A DNA stretch of 64,000 nt, taken from Leptospirales bacterium. Its GTDB lineage: Bacteria; Spirochaetota; Leptospiria; Leptospirales; Leptospiraceae. The notes beneath the pieces are model-generated. The model had not been told where the DNA came from, ran no database searches, and saw only the letters and a program-made list of their open reading frames with translations. Positions 1 through 64,000 of the stretch are shown here, in pieces; position 1 is the first letter of the stretch; each line of letters starts with the position of its first letter. Position numbers and translations under genes: made by a program. The stretch spans positions 1 through 64,000 of the forward strand of contig JAAFIR010000020.1 in NCBI GenBank assembly GCA_013297885.1, given 5' to 3'.

Positions 1-1
1 T

Positions 2-884
2 CTATTCCCCACATACGCGGGGTTGAACCGATAAAATCTATATACAGATGTTTTCCGATTTACTATTCCCCACATACGCTGGGTTGAACCGATGGGATAT
101 ATAAAAGAGGTGTTTGGTATAGCCTATTCCCCACATACGCGGGGTTGAACCGAAAATAAAAAAAATGATGAAAGTATTAAAAGGCTATTCCCCACATACG
201 CGGGGTTGAACCGTTGAATACGATTTAATTAAATGTGATTCATCTCTATTCCCCACATACGCGGGGTTGAACCGAAAAATTACCTCAATCGGTTCAAGCA
301 ACTCTGCTATTCCCCACATACGCGGGGTTGAACCGCTTTACAAATTGGTACAAGCCAAGACCCTACACTATTCCCCACATACGCGGGGTTGAACCGTTGG
401 TAGAATGACAAAAAAAAATATTCAAGATCTATTCCCCACATACGCGGGGTTGAACCGTTCAAACTTTTAGAAATTTAAAAACAGAAAATCTATTCCCCAC
501 ATACGCGGGGTTGAACCGTTGGTGGCAATTTATCTAAGTTTGGAAACTTTCTATTCCCCACATACGCGGGGTTGAACCGTAAAGGAATTCAAAAATGAAC
601 AACTTAAAAGACTATTCCCCACATACGCGGGGTTGAACCGAGTGCATAAAGGAAAAAAAATCATAGTTGCTACTATTCACCACATACGCGGGGTTGAACC
701 GAAAAGCATAAACTTGATTTAGAACATTTGAAACTATTCCCCACATACGCGGGGTTGAACCGAACTCGGAGTCAATCTTTCGGCAGTTGGAACTCTATTC
801 CCCACATACGCGGGGTTGAACCGAATACAAGGCGTTTATTGAAAATTTTGTTCAACTATTCCCCACATACGCGGGGTTGAACCG
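2..884 (+). CRISPR. CRISPR array, type I-E-like, 15 repeats and 14 spacers (left end cut by window)
   Basis: A 29-nt repeat begins CTATTCCCCACATACG and ends CGGGGTTGAACCG. It starts at 2, 63, 124, 185, 246, 307, 368, 429, 490, 551, 612, 673, 734, 795 and 856, so the period is exactly 61 and every spacer is 32 nt. The CCCC/GGGG dyad and the terminal AACCG match the type I-E repeat class. Two repeats differ by one base: the second (G to T in the GGGG arm) and the twelfth (C to A in the CCCC arm). By analogy with type I-E orientation the leader and newest spacers should lie to the left, outside the window. No cas gene is visible. All spacers differ and are AT-rich like the host. Confidence 0.98.
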
Positions 885-1322
885 AGTTTTTTTTACTTGT
901 GGTGTAAGTTTTTTTTCTGTAACTTTCATTGTTCAAACAAACGACTATTCAGTTCTCTTGTTTTGTAAAGCCTGTCACTATCTCTATTTGTTGTAAATAT
1001 TTGAATTGCATTACTTTCTTATAAAGACTCTATCCAGAAAAGTCTCCAATTCAAATTAGGTTCAATTCTAATAAGATTTATAGTTTTTTTTATTTCAATG
1101 TGTTTTTACTCGTACAATTGAAATGAGTTATTTAAGAGTTGACTAACTATATCTAAATTTTCTAATTTTCTAATTTTCTAATTTTTTAAATTTAATGAAT
1201 CCACTAATCACTTTATAAAAAAAGGAAATATTATTACAACTTTAGTCTATTAAAAGTCTTTTAAATTAATTTCTTTTTTTCAAGCACTGCTTCTAGAAAA
1301 ACAGTATCTAACAAATTTAGCA
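885..1322. other. Gene-free AT-rich stretch beside the CRISPR array
   Basis: No convincing reading frame is seen on either strand. The last CRISPR repeat at 856-884 is intact and is followed by plain AT-rich DNA with T-runs. A short tandem repeat of the 8-mer TTTTCTAA (three copies, 1158-1181) is the only internal structure noticed. It may be the trailer side of the array. Confidence 0.5.
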
Positions 1323-1499
1323 TTAAATATTTATGCCAATTAAAGCATATTCTTTGGTTAGTTTTTTATGAAATTCATCAAAATGTTTTTCTAGTTCGGA
1401 CTTACTTAGTTTTTTTAATTCTGGAGATAGTTCTCCAAATACTTCAATTTTTTCTTCTTCATTATTTCCAACAATTTTAGCCAATCCTTGCTTTTCCAT
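1323..1499 (-). CDS. Small hypothetical protein (58 aa)
   Basis: I chose the ATG at 1499 (protein begins MEKQGLAKIV) rather than the upstream ATG at 1529, because the residues between are unlike a protein start and an AGG-containing stretch lies just upstream of 1499. The product is charged and probably helical, rich in Lys and Glu, with no membrane segment or recognised motif. It lies next to decayed gene fragments (1547-1741 and 1792-2011). It could be the survivor of a small-gene module, for instance an antitoxin-like protein, but nothing in the sequence proves that. Confidence 0.4.
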   Translation of the reverse strand: MEKQGLAKIVGNNEEEKIEVFGELSPELKKLSKSELEKHFDEFHKKLTKEYALIGINI

Positions 1500-1546
1500 T
1501 TTCCTAACCTTTATAGAATAATAACACATTTAAAAATAAAATTCAA

Positions 1547-1741
1547 CTATTTTTTATTAAATTCTTTTAGAAATTTTTTAAATTCAGTAACTTTGGAGAA
1601 ACTAGAAACAACCTGTCCTGTTGAAACCACTAAAGTAAATTCTTTATTATCTGCATTTAAAACCTTTGCTTTTTTAATAAATTCTTGGTCGCCGTGTTCA
1701 TTTTTAAAGGGGGACTTCTGACTTTCGTGCTGGGAGTGGCT
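1547..1741 (-). pseudogene. Start-less C-terminal gene fragment
   Basis: This frame is open for 64 codons from the stop at 1742-1744 to the TAG at 1547-1549 and has no start codon. Its translation looks like real protein (for example GDQEFIKKAKVLNADNKEF, then TLVVSTGQVVSSFSKV), with typical Lys/Glu/Asn composition. I read it as the 3' end of a gene whose 5' part is gone. The family is not recognised. Confidence 0.4.
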
Positions 1742-1791
1742 TCATTATTATTTACAAGAGTTAGCAAAGTTTTAAGAATTGGTTTTATTAG

Positions 1792-2011
1792 TATTTTGAA
1801 AAAGGAAAAATAGACCAAATCCAAAAATCAATTGTGCTTCATAATTTTTCTTCAAATGGAAATGAACAACAAAAGAAATTTTAGATTTGCTGAATTTATA
1901 TTTTTAAGATATTACAACTCATTAGCAAAAAAAAATAAATCCATCGAAGAAAAAATTCCATCTGAAGAATTGATTTTACTTCTTAAAGAAAGATTAGAAT
2001 TTTACAACTAA
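1792..2011 (+). pseudogene. Frameshifted gene remnant
   Basis: Two overlapping frames each look like coding sequence. The first (from 1792) reads EKGKIDQIQKSIVLHNFSSN and stops shortly after QQKKF. The second, entered near 1856, continues RFAEFIFLRYYNSLAKKNKS and ends at TAA 2009-2011. The change of frame sits inside an A-rich run, as expected for a single-base indel. Alternatively the second frame alone, from ATG 1856, could be a real 51-residue protein. No function is recognised. Confidence 0.4.
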
Positions 2012-2131
2012 AATCCTGATAAATAAATAAATTGGAGCGAGTTGCAAAAAGAATTATTAGCTAAATATTCATCTACATACAAACAAAATTTGTTTTTTTT
2101 GGTAAGGGAATTTTTTTCAAAACAAAAAGCC

Positions 2132-2307
2132 AAGCAAAAGTGATTGAAGCAGAGGTCAAAAAATTTCTATTCTTTGACTTTTCAATTACCACAGGAATAA
2201 TAAGTAGAGTAAATGAAATTTTTTGACCGAACTGAAAGCACGGTTTTTTTCCACTTTTTAAAAAATTGTTTATCATTTAAGTGCTGTTAAGTGGAAAAAA
2301 ATTTGCC
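2132..2307 (+). repeat. Three-box, two-hairpin dispersed element, copy 1
   Basis: Box C (AGCAAAAGTGATTGAAGC) is followed by a hairpin with arms GGTCAAAAAATTT and AAATTTTTTGACC, box B (ACTGAAAGCACGGTTTTTTT), a second hairpin closed by CCAC/GTGG, and box A (GAAAAAAATTTGCC). The arrangement matches the better-preserved copies at 33852, 43535 and 61223. It fills most of the gap before the gene at 2406. Confidence 0.75.
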
Positions 2308-2405
2308 AAAATAAAACATCTAAGAAGTATTTCTAACTAAAAAAATTCTTTCAAGATTTATTTTATTAAAAGAAATGAAATTATAAAGCAAAAAAGGATA
2401 AATTT

Positions 2406-2957
2406 ATGGATCAGTTTAATTTGGGAGATAAAGGAGAATTTGAATCTTCTTGGAATTGTACGGGCAGGTACTCAAGAATTGCTTTAAATGAGTTAATTAA
2501 AATTTTTCTCGGTGAATACAAATCAAGTATAATTGAATACGAAAAAATTATTTCCAATGATGGGAAATTAGTTGGAAATGAAAAAATTGCAATGATTCGA
2601 TTGTTATCTGAAATGATCTATAGTTTAGTTTTTTCTAGAAATTTAATTAATAAGAATTATGCAAAAGATAAATACTCAAACTCTAGCCTAAGTATTAGCT
2701 TTAAAAACGAAACAGATTTTTTTATTAGAGGAAATTTAGATTTAAATAGAAAACTTAAAATTAATTCTTTTGGTGACTGGCAAAAAATAATATTAAAAGA
2801 AATGATTTCAAATTTTACAGAAGAAATTAAAAAAACTTTAGAAGATAAAATCATAACTGAAGAAGAAGCTAATTCACTATGTAAAACAATTGATAGTATG
2901 CTCATTCAAATTTTGGAAGTTTTTTATAAATTAAGCTACGAAAATTTATTAAGATGA
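2406..2957 (+). CDS. Hypothetical protein (183 aa)
   Basis: Begins MDQFNLGDKGEFESS at an ATG with AAAGGAT about 7 nt upstream, a plausible ribosome site. The product is soluble, acidic and predicted helical, with no signal peptide, transmembrane segment or recognised motif. A helical stretch near residues 125-160 is rich in Glu and Lys. It lies 36 nt before the OmpA-type gene on the same strand, so the two may share a transcript. I do not recognise the family. Confidence 0.7.
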   Translation: MDQFNLGDKGEFESSWNCTGRYSRIALNELIKIFLGEYKSSIIEYEKIISNDGKLVGNEKIAMIRLLSEMIYSLVFSRNLINKNYAKDKYSNSSLSISFKNETDFFIRGNLDLNRKLKINSFGDWQKIILKEMISNFTEEIKKTLEDKIITEEEANSLCKTIDSMLIQILEVFYKLSYENLLR

Positions 2958-2993
2958 TATTAATCTAATTTTTAGAATTCCGATTAAGAAATT

Positions 2994-4370
2994 ATGAAAT
3001 TAATCTTATTTTTCATTCTAATTTTTTCGATTCATCCTGCTCCAGAAGTAAAAGTTACACCTTTACCAGGAAATGTAAATACTGAACTTCAAGAATTTGC
3101 TCCATCAATTACAAATGATGGAAAATCGCTTTATTTTTATTCTAAAAGGAATAATTCTAAGTTCACTGATATTTATAAATCCATTAACCAAAATGGAAAA
3201 TGGATGGATCCAACTGAACAAAAACAAATCAATTCTCCATATGACGATCAAAGTCCATTTATAGCAGAAGATGAAAAGTTTATTATTTTTTCTTCAAATC
3301 GTGATGGCTCAATAGAGTTTAGACTTCCAAATGGTAAATTTGGAGTTTCAAGAGATTTGTATTATTCTGAAAATTATAATGGGAAATGGTCAAAACCATC
3401 TTCATTGTCTGATAAAATCAATACTGAAGAAATGGAAGAAAATCCTCATCTTCATAATTCTGATTTGTATTTTACTCGGTATCCTTTTGGAAATCCTTCT
3501 TTATCAAAAATTTTTAAAGCAAGAATTATTGGAAATCAATTGTATGAAGCAGTTGAATTGCCTTCACCAATTAACGAAGAAGGCAGTTCCAATATTGCAG
3601 CTGTAATTTCGAAAGACGGAAAATTTATTTATTTTTCATCAAATCGTTCAGGTGGTTATGGTGGTTATGATATTTATCGTTCAGAAATTTCTGAAGATGG
3701 AGAATACTCTAAACCTGAAAATTTGGGACCAGAAATTAATACTTCTGGGGATGAAGCATATATGGTAATTCATAAAGAAACAAGCACATTGTACTTTTGT
3801 AGAAAAAATCCTAGTGAAAGTTATGATATCTACACAGCACTAGTTTTAAAAGACGACACTCATAAAGAACTAGTTAGAGATAAGCCACTAGATGAAATTA
3901 AGACAACTGAGCCAGTTAAAGAAGAACCCAAAAAAACTGAACAACCAAAAGAAACTGTAAAAAAAGAAAATCTTCCAAAAAAAGAGGAACCAAAAAAAGA
4001 AGACACAATTAAAGAAACTTTAAAAGAAAAAAGAAAACTCACTTTGAATTCAGTCAGATTTGATATTAACTCTTCTGAACTTTTGCCAGAGTCATTACCT
4101 GCTTTAAATCAAATTGCAGATTTTTTGAAAGAAAATCCAAATTATAAAATAAAGATTACTGGACACACTGATTTAACTGGAGATTTATCTTTAAACAAAA
4201 TTTTATCTTTAGAAAGAGCAGAAGCAGTGAGAACTTATTTGTTTCAAAAAGGAATTTCTAGAAACAGAATGTTTGCCGATGGGAAAGGTTCAACAGAGCC
4301 TATTATTTCAAATCAAGATATTGAATCCAATCGCATCAACAGAAGAACAGAATTTGAGGCATTTGAGTAA
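2994..4370 (+). CDS. OmpA-family peptidoglycan-binding protein with PD40 propeller repeats
   Basis: A hydrophobic signal peptide opens the 458-residue protein. Residues about 20-280 contain repeated WD40-like PD40 motifs of the type FAPSITNDGKSLYFYSKRNN and ISKDGKFIYFSSNRSGGYGG, which form a TolB-like beta-propeller. A linker at about 285-350 is rich in Lys, Glu, Pro and Thr. Residues about 350-458 form an OmpA C-terminal domain: VRFDINSSELLPES, then ITGHTDLTGD and RINRRTEF, which carry the residues that contact peptidoglycan. Such proteins tie the outer membrane to the wall in the periplasm. The family is common in spirochaetes and Bacteroidetes. The propeller's ligand is unknown. Confidence 0.9.
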   Translation: MKLILFFILIFSIHPAPEVKVTPLPGNVNTELQEFAPSITNDGKSLYFYSKRNNSKFTDIYKSINQNGKWMDPTEQKQINSPYDDQSPFIAEDEKFIIFSSNRDGSIEFRLPNGKFGVSRDLYYSENYNGKWSKPSSLSDKINTEEMEENPHLHNSDLYFTRYPFGNPSLSKIFKARIIGNQLYEAVELPSPINEEGSSNIAAVISKDGKFIYFSSNRSGGYGGYDIYRSEISEDGEYSKPENLGPEINTSGDEAYMVIHKETSTLYFCRKNPSESYDIYTALVLKDDTHKELVRDKPLDEIKTTEPVKEEPKKTEQPKETVKKENLPKKEEPKKEDTIKETLKEKRKLTLNSVRFDINSSELLPESLPALNQIADFLKENPNYKIKITGHTDLTGDLSLNKILSLERAEAVRTYLFQKGISRNRMFADGKGSTEPIISNQDIESNRINRRTEFEAFE

Positions 4371-4487
4371 ATTAAATGATAGAGATTAAAGGATTTAGGA
4401 TAGAAGTTTTAAATGTCAATCATTTGATTTTAGCTAATTTCTTTTGCATCATCAAATCTAAAATAATTTAAAACAGAAAAGAACATT

Positions 4488-4517
4488 ATTGAGACTAGTG
4501 AACTTTCTAGTCTCAAT
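4488..4517 (-). terminator. Terminator-like hairpin after the Cys-rich repeat gene
   Basis: A perfect 11-bp stem (ATTGAGACTAG / CTAGTCTCAAT) with an 8-nt loop lies 10 nt past the stop of the gene at 4527. On the minus strand it is followed by a T-rich stretch, without a clean run of T. It could serve both convergent neighbours. Confidence 0.55.
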
Positions 4518-4526
4518 AAAAAAGTT

Positions 4527-4898
4527 TTACATTTTTTTTGATGCAATTATTTCTTTACAAGCTGGACTTAATTCAGCTTCTTTTTCTTTTAAACATTTGA
4601 TGATTCTACCCTCACCTGGTTTAACATCTTTACAAAATTTCTTTCTATCATCTTTACATTTTGTACTATTTTCTTTAACTTTATTTGTAATCGTTTCAAA
4701 ATGAGTTTTACAAGCTGGAGATAATTCAGCTTCTTTTTCTTTTAAACATTTAATGATTCTTCCCTCACCTGGTTTAATATCTTTACAATATTTTTCTTTA
4801 TCAACTTTACAAGGTTTTTCAGAACTTTTTTCCTCAACTACATCCTGAGCAAATAATCCACTTAAAATAAATAAACTAAATAAAATGATTTTTTTCAT
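4527..4898 (-). CDS. Secreted cysteine-rich tandem-repeat protein (123 aa)
   Basis: A signal peptide (MKKIILFSLFILSGLFAQ) is followed by two nearly identical units of about 50 residues. Each carries CKxDxxKxCKD, then KPGEGRIIKCLKEKEAELSP and ACK. The DNA shows the same 150-bp periodicity (4561 and 4711 begin matching stretches), so the duplication is recent or kept uniform. The four-Cys pattern resembles the Golgi-apparatus Cys-rich (GLG1) repeat family seen in bacterial secreted proteins. It is probably periplasmic or surface-exposed and stabilised by disulfides. Function unknown. Confidence 0.85.
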   Translation of the reverse strand: MKKIILFSLFILSGLFAQDVVEEKSSEKPCKVDKEKYCKDIKPGEGRIIKCLKEKEAELSPACKTHFETITNKVKENSTKCKDDRKKFCKDVKPGEGRIIKCLKEKEAELSPACKEIIASKKM

Positions 4899-5009
4899 TC
4901 TACTCTCCTAATTAAAATTATATATTTAAAATATTTTCTTCAAACTTTAAAGCAAGAAGAAAAAAACTTGAATCTGAGAGTTGAAATGCTATTATGAGAA
5001 AAATACTTT

Positions 5010-6665
5010 ATGTTTAATCTAAATAAATCTTTTAAACTATTTTTCCTTTTTGGAAAAAAGATAAAACTAGATGAAAAGAAAATTATCTACTTTTTATTAT
5101 TCTCAGGAGTATTATTTTTAATTTTTTCAGTTTTATTCAAACAGTTTGAATTAACTATAACAAGTTTAATTATTATAACTATAAATTTTCTTGGTATAAT
5201 TTTTTATAAAAGCAAAGTTTTTCCATATTTTATTTTTTATTCTTTATTATCATTAAACTTCATATTGAGTATTGTATTTGAAAAAAATCTAGGTTTTTAT
5301 ATTAGTTACTTCGGTGTGGCTTTGTTAAATGTAATACTTTTCCCATTAACAAAGTTAAAACTAATTAGAATTAATTTTTTTTTAATATTTTTTTGTATAA
5401 TATTATTTATAGTTTATGACTATAAATCTTTTCCGAAAATTAAAATAGCTGAAGAATATAGTAAATATATTTTTAGATTTAATTACTATTTTATTTTTTT
5501 TCTAATTTCTATTTCAGTTTCAATTATAACTTTTAAACTCCAAAAACTGGAATCAAAAATATTATACTATAATCAGATCATTGTTGAAATTTTTGAAAAT
5601 CAGATTCATTCATTTTTTCAAATTGATACTAATTTTTTAATTGAAAGATACAACCAAAAAGCTTATGATTTATTTTATTTATTATTTCAAAAAAAAGTTC
5701 AAGTCGGCAAAAACCTTCTTGATTATTTAATCAATTCTGATGAAAGAAATTCAATTCTAAAACTACTTCTTACTGTTCTTGAGAATGGGAATAAAGTTAT
5801 AATAGAAAAAGAATTTTTTTTTGAAAAATTATCAGTTTGGTTTTTAATAATTATTGATAAAATTCAATTAGATTCGGAAGTACCAAAATTAATTATTTGT
5901 TTTAAGAATATAACTAATTTAAAAGAAACAGAAATTAAAGAACAATTATTAAAAAATAGAGCTGAGATTAATCATTTGAAGAAAAATCAATTTATTAAAA
6001 TTGTTACAACAAAAATGCTAAAACCACTTCAAAAAATTTTAGAAATTAAAGATTCAATAAATAAAACAAATTTTCGAAATTTAGATTTGAATTATTTACA
6101 TTTAATTGAATTTTCAACTAATAATTTAATACATTTTATGAACGATTTAAAATCAAATTCTGAGTTTTTAAGTGAAAAAATTTTTTTAAAAAATAAAAAA
6201 GATAATTTAGTAGAAAGAGTGAAATTATTATTTGAATCTTTTAGGATTGCTCATAATCTTAAAGAAATTAACTATGTTTTAAATATTGATAAAAACATTC
6301 CTAAAGAACTTTATTTTGATACAAAACTTATCTCACAAATTTTGTACAATTTATTGAGTAATGCATATAAATTTACAGAAAAAGGAAAAATTGAACTAAA
6401 TTTAAAACTATTTACAGAATCACCAAAAGTAAAAATTTTATTTGAAGTGGTTGATACTGGAATTGGTATTAAAAAAGAAAATTCAAACTTGATTTTTAGA
6501 AATTTTTCTCAGGAAAATGATGAAGTTTATAAAAAATTTGGTGGAACAGGTTTAGGACTTGGAATAGTTAAAAGAATTTTAAATAATTATAATTCAGAAA
6601 TTTTTTTGGAATCAAAATTAAAAATAGGAAGTAAGTTTAGTTTTATTTTGGAGCTAGAAAAATAA
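5010..6665 (+). CDS. Membrane sensor histidine kinase lacking the phospho-acceptor His
   Basis: Six transmembrane segments (residues about 25-176) are followed by a PAS-like region (about 185-300), a DHp-like helical region (about 310-380) and an ATPase domain (about 430-551). The ATPase motifs are all present: N box YNLLSNAYKFTEKG (446-459), G1 VDTGIGI (481-487) and G2 GGTGLGLGI (511-519). The H box is not: where kinases have SHEIRTPL this protein reads TTKMLKPL (333-340), so the His position is Thr334. It should bind ATP but cannot autophosphorylate normally. Its stop codon touches the start of the next gene, whose product has the His but lacks the ATPase motifs. The two probably act as a pair. 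Confidence 0.88.
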   Translation: MFNLNKSFKLFFLFGKKIKLDEKKIIYFLLFSGVLFLIFSVLFKQFELTITSLIIITINFLGIIFYKSKVFPYFIFYSLLSLNFILSIVFEKNLGFYISYFGVALLNVILFPLTKLKLIRINFFLIFFCIILFIVYDYKSFPKIKIAEEYSKYIFRFNYYFIFFLISISVSIITFKLQKLESKILYYNQIIVEIFENQIHSFFQIDTNFLIERYNQKAYDLFYLLFQKKVQVGKNLLDYLINSDERNSILKLLLTVLENGNKVIIEKEFFFEKLSVWFLIIIDKIQLDSEVPKLIICFKNITNLKETEIKEQLLKNRAEINHLKKNQFIKIVTTKMLKPLQKILEIKDSINKTNFRNLDLNYLHLIEFSTNNLIHFMNDLKSNSEFLSEKIFLKNKKDNLVERVKLLFESFRIAHNLKEINYVLNIDKNIPKELYFDTKLISQILYNLLSNAYKFTEKGKIELNLKLFTESPKVKILFEVVDTGIGIKKENSNLIFRNFSQENDEVYKKFGGTGLGLGIVKRILNNYNSEIFLESKLKIGSKFSFILELEK

Positions 6666-8687
6666 TTGGAAAGTTTTGAAAAAACAATCACTTCTGAGTT
6701 ACAAAAAAATTTTTGGAACCAGACAAAATCAAATTATTTAAGTAAGTTTACAAAATTTTTCTTTTTTTTAACTCTTATAAATATTACTTTAGATTTTTAC
6801 CAAGGGTTAATAGAATTCAAAATAGAAAAAATTTTTATAATTTTAGTTGATATTTCACTAATCATAACCTTTGCATTAACAATAGTTTTACTTAGAAAAA
6901 AAAAAATAGTCCTCGGTATTAGTATATTTTTTATTTTATCTACTATCTTAAGCATACTAGTAAGTCAAATTGGTGGATTTGGTTCTGGTCATCATTTGTA
7001 TCTCTTGGTTGTTATTTTTGCTATAATTTTTTTTATATACAATAATGACAGAAAGAGAACTTTATTAATTTTTTTATTTTTCTTTGGTATAATTATTTTT
7101 AGTGAATTTAATAATTTTTCATTATTAATGAAAAAAGAAGATTTGAATGAAGAGTCAATTCAATTATTTTTTACAGAATCTATTATATTTACCATTCTAA
7201 GTCTAATTGTTTCATTAGAAGTTTTACTCAGGGTTTATTCTAAATTGATTCTAATATTTGATCATTCAAATAAAAATTTAATTAAAATTATGGAGTCAAG
7301 TGATTCAAATATTTTTTTGTTTGATTCAAACTTCGAACTTAAGCTTAAAACAGAAAATAAGAAGTTAGAGAATTTTATAACAGATTTAGAAATGAATTCA
7401 ATTAAAGAAAAGTTATCTTATATAAAGAAAGGAGATATTTTTAAAAATGAATTTTTATCAGAAAATAATAAATGGTTCAAATCATATTTTAAGTCTATTA
7501 AACTTCTAGATAATACCAATTTACTTTTATATATAAAAGAAGATATTACTGAATTAAAAAAAAAATTAGAAATAATTTCTAATAAAAAAAATTTTCTAAA
7601 TGATTCAACTGCAGGTCAAATTTTATTTTTGTCTAATTTTAGTCATGAAATACGAACTCCATTAAACTCAATTTCAGGTCTTAGTGAAATTTTGTTAGAT
7701 AAAGTGGACGATGAAAATAAATTAAAACTTATAGAATTAAAAAAAAGTGCCATTTATTTAGCAGATTTTATAAATGAAATTTTGTTTTTATCAAAGATTG
7801 AAAATGAAAAATTTTCATTAAATGAAAACCGTCTTGAAATCATCAATTTGATTGAATTGTTAGAAATAAAATTATCTGAAAGTAATTTATCCAAAAATAT
7901 TGAAATTCTCCAAGGAAATTTAGAAACAAGAATTGTTGATGCTGATGATTCAGCTTTAATTCTTTTTTTAAAAAACTTCATAGAACTTTTATTTGAATCA
8001 GTTGGTACTAAATTAAATATTAAAATTAATTCTATTGATTTTTCAAATCGTTCTCAGCTAATTTGTGAATTTAATTTTAAAACTAATGAAACTATAAATA
8101 TTCTAAATGAAATTTTTTTTGAAGAAGAGTTAATATCACAAAGAGATGTATCTTTATATTCCATAAAAATTGAAATTTTAAAAAACTTAATTAAATTCTT
8201 CAATATAAGATTTGAATTTTTAGATTTTTGTGATGATAAAAAAATAAAATTAATTTTTAGCTTTCCAAAACTTCATAAAACTATTTATAATGAAATTAAA
8301 ATTTCTGATCCAAAAATTATTATTATTGATGATTATTTAGTAAATCGAATTATTATTGAAGAAATTTTATCAAAACTAAATTTAAACTTTCAAAGTTTTT
8401 CCAATGCTAATGAGTTTATTTCATCAATGGATAAAATTAATTTTGATTGTATATTTTTAGATTTGTTAATGCCCGATATAAATGGATTTGAGGCTGCTAA
8501 AATTATTAATTCAAAATTAAAGAATAACAAAATCCCAATTTTAGCTATAACTGCTTTAAACGAAATTGATTTGGAAACGAAATTAAATGAAGTAGGAATT
8601 ATTGATCTAATACAAAAACCATTCGATGTTAAGGAAGTAAAACTAAAACTATCAAAATATTTAGGCTTAAATTTTGAAAATAACTAG
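6666..8687 (+). CDS. Hybrid kinase with intact H box and receiver but degenerate ATPase domain
   Basis: The start is a TTG directly after the preceding stop; GGAG lies about 12 nt upstream and no ATG occurs nearby, so translation is probably coupled. Five or six membrane segments span residues about 28-195. A canonical H box, NFSHEIRTPLNSI, places the phospho-acceptor at His327. The ATPase region (about 425-535) has lost the N-box NLLxNA core, the DxGxG motif and the GTGLGL loop. The receiver (about 550-665) is intact: acidic pair D555/D556, phosphorylation site D599 in FLDLLMPD, T629 and K651. It would need phosphate from a partner ATPase domain, most simply the upstream protein. No DNA-binding domain is attached. 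Confidence 0.87.
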   Translation: MESFEKTITSELQKNFWNQTKSNYLSKFTKFFFFLTLINITLDFYQGLIEFKIEKIFIILVDISLIITFALTIVLLRKKKIVLGISIFFILSTILSILVSQIGGFGSGHHLYLLVVIFAIIFFIYNNDRKRTLLIFLFFFGIIIFSEFNNFSLLMKKEDLNEESIQLFFTESIIFTILSLIVSLEVLLRVYSKLILIFDHSNKNLIKIMESSDSNIFLFDSNFELKLKTENKKLENFITDLEMNSIKEKLSYIKKGDIFKNEFLSENNKWFKSYFKSIKLLDNTNLLLYIKEDITELKKKLEIISNKKNFLNDSTAGQILFLSNFSHEIRTPLNSISGLSEILLDKVDDENKLKLIELKKSAIYLADFINEILFLSKIENEKFSLNENRLEIINLIELLEIKLSESNLSKNIEILQGNLETRIVDADDSALILFLKNFIELLFESVGTKLNIKINSIDFSNRSQLICEFNFKTNETINILNEIFFEEELISQRDVSLYSIKIEILKNLIKFFNIRFEFLDFCDDKKIKLIFSFPKLHKTIYNEIKISDPKIIIIDDYLVNRIIIEEILSKLNLNFQSFSNANEFISSMDKINFDCIFLDLLMPDINGFEAAKIINSKLKNNKIPILAITALNEIDLETKLNEVGIIDLIQKPFDVKEVKLKLSKYLGLNFENN

Positions 8688-8719
8688 ACTTTTTAACTTA
8701 AGGATAGATTGATTGAAAT

Positions 8720-9067
8720 ATGGAATTAAAGTTAAGATACCTTTTATTAATGTTAGTATTTGGACTAATTGCTTTTTCACAATTTTATTACATGAGTCCA
8801 ATGGTTCCAAAAACAGAGCCAAAGGATAAACCGAATTTATTTAGTAAAGAAATTTCTAAAGAGAAAAAAGTTCAAGTGGTAACATTATCTGATGCGATTA
8901 GTGAAGAAGAGCTTAAGCAAAAATATGGAAAGCTTCAAGAAATTTTACTTATAGATGGAACAATTTTGAGAGGAGTTGTTTCGAATAAAAACAAAACTCA
9001 TTATCAAATTGAAACTATAAAAAAGAGTTATTCTATTCCCTCTGAAAACATAGCTTCAGTTGATTAG
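8720..9067 (+). CDS. Membrane-anchored small protein, conserved-hypothetical type
   Basis: This 115-residue protein has one N-terminal hydrophobic segment (RYLLLMLVFGLIAFSQF) and a Lys-rich linker. Its C-terminal half looks like a small beta-barrel: EILLIDGTILRGVVSNKN, ending YSIPSENIASVD, a pattern seen in SH3/Sm-like folds that begin with a short-strand 'DGT.hrG.v' motif. It lies 9 nt upstream of the transhydrogenase gene, so the two are probably co-transcribed. The exact role is unknown. Confidence 0.7.
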   Translation: MELKLRYLLLMLVFGLIAFSQFYYMSPMVPKTEPKDKPNLFSKEISKEKKVQVVTLSDAISEEELKQKYGKLQEILLIDGTILRGVVSNKNKTHYQIETIKKSYSIPSENIASVD

Positions 9068-9076
9068 GTAAAATAA

Positions 9077-10468
9077 ATGGATGAAAAAAAATTTGATGTA
9101 ATTGTAATTGGAACAGGTCCTGGTGGCGAAGGAGCTTCCATGAAAGCTTCTAAGAGTGGGAAATCTGTTGCGGTAATAGAAAAATATTCCCAAGTTGGTG
9201 GAGGTTGTACTCATTGGGGAACAATTCCTTCAAAATCTTTACGTCAAGTTGCAAGCCAACTTCTTGACATCAAATCGAACCCACTACTAGAAAAACTTTC
9301 GCTTAACTTCAGTTATGCGGAACTTTTAAAAACAGCAGAATCTGTAATACGTAAACAAGTTAAAATGCGTCAAACTTTTTATGACAGAAATGAAGTTTCT
9401 CTTTACTCTGGAGTTGCAAAATTTATAGATTCAAATACAATTGAAGTTACCAATGATACTGGTATCATCATTGCAAAACTTAAAGCAGATTCATTTGTAA
9501 TTGCTTCAGGTTCAAGACCATATCATCCAAATGATGTTGACTTTACAAAAAAAAGAATTTTTGATTCAGATACAATTTTAAATTTAGACCACACCCCTAG
9601 TTCGATCACAGTTTATGGAGCTGGAGTAATTGGTTGTGAATATGCTTCCATATTTAGAAGTATCAATTGCAAAGTAAATTTAATTAACACTCGTGACAAA
9701 TTGCTTTCATTTTTGGATGATGAAATTATAGATGCACTTTCATATCATCTTCGTGAACAAGGAATTTTAATTCGGCATAATGAAATTTATGATAGAGTGG
9801 AAGAAACTTCTGACTCTGTGATTCTTCATATGAAATCTGGAAAACAAATTAAGTCAGATATTTTACTATTTGCAAATGGTCGCACTGGAAATTCTGCTGA
9901 ACTAGATCTCACAAAAATTGGAATCAAACCAAACTCTCGTGAACAAATTGATGTGAATGAAAATTACCAAACTACAATTCCACATATTTATGCTGTCGGT
10001 GACATCATTGGCTATCCAAGTCTTGCAAGTGCTGCTTATGACCAAGGAAGATTTGCTGCTACTCATATCATTGAAGGAAAATGTGATGCAAAGCTTGTGC
10101 AGTTTATTCCAACAGGAATTTATACTAGTCCAGAAATTAGCTCTATTGGTAAAACTGAAAAAGAACTCACAGATGAAAAAATTCCTTATGAAGTTGGTCA
10201 TGCTTCTTTTAAAAGTTTGGCTCGTGCTCAAATCACTGGCAAAACAACAGGAATGTTAAAATTGCTTTTTCATCGCGAAACTCTTCAGTTGCTTGGGATT
10301 CATTGTTTTGGTTATGAAGCTTCTGAAATTGTTCACATTGGTCAAGCAATTTTAAGCCAAAAAGATTCTGCTAACTCACTTCTATATTTCATCAACACAA
10401 CTTTTAACTACCCAACTATGGCTGAGGCTTACCGAGTTGCAGCTTTAAACGGAATCAATCGGATTTAG
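9077..10468 (+). CDS. sthA: Soluble pyridine nucleotide transhydrogenase
   Basis: The 463-residue flavoprotein matches the SthA/UdhA class. It has the FAD-binding GTGPGGEGA (12-20), the diagnostic [13 protein letters not shown] (41-53) in which the second redox Cys of lipoamide dehydrogenases is replaced by Thr, and a NAD(P)-binding [15 protein letters not shown] motif 2 is [15 protein letters not shown], and the C-terminal dimer domain ends [18 protein letters not shown]. It moves electrons between NADPH and NAD+ in the cytoplasm. The length is as in E. coli SthA (about 466). The missing second Cys argues against lipoamide dehydrogenase. Confidence 0.93.
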
Positions 10469-10470
10469 TT

Positions 10471-10600
10471 TTTAGGCGAATCGGAATGCAAATACTTCTG
10501 TTTAACGATAGTATCAAGAGAGAAGAGTATTTCAGGATTTATCTGTCAGCCTCTTGCTCTGGTCAAAAAATTGCTTTTGCAATTTTTTGACATCGCTTTC
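10471..10600 (-). repeat. Three-box, two-hairpin element, copy 2 (degenerate)
   Basis: A box-A-like AGGCGAA at the left is followed by a B-like CAGCCTCTTGCTCTG, a perfect hairpin GTCAAAAAATTGC/GCAATTTTTTGAC (about 10561-10590) and a C-like ATCGCTTTCACC. The hairpin belongs to the same GTCAAA class as copies 1, 6 and 12. A further C-like end (TTTTCGCTTGTGTTGG) lies near 10662-10677, so more than one old copy may overlap here. Confidence 0.5.
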
Positions 10601-10754
10601 ACCTTCTCTATACATTACCCTCTGCTAGTCAAAGCCCATTCTCTCTAACGATAGAATATCTTTTCGCTTGTGTTGGAAAACTTCAATTATTCTGAAAAAT
10701 TTTTTAGGCTTCATTGTATTGAGAATTTTTTTGGGTTAAGCAAACTAGTTTCTA

Positions 10755-10798
10755 ATTAAAATCAAAATTGTTTAGCTTTTCTAAAGAATTAAAAAGTG
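10755..10798 (-). pseudogene. Duplicated 3' gene fragment
   Basis: Positions 10756-10798 match 13296-13338 at 41 of 43 bases. On the minus strand both encode FNSLEKLNNFDF; here it is followed at once by a stop codon. The second copy is the end of the 52-residue gene at 13274-13432. This is therefore a detached tail of a duplicated gene. Confidence 0.5.
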
Positions 10799-10839
10799 AA
10801 AAAAAATATTTTAAATGCTTTATTGAAGTTAGTGAAAGG

Positions 10840-10906
10840 GGAAAGCTTTCCCCTCGCTACAAAGCTTTTCTTAAAAAGCTTTTTCGCTACCCCTTCTCCG
10901 AGGAAT
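10840..10906 (-). repeat. Fragment related to the three-box element
   Basis: Contains a palindrome GGGGAAAGCTTTCCCC and two CGCTAC ends, one on each side of the hairpin AAAGCTTTTC/AAAAAGCTTT. CGCTAC is the right edge of box B in minus-oriented copies. Boxes A and C are not recognisable, so the orientation call is tentative. The stretch 10469-11012 otherwise contains no gene I can support. Confidence 0.35.
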
Positions 10907-11012
10907 TTAATAGTTTTGAAAAAAAAATTTGATTCGCTCGGACTCAATTTTTTTAATCTAATTCCATTCATTTATCAAAACCTATGTCCTAGCTCTCCTT
11001 TTATGAAAAATT

Positions 11013-11360
11013 TTAATTTCCAAAAGTAGGTTTAAAAATTTCGAACATTAACAATCCTGATCCAATAAAACATGCAGGAATAGAAATTAAAATCCCTAAA
11101 ATGATAAAAAAAAGTTTTAACCAAAAATGACGAGGATTAATATCTGAATCTATAATATTTTTTGGTTTATTTTTTCTATATCTAATGATTTTAAAAATCA
11201 TATAACTTTCAATAAGAAAAGTTATAACGAACGATACTAGATTATCATAAAATAGAATAATAACAAATATTAAAGTATAAATAAAAAAATTTATAGATGA
11301 TAGGAATAAGAATATATAAAGTAGTATTTTGAAAATTAATGAGCTGTTTATTTTAATCAT
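11013..11360 (-). CDS. Small integral membrane protein (115 aa)
   Basis: About four hydrophobic segments: near residues 9-27, 27-47, 47-62 and 83-108, with basic loops (IIRYRKNKPKN). The start ATG overlaps the stop of the 55-codon gene upstream by 4 nt (ATGA at 11357-11360), a strong sign that both are translated as a coupled pair. No family recognised. An effector/regulator pair of the toxin-antitoxin kind is possible but unproven. Confidence 0.6.
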   Translation of the reverse strand: MIKINSSLIFKILLYIFLFLSSINFFIYTLIFVIILFYDNLVSFVITFLIESYMIFKIIRYRKNKPKNIIDSDINPRHFWLKLFFIILGILISIPACFIGSGLLMFEIFKPTFGN

Positions 11361-11524
11361 AAATTACTAGCTTTAATATTTAAAATTTCTTCAGCAATTT
11401 TTTTTTCTAATTCCATTAAAGCTTTTTGAAAATTCTCTTTTGCTGTTGTAGCAACTTCTTTCATAAGTGCTTCTAATTCTTCTTCTGGTGGTTCTTCAAA
11501 TTCTGTAAGTGTAGTTTTTTTCAT
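11357..11524 (-). CDS. Small acidic helical protein (55 aa), coupled to a membrane protein
   Basis: From ATG at 11524 the frame reads MKKTTLTEFEEPPEEELEAL, then a Lys/Glu helix ending IAEEILNIKASNL. It is too regular to be chance and ends in an ATGA overlap with the next gene. It is strongly acidic at its N-terminus and probably coiled-coil or helical. The gene is short, and the upstream ribosome site is weak (AAAGG, then AGG further down). No function recognised. Confidence 0.6.
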   Translation of the reverse strand: MKKTTLTEFEEPPEEELEALMKEVATTAKENFQKALMELEKKIAEEILNIKASNL

Positions 11525-11801
11525 AAATGCTTAAACCTATTCCTTTAAGATTTAAATGAATTAAACGTTTGGAATAGATTTAAATCAAAGTTTTGTAAAG
11601 AATTAAATATATAATTTAAAGCCTCTATTAAAATATACATGATTGTTTTGACTTAAAAGTTCATCTATTGAATGATTCAAACCCTCTTAAAAAAAATTTT
11701 TTATTGAGATAATACTAAAAATCTTTTCAAAAAAAGTATAAGCAACTTTTAAATTTTATCACCGGAAATTAAATTAGTTACTATAGGTGTAGTTGATATT
11801 G
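11525..11801. other. Intergenic, no gene supported
   Basis: AT-rich spacer between two minus-strand hypothetical genes. A short plus-strand stretch near 11755-11811 reads like the end of a protein (LSPEIKLVTIGVVDIAIV) but has no start or body, so it was not called. Confidence 0.4.
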
Positions 11802-12500
11802 CTATTGTTTAGTGATTATTTTGGAATCTAAACTGTAATTATTTTTTAAATAAGAAACCAAATACATTATAAAATAAAAATTTACAAGAATAGAAATATA
11901 ATCAACAAAAAACAAAATTAATTTTAGTATATAATTATTATCATGAATTATAATATTAATTTTAAAAATGAATGGGATAAGATAAGTAAAAAAAGCTAGC
12001 GTAAAAGCTTTTTTTAAAATTGGTTTTTTGAAAACATAAAGAGCTTCTTTAATTTTATAATCACCATTTATTTTTAAAATTCCAATTGAAAAAACTCCAT
12101 ATAATAACATTAAAAAAGGAAAAAATATTAATCGTACTGAAAAATCTATTAAATAATAATATAAAGGTACTTTATAATCTGGTAAAATTATTTTTAAAGA
12201 GATACCAATAAACCAAAATACAATAATTATCAATAATAATATACTTGAACATAATATTACTGAAAGTAAATAAGTATAAATATTTGTTCCATCTTTAAAT
12301 AAGTTTTTTCTTATTAAAAATCCAAATATTAAAAAAAAGATGTAAGGTGAAGTTACAAGATCTATACCCCAATAAATATTATTATTTAATAATTTTAAAT
12401 AATTAATAATATCAGTAAAATAATTAAATCTAATTATAATTAAAAAAAGATAAATAATAATATGAACAATATTTACATTTTCTTTTATAAAATTTTTCAT
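11802..12500 (-). CDS. Hypothetical integral membrane protein (232 aa)
   Basis: About six hydrophobic segments rich in Ile, Leu and Phe, including IVHIIIYLFLIIIRF, YIFFLIFGFLI, a long stretch around residues 76-103 and a C-terminal ILVNFYFIMYLVSYL. There is no signal sequence and no catalytic motif. The gene is unusually AT-rich even for this window. It belongs to a run of unknown minus-strand genes (11013-13432) lying between two inverted copies of the dispersed element, which suggests an accessory island. Confidence 0.6.
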   Translation of the reverse strand: MKNFIKENVNIVHIIIYLFLIIIRFNYFTDIINYLKLLNNNIYWGIDLVTSPYIFFLIFGFLIRKNLFKDGTNIYTYLLSVILCSSILLLIIIVFWFIGISLKIILPDYKVPLYYYLIDFSVRLIFFPFLMLLYGVFSIGILKINGDYKIKEALYVFKKPILKKAFTLAFFTYLIPFIFKINIIIHDNNYILKLILFFVDYISILVNFYFIMYLVSYLKNNYSLDSKIITKQ

Positions 12501-12533
12501 TTTTTTAAAATTATTTTAAATTAAAAAAAATTT

Positions 12534-12863
12534 TCAATGACAAGTTAAATTAGGTCCTTTTTGTTTTGGATCAGAATAAACAAAAAGTCCTCCCGCTAAA
12601 GCTGTATAACCGTAAGCCCAACTTCCAAAAATTGGCAGAAAAGTTGGGTTCATAATTGCATAACTGATTGCAGAACCTACATCAATGATTATACCAAAAA
12701 AAATTCCTACTTTACTGAATAAAATACAATATTCATCGTTTGAGGTCTGACCATTTCTACTTGCATAGTCAATTGGTTTACCAATTAAGCTTACAATATT
12801 TTGCAAAAAAATAGTTGCACAATTGAGTTGGATTAATATTAAAAGAATTAATTTTTTATTCAT
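12534..12863 (-). CDS. Small lipoprotein, possibly YceK-like (109 aa)
   Basis: The N-terminus (MNKKLILLILIQLNCATIFL) is a signal peptide with Cys15 as a likely lipid-attachment site. The mature part contains GKPIDYASRNGQ and a hydrophobic GIFFGIIIDVGSAISYAI, then SWAYGYTALAGGLFVYSD. Glycine and aromatic residues alternate as in small outer-membrane lipoproteins of the YceK type, but the match is only by general pattern. Cys at 47 and near the C-terminus could form a disulfide. Confidence 0.55.
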   Translation of the reverse strand: MNKKLILLILIQLNCATIFLQNIVSLIGKPIDYASRNGQTSNDEYCILFSKVGIFFGIIIDVGSAISYAIMNPTFLPIFGSWAYGYTALAGGLFVYSDPKQKGPNLTCH

Positions 12864-12885
12864 ATGAATAGTTCAAGGGATAGAT

Positions 12886-13134
12886 TTAAAGTTTTCCTTT
12901 AAGAATTTTTTGAATGCGTTCTGCATCCTCTTTGCCTTTTGTTATTTTTCCTTCTAAAATGGCATTTGTTAAATAGGTTGATATTTCGAATATTGCTTTT
13001 TTTCTTTCTTCTTTAGTATAATCTTCATCTTCTTGAAAAGACTCGATTGTATTTTCAATCATCCAAGTTTTTTCAGCACTAATAGCTGATATTAATTCTC
13101 TGATTAATTCTTCTGTTTTCTCATTAATATTCAT
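12886..13134 (-). CDS. Hypothetical cytoplasmic protein (82 aa)
   Basis: Charged helical protein: it starts MNINEKTEELIRELISAISA, has a central acidic FQEDEDYTKEERKKAIFE and a basic C-terminus. There is no signal or membrane segment. It lies 22 nt upstream of the small lipoprotein gene on the same strand. Family not recognised. Confidence 0.55.
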   Translation of the reverse strand: MNINEKTEELIRELISAISAEKTWMIENTIESFQEDEDYTKEERKKAIFEISTYLTNAILEGKITKGKEDAERIQKILKGKL

Positions 13135-13273
13135 AACATATTTGAATAAATTTTTTGTTTTTTTGTCAAACCAAACTTTTTTTCAAAATAGAACATTTCG
13201 ATACTATCAAATATAAAAGTTTACAAAACTAAATGAAGCGGTATATTGTAAATTAATTCAATAACTATATATT

Positions 13274-13432
13274 TTATAAAAAGTATTTCCAGTTTTTAAA
13301 ATCAAAATTATTTAGTTTTTCTAAAGAATTAAAAAGTGGGAACTCCATTGATAATCCATTAAGACCTTGCAATGCTAAATATGTCTTACCATTAGCAATA
13401 ACAATAGGAAAAATGACTAATTTTTTATTCAT
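13274..13432 (-). CDS. Small hypothetical protein (52 aa), tail duplicated elsewhere
   Basis: Starts MNKKLVIFPIVIANGKTYLA and ends NFDFKNWKYFL. The first residues resemble the start of the lipoprotein at 12534 (MNKKLILLIL), but no Cys follows. The last third is repeated at 10755-10798. It may be a degraded or rearranged version of a longer exported protein rather than a working gene. Confidence 0.35.
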   Translation of the reverse strand: MNKKLVIFPIVIANGKTYLALQGLNGLSMEFPLFNSLEKLNNFDFKNWKYFL

Positions 13433-13596
13433 AATTTGCTGATTCTTTATTTAAGAATGATATTGGTAATTTTTTTTTCAATGAAAAAGAGAATTTATTT
13501 AATATACAAAAAAAATTATTATATAAACCTCTATCGTCCACAACTGAAAACGATCAACTTCCCCACGAATCCTTGGGATTTCCAACGGCTAAACTA

Positions 13597-13717
13597 GGTC
13601 AATATTTTTTTTATAATAATTATTGACCGAATAGGAGAGAAGCGAAGGGTGTTTTTTGTCACCAAACATAAAATAGGATACTGGCTAATCAAAGTTAGGT
13701 GAGAAAAAATTCGCCCA
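13597..13717 (+). repeat. Three-box, two-hairpin element, copy 3
   Basis: Hairpin 1 is GGTCAATA.../...ATTGACC. A weak box B follows (GAAGCGAAGGGTGTTTTTT). Hairpin 2 has CACC/GGTG arms around about 50 nt, and box A (GAAAAAATTCGCCCA, about 13703-13717) is well conserved. Box C is not clear at the left. The remaining stretch 13433-13596 holds no gene I can support. Confidence 0.6.
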
Positions 13718-13759
13718 CCTCACCCTAATTTACAGAATAAGCTAAGTTTGTTATAAGCA

Positions 13760-13787
13760 CCCTCTCCATTTTTCAAAACAGAGAGGG
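13760..13787 (-). terminator. Hairpin just after gltB
   Basis: Stem CCCTCTC/GAGAGGG with a TTTT/AAAA inner pairing, 6 nt beyond the gltB stop. No clear T-run follows on the minus strand, so termination strength is uncertain. Confidence 0.4.
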
Positions 13788-13793
13788 AAATCT

Positions 13794-16700
13794 TTAAGCT
13801 ATAGAAATTACTTTTACAAAATTTGATTTTTCAGAATCAAAATTTTTGAGAATTTCAGTTCCTAAAGCAGAATTTGTATATTTTACATGATTGCGAAGTA
13901 GTCCTTCGAGGTCAGTAAAATCTTCTTCGGAGAGGCCTGTTGTTTTTACATATTCCTTGTTCAGTTTTGGAGCGATGTCAAATGATTTTGTGTACACATA
14001 AGCAACTCCACCAGTCATACCCGAGCCAACATTATTTCCAACAGAACCAAGAGACACAATTTTTCCACCAGTCATGTATTCAAGAAAATGATCTCCAGAA
14101 CCTTCCACCACAGAATTTGCACCAGAATTTCTAACCGCAAATCTTTCTCCTGCACGCCCAGCACAATACAATTCACCTGATGTTGCACCATAAAGACAAG
14201 TATTACCTAAGATTACATTTTCTGAAGGAACTAGTTTTGAATCATGATGAGGTTTGATTGAAATTACTCCACCACAAATTCCTTTTCCAACATAATCGTT
14301 TGCTTCCCCAAGTAAATTTAGTTGTACACCTTTTACTAGCCAAGCACCAAGTGATTGACCAGCAGTTCCATCTAATGTAATTTCTAATTTATTATTATTT
14401 GGAAGACCAGCTCCACCATATGTTTTTGAAATGAGACCAGAAACTTTTGCACCAATTGTTCTATCAGTATTATTCACAACATAATAAAGTGACATTGAGC
14501 CTTTACCGTTTAATACTGTCCCGGCATCTTTAATGATTGTGTCATCTAAAGTTGGTCCAACTGGTTCATTTCTTTGGTAACGATTTTTTTTACCAGCTAA
14601 AGTTTTTTGGTATGGCATACGAACTAAAATTGGATTTAAGTCCAGCGAATCAAGTCTATCAGTTTCATAACGAGTGATTTGTTTTAAAAGATCTGTGCGA
14701 CCAACAATTTCATCAATGGATCTAAAACCAAGCTCAGCTAAAATTTCTTTTACTTCCATTGCAATAAATGTAATGTAATTTACAACTTGGTCTGGGGCAC
14801 CTTTGTATTTTGCTCTGAACTTTGGATCTTGAGTTGCGACACCTGTTGGGCAAGTGTTTAAATGGCATTTACGAACCATAATACAACCTAGGGACACAAG
14901 AGCTGCAGTTCCAATTCCAAATTCTTCTGCACCAAGACAAGCAGCTATAATTATATCTCTACCAGTTACAAGTCCACCATCTGTTCTAAGAACTACTTTA
15001 TCTCTCAAACCATTCATAACAAGAACTTGGTGTGCTTCAGATAAACCTAGCTCCCAAGGAGAACCAGCATATTTGATGGAAGTAATTGGGGCTGCACCAG
15101 TTCCGCCGACATGACCAGAAATTAAAATGATGTCTGCGTTTGCTTTTGCAACTCCAGCTGCAATTGTTCCAACTCCAGCTTCAGCAACTAATTTAACAGA
15201 AACTTGTGCTTCAGCATTTGTTTGTTTTAAATCGTAAATCAATTGTGCTAAATCTTCAATCGAGTATATGTCATGATGTGGAGGTGGTGAAATTAACTGA
15301 GTTCCAGGGGTTGCAAGTCTGATGCTAGCAATTTCGATTGAATTTTTAAAACCGGGTAATTGTCCACCTTCTCCTGGTTTAGCACCTTGAGCAATTTTAA
15401 TTTCAATTTCCGTTGCTGAATTTAGGTAATGAGAGGTTACTCCAAATCTACCAGATGCAATTTGTTTGATAAAAGAATTTGCATTATTTCCTTTATCATC
15501 CACTTTGTATCTAATTGGATCTTCTCCACCTTCACCAGAGCTGGACTTTGCACCAATTCGGTTCATTGCTACCGCTAAGTCAGTGTGTGCTTCAAGTGAT
15601 AATGCACCATGACTCATACCAGGTGTTACAAATCTTTTTCTGATCTCTGTGATTGTTTCCACTTCTTCAAGCGGGACAGATTTATTGGACTTAACAAAAT
15701 CAAACATATCACGGATAGTAATAGGCTCAGAGGCTTCAATATCTTTTACTGCTTCTTTATAAGCATTGTAATCATTTTCTGTTGCAGCTTTTCTGATAAA
15801 CTTCACTGCCTTAGGAGACCAACGATGAGGTTGGTTGTCTCTTGCAGATAAATTATCTTCAGGTGAAAGATCAGCAAAAAAAGCTTCTTTATGGTTTCTT
15901 AAAATATTTTTTTCAATACCACCAATTCCAATTCCAGAAATTCTAGAATATGTTCCTGGGAAATATTTTGAAATGAGAGAACGAGAAAGACCAATTGCTT
16001 CAAAATTTTGTCCACCCATATAAGAAGCCATTACTGAAATTCCCATCTTGGACATGATTTTGAGTAAACCTGAATTTACACCTTTTCTATAATTATCACA
16101 AACAGTTTCAAAGCTTGGTTTACCTGTTTCAGTATCAAATTCTCCTGCGAGTAAAAGATCATTTAACGAATCCCAAGTGAGATAGGAATTTACTCCACAA
16201 GCTCCGTAACCAAGAAGAACTGCAATATTATGAATTTCAAAAGCAGAACCAGTTTCAGCAATAATACTCACTGCTGCTCTTTTTTTGTTACGTATCAAAT
16301 GATTATGCACAGCTGCTACTGCAAGCTCCATTGGTATTGGTGCACGATCTTTAGATAGTTTTTTGTCTGATAAAATTAACAAATGAGAATCAGAGTTTGC
16401 AGCTTTTAAAGCCTGTTCTAATAATAAATCTAATCCTTTTTCAAGTTCAATCGATTTTACTGCATCGTCGGCTTTATCGTGAACAGCTGGAAAAGTAGCA
16501 TCAAGCTCGATGAATTTAATCGTTTTAGAAGCTAAGTCTTTGATATTTTGAAGCTCTTTATTTGTGATATAAGGAGAATTTAAAATAATACATTGTTCAG
16601 CCTTATCAATTGAACCAAATAAATTATTTGCTTTTACAATGCTAGTGCTTAAACTCATGACAGTTTTTTCACGCAAATAATCAATTGGGGGATTTGTTAC

Positions 16701-18299
16701 TTGAGCAAATCTTTGTCTAAAATAAGTATATAGTCCAATTCTACTCAACATTAAAATTGAAAGTGGAGTATCATCACCCATTGAACTTACTGCTTCAGTT
16801 CCTGATTCAGCTTGAGGTTTTACCACAACTTTTAATTTGTTTGCAGAATATCCAAATAGAATTTGTCTTCTTTTTAATTCTTCACCTGAATATGTAATAT
16901 AATCTTTTATAGAGGAATCAATTTTTTGATCTAGATAAGTTACGTTTGATTTTAACCAATCTCTAAAATCATATTTTTTCTCAAATAAATCATTAATATC
17001 ATCGTGGTAGTATATTTTCTTTTCTTCTAAATTAATAGCAAACATTTCACCAGGACCAAGTCTACCTTTTTTAATTACTTTTGATTCATCAATAGTAACT
17101 AGACCTGATTCAGAACCCATCACAACTATTCCATCATCTGTTACTAAATATCTTCCTGGTCTTAAACCATTTCTATCTAAAGAACCACCAACCCAAGGAC
17201 CATCTGCAAATACTAGTGCAGCAGGACCATCCCATGGCTCTAAACAAATATTGTTGTATTCATAAAAACTTTTTAGCTCATCAGACATACCTACAGATTT
17301 ACTCCAAGCATTTGGAATAAACATGGCTTTGGTTCGAAGAACATCTTTTCCTGAACGAATTACTGCTTCCATTGCGTTGTCTAAACTTGCAGAGTCTGAC
17401 ATTTGAAGTCTGATGATTGGGTGAATTCTATCTTGGTGTTTTCCCCATTTTTCACAAACTAATTCTTCTTCTCGTGCAGACATCCAAATTCTATTTCCTT
17501 GGATGGTATTGATTTCTCCATTATGAGCTATGATTCTAAATGGTTGAGCTAACGCCCAGCTAGGAAAAGTGTTTGTAGAATATCTTTGGTGAAAAATACA
17601 ATATGCAGATTCCATCAATGGATCATGTAAATCTAAATAAAATTTATCAACTTGGTTTCCATTAAACAAACCTTTAAAAATAATTTTTTCTGAAGATAAT
17701 GAACAAATATAAAATTCATTTAAAGACATTCTTCTTGATTCTCGCATCAAAATTTTTTGCACAAGAAATAATTGAACTTCAAAATCTTCTACAGATAAAT
17801 TTTCAGGTTTGCCGAGTAGTATTTGTTCAATTTGAGGTCTGGATTGATTAGCTTTAGGACCAAGAATTTCTGGATTAACAGGAACATATCTCCATGCATA
17901 CAATTTAAAATTAAATTCCATTAAAACAGATTCAACCAAGTCTCTACAAATATCTTGTTTGTTGATATCATCTCTTGGTAGAAAAATCATTCCAACAGCA
18001 AGAGAATCTTCATCAGGTCTTTTGTGACCCATATCTTCAATATAATTAGCAAAAAGTTTTTTTGGAATTTGAATTAATACACCTGCACCATCACCTGTTT
18101 TTTGATCAGCATCAACAGCACCTCTATGTGTTAAGCAACCAACAGCTTCAAGACCCATCTGAACTATTTTATGTGTTTTTTCATTTCTAGCAGATACAAT
18201 AAATCCTACTCCACAATTATCATGTTCGAAATCGGCTTCGTATAGGCCGTTCTCTTGAAGGTATTCTGCGTTTTTTAAATATTCTTGGTATTCATTCAT
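13794..18299 (-). CDS. gltB: Glutamate synthase large subunit
   Basis: The 1501-residue protein has the full GltB layout. An N-terminal Ntn-type glutaminase has its nucleophile at Cys29 in DNCGVGF, preceded by a propeptide that would be removed. It is followed by the central domain and the FMN/[3Fe-4S] synthase domain (SGEGGEDPIRY; GAKPGEGGQLPG; ISPPPHHDIYSIEDL; HVGGTGAAP; GCIMVRKCHLNTCPTGVATQ, whose Cys residues bind the cluster). The C-terminal beta-helix GltB domain has repeated Gly-rich turns. It makes two glutamates from glutamine and 2-oxoglutarate. No small subunit (gltD) is next to it, so the electron donor could be ferredoxin or a distant GltD. It appears to be transcribed alone. Confidence 0.97.
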   Translation of the reverse strand: MNEYQEYLKNAEYLQENGLYEADFEHDNCGVGFIVSARNEKTHKIVQMGLEAVGCLTHRGAVDADQKTGDGAGVLIQIPKKLFANYIEDMGHKRPDEDSLAVGMIFLPRDDINKQDICRDLVESVLMEFNFKLYAWRYVPVNPEILGPKANQSRPQIEQILLGKPENLSVEDFEVQLFLVQKILMRESRRMSLNEFYICSLSSEKIIFKGLFNGNQVDKFYLDLHDPLMESAYCIFHQRYSTNTFPSWALAQPFRIIAHNGEINTIQGNRIWMSAREEELVCEKWGKHQDRIHPIIRLQMSDSASLDNAMEAVIRSGKDVLRTKAMFIPNAWSKSVGMSDELKSFYEYNNICLEPWDGPAALVFADGPWVGGSLDRNGLRPGRYLVTDDGIVVMGSESGLVTIDESKVIKKGRLGPGEMFAINLEEKKIYYHDDINDLFEKKYDFRDWLKSNVTYLDQKIDSSIKDYITYSGEELKRRQILFGYSANKLKVVVKPQAESGTEAVSSMGDDTPLSILMLSRIGLYTYFRQRFAQVTNPPIDYLREKTVMSLSTSIVKANNLFGSIDKAEQCIILNSPYITNKELQNIKDLASKTIKFIELDATFPAVHDKADDAVKSIELEKGLDLLLEQALKAANSDSHLLILSDKKLSKDRAPIPMELAVAAVHNHLIRNKKRAAVSIIAETGSAFEIHNIAVLLGYGACGVNSYLTWDSLNDLLLAGEFDTETGKPSFETVCDNYRKGVNSGLLKIMSKMGISVMASYMGGQNFEAIGLSRSLISKYFPGTYSRISGIGIGGIEKNILRNHKEAFFADLSPEDNLSARDNQPHRWSPKAVKFIRKAATENDYNAYKEAVKDIEASEPITIRDMFDFVKSNKSVPLEEVETITEIRKRFVTPGMSHGALSLEAHTDLAVAMNRIGAKSSSGEGGEDPIRYKVDDKGNNANSFIKQIASGRFGVTSHYLNSATEIEIKIAQGAKPGEGGQLPGFKNSIEIASIRLATPGTQLISPPPHHDIYSIEDLAQLIYDLKQTNAEAQVSVKLVAEAGVGTIAAGVAKANADIILISGHVGGTGAAPITSIKYAGSPWELGLSEAHQVLVMNGLRDKVVLRTDGGLVTGRDIIIAACLGAEEFGIGTAALVSLGCIMVRKCHLNTCPTGVATQDPKFRAKYKGAPDQVVNYITFIAMEVKEILAELGFRSIDEIVGRTDLLKQITRYETDRLDSLDLNPILVRMPYQKTLAGKKNRYQRNEPVGPTLDDTIIKDAGTVLNGKGSMSLYYVVNNTDRTIGAKVSGLISKTYGGAGLPNNNKLEITLDGTAGQSLGAWLVKGVQLNLLGEANDYVGKGICGGVISIKPHHDSKLVPSENVILGNTCLYGATSGELYCAGRAGERFAVRNSGANSVVEGSGDHFLEYMTGGKIVSLGSVGNNVGSGMTGGVAYVYTKSFDIAPKLNKEYVKTTGLSEEDFTDLEGLLRNHVKYTNSALGTEILKNFDSEKSNFVKVISIA

Positions 18300-18416
18300 T
18301 CGTTTTGATTCCTTTTAAGAAAAAACTTTATACTTATACTTTTTTGGAGAATAAATTTGAACTCTCATTCTATTTCATGCAAGTATAATACCAAATTTTT
18401 GAAAACTAATCTAAAA

Positions 18417-19796
18417 TCAAGGACAAGCCAAATTGACTGAAACTTTTTGTCTATAAGCAGAACTCACAGAAAAAAATGCTTCTCTAACAAATGTTTCTGG
18501 AAATCCATCAGTTCCATTGATTGTAATATTTTTTTTCAAATCACCCACACATCTAATTCGATATTCACCTGGATTTAAATATTTGATCTTGTTAATTGTA
18601 CCTTTTACTGGGGTAGCAGCAAGTGGTAAATAATTTGCAAAATCATTTTCATCTTTTCTATAAATTGTATAATAATAACTTAAGTTCCTAGTTCCACCAG
18701 TAATATCTAGACTAGCAGCCATTTCAGGATACACTACTCTTGCACGAGTGAGAACATTCCCCCCCATATCTTGTTCACCTGAATGAGGTTTTCTCCAATC
18801 ACTAACTCCAACCATTGTTTGGATAGTGTTGTTTTGAGTTACAAAAGAATGAACCATCATATTCTCCTTTAAATTTGCTCTAATTTCTAAAATATAAGGG
18901 TCAAAACCTGGACGAATATCAAAATCCTGGTGTTGTGGTCCAGCGGCATAAAAAAGTGGGAACATTTGAGGAGCAAGGATTGAATTTTTTTGAGCGTCTG
19001 TAGCTCCTGGAGAAAAGTTTAATCTTGGAACAATATTTGTTCCTCCAGTAAAAATTGTATTATTATCAAAACGTGTGTTTGTAATTAAAGCGTTATTTTC
19101 TCTTCCCCAGCCAGTTATAAAGTTCCGAATAAAAATTCCAGAATAATAATACCTAGTGTAATTAGTTCCACCATTTATAATATTATCTACAGGAATATTT
19201 TCGTTTATAAAAGCTTCAGCAGTTGGGTCAACAGCAGGATATTTAACACCTTCACCATTAAAAAATAACTCTGTCGCTAATTTGTAAGTTCCTCTTGTTG
19301 TTCTTTTGCAGGCATCATCAAAAGCATAAATAGTTGTACAATATACTTGTCTTTCTGTTGCAATTTTATCCCAAAATTTTCTTGTAGCTAGAAGAGAATT
19401 TAAAGTAGCATAACCACAATTTGGACTAACAGTTTCTAGACAACTTACTCCAAAATTAAATCTTGAAGAAATTCTAACTTCCCCAATATCAATAAACCAA
19501 TTTAAATCTTTAATACTTGGAAGTCCGTTAAAATCTGGTGCTGGGTTTAAACCAGCACCTGTTCCAAATTCATCTCTATAAATTTGCCCATTATTAATTT
19601 CATCCCATTCAAGCGGGGAATCAGTTGCATAAGTTAGCTTAATCAATAATAACACTCTTGCATTAAACAAGCTACTTATAACTGGAAAAGCAACTCCCCT
19701 ATAAGTACCAAGTCTATTTCTTTTACCTAGTTCAGGACTAAAATTTCCACAGTAAAAAAAATTTAGAATTAAAAAAAATAAAATTAGTTTTTTCAT
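18417..19796 (-). CDS. Large surface lipoprotein, unknown family (459 aa)
   Basis: The signal peptide MKKLILFFLILNFFYCGN ends in a relaxed spirochaete-type lipobox with Cys16 as the lipid site. The mature protein is rich in aromatic residues, Asn and Gly (for example TRYYYSGIFIRNFITGWGRE) and has several scattered Cys. The C-terminal 100 residues look like a beta-sandwich (GEYRIRCVGDLKKNITINGT). The gene's start overlaps the stop of the upstream beta-barrel gene by 4 nt, so the lipoprotein and barrel are made together and may form one outer-membrane complex. Family not recognised. Confidence 0.75.
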   Translation of the reverse strand: MKKLILFFLILNFFYCGNFSPELGKRNRLGTYRGVAFPVISSLFNARVLLLIKLTYATDSPLEWDEINNGQIYRDEFGTGAGLNPAPDFNGLPSIKDLNWFIDIGEVRISSRFNFGVSCLETVSPNCGYATLNSLLATRKFWDKIATERQVYCTTIYAFDDACKRTTRGTYKLATELFFNGEGVKYPAVDPTAEAFINENIPVDNIINGGTNYTRYYYSGIFIRNFITGWGRENNALITNTRFDNNTIFTGGTNIVPRLNFSPGATDAQKNSILAPQMFPLFYAAGPQHQDFDIRPGFDPYILEIRANLKENMMVHSFVTQNNTIQTMVGVSDWRKPHSGEQDMGGNVLTRARVVYPEMAASLDITGGTRNLSYYYTIYRKDENDFANYLPLAATPVKGTINKIKYLNPGEYRIRCVGDLKKNITINGTDGFPETFVREAFFSVSSAYRQKVSVNLACP

Positions 19797-20419
19797 AATA
19801 ATAAACTCACCATTAATGCAAAATTAAAAAACTCTCCGTTTACATTTCTATATTCATTTGGTCTTGAAAGCCTGTAGTCTCTATCATAAGGAGATGTGTA
19901 AGGATAATTTTGTGCAGGATTTTTTTCGACCCCGTAAGTTTCAAATATAGTTTGCATATCAATTCTTAATCCAATTCTTACTTTTCTTCCAGCAACAAAA
20001 CTTACTTCAGTTCCAATCATTCCCATTGGATTCCATCTAGCTGTGTTTGCTGGTCTTGCGAGTACATAAGCTGCTCCACCCCCTGCTTTAAAAAAAATAG
20101 AAACAGGTAATTCAAATGGAAGTTTATAACAAAGTAACCCAAATACAGGAACTGTTGTTAAAGACCTTTCAGTTTGAGAAGCATAATTTGCCATTCCACC
20201 ACCTAATTCAGTATAAAAAATATATGGCCAATGAAATCTAGTCCATAAACCAAATCCAAGTGTTGTGTTTAATGCAGTAGCTGATTCAGAACCAGGTCTA
20301 GGGTTAGCAGCACCAAGCCAAATTCCAACTTCAGGTTTTGCTTTATCTGTTGCATCTGAAAAAAGTTGGCTTATAAAAATAAAATTAAATACAAAAAAAA
20401 TTGTTGGAAATAGTTTCAT
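19793..20419 (-). CDS. Outer-membrane beta-barrel protein (208 aa)
   Basis: A signal peptide (about residues 1-21) is followed by alternating hydrophobic and polar strands with many Gly and aromatic residues: VGIWLGAANPRPG, TTLGFGLWTRFHWPYIFYTE, VSIFFKAGGGAAYVLA and a C-terminal strand NGEFFNFALMVSLLL. The pattern fits an eight-stranded barrel of the OmpA/OmpX size. It is translationally coupled to the downstream lipoprotein. Function is unknown; adhesin, porin or assembly partner are all possible. Confidence 0.75.
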   Translation of the reverse strand: MKLFPTIFFVFNFIFISQLFSDATDKAKPEVGIWLGAANPRPGSESATALNTTLGFGLWTRFHWPYIFYTELGGGMANYASQTERSLTTVPVFGLLCYKLPFELPVSIFFKAGGGAAYVLARPANTARWNPMGMIGTEVSFVAGRKVRIGLRIDMQTIFETYGVEKNPAQNYPYTSPYDRDYRLSRPNEYRNVNGEFFNFALMVSLLL

Positions 20420-20432
20420 TAAAAAATTTTAC

Positions 20433-20930
20433 TTAAATTTTTTTTAGTGCTTCTTGGTAATTTGGTTCTTGGGCAATTTCAGAAACTTGTTCAGTATATA
20501 TAACTCTTCTTTCTTCATCTAAAATAACAATTGCTCTTGAAAAGACACCTGCAAGCGGGCCTGAACTAATTCTAACTCCAAAATTTTCTCCAAATTCTCT
20601 TTTTCTAAAATCAGAAACTGGAACTACATCTTTAAGTCCTTCAGCACTACAAAATCTACCAAGTGCAAATGGCATATCTGTTGATACACATAAAACTACT
20701 GCATTAGAAAATTTAGAAGCTTCTTCGTTAAATTTACGAACTGAAGTTGCACAAACTGCTGTATCGATACTCGGAAATATGTTTAAAATAATTTTTTTTC
20801 CTGAAAAATCATTTTCAGTTATATCTGATAAATCTGTTTTTGTGAGTAAAAAACTCGGTGATTTTTCACCAAGTTTTGGTAAATTCCCAATTGTAGTAAT
20901 TTTGTTGCCTTTTAAAGTTATTTCTGACAT
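20433..20930 (-). CDS. tpx: Thiol peroxidase
   Basis: I chose the internal start MSEITLKGNK at 20930 because AAAGGA precedes it at good spacing and Tpx proteins start this way; the frame stays open to 20981. The 165-residue product shows the atypical 2-Cys peroxiredoxin signature: the peroxidatic Cys60 in FPSIDTAVCATSVRKFNEE and the resolving Cys94 in PFALGRFCSAEG. It reduces hydrogen peroxide and alkyl peroxides with thioredoxin as donor. It adds to the AhpC/AhpF system encoded about 23 kb away. Confidence 0.95.
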   Translation of the reverse strand: MSEITLKGNKITTIGNLPKLGEKSPSFLLTKTDLSDITENDFSGKKIILNIFPSIDTAVCATSVRKFNEEASKFSNAVVLCVSTDMPFALGRFCSAEGLKDVVPVSDFRKREFGENFGVRISSGPLAGVFSRAIVILDEERRVIYTEQVSEIAQEPNYQEALKKI

Positions 20931-21023
20931 TTCAAATCCTTTAAATTCAGATTTATAGTTCAAAAAAATTTGGCAATTCATTTAACGACCCAAGACTTAA
21001 AGTTTTAATTATACAGAATTGAA

Positions 21024-21227
21024 TTACACAAATAGATTTAGTGACTTTTCAATTAACTTATTGTTTATTTTTTTGCTTTTAAGTTTAATTTTTTTTTTAA
21101 TATTTTGTTTTGATTTTCTTTTTTTTATATCAGATAAAATTGTCTCAACCAGAAACTCTAAATTTTTAAAATCGACTTCATTTTCATCTATTATATCAAT
21201 TTCTAACTTTTTTATATCTGCTAACAT
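21024..21227 (-). CDS. Small basic hypothetical protein (67 aa)
   Basis: A strong ribosome site (AGGAGGAAATT before the ATG) marks this as a real gene. An opposite-strand frame over the same bases lacks such a site. The first half is acidic (MLADIKKLEIDIIDENEVDF), the second half is a Lys-rich tail (KKRKSKQNIKKKIKLKSKK), as in nucleic-acid-binding tails. Family not recognised. Confidence 0.6.
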   Translation of the reverse strand: MLADIKKLEIDIIDENEVDFKNLEFLVETILSDIKKRKSKQNIKKKIKLKSKKINNKLIEKSLNLFV

Positions 21228-21366
21228 AATTTCCTCCTAAAAACTGATTTGCATAATTAACAATCAATAATTTCATTGTATCTTTTCTACTGACAAATTA
21301 GGATTTTTTTTTCAAAAAAACTTATTCTGATTGCTTTTAATTAAATTCTCCTAAAAAAAGGATGTA

Positions 21367-22845
21367 ATGATGTTCAAACTTAATGAAATACATGAAAAAT
21401 TAGTAAAAGGTGAAAAAATCACTTTAAGTTACAAATTTACTAATGACAAAATCCTGCATGAATTCCAAACTTTTCTAATTAATGTTTTAGGTTATTTAGA
21501 TCAATTATTTCTATTAGAAGTTTCTTTTACAATCCTAAAAGAAATTTTATATAATGCCAGCAAAGCTAATGCAAAAAGACTTTTTTTTCAAAGGAAAAAC
21601 TTAGACATCACAAATTCCGAAGCATACATTAAAGGAATGGAAATTTTTGCTGATGAAGTAACAATGAAGTGGCCTGAACAAGAAGGTTATTTAGAAAAGT
21701 CAGATTTGAAAATTGATTTTATAGCTCAAATAAAAGGTAATATTCTTTATACTAAAGTTGAAAATAATGTTCCTGTTTTACCAGAAGAACAAGTGAGAAT
21801 CAGGAAAAGACTTGAGGCTGCAAAAGGTTATAACGATTTATCTGATGCATTTTCTGATATGGGAGACACTAGTGAATCAGCAGGACTAGGTTTAGTTCTT
21901 ACTCAAATTTTATTAAAAAATTCTGGAATTGGAAAAGATAATTTCAAACTAGAATTTAATTCTGAAAAAACAATCGCACATTTTAATATTCCTTCCAATG
22001 TAATCCCACAAATTCATCATTCAAAATTTAACGAACAAATTTTAACTGAAATTGAAGGGCTTCCCCCTCTTCCACAATCTGTTTCAAAAATAATTAATTT
22101 ATGTAATAATTCTGAAACTGACATTGTTGTATTATCAACTGAAATTGAAAAAGACGCTGTTTTAAGTGCTGATCTTTTAAAACTTTCAAACTCATCTTTA
22201 TTTGTAACAAGAAATAAAGCCAATACTGTTTTATCAGCTGTAAAAGTTGTTGGAATAAAAAACATAAAAAATATGTTATATGTATCTGGTGTTAGAAAAA
22301 TCATGAGTGGCAAATACGACAAAGTTCAAACAATTTGGGACCACTCTGGCAAATGTAGTTTTTTTGCTAAAATGATTGCAACAGATGCAGGGAGAACAAA
22401 AGTTTCCGATATTGCAGCTACTGGTGGATTATTACATGATATCGGAAAACTAATCATTCTTTCTCTTGATCGTTCGTTAATTAAACAAGTTGAAAACTTT
22501 CAACTAAGAGATAAAGATAGTTCAGTATTACTTGAAGAAATGTCTTTTGGAATTAGTCATGCAGATATTGGCTCAAAACTATTAGAAAAATGGGATTTCC
22601 CTGAAGATTTAACTCAAATAGTTAAATTTCATCATAGACCAATGCTTGCTCCAAGTAAATTTAGAGATATTTTAGAAGTTGTATATTTGGCAAATATGAT
22701 GCTTGATTGTTTAGAAAATAAATCTAGTTATTATACTATTGATCCGGTAATTTTAAAATTGTTTAAAATTGAAAATGAAAATTCTTTTAATATTTATCTT
22801 GAAAGATTAAATAAACAATACACTGAACAAAGCCAACACCAATAA
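21367..22845 (+). CDS. HDOD-domain signalling protein with N-terminal ATPase-like domain
   Basis: Start ATG has AAGGAT 6 nt upstream. Residues about 1-215 resemble a GHKL/anti-sigma-type ATPase fold (FTILKEILYNASKANAKR; later ESAGLGLVLTQILLKNSG). Residues about 225-440 form an HDOD domain (LPPLPQSVSKIINLCNN; KDAVLSADLLKLSNSSLF) with the degenerate HD pattern GGLLHDIGKL. HDOD proteins usually serve in stress and cyclic-nucleotide signalling without confirmed hydrolase activity. The end of this gene lies 4 nt before the likely start of the ABC ATPase gene. Confidence 0.85.
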   Translation: MMFKLNEIHEKLVKGEKITLSYKFTNDKILHEFQTFLINVLGYLDQLFLLEVSFTILKEILYNASKANAKRLFFQRKNLDITNSEAYIKGMEIFADEVTMKWPEQEGYLEKSDLKIDFIAQIKGNILYTKVENNVPVLPEEQVRIRKRLEAAKGYNDLSDAFSDMGDTSESAGLGLVLTQILLKNSGIGKDNFKLEFNSEKTIAHFNIPSNVIPQIHHSKFNEQILTEIEGLPPLPQSVSKIINLCNNSETDIVVLSTEIEKDAVLSADLLKLSNSSLFVTRNKANTVLSAVKVVGIKNIKNMLYVSGVRKIMSGKYDKVQTIWDHSGKCSFFAKMIATDAGRTKVSDIAATGGLLHDIGKLIILSLDRSLIKQVENFQLRDKDSSVLLEEMSFGISHADIGSKLLEKWDFPEDLTQIVKFHHRPMLAPSKFRDILEVVYLANMMLDCLENKSSYYTIDPVILKLFKIENENSFNIYLERLNKQYTEQSQHQ

Positions 22846-22849
22846 AGAA

Positions 22850-23611
22850 ATTATTTCATTTCATAATGTTTCATTTATTAGAAATGATTTTATTATTTTA
22901 GATACTATTAATTTTAAGCTAAATCAAAATGAAAATTTAGTAATACTTGGGAAAAATGGTTCTGGAAAATCAACCTTACTTAACTTAATTTTTGGTTTTT
23001 ACTGGGCAACATCAGGTAAAATTCAAATTTTTGAAAATACATATGGTGAATTTATTATTTCAGAAGCCCAAAAAAAAATCGGAACCCTTTTACCAAATCT
23101 TTGGGAAGATAGATTAAATAAAAATATTAGTATCGAAGAAATTTTGCTCACTGGCTTTGATAATAAACTTGGAATTTATTCTGAATATTCTAAAGAAAAT
23201 TATTTAGAGTTAGAGAAAATTTATTCTGAAAATTCTTGGATAAAAGACAAAACTAGAACTTATTCAAAATGTTCTAGTGGAGAAAGAAAAAAAATTTTAC
23301 TTCTTCGAGCGTTAATTTCTAAACCAGAAATTTTAATATTAGATGAACCTTGTTCTTCGTTAGACATTAGCTCAAAATTGGAATTTTTTGAAATTTTAGA
23401 AAAACAAAAACTTTCTTCAATTATTTTAATTACTCATAATTTAGATGAAATAAAAACCTATTTTCATAAAACTCTATTTTTGAAAAATGGAAAAGTTTTG
23501 GATTTTGGAAATACAAAAAAAGTTTTAAATTCAGAAAACTTATCTTCAGCATATGAAAAAAAATTATCTCTTCAAGAATTAAATGGAGTATATTCATATT
23601 CTAAAATATGA
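22850..23611 (+). CDS. ABC transporter ATP-binding protein without a conventional start codon
   Basis: The frame encodes a complete ABC ATPase: Walker A GKNGSGKST, a variant signature CSSGERKK in place of LSGGQ, Walker B ILILDEPCSSLD and H-loop ILITHNLDEI. No ATG, GTG or TTG occurs upstream of Walker A in this frame; the first standard candidate, a TTG at 23144, would remove Walker A. The frame is open from 22811, overlapping the HDOD gene's end in the +1 frame. An ATT at 22850 would give a typical MISFHNVSF-like start; a CTG at 22823 or a +1 frameshift from the HDOD gene are alternatives. No permease is adjacent. Confidence 0.7.
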   Translation: MISFHNVSFIRNDFIILDTINFKLNQNENLVILGKNGSGKSTLLNLIFGFYWATSGKIQIFENTYGEFIISEAQKKIGTLLPNLWEDRLNKNISIEEILLTGFDNKLGIYSEYSKENYLELEKIYSENSWIKDKTRTYSKCSSGERKKILLLRALISKPEILILDEPCSSLDISSKLEFFEILEKQKLSSIILITHNLDEIKTYFHKTLFLKNGKVLDFGNTKKVLNSENLSSAYEKKLSLQELNGVYSYSKI

Positions 23612-23625
23612 TTTTTTTAAAATTT

Positions 23626-23725
23626 TGGGCGAGTTTCATAAGTAAGAAATAATATACTTATGAAACCGTGCTTTTCGCTACTTCCGCAGAAGCGGAAACG
23701 CTTCAATCACTCTCGCTTGTGTTTT
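23626..23725 (-). repeat. Three-box, two-hairpin element, copy 4
   Basis: Very well preserved. Box A (TGGGCGAGTTT) is followed by hairpin 2 (TTCATAAGT/ACTTATGAA), box B (ACCGTGCTTTTCGCTAC), hairpin 1 (TTCCGC/GCGGAA) and box C (ACGCTTCAATCACTCTCGC). It lies between two convergent genes. Confidence 0.85.
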
Positions 23726-23762
23726 AAAATTTAATTCTTCAAAAAAAAACTAGTAATTAGTA

Positions 23763-25211
23763 TTACCATAAAATATAAAATAATTTTTCTTGCTGGATTT
23801 TTAATTTTAATTCTTTTATTTTGGGTAAATCATCTTGGTATTTTCCAAAAGCTGAAATAGCATATTTTAAATTTTTAGTTTTTAAAATTTTTACTAATTT
23901 AATTAATTTTTCTTTTGAATCTGCTACCAAAACTTTTTTTTCTAAATAAATATTTTGAGCATTTAGTGGCTCAGCATAAGTTCTAAATATTATAACTTCA
24001 GCATCAATATTTTTTAAAGCTTGATTAAAATAATTCAAATTTACAAAAGTTTCTTTTACTTGAATAAAGTTTTTTGCAGAATGAAAGAATGAATAAATAA
24101 AAATTAGACAAATTAAAACTTTATAAAAAATTGCATTATTCATTTCAAAAAAATCTTCTAGTAAATATACAAATAAAATTACTGAAATTGGATAAAGTCC
24201 AAATAAATATCTAGGTGCAATATGATCTCCATGATTTGGTGTTGTAAAACAAATACACAAAAATGAAATTAGAACAAGAGTAGATAAAAACTTTTTTTCT
24301 TTTGAAGAATTTGTTGAATAAGCAAGAATGGGAATTAGTAAAAAAAATAAACTTTGAATAAATAAACCTCTAAAACTTCCAAAAAGTAATTCTTTTATAA
24401 TTGCGATTCTATCAGAAAATAAAATTATTGGGTTATCAGTAATTGTTAAAACATATCTAAGTCCCAAAATATGTCCATGAATGTAATAATTTAAGTACAA
24501 TAAGATTAGAAAAAAAGGTAAAAATCCGACAAATGAAAAAAAACTAATTTTTACAAAATTTGATTTATGAACAAATAAAATAGAAATTCCTGTTCCCAAA
24601 ATAATAAAAATCATTTCTAGTCTAAAATACAAACTAAATGCAGAAAATAGTCCAAACAAAATTAAATTTTTATATTCCATATTTTGCATAAATGAATATG
24701 CAAAATAAATTCCTAATGAAATTAAAAATACTGAAATTGGATATTCATGTAAAAAGAAATTATAAGTAAAAATTGTTGTACAAAAAGAATATAAAACCAA
24801 AGCAATATGAATGTATAAATTTTTTATTAAAAGTTTTTTTAAAAAAATATAAATCAAAATTAAATTAAAAAAACTAGAAATACTAGAATAAACTGTAAAG
24901 CTAAATTTTCCAAAAAAATTTTTTACTATTGCAATTAGTAATGGATAAAAGGGAGGAAAATCAATATAAAAAAAATTCCCAACTTTACCCAAGAAAGGTT
25001 TTGTAAAAGGATAAAATTCAAAATTTGGATCTAAATTAATTGAAGGATATTGAATAGAAAATGTAGAAAAATTCGACTTGATTATATCTTCTACTTGAAT
25101 CATCATAAGACCAAAATCGGTTGAATAAATTCCGTAAAATGGATTTAAATAAATCAATAAATTAAAAAAAGTTGTGATTAAAAAAATTGTAATTAATGGT
25201 GAAAAATTCAT
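23763..25211 (-). CDS. Polytopic membrane protein, GT39/PMT-like glycosyltransferase
   Basis: The 482-residue protein has ten or more hydrophobic segments. An early loop with YSTDFGLMMIQVEDII and a long extracytoplasmic loop (PSINLDPNFEFYPFTKPFLG, then FPPFYPLL) are arranged as in GT-C enzymes that use polyprenyl-phosphate sugars. The segment HGDHIAPRYLFGLYPISVI resembles the later conserved part of Leptospira homologues as I remember them. It probably adds a sugar to lipid or protein outside the inner membrane. Its start overlaps the lipid-kinase stop by 1 nt. Confidence 0.65.
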   Translation of the reverse strand: MNFSPLITIFLITTFFNLLIYLNPFYGIYSTDFGLMMIQVEDIIKSNFSTFSIQYPSINLDPNFEFYPFTKPFLGKVGNFFYIDFPPFYPLLIAIVKNFFGKFSFTVYSSISSFFNLILIYIFLKKLLIKNLYIHIALVLYSFCTTIFTYNFFLHEYPISVFLISLGIYFAYSFMQNMEYKNLILFGLFSAFSLYFRLEMIFIILGTGISILFVHKSNFVKISFFSFVGFLPFFLILLYLNYYIHGHILGLRYVLTITDNPIILFSDRIAIIKELLFGSFRGLFIQSLFFLLIPILAYSTNSSKEKKFLSTLVLISFLCICFTTPNHGDHIAPRYLFGLYPISVILFVYLLEDFFEMNNAIFYKVLICLIFIYSFFHSAKNFIQVKETFVNLNYFNQALKNIDAEVIIFRTYAEPLNAQNIYLEKKVLVADSKEKLIKLVKILKTKNLKYAISAFGKYQDDLPKIKELKLKIQQEKLFYILW

Positions 25212-26140
25212 TAAATTACCAAAGGTAATACTCTTGGGATAATATTAAAATTGTATTCATGTGTATTTAAATAATCCATCTGCCTAACCTCTCCATCAAA
25301 CTCTTGGGATAATGTTCTTTCTGGAATGACTTTTACATTAGTTGCTTTGTATTCTGAAACTCCAGACATTGTTGAAATTTGTCCTGAATAAACTTTATAG
25401 GATTCCAAAATCAATTTGTGTTTTGGAATGTTGGAAACTAAAACCAAATCAAATACTCCATCAGTGAGGCTTGATTTTGGAGCCCACATCATTCCACCAC
25501 CACTATAACTAGCATTACAAACAAAAAAATTTACTACCTCTGATTCTAAATTAATTTCATTTCCATTTTCTTGTTTCATGAAAATTTTACATTTTGTGGG
25601 TGTGAATTTAAATAAAACAGAAAGTGAATGATAAAAATATGCAAGTTGGCCCATTTGAAAACTAGATGCTTTCATTTGCCTGTTCATATCACCACCAAGT
25701 CCAATTGAAGTAATGTTTAAAAAATAATGAGGATCTTTTCCATTTTCTAATGTAGAAAGTCCAACATCAACTAACTGAAATGAATTTCTTTTTAAAGAAT
25801 CAGGGTAATTCATCGTGTTTTTATTTATAGTTTTAATAAAATCACCACCAGTTCCTAAATTGATGATTCCAAGTGGAATTTCTGAATTGATAATTTTTCC
25901 TTTTTCGAAGTAACCATTTGTTGCTTCGTTAATTGATCCATCCCCACCAGCGATTAAAATTTGGTCATATTCTTTTTTTTGTAAAATTTCTTTCACTTTT
26001 CTTGTGCAGTCTTTTGGTGCTGTTGTATAATAAATATCAAAAAAACCTAAATCATTTTCTAAATCTTTTCTCATTTTTTCAAATTCAATTCGTGAAGCAC
26101 CATGCCTAGACTTAGGATTTAAGATAACGATTCTTTTCAT
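25211..26140 (-). CDS. Diacylglycerol kinase-family lipid kinase (YegS/DgkB type)
   Basis: The 309-residue protein opens MKRIVILNPKSRHGASR, the family's nucleotide-binding start. It has the diagnostic ILIAGGDGSINEATNG near residues 73-88, then GIINLGTGGDFIKTI and a C-terminal beta-domain (SYSGGGMMWAPKSSLTDGVF). Such enzymes phosphorylate diacylglycerol or related lipids at the inner membrane. It is co-transcribed with the membrane glycosyltransferase, which suggests a shared role in envelope lipids. Confidence 0.88.
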   Translation of the reverse strand: MKRIVILNPKSRHGASRIEFEKMRKDLENDLGFFDIYYTTAPKDCTRKVKEILQKKEYDQILIAGGDGSINEATNGYFEKGKIINSEIPLGIINLGTGGDFIKTINKNTMNYPDSLKRNSFQLVDVGLSTLENGKDPHYFLNITSIGLGGDMNRQMKASSFQMGQLAYFYHSLSVLFKFTPTKCKIFMKQENGNEINLESEVVNFFVCNASYSGGGMMWAPKSSLTDGVFDLVLVSNIPKHKLILESYKVYSGQISTMSGVSEYKATNVKVIPERTLSQEFDGEVRQMDYLNTHEYNFNIIPRVLPLVI

Positions 26141-26244
26141 AAAAACATTTTTTTGAATTGAGTTTCTTTATTCAATTCAATTTTCTTAAATTGAAAATTG
26201 AGTATAGAAAAAAAATGATTAATAAAAATTTAATTTTTTTAGAA

Positions 26245-26949
26245 CTAAATTTGATTTACAGTTTTGATGTTTTTTTCAAACTCAATAAAAAATTCTTTTT
26301 CTTTTCTTTGAAAAGAATCATCTATAAATCTATAATAATCTTCAGTACATAGTTCAATTTCTTTTAAAGAATTAATTTCAGCTAATCCATAATGACAAAT
26401 TTTTTTTAATTTATCAGGTTGTCGATATGTGTTTAATGCAGTTCCACCAATTGTAGAAATCAGTCCTGCATAAATTGGTAAAATTAAACCAAATCCAAAT
26501 CGACCAAAAGATTCATGTTTAAAGCTAAATATTTCTTTACTCGTAACGTTTTTTATTTCTACTAGGTATTCTACTTTTGCTGAATTTGTAATTTGACCCC
26601 AAAGTGTAAGACCAAGAAGTGAAAATCCTACTGATCTAAAAAAATCTGAACTTGATTCATTAATGCTAGAACTTATATTTACAATAAGACAAGAATTATC
26701 TGGACAATAAATTTTATTAATCAATTGTTCTTTTGTTTTATAAGGAAATTTTGCATTTAAATTACAAATAGTTTTAATATTTTTTTCTTTAAATGATAAA
26801 CAAACTTTTTGAAGTAAAAATAAATCATCAGAAAATAAATAAACAGTTTCAGGAATATTTATACTTTGAGACTGAAAATTTGACTTAGTAGTTCTTAAAT
26901 AACAAAACTGAAAAAAGATACAAAATAAAATTACAAATTTCTTATCCAT
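26245..26949 (-). CDS. Predicted lipoprotein with internal membrane-like segment (234 aa)
   Basis: The signal sequence MDKKFVILFCIFFQFCYLR contains a possible lipobox at Cys16. The mature protein has four to five further Cys and two hydrophobic stretches (SVGFSLLGLTLWGQI and FGFGLILPIYAGLISTIGG). The start lies 19 nt inside the 3' end of the hydrolase gene, so the two are translated together. No family recognised. Confidence 0.6.
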   Translation of the reverse strand: MDKKFVILFCIFFQFCYLRTTKSNFQSQSINIPETVYLFSDDLFLLQKVCLSFKEKNIKTICNLNAKFPYKTKEQLINKIYCPDNSCLIVNISSSINESSSDFFRSVGFSLLGLTLWGQITNSAKVEYLVEIKNVTSKEIFSFKHESFGRFGFGLILPIYAGLISTIGGTALNTYRQPDKLKKICHYGLAEINSLKEIELCTEDYYRFIDDSFQRKEKEFFIEFEKNIKTVNQI

Positions 26950-28772
26950 TTATCAGCTTCTTTTGTTATTTTTTTCACAGTTTCTTGGTGAAAAATAATA
27001 CCAAGATGACCTTGGTCATAATATTCAATTTTTTTCTTTTTAACTTTTGGTGCTTCCATAATCGATTCAACTGAATCAGCAGGAACAATTTTATCAACAG
27101 TTCCAACCACAGAAAAGACCGGTAGTTCCAAATTATTATGTTGTTCCTCAGTATAATTGATACTTCCATCATAAGACCAAAAACTTTTTTCATGAGAAAT
27201 TTGTGAACGAATAAATTGCAAAAGTACTTTAACAGATTCTTCACAAAATACATCTTCAACAAAAAAATACCATTCAGGAGGAGTAATTTGTTTGTATCCA
27301 ATAAAATCATTTAAGTTTACAAGTTTCGTACTCATAGAAAAAGAAAATGTTCTGAGAGATGAATGAAGATTTAAAATAAATCTAAAAAGTTTATTTAAGT
27401 CAATTGAATTTACCGCAGTTGAAAGAGGAACTTGTGCTAAATTAAAAATTGTGTCGTAAATTGTTTTATTCGAAATTAATTTTACGCCACTACGAATTAA
27501 ATCCATTCCCATAATTTGAGAAGCTAAATTTACATAATTCGGAGAGGTAATAGAAACTATTCCTGATAAATAGTTATATGGATTTGGAAGATCAATTCCT
27601 TTTAATGCTTTAATTTTTTCAAAAGCACCTGTATAAAAACGTGGAATCATTCCACCCATACTATGACCCATTACTACAATTTTTGAATCAGGATAATGCT
27701 TATGTAACCATTCAAGAACTGCTGGAAAATCATCTTGTATATAATCATCTAAAGTCCAAGATGAAGATTTCCCATTTTTTGGTAATGTATATTTTGAGCG
27801 ACCGCGCATATCCATTGCAAAAACTCTATAGCCATAATTTAAAGACATTTCACGAGCAAGTTTATCCATTACAGATCTTCTACAAAAAAATCCAGGTATC
27901 ATTAAAATGATTTTTTTTGTATCATTCATATCTTCTGGAGCAAAATGTTTTAAACTAACTGAATAACCATCTGCAGTTGGAATTAGAAAACTCGCATCCA
28001 AACGATACATTACTTTATAAGAATGGGAATAGGCAATTATGGAGGTGATTGGATCTTTTTGGGTTTCTTGTGTGGTATAAAGCAAATGATGAATTACAGA
28101 AGTGGTGTCTGCTTTTTCTATATTTTTTCGAGCAAAATAATCATCACCTTTTCTATCCACTTCTAAACCAACAACGTATTCAATGACATCAAAAAGTGTA
28201 TGTAGTTGTTGTATTATTTCTTCTTTTTGTGCTTCAGTAAGTTTTTCTTTTCTAATTCCCCAGAGAACACCTATTGGATTTTCTTTAACAATTAATGGGA
28301 TCCCCACAGCATAACGCATAGTTGATGTAAGAAGAGCTTTTATGTTTGGATGAATTTTTGTTTCACGTAAATTTGCAATTTCAACTTCTGGTCTTTTTGA
28401 ATGACTAAATGCTAAAATAGATTTTCTTATAATTCTCGCTGATTCATTGTCAGCATCATCCAAAGAAATTGCTTTTGTTTTAGTCATAAATTCGCGAACA
28501 TCTTTGGATGATTTTTTTCCAATCATTTCTTTCATTTTAAAATGAGTTGCTGATGCTACTATTTTAAGTTCGTTACCAGAAATGGCTTCAAATACTGAAT
28601 GGTCAAAAATATGTTTGTCGCTGGAAAATGTCAAACCGACCATTTTGTTTACAAATGATGACCAAACTTTTTCCATAAAATTATAAATGGGTTGGCTTAC
28701 AGGAAAAATATGAACATCTTCAGGTTCAACCATTAATCCGTTTAAAATGTCAGTATTATTAAATTTAGTCAT
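26931..28772 (-). CDS. Alpha/beta hydrolase with N-terminal GAF-like domain (613 aa)
   Basis: Residues about 25-215 look like a GAF sensor domain, including MRYAVGIPLIVKENPIGVLW. The C-terminal about 350 residues form an alpha/beta hydrolase. IILMIPGFFCRRSVMDKLA is an oxyanion-loop region. VVMGHSMGGMIPRFY holds the nucleophile Ser in GHSMG, GTVDKIVPADS holds the likely acid, and YYDQGHLGIIFH holds the His. It probably hydrolyses a lipid or ester, with activity tuned by the sensor part. No signal peptide is present, so it should be cytoplasmic. The gene overlaps the downstream lipoprotein gene by 19 nt. Confidence 0.82.
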   Translation of the reverse strand: MTKFNNTDILNGLMVEPEDVHIFPVSQPIYNFMEKVWSSFVNKMVGLTFSSDKHIFDHSVFEAISGNELKIVASATHFKMKEMIGKKSSKDVREFMTKTKAISLDDADNESARIIRKSILAFSHSKRPEVEIANLRETKIHPNIKALLTSTMRYAVGIPLIVKENPIGVLWGIRKEKLTEAQKEEIIQQLHTLFDVIEYVVGLEVDRKGDDYFARKNIEKADTTSVIHHLLYTTQETQKDPITSIIAYSHSYKVMYRLDASFLIPTADGYSVSLKHFAPEDMNDTKKIILMIPGFFCRRSVMDKLAREMSLNYGYRVFAMDMRGRSKYTLPKNGKSSSWTLDDYIQDDFPAVLEWLHKHYPDSKIVVMGHSMGGMIPRFYTGAFEKIKALKGIDLPNPYNYLSGIVSITSPNYVNLASQIMGMDLIRSGVKLISNKTIYDTIFNLAQVPLSTAVNSIDLNKLFRFILNLHSSLRTFSFSMSTKLVNLNDFIGYKQITPPEWYFFVEDVFCEESVKVLLQFIRSQISHEKSFWSYDGSINYTEEQHNNLELPVFSVVGTVDKIVPADSVESIMEAPKVKKKKIEYYDQGHLGIIFHQETVKKITKEADKWIRNL

Positions 28773-28980
28773 AAAAAACCTTTAACAATGATTAGATTCA
28801 ATAAATAGTAACTCAGTTTAAGAAACAAGATAATTTTTTTTAATAGTTCAAAATCAAGTTTATAATTTGTTCATTTTATCTTATTTTTTTATACTTAATT
28901 CCTCAGAGAGAATTTTTAGTGGTTATTTTATTAAAATAAAAACTATTTTTTTAATTTTATCAGTGGAATAATAAAGTTAA

Positions 28981-30108
28981 ATGGTTGAATTAAGTTTAAC
29001 TTCTTCAATTGGTGGTGAAATTCGTTATACAACAAATGAAACAGAACCAAGTTTAAATTCAACAATTTATTTAAAACCACTTCCAATTTATCATTTTGCA
29101 GGACTTATTATAAAAAGTAAAATTTTTTTAAATAGTAAAAGTTCTCCTACTGTAACAAATAATTATTCTTATTCATTAATACAAACTTCACAATCAATCT
29201 GTTATAATAATGTTGGTGGTTTGATTTCTTGTACAGGGACTAAACATGATGGAGATATTAAAGCTGGTGTTATTCGAAATTATCTAGATGAACAAGATGG
29301 GACTGTTAAAGACAATTATTCCGGTTTATTTTGGCAAAAATGTTCCAGAGGTCAATCTGGTTCGAGTTGTTCTATTGGTTTAATTACACAACATAATTTT
29401 TCAGATGCAGAAACCTATTGTGCTGGCTTAAATTTAGGAAACAAAACTTGGAGATTGCCTACAATAACTGAACTTGCAAATTTAATAGACTTCAGCACAA
29501 GTTCTCCTAGCATAAGATTAATTTTTTTTCCACTAACTAGTAACAGTGATAAATATTGGACTACTACAAATTATTCACAAGACACTTCAAAAAATTGGAC
29601 AATCAATTTTGGTTCTGTAGTTTCACAACCAGAATCTAAATCTGGTTTTTTAGGAGGTGTTAAATGTATTTCTGGACTTGCTTCAAGTGAATCAACTTAT
29701 ATGGATATGGGTGATGGAACAATTAAAAATATTCAAAATAATCTACTTTGGCAAAAATGTACAAGGGGTCAATCAGGAACAAATTGTGAAATTGGTGTTC
29801 CAACTTCAACTCAGTGGGGAGCGACTGTGACAGATGCTATTGGTTATTGTAATGCACTAAGTTTAGCTGGAAAAACTTGGAGACTACCAAATATAAATGA
29901 GCTTAGAAGTATTACTGACTATACTAAAATATCAAATCCAACTGTGAATTCGATTTTTTTTCCCTCAACTCTTTCAAATATTTATTGGAGTTCAACATGT
30001 GATACTGGTCAAGCAAGAATAATTGATTTTAATGTTGGTTTTAGTGGTGGAATTGGATTCACTCCAAAAACAAATTCTTATTTTACTCGTTGTGTTTCTG
30101 GACCATAA
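28981..30108 (+). CDS. DUF1566 (Lcl) double-domain protein, probably N-terminally truncated
   Basis: Two tandem DUF1566 domains each carry the signature LFWQKCSRGQSG/LLWQKCTRGQSG, then TWRLPTITEL/TWRLPNINEL and a C-terminal aromatic region ending in a Cys. The first 45 residues resemble the later half of a CHB_HEX_C repeat (GGEIRYTTNETEPSLNST). The protein starts mid-domain and lacks a signal peptide, although these proteins are normally exported. In the +1 frame just upstream (about 28940-28985) NFISGIIKLNG would fit the missing part of that domain, so a frameshift or 5' loss is likely. Confidence 0.7.
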   Translation: MVELSLTSSIGGEIRYTTNETEPSLNSTIYLKPLPIYHFAGLIIKSKIFLNSKSSPTVTNNYSYSLIQTSQSICYNNVGGLISCTGTKHDGDIKAGVIRNYLDEQDGTVKDNYSGLFWQKCSRGQSGSSCSIGLITQHNFSDAETYCAGLNLGNKTWRLPTITELANLIDFSTSSPSIRLIFFPLTSNSDKYWTTTNYSQDTSKNWTINFGSVVSQPESKSGFLGGVKCISGLASSESTYMDMGDGTIKNIQNNLLWQKCTRGQSGTNCEIGVPTSTQWGATVTDAIGYCNALSLAGKTWRLPNINELRSITDYTKISNPTVNSIFFPSTLSNIYWSSTCDTGQARIIDFNVGFSGGIGFTPKTNSYFTRCVSGP

Positions 30109-30338
30109 GAATATAAAAAACATTTAACTTTCCCAACTCAGTTAAAGTTTTGGAAGTCATCAAAAATTGATTACCTCTATTTTATTCAAAAGAAGATTCA
30201 TCAACAAATTTCTTTTTTGAATTTGATTTGAAAAAAAATTATATAATCTCATAACTTGCCTCTTTCCTTTTAAATTCAATTTCTTTATTTCAGCTTTTAT
30301 ACTTCTTAAAAAAAGAAATTATCAATATTAAAAAAATT

Positions 30339-33300
30339 TTAAATAAATTTCTGTATTAAATTTAAAACTTCTTTTAGTCTTTTTTCTGGATTTTGATTCT
30401 TTGGTTTAAATTTTAAAACATTTGTTTCTTTAGGTGAAAGAAAAAGACCTTCTTTAGAGTTAATTAGCTTGATAATTTTTTCTGGTTTGCCTTTAAAATT
30501 TTCTCCTGATTTAAATTTAATTTCATCATTTGATTCAGTAATTAATTCAAAACCTAAGTTTGAACCTACTACTCTAATTTTTTGTTGGAGTAAAAATATT
30601 TCTACCTCAATAGAATACTCACCAAAACGATCCATCATTTCTAGACTTATATCATCAACTTCATCTAGACTTAATGCTCCTTCTAGTTTTTTATAAAATT
30701 CAATTTTTTGTTTTGTGTCTTTTATGTATTCTTCTGGGATATAAAAATTGGTTGAAAGTGTAATTGTAGTTCTAGTTTCAATTTCGATAGTTTCTTTTTT
30801 GAGTTTGCTCACTTCATCGTTTAACATCTTTACATATAAATCAAAACCAATATCCATGATAGATCCAGATTGTTCTGTTCCCAGTAAATTTCCAGCACCT
30901 CTGATTTCTAAATCCCTCATAGCAACTTTAAATCCTGAGCCAAGTTCTTGGTACTCTGAAATTGTGTTTAATCTTTTTTCTGCTTGTTCAGTTAAAGATT
31001 TTAATGGATCATAAAAAAGATAAGCATATGCTTTTCTATCACCCCGCCCTACTCTTCCTCTAATTTGGTAAAGTTGTGATAATCCAAATGTATCCGCTTT
31101 TTTTACGATCATTGTGTTTACGTTTGGCATATCAATTCCAGACTCAATAATTGTTGTTGTAACTAATACATCATATTTTCTATTTTGGAAATCAATTAAT
31201 GTTTCTTCTACTTCATCTTCAGTTAATTGTCCATGTAAAACTCCAACTGAAATTTTTGGCATTAACTTAGAAAGTGAATATGCTTCTTGTTCAATTGTGT
31301 CAACCCTATTGTGCAAATAAAAAACTTGTCCACCTCGCTCTAATTCTTTTTTAATAGCAAGACGAACTACTTCTTCATTATCAGAAAGAACATAAGTTTC
31401 AACACTTTGTCGATTTTTTGGGGCTGTTTCTATAATTGATAAATCTCTAATTCCAGCAAGAGACATGTGTAAAGTTCTTGGAATTGGTGTTGCACTAAGT
31501 GTTAAAACATCTACTAAATTTTTTATCTTCTTAATTGTTTCTTTATGATTTACTCCAAATCTTTGTTCTTCGTCAATTATTAGAAGTCCCAAATTTTTGG
31601 GTTTGATATTTGTAGAAAGAAGTGCATGAGTTCCAACTAATATATCAATTTCTCCAATTGTAAATTTTACAATATCTTCTTTCACTTCTTTTGGAGAACG
31701 AAATCTTGAGACCATTCCCACTTTGATTGGAAAATTTTTGTAACGATCAGTTAATGTATTAAAATGTTGAAGTGCCAAAATTGTAGTTGGTGCAATAAAC
31801 AAAACTTGTTTGCCACTCATAACTGATTTGAATGAAGCTCTAATTGCAATTTCAGTTTTTCCATAACCCACATCACCACAAACAAGTCTATCCATTGGTC
31901 GGGAAGATTCCATGTCTGACTTAACTGCTTCAATTGCAGTGAGTTGATCTTCGGTTTCATCATAAGGAAATTCTGATTCAAACTCTTCTTGCCAAATGGT
32001 GTCAGGAGGAAAGCTATAACCTTTTAATGCCATTCGGTTATAATACATAACTAAAAGTTCTTCTGCGAGTTTTGTAATTACACCTTCAGCTTTTTCTTTT
32101 TTCTTTTTCCAAGAACCTTTTCCAAGATTATCTAATGTGGGCTTATCAGTTCCACCAATATATCTTTGAACTAAAGAAATTTGATTTAGTGGAATAAATA
32201 AAGTATCTCCACCAGAATATTCTAATTTTAAAAAATCACGAATGGTTCCATCAGCAGAAACTTTTTCAATTGACAAAAATTTTCCAACCCCATGATTTAC
32301 GTGAACTATAAAATCCCCTTCTTTTAAATCCACAAAAGAATGAATTGCTTTGGAAGAAATTTTTTTGAACTTTGATTTTCTTTTATAATTTCTTCCAAAA
32401 ATATCATTCTCTGTCCAAAGATGAAAATTTTCTGATGGAATTGAAAATCCATTTTTGATTTCAGATAAAATAATATACAAACCATTTTGTTTTGGAATCG
32501 AAAAGATTTCTAGCTCTTCAAGGCTTGTAATAGATTTAATTTTTTCTTCTTCAAATAAAGATTTTAATCTTTCAGTTTGTGTGGCAAAAGAAGAAGTTAA
32601 AATAATTTTTTCAGTTAAAATTAGCTCAGAAATTTTTTCTTTAAGTTCTTTGATTTTGCCTTTAAAATTAGGAGCTTCATTTAATTCCAATTGGAATTCA
32701 TTTTTTTTAAGTTCAGTTGGTTTTAATAATCGAAATTCAATTCCTTTTTTTAATGTTAAAATTTCTAATTCTTTTTCAGTAGATAAAATCGATTCAACTT
32801 CAGCACAAATCATTTCAGAATTTCTTTTTTCAAATAGTGTTTTGTATTCCCTGATAAAATGATTTGCTCTTTCAGAAACTTCATTTGCATTTGAAAAAAT
32901 GATTATATATTCTTTTGGTAAATATGATAAAAACGAATCTTGTTTTTTTACAAGACTTACTAATTCTTCTAAATATTTTTTTGAATCAATATCTGGTTTT
33001 TTTAAATTTTTTGGAAAACTTTCAATTTTAGTTTTATATTCTTCCCATTCTTTTCCATTTAAAGAAAATTCAGATGTTGGTAAAATTAAAACTTCATCTA
33101 TTTCAGAAATTGATTTTTGTGTGCTGGCAGAAAATAATTTAATGGATTCAATTTCATCTCCATAAAAATCAAATCGAATTGGGTTATCAAATTTTGGAGT
33201 GAACACATCAACTACTCCACCTTTAACAGAAAAACTTCCAAAATTTTCACAAATAGATTCTCTACTATAACCAAGTTCAATTAATTTTTTTAAAAAAACT

Positions 33301-33779
33301 TCTTGTTCAATTTCTGATTTTTTTTTAAGCAATATTGAATCTTTAAGTAAATTTTTGGGTGAAGGTAATTTTTTTAAAAAACCCGAAACAGAAGTTACAA
33401 TTAAAGAATTATCTCCATCTAAAATTTTTGCAAGTGTGTTTAATCTTTCTAGTTTTACTTCATGGTTATAATGTGCATAATCATAAGGAATCCCTTCATA
33501 ACCAGGGAAATAATTAATTTCATTTATATCTAAATAAGATTGAAACTCACCATAATAATTTTGTGCTTCAGCATTTGTTGGTGTAATAAAAATTATCTTT
33601 TTGTTTATAGAAGTTAAGAATACAACAGAGGAAATTAAACTTACTGCTGAATGTGGTACTCCAAAAAAACAAAAACTATTTTCTTTCAAAACAGTTTCTA
33701 AAATTTTTTCTTTTTCAAAAACTAGTTTGTATTTTTCTAAAATTTCTTGCACTAATGCCATAATTTTTCTATAAATCAT
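30339..33779 (-). CDS. mfd: Transcription-repair coupling factor
   Basis: At 1146 residues this is a full-length Mfd. The N-terminal UvrB-like module is followed by the RNA-polymerase-interacting domain (DFIVHVNHGVGKF, then LKLEYSGGDTLFIPLNQI), a RecG-like motor with Walker A GDVGYGKTEIAIRA, the DEEQRFGVNHKE box, TATPIPRTLHMSLAG, QIRGRVGRGDRKAYAY, and a C-terminal TRCF domain. It removes stalled RNA polymerase and recruits UvrA to lesions. A start at the second Met (MALVQEI, 33761) is also possible; neither start has a clear ribosome site. Confidence 0.97.
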   Translation of the reverse strand: MIYRKIMALVQEILEKYKLVFEKEKILETVLKENSFCFFGVPHSAVSLISSVVFLTSINKKIIFITPTNAEAQNYYGEFQSYLDINEINYFPGYEGIPYDYAHYNHEVKLERLNTLAKILDGDNSLIVTSVSGFLKKLPSPKNLLKDSILLKKKSEIEQEVFLKKLIELGYSRESICENFGSFSVKGGVVDVFTPKFDNPIRFDFYGDEIESIKLFSASTQKSISEIDEVLILPTSEFSLNGKEWEEYKTKIESFPKNLKKPDIDSKKYLEELVSLVKKQDSFLSYLPKEYIIIFSNANEVSERANHFIREYKTLFEKRNSEMICAEVESILSTEKELEILTLKKGIEFRLLKPTELKKNEFQLELNEAPNFKGKIKELKEKISELILTEKIILTSSFATQTERLKSLFEEEKIKSITSLEELEIFSIPKQNGLYIILSEIKNGFSIPSENFHLWTENDIFGRNYKRKSKFKKISSKAIHSFVDLKEGDFIVHVNHGVGKFLSIEKVSADGTIRDFLKLEYSGGDTLFIPLNQISLVQRYIGGTDKPTLDNLGKGSWKKKKEKAEGVITKLAEELLVMYYNRMALKGYSFPPDTIWQEEFESEFPYDETEDQLTAIEAVKSDMESSRPMDRLVCGDVGYGKTEIAIRASFKSVMSGKQVLFIAPTTILALQHFNTLTDRYKNFPIKVGMVSRFRSPKEVKEDIVKFTIGEIDILVGTHALLSTNIKPKNLGLLIIDEEQRFGVNHKETIKKIKNLVDVLTLSATPIPRTLHMSLAGIRDLSIIETAPKNRQSVETYVLSDNEEVVRLAIKKELERGGQVFYLHNRVDTIEQEAYSLSKLMPKISVGVLHGQLTEDEVEETLIDFQNRKYDVLVTTTIIESGIDMPNVNTMIVKKADTFGLSQLYQIRGRVGRGDRKAYAYLFYDPLKSLTEQAEKRLNTISEYQELGSGFKVAMRDLEIRGAGNLLGTEQSGSIMDIGFDLYVKMLNDEVSKLKKETIEIETRTTITLSTNFYIPEEYIKDTKQKIEFYKKLEGALSLDEVDDISLEMMDRFGEYSIEVEIFLLQQKIRVVGSNLGFELITESNDEIKFKSGENFKGKPEKIIKLINSKEGLFLSPKETNVLKFKPKNQNPEKRLKEVLNLIQKFI

Positions 33780-33851
33780 TCTCTCAAATAGATAAAATCG
33801 AAAATAAGGTTAGTGATTTTTAGATTAAGTTTTTCTACTTAATTAAGCTAC

Positions 33852-33973
33852 AGCGAAAGAGATTGAAGCGGTGTCAAAATTTTTTGTATGAAAAATTTTG
33901 ACAAGAGCTGAAAGCTCGGTTTTTTTTGTAAAGATGATGAATTAATCATCTTTACAAAAAAAATTTGCCAAAC
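33852..33973 (+). repeat. Three-box, two-hairpin element, copy 5
   Basis: Box C (AGCGAAAGAGATTGAAGCG), hairpin 1 (GTCAAAATTTTTT/AAAAATTTTGAC), box B (GCTGAAAGCTCGGTTTTTTT), a near-perfect hairpin 2 (TGTAAAGATGAT/ATCATCTTTACA) and box A (AAAAAAATTTGCC) are all clear. It lies between divergent genes, so it is not simply a terminator. Confidence 0.88.
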
Positions 33974-34046
33974 TGAAAATCAAAAATCTAATTCGAAAAG
34001 TAATTTGTGAATAGTATAAGTGATTCTAACAGCCGATAATAGAAAT

Positions 34047-34544
34047 ATGTTATTGAAGTTATTTCTTTTTTTTATTTTATCTTATTCTGTTTATCCCAAA
34101 TGTATTTCAGGTGATTGCACGAATGGAATTGGCGTGGATGTAGATCCAAATAATAATACTCGTTATGAAGGTCAGTTTGTAAATGGAAAGAAAAATGGTA
34201 AAGGAAAATTAATTGATGGAGATGGTAATATTTTTGCTGGGGATTGGACTGATGAAGAGCCAGTAAAAGGAATATATAAATTTAAAAATGGAGATAAGTA
34301 TTCTGGTACTCTTAAAGATAGAATGTTTCATGGTTCGGGAACATTAATTTATAAAAATGGGGATAGATATAATGGAGATTTTAAAAAAGATAAAAAATCT
34401 GGAACTGGCACAATGGTTTACCGCTCTCAAAGAAAAATATATATTGGCAAATGGAAAAATGATAAACAACATGGAACTGGTAGAGTTTATTATTTTACAG
34501 AAATTGAAAAAGGTAAATTTCAAAACGGAGTAAAAATTCCATGA
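34047..34544 (+). CDS. Exported MORN-repeat protein
   Basis: I chose ATG 34047 because it opens a signal peptide (MLLKLFLFFILSYSVYPKC); the frame extends to a GTG at 34020. The mature protein contains at least four MORN repeats, such as RYEGQFVNGKKNGKGKL, KYSGTLKDRMFHGSGTLIYK, RYNGDFKKDKKSGTGTMVY and YIGKWKNDKQHGTGRVYY. MORN repeats bind lipids or serve as protein scaffolds; bacterial ones are mostly of unknown role. Its stop overlaps the next start in an ATGA. Confidence 0.83.
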   Translation: MLLKLFLFFILSYSVYPKCISGDCTNGIGVDVDPNNNTRYEGQFVNGKKNGKGKLIDGDGNIFAGDWTDEEPVKGIYKFKNGDKYSGTLKDRMFHGSGTLIYKNGDRYNGDFKKDKKSGTGTMVYRSQRKIYIGKWKNDKQHGTGRVYYFTEIEKGKFQNGVKIP

Positions 34545-35002
34545 AAGATGAAATTAAAAAATTAATTGATGGGCTAGAAAATTTTCCCATCGAACTTAAC
34601 GAATTTGTAAAAACAAAAACTAAAGATGAACTGGATCAAAAAACAAAACTCGGTGTTTGGACAATCAACCAAGTAATTCATCATCTTGCAGATTCGCATA
34701 TGAATGCATTTATCAGAGTCAAGCTTGCACTCACTGAAAATACTCCAACAATCAAACCATATGATGAAACTAAATTTGCTTTAACTAAAGATGCAACTTA
34801 TGATGCAGAAGATTCTTTGCAATTATTAATTCATCTTCATAATAGATGGGCTAAACTATTTTTAAGTTTAAATGATGAAGAGTTTGAAAAAGATTTTTTT
34901 CATCCTGAAATGAATAAAAAAATAAAAATTGAAGATGTTTTAAAAACATATGCAAATCATGGAAAAAGACATTTTGAATTCATTAAAGATACTTTTAAAT
35001 AA
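34541..35002 (+). CDS. DinB-superfamily protein, YfiT/BstA-like
   Basis: 153 residues of four-helix DinB fold. QVIHHLADSHMNAFIRVKLA, then TPTIKPYDETKF, closely follow the YfiT/BstA signature; His47/His51 and the late His in YANHGKRHFEF form the usual three-His metal site. The Bacillus relative is a putative metal-dependent hydrolase or thiol S-transferase acting on low-molecular-weight thiols. The true substrate here is unknown. It is translationally coupled to the MORN protein. Confidence 0.85.
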   Translation: MKDEIKKLIDGLENFPIELNEFVKTKTKDELDQKTKLGVWTINQVIHHLADSHMNAFIRVKLALTENTPTIKPYDETKFALTKDATYDAEDSLQLLIHLHNRWAKLFLSLNDEEFEKDFFHPEMNKKIKIEDVLKTYANHGKRHFEFIKDTFK

Positions 35003-35069
35003 TTCAAATTTGTGCTTAAAGTAACTTTTTCAAAGTACATTGGCAAATTTTTTTGAGGGAAAAAATAGA

Positions 35070-35640
35070 TAGTTATGCAAAAAATCAACCCTACATAATT
35101 TCCCACAAAAAAACCGGGCTTTTCGCTACAATCTTTTGGAACCAACTTTGATTGAAAAATAGATAGTTATGCAAAAGGATTTCCGCTTCAATCCCTTTTG
35201 CTCGTAATGAAAGAATGGGTTTGAACTGGGTAAAAATTGTTTGGGGAGAATATCGTAAAAAATATATTTGCGTTGAAAAAAGTTTCAGTAAAAAAGCTTT
35301 TTTGTATACTAAAATTTATGGAGATGTAGAACTTTTTTTGTTTTGAGAAATCTAACTGTATTGGAGAACTTTTAGGCATTGTCAAATTGAATAGTTATGC
35401 AGAATTTTATTTTTTTGGTTAATCTGCTTGCATCGATGATCGACTTGTATTGAAAGATTGTTTTTGTATAAAGTTTAACTTTTCAGTTTTGGTGAATTTG
35501 TTTTGCATTGGAAAATCTTTCTAAAATTGTATAGTTATGCAAAATTATTGAGTCTAGTGAATTTTCTGATTTGGAAAACTGGTTTGTATTGGAAAGCTTT
35601 TTTGTGATGTAAAATCTTTTTAAATCTGAATAGTTATGCA
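35070..35640. repeat. TAGTTATGCA repeat block, five direct copies
   Basis: The 10-mer TAGTTATGCA occurs at 35070, 35164, 35392, 35532 and 35631, in a gene-free stretch upstream of the DUF1564 gene. The spacings are irregular (94, 228, 140 and 99 nt), so it is not a CRISPR. The intervening DNA also shows loosely repeated phrases such as TTGTATTGGAAAG, TTGCATTGGAAAA and TTGTATTGAAAG. The second copy lies inside the hairpin-1 slot of dispersed-element copy 6. Confidence 0.7.
35105..35215 (-). repeat. Three-box, two-hairpin element, copy 6
   Basis: Box B is near-consensus (AAAAAACCGGGCTTTTCGCT). The hairpin-1 arms are CAATCTTTTG and CAAAAGGATT, with a TAGTTATGCA copy in the slot. Box C is CCGCTTCAATCCCTTTTGC. 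Box A is not clear; GGGAAA/TTTCCC arms at 35057-35105 may be the remains of hairpin 2. Confidence 0.75.
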
Positions 35641-35670
35641 AAACTAAAAATTTCTTCAAGTCAAAAAAAA

Positions 35671-35699
35671 TTTCCCAAAAGTTCACTTTTTTTGCAAAA
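35671..35699 (+). promoter_or_regulatory. Conserved box upstream of DUF1564 gene 1
   Basis: TTTCCCAAAAGTTCACTTTTTTTGCAAAA-like stretch, 40 nt before the start of the gene at 35740. A closely similar but perfectly palindromic version lies 30 nt before the other DUF1564 gene (61943-61971). A shared control site or RNA leader element is plausible. Confidence 0.4.
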
Positions 35700-35739
35700 A
35701 AATATTAGTTGAATATCACTTTTGCCCTAGACAATTTAT

Positions 35740-36303
35740 ATGAGCAAACTTAAACTTATTTACGACCAAAATTTTCAAAATGATTTTAACACTAAAATTC
35801 TATCTGATGGTGAAAAAGTAAGCCAAGTCACAAGAGCTTGCATTCTTGTGCCAGAATTTTTATACGACTTTTTTTTAGCACATGGTTCTCGAAAGAAGTC
35901 GAGGGAATATTTTAAAGGGCTGCTTCAGCGTTATCGCTACATTTTGTATCATGATAAAGCTGAATTTTCAGGTGATTTTAATACTTCTTACCAAGATGAA
36001 GGCCAAAATTTAAAAGCCAAAACAATTTCTTTGGAATGTGAAACTTGGGCTGAAATAAAAGCCTTGAAGCAACTAACTAATTGGTCTTGTTGTAAAATTA
36101 TGACTTATTTTTTATATTTGGATTTTCTAGGTGTGGCTGAAAATATGCCTTCTGAAATCGGAAACTTCATAACTCCTGAAAATGCAAAATTTTTTCTGTG
36201 TAGTCAGATTTATTTTAACACAAAAACTTGGACCTATCATAGAAGATTTTATTATCGTAGGTTTGACTTTCATGATAATGTGGAATCTGTTTTGAAGAAC
36301 TGA
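35740..36303 (+). CDS. DUF1564-like protein, copy 1 (187 aa)
   Basis: Resembles the second DUF1564-like protein at 62002 in length and layout. Both have a variable N-terminus, a core ILVPEFLYDFFLA... followed by KSREYFKGLLQRYRYILYH, then YQDEGQNLKAKTISLECETW and a C-terminal helix KIMTYFLYLDFLGVAE. From memory this core fits the Leptospira family DUF1564. The pattern (strand-like start, helices, basic loop) could suit a small DNA- or RNA-binding fold, but no function is established. It lies between inverted copies of two repeat families. Confidence 0.65.
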   Translation: MSKLKLIYDQNFQNDFNTKILSDGEKVSQVTRACILVPEFLYDFFLAHGSRKKSREYFKGLLQRYRYILYHDKAEFSGDFNTSYQDEGQNLKAKTISLECETWAEIKALKQLTNWSCCKIMTYFLYLDFLGVAENMPSEIGNFITPENAKFFLCSQIYFNTKTWTYHRRFYYRRFDFHDNVESVLKN

Positions 36304-36358
36304 AATTTTTTTTAATCGTAAAAATTTTTCTGAAATCGACAGAACTTTGAGATACGAA

Positions 36359-36808
36359 TAGTTATTCAGATTTTGGTGAGTTTGTTCGACATAGAAAGAT
36401 TATTTGAAGCAAAACAAGTTTTTCAAAGCAATAAAGTCAACCAAAGCAGAAATTTTTCACAACAAGAGAAAATTTTTTGTAACTCTTCAAAATCGCACAA
36501 TACAAATATATCTTAACAATTTAAAAAAGTTTATGAATTCTACTTTTTAGGAAAAAGCCTTCCAACAAAATTAAAATTCTGCATAACTATTTGGATTTAG
36601 TTAGGTTCTTCAACACAAGAAAGTTTTAGATACTGATAATTAATTCAATACTATCCAATTTTTCAACTCAAGAGTTAGGGATTGAAGCGTTTCTTTTATT
36701 AATATGAGACTTATGTCTCATGTCAATAAAAGAAGTAGCGAAAAGCCCGACCTTTCAGAGGACTTTTTATTCCTCTGAAAGGGAACTCCCAAAAAATCTT
36801 CATAACTA
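36359..36808. repeat. TAGTTATGCA repeats downstream of DUF1564 gene 1, partly inverted
   Basis: A direct variant TAGTTATTCA at 36359 is followed by two inverted copies, TGCATAACTA at 36580 and TCATAACTA at 36800. With the five direct copies upstream they put the DUF1564 gene between inverted repeats. The remaining sequence 36304-36843 holds no supported gene. Confidence 0.6.
36671..36795 (+). repeat. Three-box, two-hairpin element, copy 7
   Basis: Box C (GAGTTAGGGATTGAAGCG), hairpin 1 (TTCTTTTATT/AATAAAAGAA, with an inner ATGAGAC/GTCTCAT stem), box B (GTAGCGAAAAGCCCGAC), a strong hairpin 2 (CCTTTCAGAGG/CCTCTGAAAGG) and an altered box A (GAACTCCCAAAAA). It lies between convergent genes. Confidence 0.85.
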
Positions 36809-36843
36809 TCTTATTTATTTAAGTTCTTTTGCTGAAAATTTAA

Positions 36844-37236
36844 CTAAATCTCTGACAATAACTCTTTAATAAATGGTCTAGTCTTAATGGAATGATGAGG
36901 TAAAACTAATCTCTTATGATTCAAAGTTAAATTATTAAAAGTCAAAATATCAATATCAATTTCTCTTGGACCTTTTTCATATCTAAAAATCCTTCCAATT
37001 TTTTTTTCAATTTCTTGGAGAATATCTAAAAGTTCGATTGGTTCCAAATTGGTTTGAATTAAAATTAATTGGTTTAAAAAATCAGGTTGATCTGTAACTT
37101 CTAAAGCTTTTGTTTCTAAAATTTTTGTTTTGGATATGATATTGATTTTTTGTTCTGATAAATATTTTTCTACAAGTTCTAATTTTTTTTTTCTATCACC
37201 GAGATTTGAGCCAAGGGATAAAATTACTTTATTCAA
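36844..37236 (-). CDS. folK: 2-amino-4-hydroxy-6-hydroxymethyldihydropteridine pyrophosphokinase
   Basis: 130-residue HPPK. It opens VILSLGSNLGDRKKKLE, carries the family motifs FLNQLILIQTNLEP and IGRIFRYEKGPREIDIDIL, and ends with LVLPHHSIKTRPFIKELL, which includes the substrate- and Mg-binding residues. It transfers pyrophosphate from ATP to the pterin in folate synthesis. It is slightly shorter than the E. coli enzyme. Its start overlaps the DnaC-like gene's stop by 4 nt, at the end of the secA operon. Confidence 0.93.
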   Translation of the reverse strand: MNKVILSLGSNLGDRKKKLELVEKYLSEQKINIISKTKILETKALEVTDQPDFLNQLILIQTNLEPIELLDILQEIEKKIGRIFRYEKGPREIDIDILTFNNLTLNHKRLVLPHHSIKTRPFIKELLSEI

Positions 37237-38096
37237 AACTTAAATTTTTCTCTATAATCTAGGCAGTCGAGTTTAATTTCTTTTGTCATTTCAATTAATC
37301 TAGAATAAACTCTTCCTAATCCTTTTTCTTTCCAATCAAACAAAGGTAAATTAGAAGTAAGCAAGGTGATTTTTTCTCTTTCATATCTCCCATCTATTAA
37401 GTCATATAATTTTGAATTTGCCCATTCAGATTCTTTTTGTACACCAAAATCATCTATTACTAAAATATCCACATGTAAAAATTCCATTTCGATATTTCTT
37501 TCTTGACCATGAAATTCGGAATCTTTTTGGTAAGTATCTTTTAAAGCATTTAAAAAATCTTTAGAAATTTTTGCATACATACATTTAACTTGGTAACGAA
37601 AAATTAATTCATTTAAAATAATACATGCTAACATTGTTTTGCCTGTACCTGTGTTACCAGTTAAATACATTCCTTTTTTTTGAAACCTTTTCCAATGTTC
37701 AATATTGTTCCAATTTTGAACTAATTCTTCAGCCCAATCAAGCGCAGCCATTAAACTAATTCCACCAGAAACAGTATCAATATTTTCAAAAAGTTTATAA
37801 CGATACTTTGTTGGAATATTTGAATTTAAAAATAACTGACTATACTTTGTTATATTGATTCTGGCTTCATGACAAAGACAAGGTATCATTTTATTTAATT
37901 CAGAATCAAATTTTAAAAAAGGAGCTTTTCCTTTTGCTTCACAATTTTTACAAAAATCTTCAACACAAGAGCAAAGAGAAAGAGCTGAAACTTTTTCTTC
38001 TCTAGAAAGAATTTCATCAAATCCAAGTCCAACAGAATTACAGATTTTACAATCTTTTTCTCCTGCTCTAAGACTTAAGATTTTGTCTAATTTCAT
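37233..38096 (-). CDS. DnaC/DnaI-like helicase loader ATPase
   Basis: 287-residue AAA+ protein. The N-terminal about 85 residues hold paired Cys motifs (CKIC, CSC, CKNC, CLC) that look like a zinc site, as in DnaI/IstB-like loaders. The ATPase has Walker [14 protein letters not shown] and Walker [18 protein letters not shown], then an arginine-finger region [13 protein letters not shown]. It probably helps load the replicative helicase, or is a general DnaC-type factor. It overlaps secA and folK by 4 nt each, so all three are translated from one transcript. Confidence 0.85.
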
Positions 38097-40819
38097 TTTT
38101 TTCGTCTGCTACTTTTTCTTGAAGAAGAACCACCTGAACTAGTTGAAACAGAAGAATCAATTTTTCTTTGGTTATCAATCGCAATACTTTCACCTTGATT
38201 AAAAATATTGATGTTTGTACTTTCTTGACCAATTTTTTTGTATTCCACTTCTTTCTCTTCGATCTTAGTTCCTTCCTCTACTTCTACTTTTAGTAAAAAT
38301 GAAATGATCTCAGCTTTTAAATTTTCTACCATTTTTTCAAAAATTTTAAAACCTTGGAGTTTATATTCAACAAGAGGATTTTTTTCACCATAACCAACAG
38401 TCCAAATTCCATCTCTTAAATGATCCATTACATATAAATGTTCTTTCCAACGGTGATCAATAATTTGAAGTAAAATATCATTTTCTAAATATCTCCAAAC
38501 TTCAGTACCGAGTTTAGAAATTTTATTTCTATAAGAATTTACAAATTCAGCTGTAACTTTTTCTAAAAGTTCTTCTTGAGCTTTTTGCCCGCGAATAATA
38601 TCTCCATCTTTAATAGAAAGTTTTGTGTTCATCGAAGTAAGCCATTCATTAAAAGATTGGTATTCCCATGAAGCAGGATTATTTCCATTACAATGAACAA
38701 GGATTTGAGACTCAACAGTTTCTTCCATCCAACCTTCCATAACAAACTGAATATTCTCTGCATTATTCAAAATATTATTTCGAATATCATAAATAAACAT
38801 TCTTTGTCTATTCATCACATCATCATACTCCAAAAGATGTTTACGAATATCAAAGTTATGGCTCTCAACTCTTTTTTGTGAACGAGCAATTGCATTAGAA
38901 ACCATTTTATGCTCTAACTCAACTCCTTCTTCCATACCAAATCTTTGCATCAAACCTGAAATTCTATCTGAGCCAAAAATTCTCATTAGGTCATCTTCAA
39001 GTGACAAGTAAAATCTACTTGAACCTGGATCACCTTGTCGTCCTGAACGACCACGAAGCTGGTTATCTATTCTTCGTGCTTCATGCCTTTCAGTTCCCAA
39101 AATATGAAGACCACCAGATTCCAAAACTAAGTCATGACTTTTTTTCCAAATTACTGCGTCGTCTAAAATTTCTTTTGCCTTTTTCTTTTTTGGATGAGAA
39201 GTAATGGATTCAACTAAACTTGCTGCTTCATCAAATTTTGATTTTCTGATTAACATCAAAAAATCATTTATTGTTTTATCATCATCTATCCATTTTTCTA
39301 AGGCCTCTTTGTATTTTTGAGCTCCACCTAAAACAATATCTGTTCCACGCCCAGCCATGTTTGTAGCAATTGTGATCGCAGCAGGTTTACCAGCATTGGC
39401 GATGATATCAGCTTCTTTTTCATGAAATTTTGCATTGAGAACATTATGTTGTAATCCAAGAGCTTTTAATCTCTGAGATAAATATTCTGATTTTTCAATT
39501 GAAATTGTTCCAACAAGAACTGGTTGTTTATTTGCATGTACAGTTTTTATTTCTTCTATAATAGCATTAAATTTTTCTCTATCTGTTCGATAAACTTTAT
39601 CTGCATGATCGATTCTTTTCATTTTAATATTTGGAGGAATTACTACCACATCTAAAGAATAAATTTTTGCAAACTCTTCTGCTTCTGTATCAGCAGTTCC
39701 TGTCATACCAGAAAGTTTTTTATAAATCCTGAAATAATTTTGGAAAGTAATTGAAGCTAAAGTTTGAGATTCTCTAGCTATTGTAACTCTTTCTTTTGCT
39801 TCTAATGCTTGATGAAGTCCATCCGAATAACGTCTACCAGACATTAAACGACCAGTAAATTCATCTACAATAATCACTTCACCATCTTGAACAACATAAT
39901 CCACATCTTTGTTAAAAATTTTATGTGCTTTAAGTGCTTGGTGAATATGATGAACGATATCCACATTATCAGGTGCATATAAATTATCTATTCCAAGAAT
40001 TTGTTCTACATGATGAACACCTGCTTCAGTAAGTAGAACATTTTTTGCTTTTTCATCGATTTCAAAATCTTCTTTTTCTTTAAGCTTTGGAATTACCACA
40101 TCCATTTTCATATACTTATCAGTTGACTCATCAGCCGAACCAGAAATAATTAAAGGTGTTCTAGCTTCGTCTATTAGAATAGAATCCACTTCATCTACAA
40201 TTGCAAAAAAATGTTCTCTTTGAACTTTATGTTTGATTGTTTGCACCATATTATCTCTTAGATAATCAAAACCATATTCGTTATTTGTTCCATATGTGAT
40301 GTCTTTTCCATATGCTTCTTGTCTATCATCATTATCCATATCATGTTGAATAACACCAACACTAACTCCAAGAAAATCATAAATTGGTTTCATCCAATTT
40401 GCATCTCTTTTAGCAAGATAATCATTTACTGTTACAACATGTACACCTTTACCAGCTAGTGAGTTTAAATAAATTGCAAGAGTTGATGTAAGGGTTTTAC
40501 CTTCACCAGTCTTCATTTCAGAAATATTTCCTAAATGTAATGCAATTCCACCCATCATTTGAACATCATAGTGCCTAAGTCCAAGTGTTCTAAATGCTGC
40601 TTCACGAACAGTTGCAAAAGCTTCAGGTAAAATTTCATCTAAAGTTTTTCCATTAGAAAGTAGTTCTTTAAATTTAATAGTCTGTTGTTTTAATTCATCA
40701 TCAGATAATTGTTTTATAACATCTTCACATAAATTAATTTGTTCTACAATTGGTTTTAGTTTTTTTAAATCTCTCTCGTATTTGCTACCAAAGAAAAATT
40801 TTAATAATCCTTGAATCAT
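38093..40819 (-). CDS. secA: Preprotein translocase ATPase SecA
   Basis: 908 residues with the complete SecA layout. [20 protein letters not shown] contains Walker [21 protein letters not shown] contains the DEAD-like box, and [13 protein letters not shown] starts the preprotein cross-linking boundary. [14 protein letters not shown] and [13 protein letters not shown]-type motifs complete the motor, and [20 protein letters not shown] is in the helical wing/scaffold. The C-terminus ends in a Ser/Arg/Lys tail and lacks the usual Cys-rich zinc motif that contacts SecB. It drives export through SecYEG. Confidence 0.98.
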
Positions 40820-40827
40820 TTTTCTAG

Positions 40828-41496
40828 CTATCCTTTAATCATTTTATCAAAAATTGGTTTTGCAAATTCGTTCATCGATTTTGCATCTTCTAAATATGAA
40901 GATTTTAATTCACCAATTTGTTTATTTAATTTATGAACTTTCCACCAAGTTTGTAACATAAGTGGTGTAACTTCTAAATGACATTGAATACCAAAACTTT
41001 TATTATATTCAAAAATTTGGTTTTCATATTTATCTGTGCTTGCTAAAAGTTTTGCACCACTTGGTAGATCAAAAGTATCGTTGTGTAAATGAAAAGCGTT
41101 TAATTCTGATTTGCTGTTAAAATAAGAACTGTCTTTAATTTTTAAATTGGAAAAACCAATTTCGGTACCATTTTTTCCTTTTTCAACTTTTGCTCCAAGA
41201 ACTTTTGCTAAAATTTGAGAGCCAAGACAAACACCTATTATTTTTTTATTTAGAGCTAATGCTTGTTCCACTAAATCAAAATAGGGTTTGAAAAAATCAT
41301 ATTCGGATTCATTATAAACAGTTTGGGGTCCACCCATCAGCAATATTAAATCAAAAATTTGTGCTGATTCAGGAACAAGTTCCAAACCTTTTTTGTATGT
41401 ATCTTGGTAAGTAATTTTATAACTGTTTTCTTTTAAACTAGTTTCTAAAATTCCAGGACCTTCCGAATCTAAAAATCGAATTATTAAACTTCTCAA
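40828..41496 (-). CDS. Class I glutamine amidotransferase-like protein (GuaA-type GATase)
   Basis: 222 residues of class I GATase fold. [14 protein letters not shown] is the oxyanion strand, [15 protein letters not shown] holds the catalytic Cys90, and [12 protein letters not shown] holds the His/Glu pair. This subgroup is stand-alone, related to the amidotransferase half of GMP synthase and often called GMP synthase-like; its acceptor is unknown. It sits 8 nt upstream of secA and overlaps the TlpA-like gene by 4 nt. Confidence 0.85.
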
Positions 41497-42071
41497 TCTA
41501 AGCCTCCTAAGATTTTTTTTAAAAATAAAACTTTATCATCTTTTTCAATTAAGGAAATATCATTTGCTTCTGAAATTGCACCAATAAAATTATAATACAA
41601 AACTAAAGGAAATGTTTTTAAAATTAAAGTTTCAGGTCTGCCCGTAATTAACGAATTTGGATTTGAAGAATCAACCCTGAATGGTTTTTTCATTACTAAA
41701 ACTTCTAAATTAATTTTTTTATCTGCAACTTCTTTTTTCATACGTTGAATTGCTTTTGGTAAAATGACTGCAAAATCTTCTGATTCACTTGATTCAATTA
41801 TATCATAAGGATCAACTACCATATATAGTTTAAAATCTTTTTTTATAGAGATAAAATTATGTAAATAATTTAATGTTGGAATTTCTTTTACACATGGAAT
41901 ACAATCTGGGGAGTAAACATTTAGAACGAGTCTTGTAAAATTTAATTCGCTCAAACGAATTATTTTTCCGTCAAGACTCACAGCTTCCCATTTTTCTAAA
42001 TTAAAATTGGATTCTAGTTTTGCGTAACACGAACATAAAAAAATAAAAATCCAAAAATGGAATTTGAACAA
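41493..42071 (-). CDS. TlpA-like thioredoxin-fold lipoprotein
   Basis: A short signal peptide ends IFLCSCYA, a lipobox with two possible Cys. The 192-residue protein has a redox motif LNVYSPDCIPCVKEIPTL (CxxC) and a thioredoxin-like body with the insert typical of TlpA/ResA proteins. It would act in the periplasm as a thiol reductant or in cytochrome assembly. It is the first gene of the operon that continues into secA and folK. Confidence 0.82.
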   Translation of the reverse strand: MFKFHFWIFIFLCSCYAKLESNFNLEKWEAVSLDGKIIRLSELNFTRLVLNVYSPDCIPCVKEIPTLNYLHNFISIKKDFKLYMVVDPYDIIESSESEDFAVILPKAIQRMKKEVADKKINLEVLVMKKPFRVDSSNPNSLITGRPETLILKTFPLVLYYNFIGAISEANDISLIEKDDKVLFLKKILGGLD

Positions 42072-42143
42072 ACTAAGTCTCCTAAAACTAAAATTCTCAG
42101 TTTGGGCAAACTCTCAAGTACAATAAAACTTTTAGGTTTTGAT

Positions 42144-42298
42144 TTTGGGCGATACCTTTTTTAGAAGATATACCTACAAAGCTAGAATTTAAAATTTTAG
42201 AAATTAGATCTTCTAAAAAAGCTCCGAGCTACAAAATGCATGGTCACTTCGCCCCAAGGGCTGTGACTTGCTTCGCAACATTTTGTATCTCTATCGCT
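42144..42298 (-). repeat. Three-box, two-hairpin element, copy 8 (divergent)
   Basis: Box A TTTTGGGCGATACC is followed by hairpin 2 (TTTTTTAGAAGAT/ATCTTCTAAAAAA), a reduced box B (GCTCCGAGCTAC), and hairpin 1 (ACAAAATG/CATTTTGT, with inner GTCAC/GTGAC). The right end ATCTCTATCGCTAT is a weak box C. It lies between divergent genes, in the oxyR upstream region. Confidence 0.6.
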
Positions 42299-42493
42299 AT
42301 AAAAATGAAAAATTTTAGTATTAAAATCTAATTCCAATTTCACTTGATTCAAGTGATAAGTTTAAGATTTGATATAATAAAAATTCGTTTTTCTATAAAA
42401 TTGGGATCTATAGTAGATTTTTAAAGCAATAACTGATAAAGAATTTTATCTTAATTAAATATATTAATAAATCAAAAAAACAATTGTACTAAA

Positions 42494-42507
42494 ATGATAT
42501 ATATCAT
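42494..42507. promoter_or_regulatory. Palindrome upstream of oxyR
   Basis: ATGATATATATCAT is a perfect 14-bp palindrome about 72 nt before the oxyR start, a position suitable for an autoregulatory LysR-type site. AT-rich DNA gives such palindromes by chance, so the call is weak. Confidence 0.3.
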
Positions 42508-42578
42508 CTAAAAAAAGCTAGACAACAAATAAATTAATGTGTTAAATATAAATTAATTAAAGGATTTAAAATTCATAA

Positions 42579-43493
42579 ATGACGATTCAACAATTAAAAT
42601 ATGCGATTATTCTAGACCAAGAAAAATCATATGCAAAAGCTTCACTCAAATTAAATATTGCACAACCAACACTTAGTTTACAAATTCAAAAATTAGAACA
42701 AGAGTTAAAAATAAAAATTTTTGATAGAGCAAAAAATCCAATTGAAACAACTTCTCTTGGACTAGAATTTATTAGACAAGCAAAAAATGTACAGAATGAA
42801 ATGGATAAATTAGAGTTTTTATTTTCTGATTCATCAAAAAAAATTAAAGGTGAATTTAAATTTGGAATTATTCCCACAGTGGCAAGTTCTATTTTAGTAA
42901 AAATTCTTCCAAATTTAACAAAAAAATATCCAGACTTAATTTTAAAAATTTATGAAATCTCTACTAAAGAAATAATTGAATTATTAAATAAAAATGAATT
43001 GGATATGGGGCTTTTAGCAACTCCACTTGGATTTTCTAAATTAAAAGAGACTCCAATTTATTATGAACCTTTTACAGTTTATTTATCTCCAAAATTAAAC
43101 TCCTCAAAAAAAGAAATCAATCTAGAAGATTATTTGGAAAATGAAATTTTTATTTTAGGTGAAGAGCATTGTTTTAGAAATCAGTCTTTGAAGTTATGCA
43201 AAAATAAAGCTGTATCAAGAATTGAATCTGGGAGTTTTGATACTATTAAAAAATTAGTTGATTCCAATTTGGGAATTGCTATTCTTCCAAAATTTGAAGA
43301 TGTAAATGATTCTAGCCGCAAAAAAAATCTAAAAGGTTATCTTCATGCAAGAGAAATTAGTCTTATTACAAATCAAAATTTTTATAAAAATCATATTTTA
43401 AAAGCAATTCAACAAGAAATTATTTCTGTAATTCCAAAAGAATTTTTAGACAAAAAGAAATTTAAAATTATTGGAATCGATGAAATATTTTAA
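42579..43493 (+). CDS. oxyR: OxyR-type LysR-family peroxide sensor
   Basis: 304-residue LysR protein. The N-terminal helix-turn-helix contains KASLKLNIAQPTLSLQIQKL. The effector domain carries the OxyR disulfide pair in EEHCFRNQSLKLC, Cys198 and Cys207, at the same spacing and sequence context as Cys199/Cys208 of E. coli OxyR (GHCxRxQ....C). Hydrogen peroxide would join them and turn on targets. The next genes on the same strand are ahpC and ahpF, classic OxyR targets, which strengthens the assignment. The alternative, an unrelated LysR regulator, is unlikely given both Cys. Confidence 0.9.
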   Translation: MTIQQLKYAIILDQEKSYAKASLKLNIAQPTLSLQIQKLEQELKIKIFDRAKNPIETTSLGLEFIRQAKNVQNEMDKLEFLFSDSSKKIKGEFKFGIIPTVASSILVKILPNLTKKYPDLILKIYEISTKEIIELLNKNELDMGLLATPLGFSKLKETPIYYEPFTVYLSPKLNSSKKEINLEDYLENEIFILGEEHCFRNQSLKLCKNKAVSRIESGSFDTIKKLVDSNLGIAILPKFEDVNDSSRKKNLKGYLHAREISLITNQNFYKNHILKAIQQEIISVIPKEFLDKKKFKIIGIDEIF

Positions 43494-43534
43494 TTAAGCC
43501 AATCCAATTAATTTTATTATATACTGTATTGCAC

Positions 43535-43731
43535 CGCGAAAGGGATTGAAGCGAAAATCCTTTTGTCTATTTTGGAAAATTTTTTTCAAACAAAAATAGA
43601 TCACAAAAGATTGTAGCAAAAAGCCCGGTTTTTTTACCTAACCCTCTTTCCCATCCTAATAGTTAAGGGACGAAAGTGTAATACTATTCAATTCAAACAA
43701 AATTGGGTTAGGTGAAAAAATTCGCCCAAAA
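43535..43731 (+). repeat. Three-box, two-hairpin element, copy 9
   Basis: The best-preserved copy. Box C is GCGAAAGGGATTGAAGCG, hairpin-1 arms are AATCCTTTTGTCTATTTT and its complement, box B is GTAGCAAAAAGCCCGGTTTT, hairpin 2 is ACCTAACCC/GGGTTAGGT around about 60 nt, and box A is GAAAAAATTCGCCC. It separates oxyR from ahpC. Confidence 0.9.
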
Positions 43732-43747
43732 AAATTTAGAACGAAAA

Positions 43748-43762
43748 TTATATCATTTATAA
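43748..43762. promoter_or_regulatory. PerR-box-like dyad upstream of ahpC
   Basis: TTATATCATTTATAA resembles the PerR operator (TTATAAT-N-ATTATAA) and lies 29 nt before the ahpC -35 hexamer. The resemblance is only 11 of 14 positions and the DNA is very AT-rich. It may be chance, or a fur-family site used in addition to OxyR. Confidence 0.25.
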
Positions 43763-43790
43763 AAACTATTAATTCATTTATATTATTTAT

Positions 43791-43819
43791 TTTACAAATG
43801 TTTCCTTTTATGCTATATT
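43791..43819 (+). promoter_or_regulatory. Sigma-70-type promoter of ahpC
   Basis: -35 TTTACA (43791-43796) and -10 TATATT (43814-43819) are separated by 17 bp, and each matches the consensus at five of six positions. The -10 is 21 nt before the ATG, and GGAGA (43829-43833) is a good ribosome site. Confidence 0.6.
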
Positions 43820-43840
43820 AATAACATAGGAGACAAGAAA

Positions 43841-44404
43841 ATGTCAAAAATCAATACAAGAATTCCAGAATTCAAAGCAAATGCTTTCCATAACGGAGCA
43901 ACAAAAATAATCACAGATAAAGACACTCTCGGCAAATGGTCAGTGTTTTTCTTTTACCCAGCGGATTTTACTTTTGTATGTCCAACAGAACTTGGTGATG
44001 TTGCAGACAATTATGCAGAGCTTTCCAAAATGGGAGTTGAAGTTTATTCAGTTTCAACAGATACTCAGTTTACTCATAAAGCTTGGCATGATACTTCTGA
44101 AACAATCAAAAAAATTAAATTTCCGATGATTGCTGACCCAACTACAAAAATCACCAAAGCTTTTGATGCACTTGTAGAAGAAGAAGGTTTAGCACTAAGA
44201 GCAACATTTATCGTAAACCCTGAAGGAATTATCAAAGCTTATGAAATTCATTATGATGGAATTGGAAGAGATGCAACAGAACTTGTTAGAAAAATCCAAG
44301 CAGCACAATATGTTGCTACACATAAAGGTGAAGTTTGTCCTGCAAAATGGAAACCGGGCTCAACAACATTAAAACCAAGTTTGGATTTAGTTGGCAAAAT
44401 ATAA
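43841..44404 (+). CDS. ahpC: Alkyl hydroperoxide reductase subunit C
   Basis: 187-residue typical 2-Cys peroxiredoxin. The peroxidatic Cys47 is in PADFTFVCPTELGDVAD and the resolving Cys166 in GEVCPAKWKPG. The length equals that of enteric AhpC. It reduces hydrogen peroxide and organic peroxides in the cytoplasm and is regenerated by AhpF, encoded 64 nt downstream behind a terminator-like hairpin. The strong promoter and ribosome site suggest high expression. Confidence 0.97.
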   Translation: MSKINTRIPEFKANAFHNGATKIITDKDTLGKWSVFFFYPADFTFVCPTELGDVADNYAELSKMGVEVYSVSTDTQFTHKAWHDTSETIKKIKFPMIADPTTKITKAFDALVEEEGLALRATFIVNPEGIIKAYEIHYDGIGRDATELVRKIQAAQYVATHKGEVCPAKWKPGSTTLKPSLDLVGKI

Positions 44405-44415
44405 TTAAACGAAAA

Positions 44416-44442
44416 GGGTGAGTGTTTTCTCACCCATTTTTT
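44416..44442 (+). terminator. Intrinsic terminator between ahpC and ahpF
   Basis: GGGTGAG/CTCACCC stem (44416-44422 and 44429-44435), a six-base TGTTTT loop, then ATTTTTT. It would end most transcripts after ahpC and let a minority run on into ahpF. Confidence 0.75.
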
Positions 44443-44468
44443 AAGTATTGTCAAATCAAGGAGAGAAT

Positions 44469-46022
44469 ATGTTAGACAGGGAAATTTTAGAACAAATAAA
44501 ATCATACACAGAAAAAATGAACAAGAAAGTTTTCATCAGACTTTCAGCAGGTGAACATGAATCTAGGCAAGAGTTGTTATCAATGCTTGAAAGTTTTTGT
44601 TCTGTATCAGAAAAATTGATTCTTGAAATTGGAACAGTTCAACTCCGATCAGGTGTTAGTTTTGATTTAAAACTTGAAGATAAAGAACTTGGAATTATTT
44701 TTAGTGGAATTCCAGGTGGACATGAATTTAACTCTTTTTTACTTGCTGTCTTAAATGCTGGTGGAGTTCCAATTAAATTAGATGAATCCATTCAAAATAT
44801 AATTAAAAGTATTAAAGAGACATTAAAATTTGAAACAATAGTTTCTTTATCTTGTCATAATTGTCCTGAAGTTGTTCAAGCATTGAATGTTATGGCTTTT
44901 TTAAATCCAAACATCTCAAATGAAATGATTGAAGGTGGATTATTTCCAGAAATTATTGAAGAAAGAAAAATTTTGGGAGTTCCAGCTGTTTACCTAAATG
45001 GAAAAAGTTTTTCAAATGGGAAAATGGATATTTCAGAAATTTTAGAAAAACTAAAAGATTTTATTTCTTATACAGCTGAAGAAAAAACTGAAAAAGAAAT
45101 TTATGATATAGTTGTAATTGGAGGTGGTCCAGCAGGTGTTTCAAGTGCAATTTATACTGCAAGAAAAGGTTTTAAAGTTTTGATGATTACTGATAGAGTT
45201 GGTGGTCAAGTGAGAGACACTATGGATATTGAAAATATGATTTCAATGATTCACACAACAGGTCCGGTATTATCTGATTCACTTGAAGAACATTTAAAAA
45301 AATATTCTATAGTAGTGCGAAAAAACATCAAAGTTGAAAAAATTATTCCAAACAAAGAAGAAAATTTTCATGCTTTGATTTCAACAACCAAAGAAGAAAT
45401 TTTAACTAAATCCATTATTTTATCTACAGGAGCAAAATGGAGAGAACTTGGAGTTCCTGGAGAAAAAGAAAATTTAGGATCAGGTGTTGCTTATTGTCCA
45501 CATTGTGATGGTCCATTTTTTAAAGACAAAGATGTAATTGTTGTGGGTGGTGGAAATTCTGGGATTGAAGCAGCACTTGATTTAAGCCAAATTGTAAAAT
45601 CAGTAACTGTTTTAGAATACTCTGATACTTTAAAAGCGGATAAAATTTTAATCGATCGTGCATTAGATAAATCTAATATACGAATTAAAACATCTATTCA
45701 ATCAAAATCAATCGAAACTAAAAACGGAAAAGTAAACTCACTTATTTATCTTGACCGCAATACTGAAAAAATTGAAACACTTGAAATTGACGGAATTTTT
45801 ATTCAAATTGGTCTTGTTCCAAACACTGCATTCATTAAAGAATTAATTGAATTGAATAAATTTGGTGAAATCATTATTGACTCTCATTGCAGAACAAATG
45901 TAAAAGGAATTTTTGCTTGTGGTGATGTTACAAATATTCCATACAAACAAATTATTATTGCGATGGGTGAAGGTGCAAAAGCAGGTTTATCAACTTTTGA
46001 ATATTTGGCTATGGGAAAGTAG
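44469..46022 (+). CDS. ahpF: Alkyl hydroperoxide reductase subunit F
   Basis: I use the ATG at 44469 because AAGGAGAG lies 5 nt upstream; a TTG at 44448 would add seven residues that precede that ribosome site. The 517-residue flavoprotein has an N-terminal double-thioredoxin domain with CHNC (Cys129/Cys132), an FAD-binding [14 protein letters not shown], the active disulfide CPHC (Cys342/Cys345), the NADH-binding [15 protein letters not shown] and FAD motif [16 protein letters not shown]. It passes electrons from NADH through its disulfides to AhpC. Confidence 0.96.
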
Positions 46023-46139
46023 CTTTAAAATTTTGGACAAATTTTACTTTTCTAAAATTAGACTTTTTTTAAATTCTTTATCACAGGAAGAAATTTTTGT
46101 GATAAACAAAACAAGTAATTTTTGTAAAAATTAAAAAAA

Positions 46140-46556
46140 TTACTTTGAATTAACCATCCAAGCGGAAAATGTTTCTAAAAAATTCCAAATTTCAGATTTG
46201 TGATTTTCTTTTATTTCAAATTCAGACAATGCTTTTTTAAAACAGGAAAGCCAAACTCTTCTAGCTTTTTCATCAATAATAAATGGGAAATGTCTTGCTC
46301 TCATTCTAGGTGGTCCGTGTTTTTTTATAAAATAGCTTGGTCCACCCATTACTTGAATTAAAAAATCTGCTAATTTTTCAGCACTAAAATTTAAGTCCTC
46401 AGGATACATAGAAATGATTTCAGAGACTTTTACATTTTCATAAAATTTATCACAAATTAAACGAATTTTTTCTTCCCCCATTTCCAAAAAAATTTCTTTT
46501 GAAAGTGGAGGTCCTTGGGGTGGACCAGATTCTGGAATATAAATTTCTCTTTCCAT
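46140..46556 (-). CDS. Truncated haemoglobin (group II-like)
   Basis: 138 residues with the 2-on-2 globin pattern: LIQVMGGPSYFIKKHGPPRM, then RARHFPFIIDEKARRVWLSC, which holds the conserved His/Arg-rich region around the proximal heme ligand and the Trp in the G helix. It probably binds oxygen or nitric oxide in the cytoplasm. It is the last gene of an operon with an ABC-2 exporter and rppH, an arrangement without an obvious functional link. Confidence 0.88.
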   Translation of the reverse strand: MEREIYIPESGPPQGPPLSKEIFLEMGEEKIRLICDKFYENVKVSEIISMYPEDLNFSAEKLADFLIQVMGGPSYFIKKHGPPRMRARHFPFIIDEKARRVWLSCFKKALSEFEIKENHKSEIWNFLETFSAWMVNSK

Positions 46557-46557
46557 T

Positions 46558-47028
46558 TTAAATTCCTTCTATAAATTTTTTTATAATTGGAGAAAATTTT
46601 TCGATTAAAATTCTATACACATCTTTTTTAAATTCTACAATTGTTTCAAAAGTTTTTTCTAATTCAATGAACTGCACAAATCCAAATTCTTGTTCATGAA
46701 TTTTTAAATTACATTCTGAAATATCTTTATCCCAGTAGAACAAAAACCATTTCTGTGTTTGACCTTTGAATTTGTCTGAAATTTTCATTTTGAGTGTTGG
46801 TGGAAAATCATACTTGATCCAATCTTGCATTTCATATATTAAAGTTGCATCTTTAATTCCTACTTCTTCATACAACTCTCTTTTTGCTGCTTCTAATAAA
46901 TCTTCTCCATCTTCAACTCCACCTTGTGGAAATTGCCATGAACCTAAAAAATTTAATCTTTCACCAACTAAAACTTTTCCTTCTTTGTTAAATACAACTA
47001 TCCCAACATTTTTGCGATAAGTTTTCAT
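46558..47028 (-). CDS. rppH: RNA pyrophosphohydrolase (Nudix)
   Basis: 156 residues. The opening YRKNVGIVVFNKEGKVLVGE and the Nudix box GGVEDGEDLLEAAKRELYEE followed by VGI match RppH. LGSWQFPQGGVEDGE is the family signature. It removes pyrophosphate from the 5' end of mRNA and so starts RNase E-type decay. It overlaps the exporter permease gene by 4 nt. Confidence 0.93.
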   Translation of the reverse strand: MKTYRKNVGIVVFNKEGKVLVGERLNFLGSWQFPQGGVEDGEDLLEAAKRELYEEVGIKDATLIYEMQDWIKYDFPPTLKMKISDKFKGQTQKWFLFYWDKDISECNLKIHEQEFGFVQFIELEKTFETIVEFKKDVYRILIEKFSPIIKKFIEGI

Positions 47029-47849
47029 CCAAGTTCCTTATCTTTTGTTAAAAAATAAAGCATTATCCAAACTAATACAAACCAAACTGAAAGTTGTAAA
47101 ATAGAATAGAAACCTAAGTTATGAGTTTGAGCAAGTGATTTAGAAACTTTTGACATAGAGTCTAAAAAATTTGTTCCAAACTGAGGCATTATCCAGTAAA
47201 AAATATCTAGAACCATTTTTTTGGAACCTCCGTCTTTTAAAATTTCGTTCATAGTTTTTTCTGAAATTTCATAAATAGGAAAATTGATCATTAGTGAAGA
47301 AACAACCAGAAAAAAATTGATCATTAATGAAATTGTTCTGTTTAAAGTTACCGCAAAAAATCCAACGAATAAAATTAACAACATAGATGAAGGAATTAAA
47401 TTTGCAAATGCAAAATACAATTCAAAATTCCAAACTCCAGATTTTATTTTTTTCAAAAAAGTATATATCGAAATAATCAAAATTGTATTTAATGCACAAA
47501 GTAAAAATACTCCTAAAAATTTTCCTGCAAAGTAAGAAAGTCTATAAATTGGTTTTGATAATACCATGATATAAGTTTTGTTTTCTAATTCATCTGAAAT
47601 CATAGCTGAAGTAATTAACAAAGACAAAATTGTGTTCCAGAAACTCACCATCATAAATACAAAACTAAATCCAAAACTAGTATCTTTGATTTCTTCACCA
47701 TTTGCCCCTATCATTACTGATTCACATGAAAGGTTCATTAATAAAAATAAAATCGAAATGATTAAGATGATAAAAACGATTCTTTTTTTTCTGGTTTCCA
47801 TCAATGCTGTGACTGAAATATTATAAATGCTAAAAATTATATTTTTCAT
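47025..47849 (-). CDS. ABC-2-type transporter permease
   Basis: 274 residues with six hydrophobic segments; a first segment after a basic stretch (TRKKRIVFIILIISILFLLM) is followed by an outer loop and MISDELENKTYIMVLSKPIY, the coupling-helix region of ABC-2 permeases. It pairs with the ATPase gene just upstream (4-nt overlap). The substrate is unknown. Confidence 0.85.
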   Translation of the reverse strand: MKNIIFSIYNISVTALMETRKKRIVFIILIISILFLLMNLSCESVMIGANGEEIKDTSFGFSFVFMMVSFWNTILSLLITSAMISDELENKTYIMVLSKPIYRLSYFAGKFLGVFLLCALNTILIISIYTFLKKIKSGVWNFELYFAFANLIPSSMLLILFVGFFAVTLNRTISLMINFFLVVSSLMINFPIYEISEKTMNEILKDGGSKKMVLDIFYWIMPQFGTNFLDSMSKVSKSLAQTHNLGFYSILQLSVWFVLVWIMLYFLTKDKELG

Positions 47850-48754
47850 TTTTCACCTGTTACCCTTAAAAATACTTCTTCTAAATTTTCGTTTTGGATT
47901 TCATATTTTAAAATCATTGAGTCTAACTCCACCACTTGCTTAGGAATTTTTTTCAAATCAATTTCTGGTTTAGGTTCAAAATAAATTATATCCCCAACTT
48001 GTTTCATATCCAAACTAATACCTGTTACAAAATCTAAAACTTTACTGTTGATTTCAGATACTTTTAATAAAATTTGATTTTTCTTTTTTGTCAGTTCATT
48101 CATTGAACCCGATGCAACCAATTCTCCTTTGTGAAGAATTGCAATTTTATCACATAATTGTTCTGCTTCTAAAAGCCTATGGGAGTTAAAAAAAATAGTT
48201 GTGTTTCTTTCTTTGTTTTCATTTAAAATGATATTTCTTAGATCAATTAAACCAGTTGGATCTAGCCCTGAGCCGGGCTCATCTAAAATTAAAATTTCAG
48301 GTTTATTGAGAAGTGCTTGAGCAAGTCCAAGTCGCTGTGTCATACCTTTTGAAAAATTTCCTATCTTTTCTTTTTGTTTATCTGCTAATCCAACTTTTTC
48401 TAATAGAATCGGAATTTCTTTATTTAGATTTTTTGAATTGATTGAAAATAATTTTCCCATATAATATAAAAATTCTATGGGAGTAAAAAAAGAATGTATA
48501 ACAACTTTTTCAGGTAAATATCCAATTTTATTTCTTATTGAAACAGAATTTGCCTTATCTAAAATTTTTACATTACCCGAACTCTGTTTTGAAAATCCAA
48601 GAAGTATTTTTATTAAAGTAGTTTTACCTGCTCCGTTTTGTCCAATTAACCCAAAAATATCACCTAATCGCAATTTTAAGTTTATATTTTTTAATGCCAA
48701 ACTTGATTTATAAAATTTTGAAATGTTCTCAATCTCTATTGCATATTCACTCAT
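47846..48754 (-). CDS. ABC transporter ATP-binding protein (CcmA/multidrug type)
   Basis: 302 residues. Walker A GLIGQNGAGKTTLIKILLGF, signature FSKGMTQRLGLAQALLNKPE, Walker B ILILDEPGSGLDPTGLIDLR and the switch His in NSHRLLEAEQ are all present. The C-terminal about 80 residues form a small regulatory domain seen in exporters of this group. It drives the ABC-2 permease encoded next to it. Confidence 0.93.
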   Translation of the reverse strand: MSEYAIEIENISKFYKSSLALKNINLKLRLGDIFGLIGQNGAGKTTLIKILLGFSKQSSGNVKILDKANSVSIRNKIGYLPEKVVIHSFFTPIEFLYYMGKLFSINSKNLNKEIPILLEKVGLADKQKEKIGNFSKGMTQRLGLAQALLNKPEILILDEPGSGLDPTGLIDLRNIILNENKERNTTIFFNSHRLLEAEQLCDKIAILHKGELVASGSMNELTKKKNQILLKVSEINSKVLDFVTGISLDMKQVGDIIYFEPKPEIDLKKIPKQVVELDSMILKYEIQNENLEEVFLRVTGEK

Positions 48755-48843
48755 ACTTCTAGAATTTTATATAAGGTTTAGTAGAAAAGATTTTTTTGAG
48801 GTATTATAAACTAAATTGAATTTTTATTATTTTAAAGAGTTAT

Positions 48844-49839
48844 TTAATATTTTTTCTCAGTTTTCCATTTTAAAAACCATTCTACAAAACTTTGTAAACC
48901 AATTTCAATATTTGTTGAAGGTTCAAAACCAGTATCATTTTTTAAAGCTTCTATATCTGCATAAGTAGTATTTACATCTCCTGGTTGCATTGGTAGAAAA
49001 TTTTTTTTTGCTTCTTTTCCAATGTATTTTTCTAATAATTCAATAAAATACAAAAGTTTAACAGGTTTGTTATTACCAATATTATAAATTAAGTTTAAAT
49101 TCTTTTTTTTAATGTTAACTGGATTTTGAATTAGCAATAAGATTCCTTGAATAATATCATTGATATAAGTGAAATCTCTGTACAATTCTCCAAAATTAAA
49201 AACATCAATACTTTCACCTTTTAAAATTTTTTCAGCAAACGAAAAATATGCCATATCTGGACGACCAAAAGGCCCATAAACAGTAAAAAATCTTAACCCT
49301 ATAGTTTGAATTTGGTAAAGATGAGAATAAGTATAAGCCATTAATTCGTTACTTCTTTTTGTAGCTGCATATAGACTAATTGGTTCATCTACTGTGTCAC
49401 CAACAGAAAATGGAACCTTTTTGTTTAAACCATAAACAGAACTAGAAGAAGCATAAATTAATTTTTCTGGTTTATATTCCCTTGCAGCTTCAAGAATATT
49501 GATAAAACCAACAATATTGCTATCTATATAACTAAAGGGATTTTTTATAGAATACCTTACACCCGCTTGAGCAGCAAGATTAATAATTAAATCAAATTTT
49601 TCTAATTCACAAATTTTAAATAATGTTTCTCTTTCTGTTAAATCAATTTTATGGAATATAAAATTTTGATTTTTTTTTAAGAAACTCAATCTTTCTAGTT
49701 TAAGATTAACATCATAATAATCATTAAGATTATCTAAACCATGAACTAAATAATTTAAATTTAAAAGCTTTGAAGCAAGATGAAAACCTATAAAGCCTGC
49801 GACACCCGTTATCAATACTTTTTTTTGATTTGATTCCAT
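48844..49839 (-). CDS. UDP-glucuronate 4-epimerase-like NAD-dependent epimerase
   Basis: 331 residues of extended SDR. The NAD site is TGVAGFIGFHLASKLL, the catalytic Ser is in IYASSSSVYG and the YxxxK is in SLYAATKRSNELMAY. The DNLNDYYDVNLKLERL phrase after the NAD site is characteristic of enzymes that interconvert UDP-glucuronate and UDP-galacturonate, distinguishing it from GalE. It is the last gene of the glycan operon and probably supplies an acidic sugar for a surface polymer. Confidence 0.85.
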   Translation of the reverse strand: MESNQKKVLITGVAGFIGFHLASKLLNLNYLVHGLDNLNDYYDVNLKLERLSFLKKNQNFIFHKIDLTERETLFKICELEKFDLIINLAAQAGVRYSIKNPFSYIDSNIVGFINILEAAREYKPEKLIYASSSSVYGLNKKVPFSVGDTVDEPISLYAATKRSNELMAYTYSHLYQIQTIGLRFFTVYGPFGRPDMAYFSFAEKILKGESIDVFNFGELYRDFTYINDIIQGILLLIQNPVNIKKKNLNLIYNIGNNKPVKLLYFIELLEKYIGKEAKKNFLPMQPGDVNTTYADIEALKNDTGFEPSTNIEIGLQSFVEWFLKWKTEKKY

Positions 49840-49846
49840 TTATTCC

Positions 49847-51178
49847 TTATTGTATTGTTAAAAATGCTCTATTGTAAAAAGTATAAATACCCAAAATTCC
49901 TATTATTGGAAAAACCAAAACATAAAATTTAAAAAAGTATTTTTTATAATATAGAAATGTACCTAATAAAATTGGTAAAATTGGAAATAAATATCTTCCT
50001 TGAGCTTGTAAATAAAGATTCCAAGAATAATAAAAAGATATGAATATTACAAAAAAGATAAATAAAATGGATATTCCTAAAATTACTAAATCTTTCTTAG
50101 GTGATTTAATTAAAATTGTTAAATAAAAACAAACAAGAAAAAAAAGATATAAATATAAAATTGTAAAATAAAAAAAATCAGATGATAAAATATTTAAAAA
50201 ACTATAACAACCGACAAAACTTTGATATGAATTTATATGCCATTGATACTTGTTAAACATTTCTGTAAATTGAACACCTCTTTTACGTAGCATAATACTA
50301 TGATAAGATTTTTCTGTTCCATATATTGAAGGTTTGAATTCTGAACCAGCTACTTTTTCAGCATAATCAATTCTTTTTTGAAATTTATCAAATCCATTTA
50401 TATATGTATCATGGATTAACTTAGGAGCAGCAAGCAAAATTGAAATTACACCTACTAAAATCAGTTTCAAAAACATAATCTTTAAATTATTTTTTTTTTG
50501 ATAATACAATCTAATAAGAAAAAATACAAACAAATATATCAAATAAATATAATAATTTCTTTTACCAAGTATGAGAAGAAAGATTAAAAAACCTGCAAAA
50601 ATTGGATTAGAATTGAAACTTATTTTAAACTTAAAACTTTTTAAATATCTATTAGTAATCGTATCAATCCCAAATATTTCATAGGAAAGTATAAGTGAGG
50701 CAATTAATGGTAAAGTATCAGCGTTCAGATAACAAAAAACATACCATACTTGTGTTGAAATGAGAAAAACTATCATTAATATGAGTTTGTCTTTTTTACT
50801 AAAACAATATACACAAAATAGTAACAATAAAAATAGCTGAAAAAATCTAAAGGTTAAATATTCAGGAAAAGTTTTTAGAAATAAAATAGAAAATTTACCA
50901 GAAAAAAAATAAATTATGTCCAACTCATCCATATAGGAATGACCCCAAATAGAATATGTATTATGAATAGATTCATGTCCTACTGGCGGATTAAGCCAAT
51001 TTTTTACAAAATATTGTGACACAGTAAAATGTGAATTTTCATCTGGATGAAAATCAAAATTACTATTTATGTTTAAATAAAAAATTAAAATTATTACTAC
51101 AAAAAAAATGGAAAATAATAATTTTTTAAAAAAACTTTTTTTTAAAAAAGTTTCTATTTCATTTTTAATTCTAACCAT
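49847..51178 (-). CDS. Polytopic membrane protein, DUF2142/GT-C-like
   Basis: 443 residues with about eleven hydrophobic segments. The early extracytoplasmic FDFHPDENSHFTVSQYF carries the PDExSHF pattern of DUF2142/GT-C membrane glycosyltransferases, whose acidic residues sit at the active site. It probably transfers a sugar from a polyprenyl carrier. Its first 25 bases overlap the methyltransferase gene. Confidence 0.7.
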   Translation of the reverse strand: MVRIKNEIETFLKKSFFKKLLFSIFFVVIILIFYLNINSNFDFHPDENSHFTVSQYFVKNWLNPPVGHESIHNTYSIWGHSYMDELDIIYFFSGKFSILFLKTFPEYLTFRFFQLFLLLLFCVYCFSKKDKLILMIVFLISTQVWYVFCYLNADTLPLIASLILSYEIFGIDTITNRYLKSFKFKISFNSNPIFAGFLIFLLILGKRNYYIYLIYLFVFFLIRLYYQKKNNLKIMFLKLILVGVISILLAAPKLIHDTYINGFDKFQKRIDYAEKVAGSEFKPSIYGTEKSYHSIMLRKRGVQFTEMFNKYQWHINSYQSFVGCYSFLNILSSDFFYFTILYLYLFFLVCFYLTILIKSPKKDLVILGISILFIFFVIFISFYYSWNLYLQAQGRYLFPILPILLGTFLYYKKYFFKFYVLVFPIIGILGIYTFYNRAFLTIQ

Positions 51179-51879
51179 AAAGAACTTCCAGGTAAAAAAT
51201 TTGGTAATAATATTGATTCTAAATAAAATAATTTTCCAATTATTAAATGTATGATTTTTAATAAACCTTTAGGAGGTTTAAACTCAGTTTGTCTTCCTTT
51301 TCCAAAATACTTAGTTATTAAAATTGGAAAATATAATAGATGAAAAAAATATTGTTTCTTTAAAAATTTAAAGTTTACTCCATTTAGTAATTCTAATGAA
51401 TTATCAAAATTATATCTTTTATAATGACCATAAAATTCATCATAATTCGTCCAAAGCTCCATTCTAGCTGGAAGTGAAATACAAATATTAGAAATATTTG
51501 GAAATTCGATTAAACAATTTTTTAAAAACTCATTTGGATTTTTCATATGTTCTAAAACATCTAATAATAAAATAGTAGTTACAGAATTTTTAAAATTTTT
51601 ATCTAATTCAAAAGCATTTTTATTTAAAAATAAAAATTCTTTATCTTTACTATCAATTGGTTTACTATTTCCAAATTCTACCCCATAACAATTGATAGTA
51701 TTTTTACGAAGATAGTTAACTACAATACCTCTACCGCACCCAATATCTAAAACAATTCCTTTTTCATTTTTTAAGTTACTTGCAATAAATTTATTTCTTG
51801 CTACGTTCCAATAATTATCTTGAATTCCATTTGGATAATTTGTTTCAAAATGATTTTCATCATAAATTTCTTCTTTCAT
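51154..51879 (-). CDS. SAM-dependent methyltransferase (class I)
   Basis: 241 residues. The SAM site is VLDIGCGRGIVVNYL; the later TTILLLDVLEHMKNPNEFLK is the acidic strand and motif of Methyltransf_11/23 proteins. Inside a glycan operon it probably methylates a sugar or a carrier-linked intermediate. It overlaps asnB upstream by 4 nt and the membrane protein downstream by 25 nt. Confidence 0.87.
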   Translation of the reverse strand: MKEEIYDENHFETNYPNGIQDNYWNVARNKFIASNLKNEKGIVLDIGCGRGIVVNYLRKNTINCYGVEFGNSKPIDSKDKEFLFLNKNAFELDKNFKNSVTTILLLDVLEHMKNPNEFLKNCLIEFPNISNICISLPARMELWTNYDEFYGHYKRYNFDNSLELLNGVNFKFLKKQYFFHLLYFPILITKYFGKGRQTEFKPPKGLLKIIHLIIGKLFYLESILLPNFLPGSSLWLELKMK

Positions 51880-53738
51880 TGAGTAATCTCCTTTGAAGAA
51901 TTAAAATATTGATACACCAAATTATTCCAAAGAAATAATCTCTCATCAGACTTTGAATTTTTATGATTATTTAATTTCCTTTCAACAACAGAGTGATTTA
52001 AATAAGAGGAAGAATTATTTTCTATATTTATCTTTCCATTATAAAACCAATCACCTATTGGCATCCCAAACCCTTTTTTAGATCTATATAAAATTTCAGA
52101 AGGAAGAATTTCCTCGAGACCTTTTTTTAAAATATATTTTGAAATCCCATTTTTAAATTTATAAATAGCTGGAATTTTACGAATAAAGTTAACTAAATCA
52201 ATATCTAAAAAAGGGCATCTGACTTCTATTGAATTCATCATTGATGCTCTATCGGCTTTAACTAGAATACCATCTTGAAGGTATAAGTTTATATAAAACT
52301 CAGATACTTTATCTATTAAATTTTTTGAATCAGTATTTTCCCATATTTGTATAGATTCAGAATAAATATCTTCAAGTTCAAAATCTTCTGAAAATAACTC
52401 TTTTAAATCTTTTAAATCAATTGAGCTCATCCAAATTGGTAACCAGTATTTTTGAGGATATGAAAGTCCATTTAATGTTTTTTTTATTTTAAAATCCAAA
52501 CTCATATTTTTATGAGAAACTGGAATGTATGAAAATAAATATTTTATTGATTCATGTATTGGTTTTGGAATAAATTTAGAATACAACTCTGCATATCTTA
52601 ATGCTTTAAATGGATCATAACCAGCTAGTAGCTCATCACCACCATCTCCACTTAATGCTACTTTCACTTTTGAAGATGTAAGTTTGCATAATAGATAAGT
52701 TGGAATTATAGAACTGTCGCCCATTGGTTCATCTAGTTTTTTTAAAACTTCAGGAATTAATTCTATCGCTTTATCCATAGATAACATTTCAAGATGATGA
52801 TCTGTTTGAAATAAATTAGCAATTTTTTTTGCATATTGACTTTCATCAAAACTTGTTTCTTTAAATCCAATACTAAATGTTTTTAAATTATTTTTGGGAA
52901 AAAATTTAGATGCAAGTGCAACAATTGAAGAAGAGTCTATTCCTCCACTTAAAAAAACTCCAATTGGAACATCTCCCATGAGTCTTCTTTTTACTGATTT
53001 TTCTAAAAGTGAAATTAATTCTGAACCCCATTCAATTTCTGGATTTTTAGGAATTTTTTCAAAAGGCTCAATTTTATAAGACCAGTATTTATTAATTTTT
53101 ATATCTAAATTTTTTAAATTTAATATAAGTGAATGCCCAGCTTGTAACTTAAAAACTTTTGAATAAATTGAAAGTGGAGATGGTACATATCCGTATGCAA
53201 AATATTTTTGTAGAGATTTTTTTGAAATAGTTAAATCAAAATTTTCTATTTGTTTAAATGAAGTTAATTCAGATGAAAAATAAAATGAATTATTTTGTAA
53301 TGAATAATAAAAAGGTTTTTTACCAAAACGATCTCTTGAGCAAAATAGATTTTTTTTTTCTAAATCAAAAATTGTAAATGCCCACATTCCATTAAATTTT
53401 TCTACACAATTATAACCCCATTCTTTATATGCATTTAAAATTGTTTCTGTATCTGAATGATGAGTATTAAATTTATAACCTTTTTTTAGAAGTTCTTCTC
53501 TGATTTCTGAATGATTATAAATTTCTCCATTAAAAACTATTACTTCTTTTTTATCAAAAGAAATCATAGGTTGTTTTCCACCTTCCAAGTCTAGAATAGA
53601 TAATCTTCTTTGAGCTAAATAAATATTTCCGTCAACAAAATATCCTTCAGCATCTGGACCACGATGTGTCAATGCACGATTCATTTTCTCTAAAGTTTCA
53701 ATTGATCCTTTTCCAAAAAAACCTGTGATACCACACAT
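51876..53738 (-). CDS. asnB: AsnB-type glutamine-dependent amidotransferase
   Basis: 620 residues. MCGITGFFGKGS begins with the nucleophile Cys2; LTHRGPDAEGYF, SILDLEGGKQPM and VVFNGEIYNHSEIREEL follow as in asparagine synthase (glutamine-hydrolysing). The ATP site is VFLSGGIDSSSIVALA, and the C-terminal synthase has SGDGGDELLAGYDPF. Within a polysaccharide operon such proteins usually amidate a uronic acid rather than make free asparagine. The substrate could be the galacturonate from the adjacent epimerase, an inference. Confidence 0.93.
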   Translation of the reverse strand: MCGITGFFGKGSIETLEKMNRALTHRGPDAEGYFVDGNIYLAQRRLSILDLEGGKQPMISFDKKEVIVFNGEIYNHSEIREELLKKGYKFNTHHSDTETILNAYKEWGYNCVEKFNGMWAFTIFDLEKKNLFCSRDRFGKKPFYYSLQNNSFYFSSELTSFKQIENFDLTISKKSLQKYFAYGYVPSPLSIYSKVFKLQAGHSLILNLKNLDIKINKYWSYKIEPFEKIPKNPEIEWGSELISLLEKSVKRRLMGDVPIGVFLSGGIDSSSIVALASKFFPKNNLKTFSIGFKETSFDESQYAKKIANLFQTDHHLEMLSMDKAIELIPEVLKKLDEPMGDSSIIPTYLLCKLTSSKVKVALSGDGGDELLAGYDPFKALRYAELYSKFIPKPIHESIKYLFSYIPVSHKNMSLDFKIKKTLNGLSYPQKYWLPIWMSSIDLKDLKELFSEDFELEDIYSESIQIWENTDSKNLIDKVSEFYINLYLQDGILVKADRASMMNSIEVRCPFLDIDLVNFIRKIPAIYKFKNGISKYILKKGLEEILPSEILYRSKKGFGMPIGDWFYNGKINIENNSSSYLNHSVVERKLNNHKNSKSDERLFLWNNLVYQYFNSSKEITQ

Positions 53739-53739
53739 A

Positions 53740-54681
53740 TTAGAAGTTTAATTTTTCTTTAATTGAATAGATTGGCTTATCTTGTGATTCATGATAAGTC
53801 CTAATTCCAATTTCGGCAATTAGACCCATCAAAATACTCATAAAGCCCATTAAAAATGTAAACAAAACTAATAGAGGAAGTGGTGTTTGAACAAAGGATT
53901 TTTCTCCAAAAAATTTAAAATACAACATTATTAAAAATGAAAGAAAACTTATAAAAAAATTAATTAAACCAAATCCTCCAAAGATATAAATTGGTTTTGT
54001 TGAGTATTTATGTAAAAATTCGACCACAATTAGATCAAGTATAACTTTTATCACTCGATTCATACCATACTTTGATTCACCAAATTTTCTAGGATGGTGA
54101 GTTACTGGAATTTCAGTAACTTTTCCACCTTGCCATTTAGCGTAAATTGGTATAAATCTATGCATCTCACCATAAAGTTTTATGTCTTTAATGATTTCTC
54201 TTTTATAAGCTTTTAAAGAGCAACCATAGTCATGCAAAAAAACTCCTGAAATTTTTGAAATTAACCAATTAGCAACTCTACTTAAAAAGTTTCTTTTTAT
54301 GGGTGAATCTTTTCTATCTTTTCTCCATCCAGAAACAACATCAAAACCCTCATTTATTTTATTAAGAAGTGAAGGGATATCTTCAGGATCATTTTGTAAA
54401 TCTCCATCCATAGGTATAATGATATCACCTTTAGAATTTTGAACACCTGCCATCATTGCTGATGTTTGACCAAAATTTCTTCTGAAATGGATGACTTTAA
54501 TTTTTTTATCTTTTTTAGCAAGAATATTTAATTCAACATTACTTCCATCATTACTTCCATCATTGATTAAAATTATTTCATAAGGTATTCCAGTTTTTTT
54601 TAAAACTGGTGTGAGTTTTTCATAAAGCAGAGGGATATTTTCTTTTTCATTATAAATGGGTATGATTATTGATAATAGCAT
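53740..54681 (-). CDS. Family 2 glycosyltransferase with membrane anchor (GtrB/DPM-like)
   Basis: 313 residues. IIIPIYNEKENIPLLYEKL and IILINDGSNDGS are the nucleotide-sugar motifs, and PMDGDLQNDPEDIPSLL holds the DxD. Two C-terminal transmembrane helices (around 230-290) match GtrB/ArnC enzymes, which load a sugar from a nucleotide donor on to undecaprenyl phosphate. It is the first gene of the glycan operon. The downstream GT-C-like protein would be a natural user of its product. Confidence 0.92.
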   Translation of the reverse strand: MLLSIIIPIYNEKENIPLLYEKLTPVLKKTGIPYEIILINDGSNDGSNVELNILAKKDKKIKVIHFRRNFGQTSAMMAGVQNSKGDIIIPMDGDLQNDPEDIPSLLNKINEGFDVVSGWRKDRKDSPIKRNFLSRVANWLISKISGVFLHDYGCSLKAYKREIIKDIKLYGEMHRFIPIYAKWQGGKVTEIPVTHHPRKFGESKYGMNRVIKVILDLIVVEFLHKYSTKPIYIFGGFGLINFFISFLSFLIMLYFKFFGEKSFVQTPLPLLVLFTFLMGFMSILMGLIAEIGIRTYHESQDKPIYSIKEKLNF

Positions 54682-54889
54682 TGTAAAATTTCCTTATTTG
54701 TAAAATCATTTAAGAACACAATTAGTGAATAATTATTTTTTTTTAAATAGCTTTATAACATTTTAAATATTTATCCAATTTATAAAAGGTAATTCTCAAG
54801 TAAATTATTTATTGCTTTATAAACAATCAGTTTGAATAGGAAGTAAAAAATTTTACAAAAAAATTAATTTTAAATACTAAAGTGATAGT

Positions 54890-55078
54890 CTACTTAATTT
54901 CTTCTTTTGTAAGAGTTTCATAAATTTTATCACAGACTTTGCACTTATAGTCAATTTGTTTTGGAACCATAGAGATTCCAAATAATAGAAGAAAAAAAGA
55001 AGTTTTTGAATACTGCTTTATTTCTTCAGATTTTGGTGAGAATTTATCAATGTTACAATCACATTGAAAATTTTTCAT
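54890..55078 (-). CDS. Small Cys-rich, membrane-anchored protein of the cox operon (62 aa)
   Basis: N-terminal CDC pair, a single hydrophobic segment (TSFFLLLFGISMVP) and a C-terminal CKVCDKIYETL pair could bind zinc, copper or heme. Its ATG is 5 nt past the coxD stop, so translation is probably coupled. No family recognised; a small oxidase assembly factor is possible. Confidence 0.55.
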   Translation of the reverse strand: MKNFQCDCNIDKFSPKSEEIKQYSKTSFFLLLFGISMVPKQIDYKCKVCDKIYETLTKEEIK

Positions 55079-55083
55079 TTAAT

Positions 55084-55656
55084 TTAAGGTTTAACTCTCG
55101 TGATAATATCAGTTAAAGTAAAACTAAATAAAATCAATAAAAAGAAAAATCCAGATCCAAAAATGGCTCTGTTTAACATATTATCATATTTTAAATGCAT
55201 AAAATAAGCTAATACAAAACTTGCTTTGATAGTTGCAACGAGCATCGCAATTACAGTATTCCATGCACCAAAATCAACTTGAGCCACAGCAACAGTGATT
55301 ACAGTTCCAATTAATAAAATTGCAAGAACACCAGCATAAACTGGAATTGGTATAATGTGATGACCATGATCTTCGTGTTTTTCTTCTTTTTTAATAACAC
55401 CAGATTCAATTTCATCAATCTTATTTTGAACTTCTTGTAATTTTGGAATTAATGGTTTAAATAATTTACTTTCACCATTTTCTTTGATAAATAATTTCAA
55501 CAAACCTTTATCTACAATTTGTGCATAAAGAGTTCCAGCAATACCTACAACTTCCAAGTTTACAATTAAACCAGGTGCTGCCCCTAGTCCAAATGCAGGA
55601 ATACCTAAACCTACAAAAGCAACACCCCAAAGAGCAAAATTTACAAATTCTTCCAT
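55084..55656 (-). CDS. Cytochrome c oxidase subunit IV with N-terminal extension
   Basis: 190 residues. Residues about 100-190 are the usual prokaryotic subunit IV domain with three membrane helices (VYAGVLAILLIGTVITVAVA; NTVIAMLVATIKASFVLAYF-MHLKYD; the last FFFLLILFSFTLTDII). The first about 95 residues are extra: a Gly-rich membrane segment (VAFVGLGIPAFGLGAAPGLI), a linker and a His-rich GHHII stretch. The domain helps stabilise the caa3-type complex. Function of the extension unknown. Confidence 0.83.
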   Translation of the reverse strand: MEEFVNFALWGVAFVGLGIPAFGLGAAPGLIVNLEVVGIAGTLYAQIVDKGLLKLFIKENGESKLFKPLIPKLQEVQNKIDEIESGVIKKEEKHEDHGHHIIPIPVYAGVLAILLIGTVITVAVAQVDFGAWNTVIAMLVATIKASFVLAYFMHLKYDNMLNRAIFGSGFFFLLILFSFTLTDIITRVKP

Positions 55657-55657
55657 G

Positions 55658-56386
55658 TTAACCTACCAAATATAAAAGCGGAAATAAATATATCCAAATT
55701 AAATCTACAATATGCCAAAACAGTCCAACACCTTCAACAGGAGTGTAGTATTCAGAGCCAAATTTTCCATTAGCAGTTTTAATTGTAATCCACAAAATGA
55801 GACCAGCACCAATTATTACATGAAGTCCATGAAGACCAGTCATTACAAAATAAAATCCAAAATAGAGTGGTGCAATTTGTTTTAGTCTTTTAACATCAAC
55901 TATATCAGCTGAAGAATTATCTAATGCTTGAGCATTTGCAAAATCAACTACTTTTTGTAAAAATTCTGGATTATCAAAAAATTTCCCTGGAAGTAAACCG
56001 AGATGAATTTTGTGTGAATATTCAAAAAATTTAATAGTCATAAAACCTAAAGCACATAGAATAGTGACTAAAAGTGCAATAATTGCTTTTTTCTTATCAT
56101 TGATTTGGTTGTAATAAATTCCAAGAGCCATTGTAAATGAACTTAAAATCAAAATTACCGTATTGATTGAGCCAAGTTTTACATCTAAATAAGAACTACC
56201 AACATGAAAAACTGGGGCATAAAGTGACTTGTAAATTAAATATGCAACAAATAATCCACCAAACATTAAAATTTCAGTGACCATAAACAGCCAAACACCT
56301 TGTTTGGCTGAAGAATATTGATGCTCAGCACTTTCAAAGTGATGAGCATGGTGGAAATGACCTGCTTCGTGACTAACGGTACTCAT
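55658..56386 (-). CDS. Cytochrome c oxidase subunit III
   Basis: 242 residues with seven hydrophobic segments in the subunit III pattern: [50 protein letters not shown] and the last [20 protein letters not shown], whose His and acidic residues are conserved. It supports the proton-pumping core. It overlaps subunit I by 14 nt. Confidence 0.94.
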
Positions 56387-57989
56387 AAGGACCTACGCTT
56401 ACTATTGGAGTTTTTTCAAAATTTTCATGATGTGGGGGTGAAGTTGCATCCCATTCTAAAGTTGTTCCACCCCATGGATTTGCAGGAGCTTTTTCACCAG
56501 CAATAAGTCCATGAATTACAGCAACTAGACCAATTAAAAAACCTAAACCAATTAACCATGAACCATAAGTTGAAATTTGGTTTAAGCTTTCATATTGTGG
56601 AATATAATCAAAATATCTTCTAGGCATGCCTAATGCACCAAGCACAAACTGTGGAAAAAAAGTTACATTAAATCCGGTAAAAATAAATGCCCAAGAATAT
56701 CTTCCTAGTGCATCAGATGTCATTTTACCAAACATTTTTGGAAACCAATAGAAAAGTCCACCCATAAATGCCATCAAAGTTCCACCAACCATAACATAAT
56801 GGAAATGGGCAACTACAAAGTATGTATCATGAAAATGAACGTCCATTCCAACAGAAGCTAAAAAAACTCCTGTTAAACCACCAATTGTAAATAGAAACAT
56901 AAAACCAATTGCAAATAACATTGGAGCATCAAGTCTCACAGAGCCTTTATACATTGTTGCAATCCAGTTAAACAATTTAATTGCAGTTGGAACTCCTACA
57001 AGCATAGTGATAACAGAAAATGCTATACCAGCAAATTCAGATTGACCACTTACAAACATATGATGTCCCCATACAATAAAACTTACAGCAGCAATAGCAA
57101 GTGAAGAATAGGCAATTGCTGTATAACCAAAAATTGTTTTTTTAGAAAAAGTTGCAATTAATTCAGAAATGATACCCATAGCAGGTAATACCATGATGTA
57201 AACAGCAGGATGAGAATAAAACCAAAAGAAATGTTGAAATAAAACTGGATCCCCTCCAAGTTTTGGATCAAAAATCCCTACTCCTAATGTTTTTTCAGCA
57301 ACTAGTAAAAGTAAAGTGATTCCAAGAACTGGTGTAGCTAGAACTTGTATGATTGCAGTTGCATAAGTTGACCAAACAAAAAGTGGAATTCTTTGCATGG
57401 TTTGACCAGGAGCTCTTAATTTGTGAACTGTTACAATGAAGTTTAGCCCTGTTAAAATTGAAGCCATACCCATTGTGAATGCACCAAGAACAAGAAAAAT
57501 TACACCATTTGTTGTATTAATGCTATAAGGAGTGTAAAAAGTCCAACCTGTATCTGCTCCACCAAAAAATAGAGAAGCAAATGCGATCATTGCACCAAGC
57601 ATAAATACATACCAGCTAGCAAGGTTCAGTCTAGGGAATGCAACGTCTTTTGCACCAAGCATAATCGGAAGAACAAAGTTCCCGAAAATAGATGGAATTC
57701 CAGGGACGATAACCATAAATACCATTATGGCACCATGATATGTCATGGCACGATTGTATTGACCACCATCTTTAAAAAGTTGGGCACCGGGTGCCATTAA
57801 TTCGTATCTGATGAGTAAAGCAAAAATCCCACCAATTAAAAAGAATATCATGATACAAATTAAATACATGATACCAATTCTTTTGTGATCTATTGTAGTA
57901 AGCCAAGACCAGAGTCCTTTTTGGTGACTTATATAATCGTGGCTTGTATGTGTAGCAGCGTTAGCGTGAGCTGTTGAAGTATTTGACAT
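56373..57989 (-). CDS. Cytochrome c oxidase subunit I, A2-type heme-copper oxidase
   Basis: 538 residues with twelve membrane helices. The heme a ligand His lies in [11 protein letters not shown], CuB/heme a3 ligands in [26 protein letters not shown] and HFHYVMVGG. The helix VI motif reads YSHPAV instead of HPEV, so the usual proton-channel Glu is absent and a Tyr-Ser pair is present; this is the mark of A2-type (caa3-like) oxidases. It reduces O2 with electrons from subunit II and pumps protons. Confidence 0.97.
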
Positions 57990-57998
57990 CTTTTCCCC

Positions 57999-58970
57999 CT
58001 ATTTTAAACTTTTGATATAATCTATTAAAGCACTTACTTCTTCATCTTCCAGTTGCCCTCTATAAATTGGCATTGCAGCAGGATAACCTTTTACAATTTT
58101 TGCACCTGAAAGTAGAATAGACTCTCTTAAATAATTTTCGTCAGCAATTGCTGAAGTTCCATCAGCAAATTCCCTTTTTGCACCAGAAAGACCTTTATAT
58201 GTAGGTCCAACTCCAGCTTTTCCATCTACTGAATGACAAGCTACACAACCTTTTGAGCTATATAATTCTTTACCTTGGTCAGCAAGTCCACCAGAACTTG
58301 GGGGCGGAACAAAAGCAGCATACCAAGCATTGTATTCAGCTTCAGGCATTACACGAATTGTAGCTGGCATATTGGAATGTTCAATACCACAATATTCAGT
58401 GCAGAACACTTGAAAGTCGCCAAGTTTAGTTGCTTTAAACCAAACAAAACTATATTTTCCTGGAACCACATCTTGTTTATTTCTGAATCCTGGAATATAA
58501 AAGTTATGAATCACATCACCAGAAGTCATAATTAATTTAACTGGTTTATTCAAAGGAACTCTTAATACATCAGAATTTTCTGCTGGTTTAGTTCCAAAAG
58601 AATACCCGTTTTTGTATTTGAATTGCCACATCCATTGACGGCCAGTGACCTGAATTTCAATTGCATTTTCAGGGACAGTTCTTAAATCATCATATATTAC
58701 TTTTCCCCAGTAGAAAATTACCATCATAATCACAAATGGAATAAAACTCCATAGGAATTCTAAAAAAGAGTTATGAGTAATATAAGCAGTTTTATCAGTA
58801 GCAGATTTTCTTTTATATTTAACTATAAAATAGGTCATCCCACCAATTAAAATGATAAAAGAAATTAAAGACGAAATAAGTAAAAATAGATAATGTGCAT
58901 CTAAATTACTTGCCTCATTTGTTCCTTGAATCGGCATGAAAGTGTTAGCTAATAAGCTAAGTCCAAACAT
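57999..58970 (-). CDS. Cytochrome c oxidase subunit II with C-terminal cytochrome c (caa3 type)
   Basis: 323 residues. Two transmembrane helices (about 27-52 and 71-92) precede the CuA domain with His155, then FCTEYCGIEHSNMP (Cys190, Cys194, His198, Met201). A fused cytochrome c at about 225-323 has CVACH (Cys242, Cys245, His246) and the distal Met300 in PAAMP. The fusion marks a caa3-type enzyme that accepts electrons directly from its own heme c. Confidence 0.96.
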   Translation of the reverse strand: MFGLSLLANTFMPIQGTNEASNLDAHYLFLLISSLISFIILIGGMTYFIVKYKRKSATDKTAYITHNSFLEFLWSFIPFVIMMVIFYWGKVIYDDLRTVPENAIEIQVTGRQWMWQFKYKNGYSFGTKPAENSDVLRVPLNKPVKLIMTSGDVIHNFYIPGFRNKQDVVPGKYSFVWFKATKLGDFQVFCTEYCGIEHSNMPATIRVMPEAEYNAWYAAFVPPPSSGGLADQGKELYSSKGCVACHSVDGKAGVGPTYKGLSGAKREFADGTSAIADENYLRESILLSGAKIVKGYPAAMPIYRGQLEDEEVSALIDYIKSLK

Positions 58971-59801
58971 CTAATTTTCTCCCTGAATTAAATTTTTTTT
59001 GACTTGGGTTTGCCAAAAACTGTATAAAAATATAGATAATAACAAAACAGTTAATGCTCCACCAATTTTCATAATGTTTACTGCATAAATTACATACTTG
59101 TTTTTATCGGGATCAAATTTAAAACAATACATAGTAAATTGATCGATAAAATTTCCTATTTTTCCGCTTGCTGCTTCTATTAATGACAACTTTAAATCTT
59201 TTGCATCAAATGCAATTCCATGTAAATACCTAGAAACTTTCCCCTCTGGTGTAATGATATAAGCGACAGCAGGGTGAATCCATTGTTTGAGTCCAATATT
59301 GTATCTATAGGGAAAACCAACAGAATCAGCTAATTTTTTAATAGAAGTTTCATTTCCAGTTAAAAAATACCAGCCATCAGTATTGGTTCTCTCTTTTTTA
59401 GACTTGGAATAATCATCTATAAAAGATTTTCTTTTTACTTTTGCCAAATCTGGTGTTTCATTTTGATCCATACTCACAGCAACATATTGAAACTCTTCAC
59501 CAACATTAAAATTCAAATCTTTAAGAGTATTTTGGATTCCAACCATGTGATAGCCACATAAAGTGGGACAACGGTAATAAATGATTGTGAGTAAAACTGG
59601 TTTGCCTTTTGAAAAAATTTCACTAAGAGAAATATTTTTTCCATCTTCGTTTTTAAAATTTAAATCGAGAGGAATTTTTTCTCCAAGTTTTTCTATTATT
59701 TTCATATCTTTAATTTCTAGTGGCATTTCATTTTTTTGTTTTGCTGCTTCTGGATCAAAAGAAAATACTGAAAGGCTTAGAAAAAAAAGAAATAGTTTCA
59801 T
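58971..59801 (-). CDS. SCO1/SenC copper chaperone
   Basis: 276 residues. A signal peptide is followed by a thioredoxin-fold domain with TIIYYRCPTLCGYHMVG (Cys78, Cys82) and a later His in LKQWIHPAVAYII, the copper-binding trio. The C-terminal helix VLLLSIFLYSFW is an added membrane anchor. It delivers copper to CuA of subunit II, encoded directly downstream. Confidence 0.93.
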   Translation of the reverse strand: MKLFLFFLSLSVFSFDPEAAKQKNEMPLEIKDMKIIEKLGEKIPLDLNFKNEDGKNISLSEIFSKGKPVLLTIIYYRCPTLCGYHMVGIQNTLKDLNFNVGEEFQYVAVSMDQNETPDLAKVKRKSFIDDYSKSKKERTNTDGWYFLTGNETSIKKLADSVGFPYRYNIGLKQWIHPAVAYIITPEGKVSRYLHGIAFDAKDLKLSLIEAASGKIGNFIDQFTMYCFKFDPDKNKYVIYAVNIMKIGGALTVLLLSIFLYSFWQTQVKKNLIQGEN

Positions 59802-59960
59802 TTACTTTTTTTCCATTTGGTGGGCTTTTGGAACTGTTTGGCTAACTCCAGAATTTGGAATACCTTCATGAATAAATGAGATGTAAACAAAAAATAAAAT
59901 GTTCCCAACAAGCATTAGTAGAAACATCATTAATCCGCCCGGATTGTGATTATCTTGCAT
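59802..59960 (-). CDS. Small single-span membrane protein opening the cox operon (52 aa)
   Basis: From ATG 59960 the frame reads MQDNHNPGGLMMFLLMLVGN, then ILFFVYISFIHEGIP and a hydrophilic tail. It has AAAGGG 10 nt upstream, one clear transmembrane helix, and its stop codon abuts the SCO1 start codon. Small oxidase-associated subunits of this kind are common in caa3 operons. Too short for most gene finders. Confidence 0.65.
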   Translation of the reverse strand: MQDNHNPGGLMMFLLMLVGNILFFVYISFIHEGIPNSGVSQTVPKAHQMEKK

Positions 59961-59979
59961 TTTTTTTCCCTTTATTGCT

Positions 59980-60007
59980 ATATTAAATTAGAATGGTTAA
60001 AAGTCAA
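59980..60007 (-). promoter_or_regulatory. Likely promoter of the cox operon
   Basis: On the minus strand, TTGACT (60002-60007) and TAATAT (59980-59985) are 16 bp apart, 20 nt upstream of the first cox-operon ATG. The -35 matches five of six consensus positions and the -10 four of six. Confidence 0.45.
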
Positions 60008-60068
60008 ATGGATTCAAATTTTTATGTCAAATTTTTCTTTTTTTGGTATTTAAGAATGAATTAATAAT

Positions 60069-60176
60069 TTTGGGCGAATTTTTGCTAACGCAAAAACCCT
60101 GCTTTTCGCTACTTCTGAATCGGCGGACTAAAGTCCACCGCTATTCAGAAACGCTTCAATCACTTTCGCATAGTGT
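60069..60176 (-). repeat. Three-box, two-hairpin element, copy 10
   Basis: Box A (TTGGGCGAATTTTT), a small hairpin 2 (GC-TAAC-GC region), box B (AAAAACCCTGCTTTTCGCTA), a strong hairpin 1 (TTCTGAAT...ATTCAGAA with inner GGCGGACT/AGTCCACC) and box C (ACGCTTCAATCACTTTCGC). Clear and complete. Confidence 0.88.
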
Positions 60177-60214
60177 TGGGAAATTTTATTTCAAAATTAA
60201 ATTTTTTAAGCAAA

Positions 60215-61114
60215 TTAGGTTTTTAAAATTTTTCCAACATAAGAAAGGATTGAGGTTGTATCATAAAGAATAATTTCTGCATCGTAGCGGTTAAAATAGG
60301 TTTCTGCTTTATGATGAGGTATGCTAGTTAAATTCCATAACTGGGTGAAACGATCTTCTATAAAACTGGTTTTTGATTCTGATTTCAATTTTGGCAAAAT
60401 ATATATTTTTACAAATTCTTTAACAATTTCTTTTTGAGATGCATTTTTACCTTTTTCAAAATCTAATGGAAAGACTTTGGGAATATGCTCAATTATTTTT
60501 CTACATTGGGAAACTGATTCATCATAATCACCAGAAATAAAAAATTTTTTAGATTTTTCAAATACAATTACCAAATTTTTAAACTCATCAATAAAAATAT
60601 TATCTGAAATCGGAATTTCAAATAATTCATATTTCCCAAAATTCAATTTTGGTATAATTTCTTCTACCCAAATTGATCGAGGAATTGAGTAATCAGCATT
60701 AAGAATTCCTTCATCAATGAAATATTTCCCATCTTGAAATATTTCATACATATAGAACTGAATTTTAAAATTAAATCTAATATCCCCTTTTCGCTTCTCT
60801 TCTATTTTTTTAAATTTATACAAATCAATAATACAAGTTAATTTCATTGAAACTTGTTCTTGCATATAAACTTTACTTATTGGTCTTGGAGGAAAATGGC
60901 ATTTTAAATCTCCAATTTTTTCATTTGTAGAAACTAAAAATAATTCACCAAAACAATTATTGATTCCATAGTGTCGATCTTTATCAGTAACTGGAAAAGT
61001 TTTTAAAAAAATTGTAAATTTTAATTCAGAACAAAAATCACTACTGACTGCTTCAACCCTTGTTCTGTCATTGTCATATTCAAATGCTGTTGTTGCATTA
61101 ATCGTTACACCCAT
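60215..61114 (-). CDS. Hypothetical protein, 299 aa, bracketed by inverted repeat elements
   Basis: Soluble, with no signal or membrane segment. The N-terminal about 190 residues look beta-rich (AVSSDFCSELKFTIFLKTFP; VSMKLTCIIDLYKF), while residues about 200-299 are helical: SGDYDESVSQCRKIIEHIPK, then LTSIPHHKAETYFNRYDAEI. The helical half recalls HEPN-like or regulatory helical domains found in some defence proteins, only by general appearance. Inverted copies of the dispersed element lie on both sides (60069-60176 and 61223-61358), so it may be an accessory cassette. Confidence 0.65.
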   Translation of the reverse strand: MGVTINATTAFEYDNDRTRVEAVSSDFCSELKFTIFLKTFPVTDKDRHYGINNCFGELFLVSTNEKIGDLKCHFPPRPISKVYMQEQVSMKLTCIIDLYKFKKIEEKRKGDIRFNFKIQFYMYEIFQDGKYFIDEGILNADYSIPRSIWVEEIIPKLNFGKYELFEIPISDNIFIDEFKNLVIVFEKSKKFFISGDYDESVSQCRKIIEHIPKVFPLDFEKGKNASQKEIVKEFVKIYILPKLKSESKTSFIEDRFTQLWNLTSIPHHKAETYFNRYDAEIILYDTTSILSYVGKILKT

Positions 61115-61222
61115 AATCTATTTCCTTAAATAAAACTTTTACTTTAAGTTAAATTATTTTTACTTCTTTTTAAGAATTTTTAAAAGTAAATCATAGGCAA
61201 TAAAAAAAAGTTTCGCAATGTA

Positions 61223-61358
61223 AGTGAAAGGGATTGACTCGGTGTCAAAATTTTTTGCATAAAAAATTTTGACAAAAGAGGAAAGCCCGATTTTTTTTCA
61301 CTTTATTAAAATTCAATTAATCGTTTAACTAGTATTAAGTGAGAAAAAATTCACTCAA
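61223..61358 (+). repeat. Three-box, two-hairpin element, copy 11
   Basis: Box C (GTGAAAGGGATTGACTCG), hairpin 1 (GTCAAAATTTTTT/AAAAATTTTGAC, almost the same as copy 5), box B (GAGGAAAGCCCGATTTTTTT), hairpin 2 (TCACTT.../...AAGTGA) and box A (GAAAAAATTCACTC). Confidence 0.85.
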
Positions 61359-61436
61359 ATAAAACTTTAAGAGTTAAAAAGTTTTCATTAATTTCATCAT
61401 TTATGGGCACCTCTCAAAGTAGGAGTTCATCATTTA

Positions 61437-61832
61437 ATGTTTCATAAAAATTATCCATTTAAATCTAAAAAAAGAAAAGGAAGTAGTATATTTTTTTTTT
61501 AAGACTCAACTGAATTTGTATCAGTCAAAGAAAATCCAGAGTATTCGTTTCCAAGTATCACAAAAATTCTTGGGCAAAAAGTCATTGAAATTTATTTTAT
61601 ATTTATCAAGCCACATAAAACGCTTTTTGATTTTTTTCCAAATAATATTCTTACAAAATCATTAAATTATTATAAAGGTAATATTGCAGTGCAGTTTAAA
61701 TTTCAAAATGAGCATTCGATAGTAATTGGTTCAAATTTAGAAGATACACTTCATGATACAGGGGGAATGCTTCTTCTTCCATTTGAAAAAGTTGATTTGA
61801 CTAAAGTAGAAGAAATTATAAAAATTGCTTAA
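61437..61832 (+). pseudogene. Gene interrupted by an in-frame TAA after a T10 tract
   Basis: ATG 61437 begins MFHKNYPFKSKKRKGSSIFF, then TAA at 61500-61502 stops the frame. The same frame then continues for 109 codons with clear protein character (DSTEFVSVKENPEYSFPSIT; YYKGNIAVQFKFQNEHSIVI; LHDTGGMLLLPFEKVDLTKV) to TAA at 61830-61832. No start codon lies between the two stops early enough to make the second part. One substitution explains it. Length change of the T tract would not restore the frame. Family not recognised. Confidence 0.6.
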
Positions 61833-61942
61833 CTGTTCAGAATTTTATTTTCAACAAAATAAGTTTTTTACTTCTTTAGTTATAAAAAGTTTCTTTTTTG
61901 TCATTTCTTAATTGATTAAATTTTAATAAAAAATGAAATAAA

Positions 61943-61971
61943 TTTTCCAAAAAAGTTCGTTTTTTGGAAAA
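61943..61971 (+). promoter_or_regulatory. Palindromic box upstream of DUF1564 gene 2
   Basis: TTTTCCAAAAAA/TTTTTTGGAAAA, a perfect 12-bp inverted repeat with loop GTTCG, 30 nt before the ATG at 62002. The sequence closely matches the stretch before the first DUF1564 gene (35671-35699), so it is a candidate operator or 5'-leader hairpin. Confidence 0.45.
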
Positions 61972-62001
61972 CATTTTTGATTCAAAATTAGTTTAATAGT
62001 T

Positions 62002-62547
62002 ATGAAATCAAATTTTATTTTTACAAAAAAACAAGCTGCGAAAATCAGAGAAATGAAAGAAGTTGTAGAAACTTCTTGTACACTTTTAATTCCAGAAGAA
62101 TATTGGTTGGAGCTTCACTTAAAAATCCAGTCTCATGGAAACCTAAAAAATTATTTTGCTCATTTGCTGAAAAAATATGAAATTTATTTGAAGAGTGGAA
62201 TTGTTCCTTATTCTTGTCGATTAAAAACAGAATATCAACCTAAAGGACAAAATTTAATTCGGAAAGATTTTGAGCCTTGGAAAAAAGATTGGTTTTATAT
62301 GAAGTTGTATAGGGCTGCATTTAATTTTTCGATTAATAAACTTTTTGTGTTGTTGCTTCGCCTCGATTTGATGAACTTTGCTGAAGTGGTGGACTCTGCT
62401 GTAAAAATGAATCCTTCTGAATTGGAAAACTCTTCCGCAAACCTCGACATACACGTTGAAACGGGGAAGGAGTGGGTTTTCGAATACGGGGGATTCTTTC
62501 AAAACAGTAAAATTCCCAGTTATGAAAGGATTTTCCAGTTCGGATAG
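62002..62547 (+). CDS. DUF1564-like protein, copy 2 (181 aa)
   Basis: Core CTLLIPEEYWLELHLKIQSH, then YFAHLLKKYEIYLKSG and YQPKGQNLIRKDFEPWKKDW match the family layout as I recall it from Leptospira, and parallel the copy at 35740 (YQDEGQNLKAK). The C-terminal AAFNFSINKLFVLLLRLDLM is a likely buried helix. The ATG is part of TTAATAGTTATGAA, which resembles the TAGTTATGCA repeat found around copy 1. No function is known. Confidence 0.68.
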   Translation: MKSNFIFTKKQAAKIREMKEVVETSCTLLIPEEYWLELHLKIQSHGNLKNYFAHLLKKYEIYLKSGIVPYSCRLKTEYQPKGQNLIRKDFEPWKKDWFYMKLYRAAFNFSINKLFVLLLRLDLMNFAEVVDSAVKMNPSELENSSANLDIHVETGKEWVFEYGGFFQNSKIPSYERIFQFG

Positions 62548-62729
62548 ATTTCTCTATTCAAAAAAGCCCTCAACACTTCAAAATTTCTAAATACAAAAAA
62601 ATTTTTCTCAATACAGCTTTGCTTAAAAGTTTTTCAATTCAAAAAAATTTTACAATATACTCCCTCTGAAAAATCAAAAATATCAAATTCACGGTTAGTA
62701 GTAGGATTGCCCAAAGAAAAAATTTATGG

Positions 62730-62933
62730 TTAGTGTAATTGATCAATAAAATTTATTAAAATTTGAATGAATTCATCTGAAGAATTTACAAATTTTCCTT
62801 TTTTAAATTTGTGTTTCTCGATGAAAAAATTTTTTGTCAGGCTTTTAAAAAGGTGTGATGTTTTTTTAAAAGTAAAATTTTTATCAAAGCTAATAAAATC
62901 AGTCTCAGATTTAGAATCAAACGCTGTGAGATT
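62730..62933 (-). pseudogene. Start-less gene fragment on the minus strand
   Basis: An open frame without start codon reads AFDSKSETDFISFDKNFTFK, then TSHLFKSLTKNFFIEKHKFK and ends ILINFIDQLH. The Lys/Phe/Asp composition is protein-like, but the frame is bounded by stops and has no ribosome site. Probably the remains of a gene lost here. Confidence 0.3.
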
Positions 62934-62942
62934 CTAAATCTG
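62906..62942. repeat. Perfect 13-bp inverted repeat before the SH3 lipoprotein gene
   Basis: CAGATTTAGAATC and GATTCTAAATCTG enclose 11 nt. There is no T-run on either side, so it is not an obvious terminator. It lies 88 nt before the ATG at 63030 and may be a regulatory dyad. Confidence 0.45.
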
Positions 62943-63029
62943 GGTAATAATAAAATATTTCTCTGTTAAAAAAATTTGTAAGAACAAAAAAATTGCTGGC
63001 TAAAATTTACTTTGATTCATCTTGAATTT

Positions 63030-64000
63030 ATGAAATATTTTTTACTCCTTTTTTTGATTTTTATATTGAATTGCAAAAAGAATTCCATTTCAGAATCAGA
63101 AAAAATTCCAATTGGCGAAATATTTTTTTATAATGAAGAAGTACAGATGTTTGAAAAACCAGAAACTTCAAATGTTTTAAAAAAATTTCATAAAACAGAT
63201 TCCGTAAAAATTTTAGAAACCAAAATTATTGATACAAAAAATCCTGATTTTTTTTACTACAAAGTTTATTTTGAAAATCAGTTTGGTTATATTCCAACAA
63301 GTTTTGAAATCAAAAAAAATATGTTTGCGTTTCTTTATGCTGCACCAAACACAAAAGCAAAAATCAAAGCAAGTTCTTTAAGAATAAGAGAAAGTCCAGA
63401 CCTTAAAGGAAAAGTAATCACTTCGGTTCCTAAAGGTGAAATTGTAGAAATTTTATGGGAAGAGCTGCTACATGAAAGGATAGATTTGAAATATGATACT
63501 TGGATGAAAATTAAAACCAAAGATGGAAAAATTGGATTTAGTTATACAGGATTTCTAAGTAAAAATTTGGAAGAAGAAAATTCAGAAAAAAATTATTTTG
63601 AACATTATAGTAATTATGAGATTAAAGGTTTTATTGAGATTGTTGATGAACCAATATATTTTTCAGAAAATGAAATATTAGTAAGTCCTGAAGATGAATC
63701 ACCCTGTGGAAAAATAAATTTAAAAATTTTTCCAAAAAAAGGAGATATTCATAAAATAAAAGCTGTAACTAGAATCGAAAATGAAAAATTTTATTTAGTT
63801 GAAAACGAGAATGGTGAAACTTGTTATGATGGATATAAGGGTTGGATTTCAGAAAAACAAGTTACATTTTTAGAAGATATTTTTAAATATACTTATGAAA
63901 AATATGGATCCAATTTTGATAAAAAATTTTTAGATGTTATTAATTCTTTTTTTAAAAATGAATTAAATGTAAAAACTTTAAAAATTGAAAATTTTAATTT
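63030..64000 (+). CDS. Bacterial-SH3-domain lipoprotein (3' end beyond the window)
   Basis: The frame runs off the right edge, with 323 full codons in view. MKYFLLLFLIFILNCKKNSI is a lipoprotein signal with Cys15. An SH3-like domain lies around residues 110-180: KIKASSLRIRESPDLKGKVI, then SVPKGEIVEIL, a TWMKIKTKDGKIGFSYTGF end. A second, weaker SH3-like part follows with SPCGKINLKIFPKKGD. Such proteins usually bind cell-wall peptides or act as surface lipoproteins. No partner gene is visible. Confidence 0.8.
   Translation, partial: MKYFLLLFLIFILNCKKNSISESEKIPIGEIFFYNEEVQMFEKPETSNVLKKFHKTDSVKILETKIIDTKNPDFFYYKVYFENQFGYIPTSFEIKKNMFAFLYAAPNTKAKIKASSLRIRESPDLKGKVITSVPKGEIVEILWEELLHERIDLKYDTWMKIKTKDGKIGFSYTGFLSKNLEEENSEKNYFEHYSNYEIKGFIEIVDEPIYFSENEILVSPEDESPCGKINLKIFPKKGDIHKIKAVTRIENEKFYLVENENGETCYDGYKGWISEKQVTFLEDIFKYTYEKYGSNFDKKFLDVINSFFKNELNVKTLKIENFN

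Follow-up and report, generated by a model that had tools for sequence, protein, structure and literature searches.

Complementary losses in two adjacent membrane sensor kinase genes of a Leptospirales bacterium suggest a split HisKA-type kinase

We analyzed a 64,000-nucleotide stretch of DNA from a Leptospirales bacterium (contig JAAFIR010000020.1, positions 1 to 64,000; hereafter the window), in which two kinase-like genes lie in tandem on the forward strand and encode proteins of 551 aa (P1) and 673 aa (P2). The coordinates (5010-8687), reading frames and motifs given for both proteins in a preliminary description of this DNA were confirmed by sequence and by Pfam. The features of the locus are as follows.

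5010 to 6665, forward strand: P1, with a sensor (residues ~20-180), a PAS-like region (~195-300), a DHp-like hairpin with Thr334 and an intact CA domain, without a receiver
6009 to 6011, forward strand: codon of Thr334 of P1, at the H-box His position (from the sequence and alignment to histidine kinases)
6318 to 6659, forward strand: HATPase_c domain of P1, with the N box at 447, DTGIGI at 482 and GGTGLGL at 511
6650 to 6668, forward strand: P1/P2 junction, with GGAG at 6650-6653, the P1 stop codon TAA at 6663-6665 and the P2 start codon TTG at 6666-6668
6666 to 8687, forward strand: P2, with a membrane sensor, a PAS-like region, a HisKA/DHp domain with His327, a degenerate CA region and a receiver
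7623 to 7808, forward strand: HisKA domain of P2, with His327 and a phosphatase-type HExxT motif (HEIRT)
7842 to 8303, forward strand: degenerate CA region of P2 (~residues 393-546), with the N, G1 and G2 motifs gone and a CA-like order of strands and helices in the model
8316 to 8642, forward strand: receiver of P2 (residues 551-659), with D555, D599, T629 and K651

The N-termini of both proteins consist of hydrophobic multi-span segments, as expected of the multi-span membrane sensors first proposed for them. The genes do touch stop to start, TTG at 6666 following directly on the TAA at 6663-6665; they share one reading frame with this single TAA between them, which is consistent with coupled translation. 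P2 starts either at this TTG or at a rarer codon, and no other standard start is found ahead of its membrane region. The common frame, the lone TAA and the want of a standard P2 start other than the TTG right after the stop could also point to a single polypeptide, a fused double-sensor kinase arising by read-through of the in-frame TAA or disguised by a sequencing or assembly error, and the related pair of one congener (G003, see below) is likewise in one frame. We consider this highly improbable: a Shine-Dalgarno-like GGAG lies 12 nt upstream of the TTG, and in two further congeners (G001 and G002) each gene of the pair has its own start and a different frame from its neighbour, which makes separate proteins the usual arrangement. 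A frameshift artefact as the origin of the split was also ruled out, since the frames are intact. There is no BLAST-detectable similarity between P1 and P2, and no output gene lies next to them. On the reverse strand, positions 4527-4898 of the window encode a small secreted-looking protein with two near-identical 27-residue Cys-rich repeats (Pfam Cys_rich_FGFR).

P1 retains the ATPase half of a kinase. Its N box (NLLSNA at 447), DTGIGI and GGTGLGL motifs are kept and Thr334 stands in place of the acceptor His, just as the first reading had it; Pfam detects HATPase_c (E=1.2e-20) and, with the cut-off relaxed to E<=1, still no HisKA. Thr334 lies within FIKIVTTKMLKPL, at the point where other kinases read SHEIRTPL. 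A merely shifted H box was rejected, since the alignment shows no His close to Thr334. On an ATPase profile made from relatives, P1 reaches 153 bits, and its AlphaFold2 model (10-row alignment) shows a DHp hairpin together with a CA domain whose pLDDT is mostly 80-94. By its motifs, profile score and model, the ATPase of P1 is under visible constraint. An orthodox HisKA-type kinase combines an H-box His with HATPase_c, from which P1 departs at Thr334; its replaced acceptor and preserved CA fold are those of a DivL-like pseudokinase.

P2 retains the acceptor half. His327 lies in a perfect FSHEIRTPLN within a HisKA domain (Pfam E=2.7e-13), and the receiver (Pfam E=3.7e-20) has all of its catalytic residues. 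The reported loss of the ATPase motifs was borne out: HATPase_c has no Pfam match in P2 at E<=1, residues 384-548 give only noise against the relatives' ATPase profile, and neither hhalign nor hmmsearch recovers a CA domain. One apparent N-box match, spanning 18 columns only, was discarded as noise. The motif-less stretch nonetheless remains coding; its frame runs without a stop for 462 nt (154 codons) in the 28% GC window, which 0/20,000 base shuffles achieved, and its codon-position composition is of the coding type (GC1>GC2>GC3). An AlphaFold2 model of P2 (10-row alignment) shows a DHp hairpin followed by strands and helices in CA order, with pLDDT mostly 65-85 and dips near 50 at residues ~480-500, and Foldseek matches it to whole DHp-CA units, including that of RetS, at a TM-score of ~0.6 of target. 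Since P2 was aligned with true kinases, the alignment may have imposed part of this CA-like fold. A hybrid HisKA-type kinase would have HisKA, HATPase_c and receiver, and HATPase_c is absent from P2 by sequence. P2 resembles RetS in combining a degenerate HATPase without G boxes with a preserved DHp and receiver, with moderate confidence in the fold given its forced alignment.

Each protein is without exactly what the other has: the catalytic domain and the acceptor His are on different proteins, neither of which is complete, and neither alone answers to the definition of a histidine kinase. By anatomy, P1/P2 is a split kinase outside the CheA family. We lean towards the reading, held with restrained confidence, that P1 and P2 together form a split, membrane-bound, heteromeric HisKA-type kinase in which phosphate would pass from the ATPase of P1 to His327 and then D599 of P2. 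Trans-phosphorylation is the simplest way in which both parts stay useful. In such a complex, P1 would supply the sole ATP-binding catalytic domain and P2 the sole acceptor His and the receiver, with contact probably made between the DHp helix bundles and perhaps also between the related membrane sensors. The CA domain of P1 would phosphorylate His327, from which the phosphoryl group would move to D599 and onward to a phosphotransfer partner, and free P2, with its HExxT motif kept, could dephosphorylate its own receiver. If the DHp handedness were of the cis type, a P1:P2 dimer could not bring the CA domain of P1 to His327. The preliminary description had gone as far as an obligate heteromer that requires two sensed inputs. 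Its division of ATPase and acceptor is real, and a reversed split in G001 backs a heteromeric pair; the association of P1 with P2, each step of phosphotransfer and any AND logic of two signals are inferred, and it is to this inferred part that an obligate partnership and two inputs belong.

In the CheA class, naturally split kinases are on record. In Rhodobacter sphaeroides, neither CheA3 nor CheA4 autophosphorylates alone and phospho-CheA3 forms only when the two are mixed (PMC3591291), which upholds the precedent originally cited for a splitting of functions. In Synechocystis, the Hik36/Hik43 split is known from gene structure and two-hybrid data (PMC7656254). Like P1/P2, both systems place ATPase and acceptor His on separate proteins, and in both the acceptor protein may double as a phosphatase (PMC3591291, PMC7656254). 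They differ in belonging to the CheA class, in being soluble or bound to arrays, and in carrying the acceptor on an Hpt/P1 domain, whereas P1 and P2 are HisKA-class membrane sensors; Pfam finds none of the CheA domains (Hpt/P1, P3, CheW-like P5) in either protein, which sets them apart from the CheA3/CheA4 family. Unlike CheA3/CheA4, P1 and P2 both keep a DHp-like hairpin, and their split involves point loss and degeneration in whole kinases rather than the domain loss of CheA3/CheA4; G001, with its ATPase deleted, is the exception. For the HisKA class, EnvZ can be divided in vitro into HisKA and HATPase pieces with activity retained (PMC3591291). Split HisKA membrane sensors have been proposed from lists of orphan domains. 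In one such list, Amin et al. (2013) counted 1556 HisKA proteins without HATPase among 42,417 (~3.7%) and took an HE/DxxN/T motif as the sign of a bifunctional split kinase, with predicted switch-like responses (PMC3591291). P2 is a HisKA protein of this kind, without HATPase and with the motif, and its HEIRT fits their "bifunctional split kinase" (PMC3591291); that list assigned no partners, whereas the candidate partner of P2 adjoins it. In the open-access literature, we found no described natural HisKA-type membrane-sensor pair with complementary losses, nor any proposed split of this class for which a candidate partner was named.

Other degenerate kinases raise the possibility that P1 and P2 act apart. 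P2 would then be a RetS/ChpT-like, sensor-gated phosphotransfer or phosphatase node, and P1 a DivL-like regulator or the kinase of another protein's DHp; we regard this as possible but rather unlikely, and attach the same limited likelihood to its corollary that other kinases or receivers in the cell charge P2 or drain it. RetS, like P2, is a hybrid kinase of the membrane whose G boxes are degenerate, and the P2 model superposes on its kinase region (TM-score ~0.6 of target); with a HATPase that lacks G boxes, RetS acts by contact on another kinase, as a phosphate sink, as a phosphatase and by binding (PMC5992135). Its partner GacS has retained a His and does not need RetS to work, whereas the adjacent candidate partner of P2 has no His, and RetS/GacS is not a tandem complementary pair. 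ChpT and Spo0B also combine a DHp bearing the acceptor His with a degenerate CA, functionally so in ChpT (PMC9981736); these are soluble relays without sensor or receiver, whereas P2 is a membrane sensor that keeps its own receiver together with HExxT. The cell also offers other partners, with at least 50 other HisKA kinases in the host genome, and the G003 pair, which has no acceptor His, indicates that a non-kinase role may be possible for such pairs. On the side of P1, the acceptor site of DivL of Caulobacter is a Tyr. DivL is HisKA-type like P1, without an acceptor His; it acts through another hybrid kinase and functions with no need for acceptor residue or ATPase (PMC9491836). Here lies the difference, since the DivL partner CckA has its own ATPase and that of DivL is dispensable, whereas the ATPase of P1 is the only one of the pair. 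Separate action leaves unexplained both the full set of ATP motifs in P1, with which DivL-type regulators can dispense, and the exactly complementary parts in adjacent, coupled genes.

Relatives were sought in 61 and 100 genomes. An adjacent kinase pair with a sensor of the P1/P2 type was found in 3/3 other species of the genus examined (G001, G002 and G003), and none was detected outside the genus at the search sensitivity used. The congener pairs share one locus upstream of a lipoprotein gene, with an ATP-grasp gene alongside in G002 and G003; within each, gene 1 and gene 2 are tandem duplicates (32-39% identical, and 44-54% between genes of the same position), gene 1 usually being without a receiver and gene 2 having one. 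Pairs overlap or stand 0-9 nt apart, and all eight pair genes, those of the window included, are open, without frameshifts or stops. The congener genomes are fragmented (230-620 contigs), and single-base calls could in principle be wrong.

The G002 pair (L061) is intact, with SHEIRTPM and full ATPase motifs in both genes and a receiver only in gene 2. In G001 (L063), the split is the reverse of that in the window: gene 1 (L063:8706-10367) keeps SHEIRTPM, and a clean deletion of its ATPase joins HisKA straight to a receiver; gene 2 reads QEIRTPM (codon CAA) and keeps an ATPase and a receiver. The value of this reversed split is weakened because the G2 box of the remaining ATPase is damaged (GTTGLEL, with Gly replaced by Glu). 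In G003 (L062:1418-5335), gene 1 reads NEIRTPM (AAT) with a shortened G2 box, and gene 2 reads QEIRTPM (CAG) with a full ATPase and a receiver. With both His lost (Asn, Gln) and ATPase domains and receiver kept, this pair cannot alone be a split His kinase; it demonstrates that, with the acceptor gone, a pair can either persist or decay, and that a pair of this type need not contain one. The idea that the losses would be conserved as a pair among homologues thus receives a mixed answer; with congener pairs intact, reversed or His-less in both genes, conservation does not extend to the precise pattern of losses. What the reversed split does support, on comparison of the sequences, is that such pairs may tolerate complementary loss.

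The window pair sits at a different locus from the congener pairs. At the lipoprotein (LEA) locus of the host genome there is no kinase pair, and in G002 and G003 homologues of the window's downstream neighbours follow an FHA gene, without the pair. Against a congener sensor and PAS profile built with the window rows left out, P1 scores 59 bits over almost its full length and P2 37 bits; two single kinases of the host genome (C31, C49) score as high, and with a sensor-only profile the window pair is not separable from single kinases. P1 and P2 are 22-28% identical to their only relatives, and a tree leaves them unplaced with respect to congener gene 1 and gene 2, with branch lengths of 3-4 changes per site. 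Searching genome contigs with P1 returned generic kinases only and no close relatives, and searching viral contigs with P2 returned no match. Judged by these profiles, the window pair is homologous to the congener pairs in sensor type, and it is either the congener pair, relocated and evolving fast, or one that formed independently. P1 and P2 may have undergone fast, relaxed evolution, given their very long branches and the absence of BLAST-detectable mutual similarity. It is conceivable, and we put it forward tentatively as somewhat unlikely, that across the genus tandem sensor kinases became obligate heteromers from an intact pair, with ATPase and acceptor roles fixed in opposite directions by species. 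If so, the congener pairs would form a natural series from homodimeric kinase to obligate two-sensor heterodimer. With its complementary genes side by side, and with both intact and reverse-split relatives in the genus, P1/P2 offers a practical system for testing forced heterodimerization of sensor kinases, AND-type logic of inputs and the ultrasensitivity predicted for split bifunctional kinases.

The host genome (G000; 4.6 Mb, 99.99% complete, roughly 4,300 genes) shows how unusual the pair is. The acceptor His is kept in 53/53 detected HisKA domains, and in 51/53 cases an ATPase follows within 600 nt. Of the two that depart from this, one is P2, an orphan acceptor directly downstream of the His-less ATPase protein P1; the other is a HisKA-receiver protein without ATPase (AHELRAPL; L114, C18:64000-69000, HisKA at 66069-66224). 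Among the ATPase proteins without a detected HisKA (eight read), one more is clearly His-less, a membrane protein with an ATPase and a Ser at the acceptor position within LVNLSSEFKFYMDN (L176, G000:C28:16900-18725), and it adjoins no orphan acceptor that we saw. A rough calculation, with the CA-less proteins counted as two and the His-less ones as about three in roughly 4,300 genes, puts the chance of such an adjacency at the order of 0.3%, an estimate that takes no account of tandem duplication as a source.

These counts bear on the alternative that P1/P2 is a duplicated, redundant pair of kinases in relaxed decay, in which the remaining motifs would be leftovers and neither gene would signal. 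The very long branches, the different losses in each congener, including both His in G003, and an AT-rich genome that eases compositional drift are what decay would produce. We nevertheless think it unlikely, since the frames of P1 and P2 are intact, the ATPase motifs of P1 and the receiver residues of P2 are all kept, even the motif-less CA region of P2 is open and coding-type in composition, and frameshifts or stops occur in 0/8 pair genes. Nor are the other kinases of this genome decaying; with His always kept and 51/53 HisKA domains having their own ATPase, the losses in P1 and P2 are not part of a general decay. Elsewhere in the same genome, a HATPase fragment with an in-frame stop (L115/L171, G000:C52:51068-51409) immediately precedes an intact hybrid kinase and looks like a broken duplicate.
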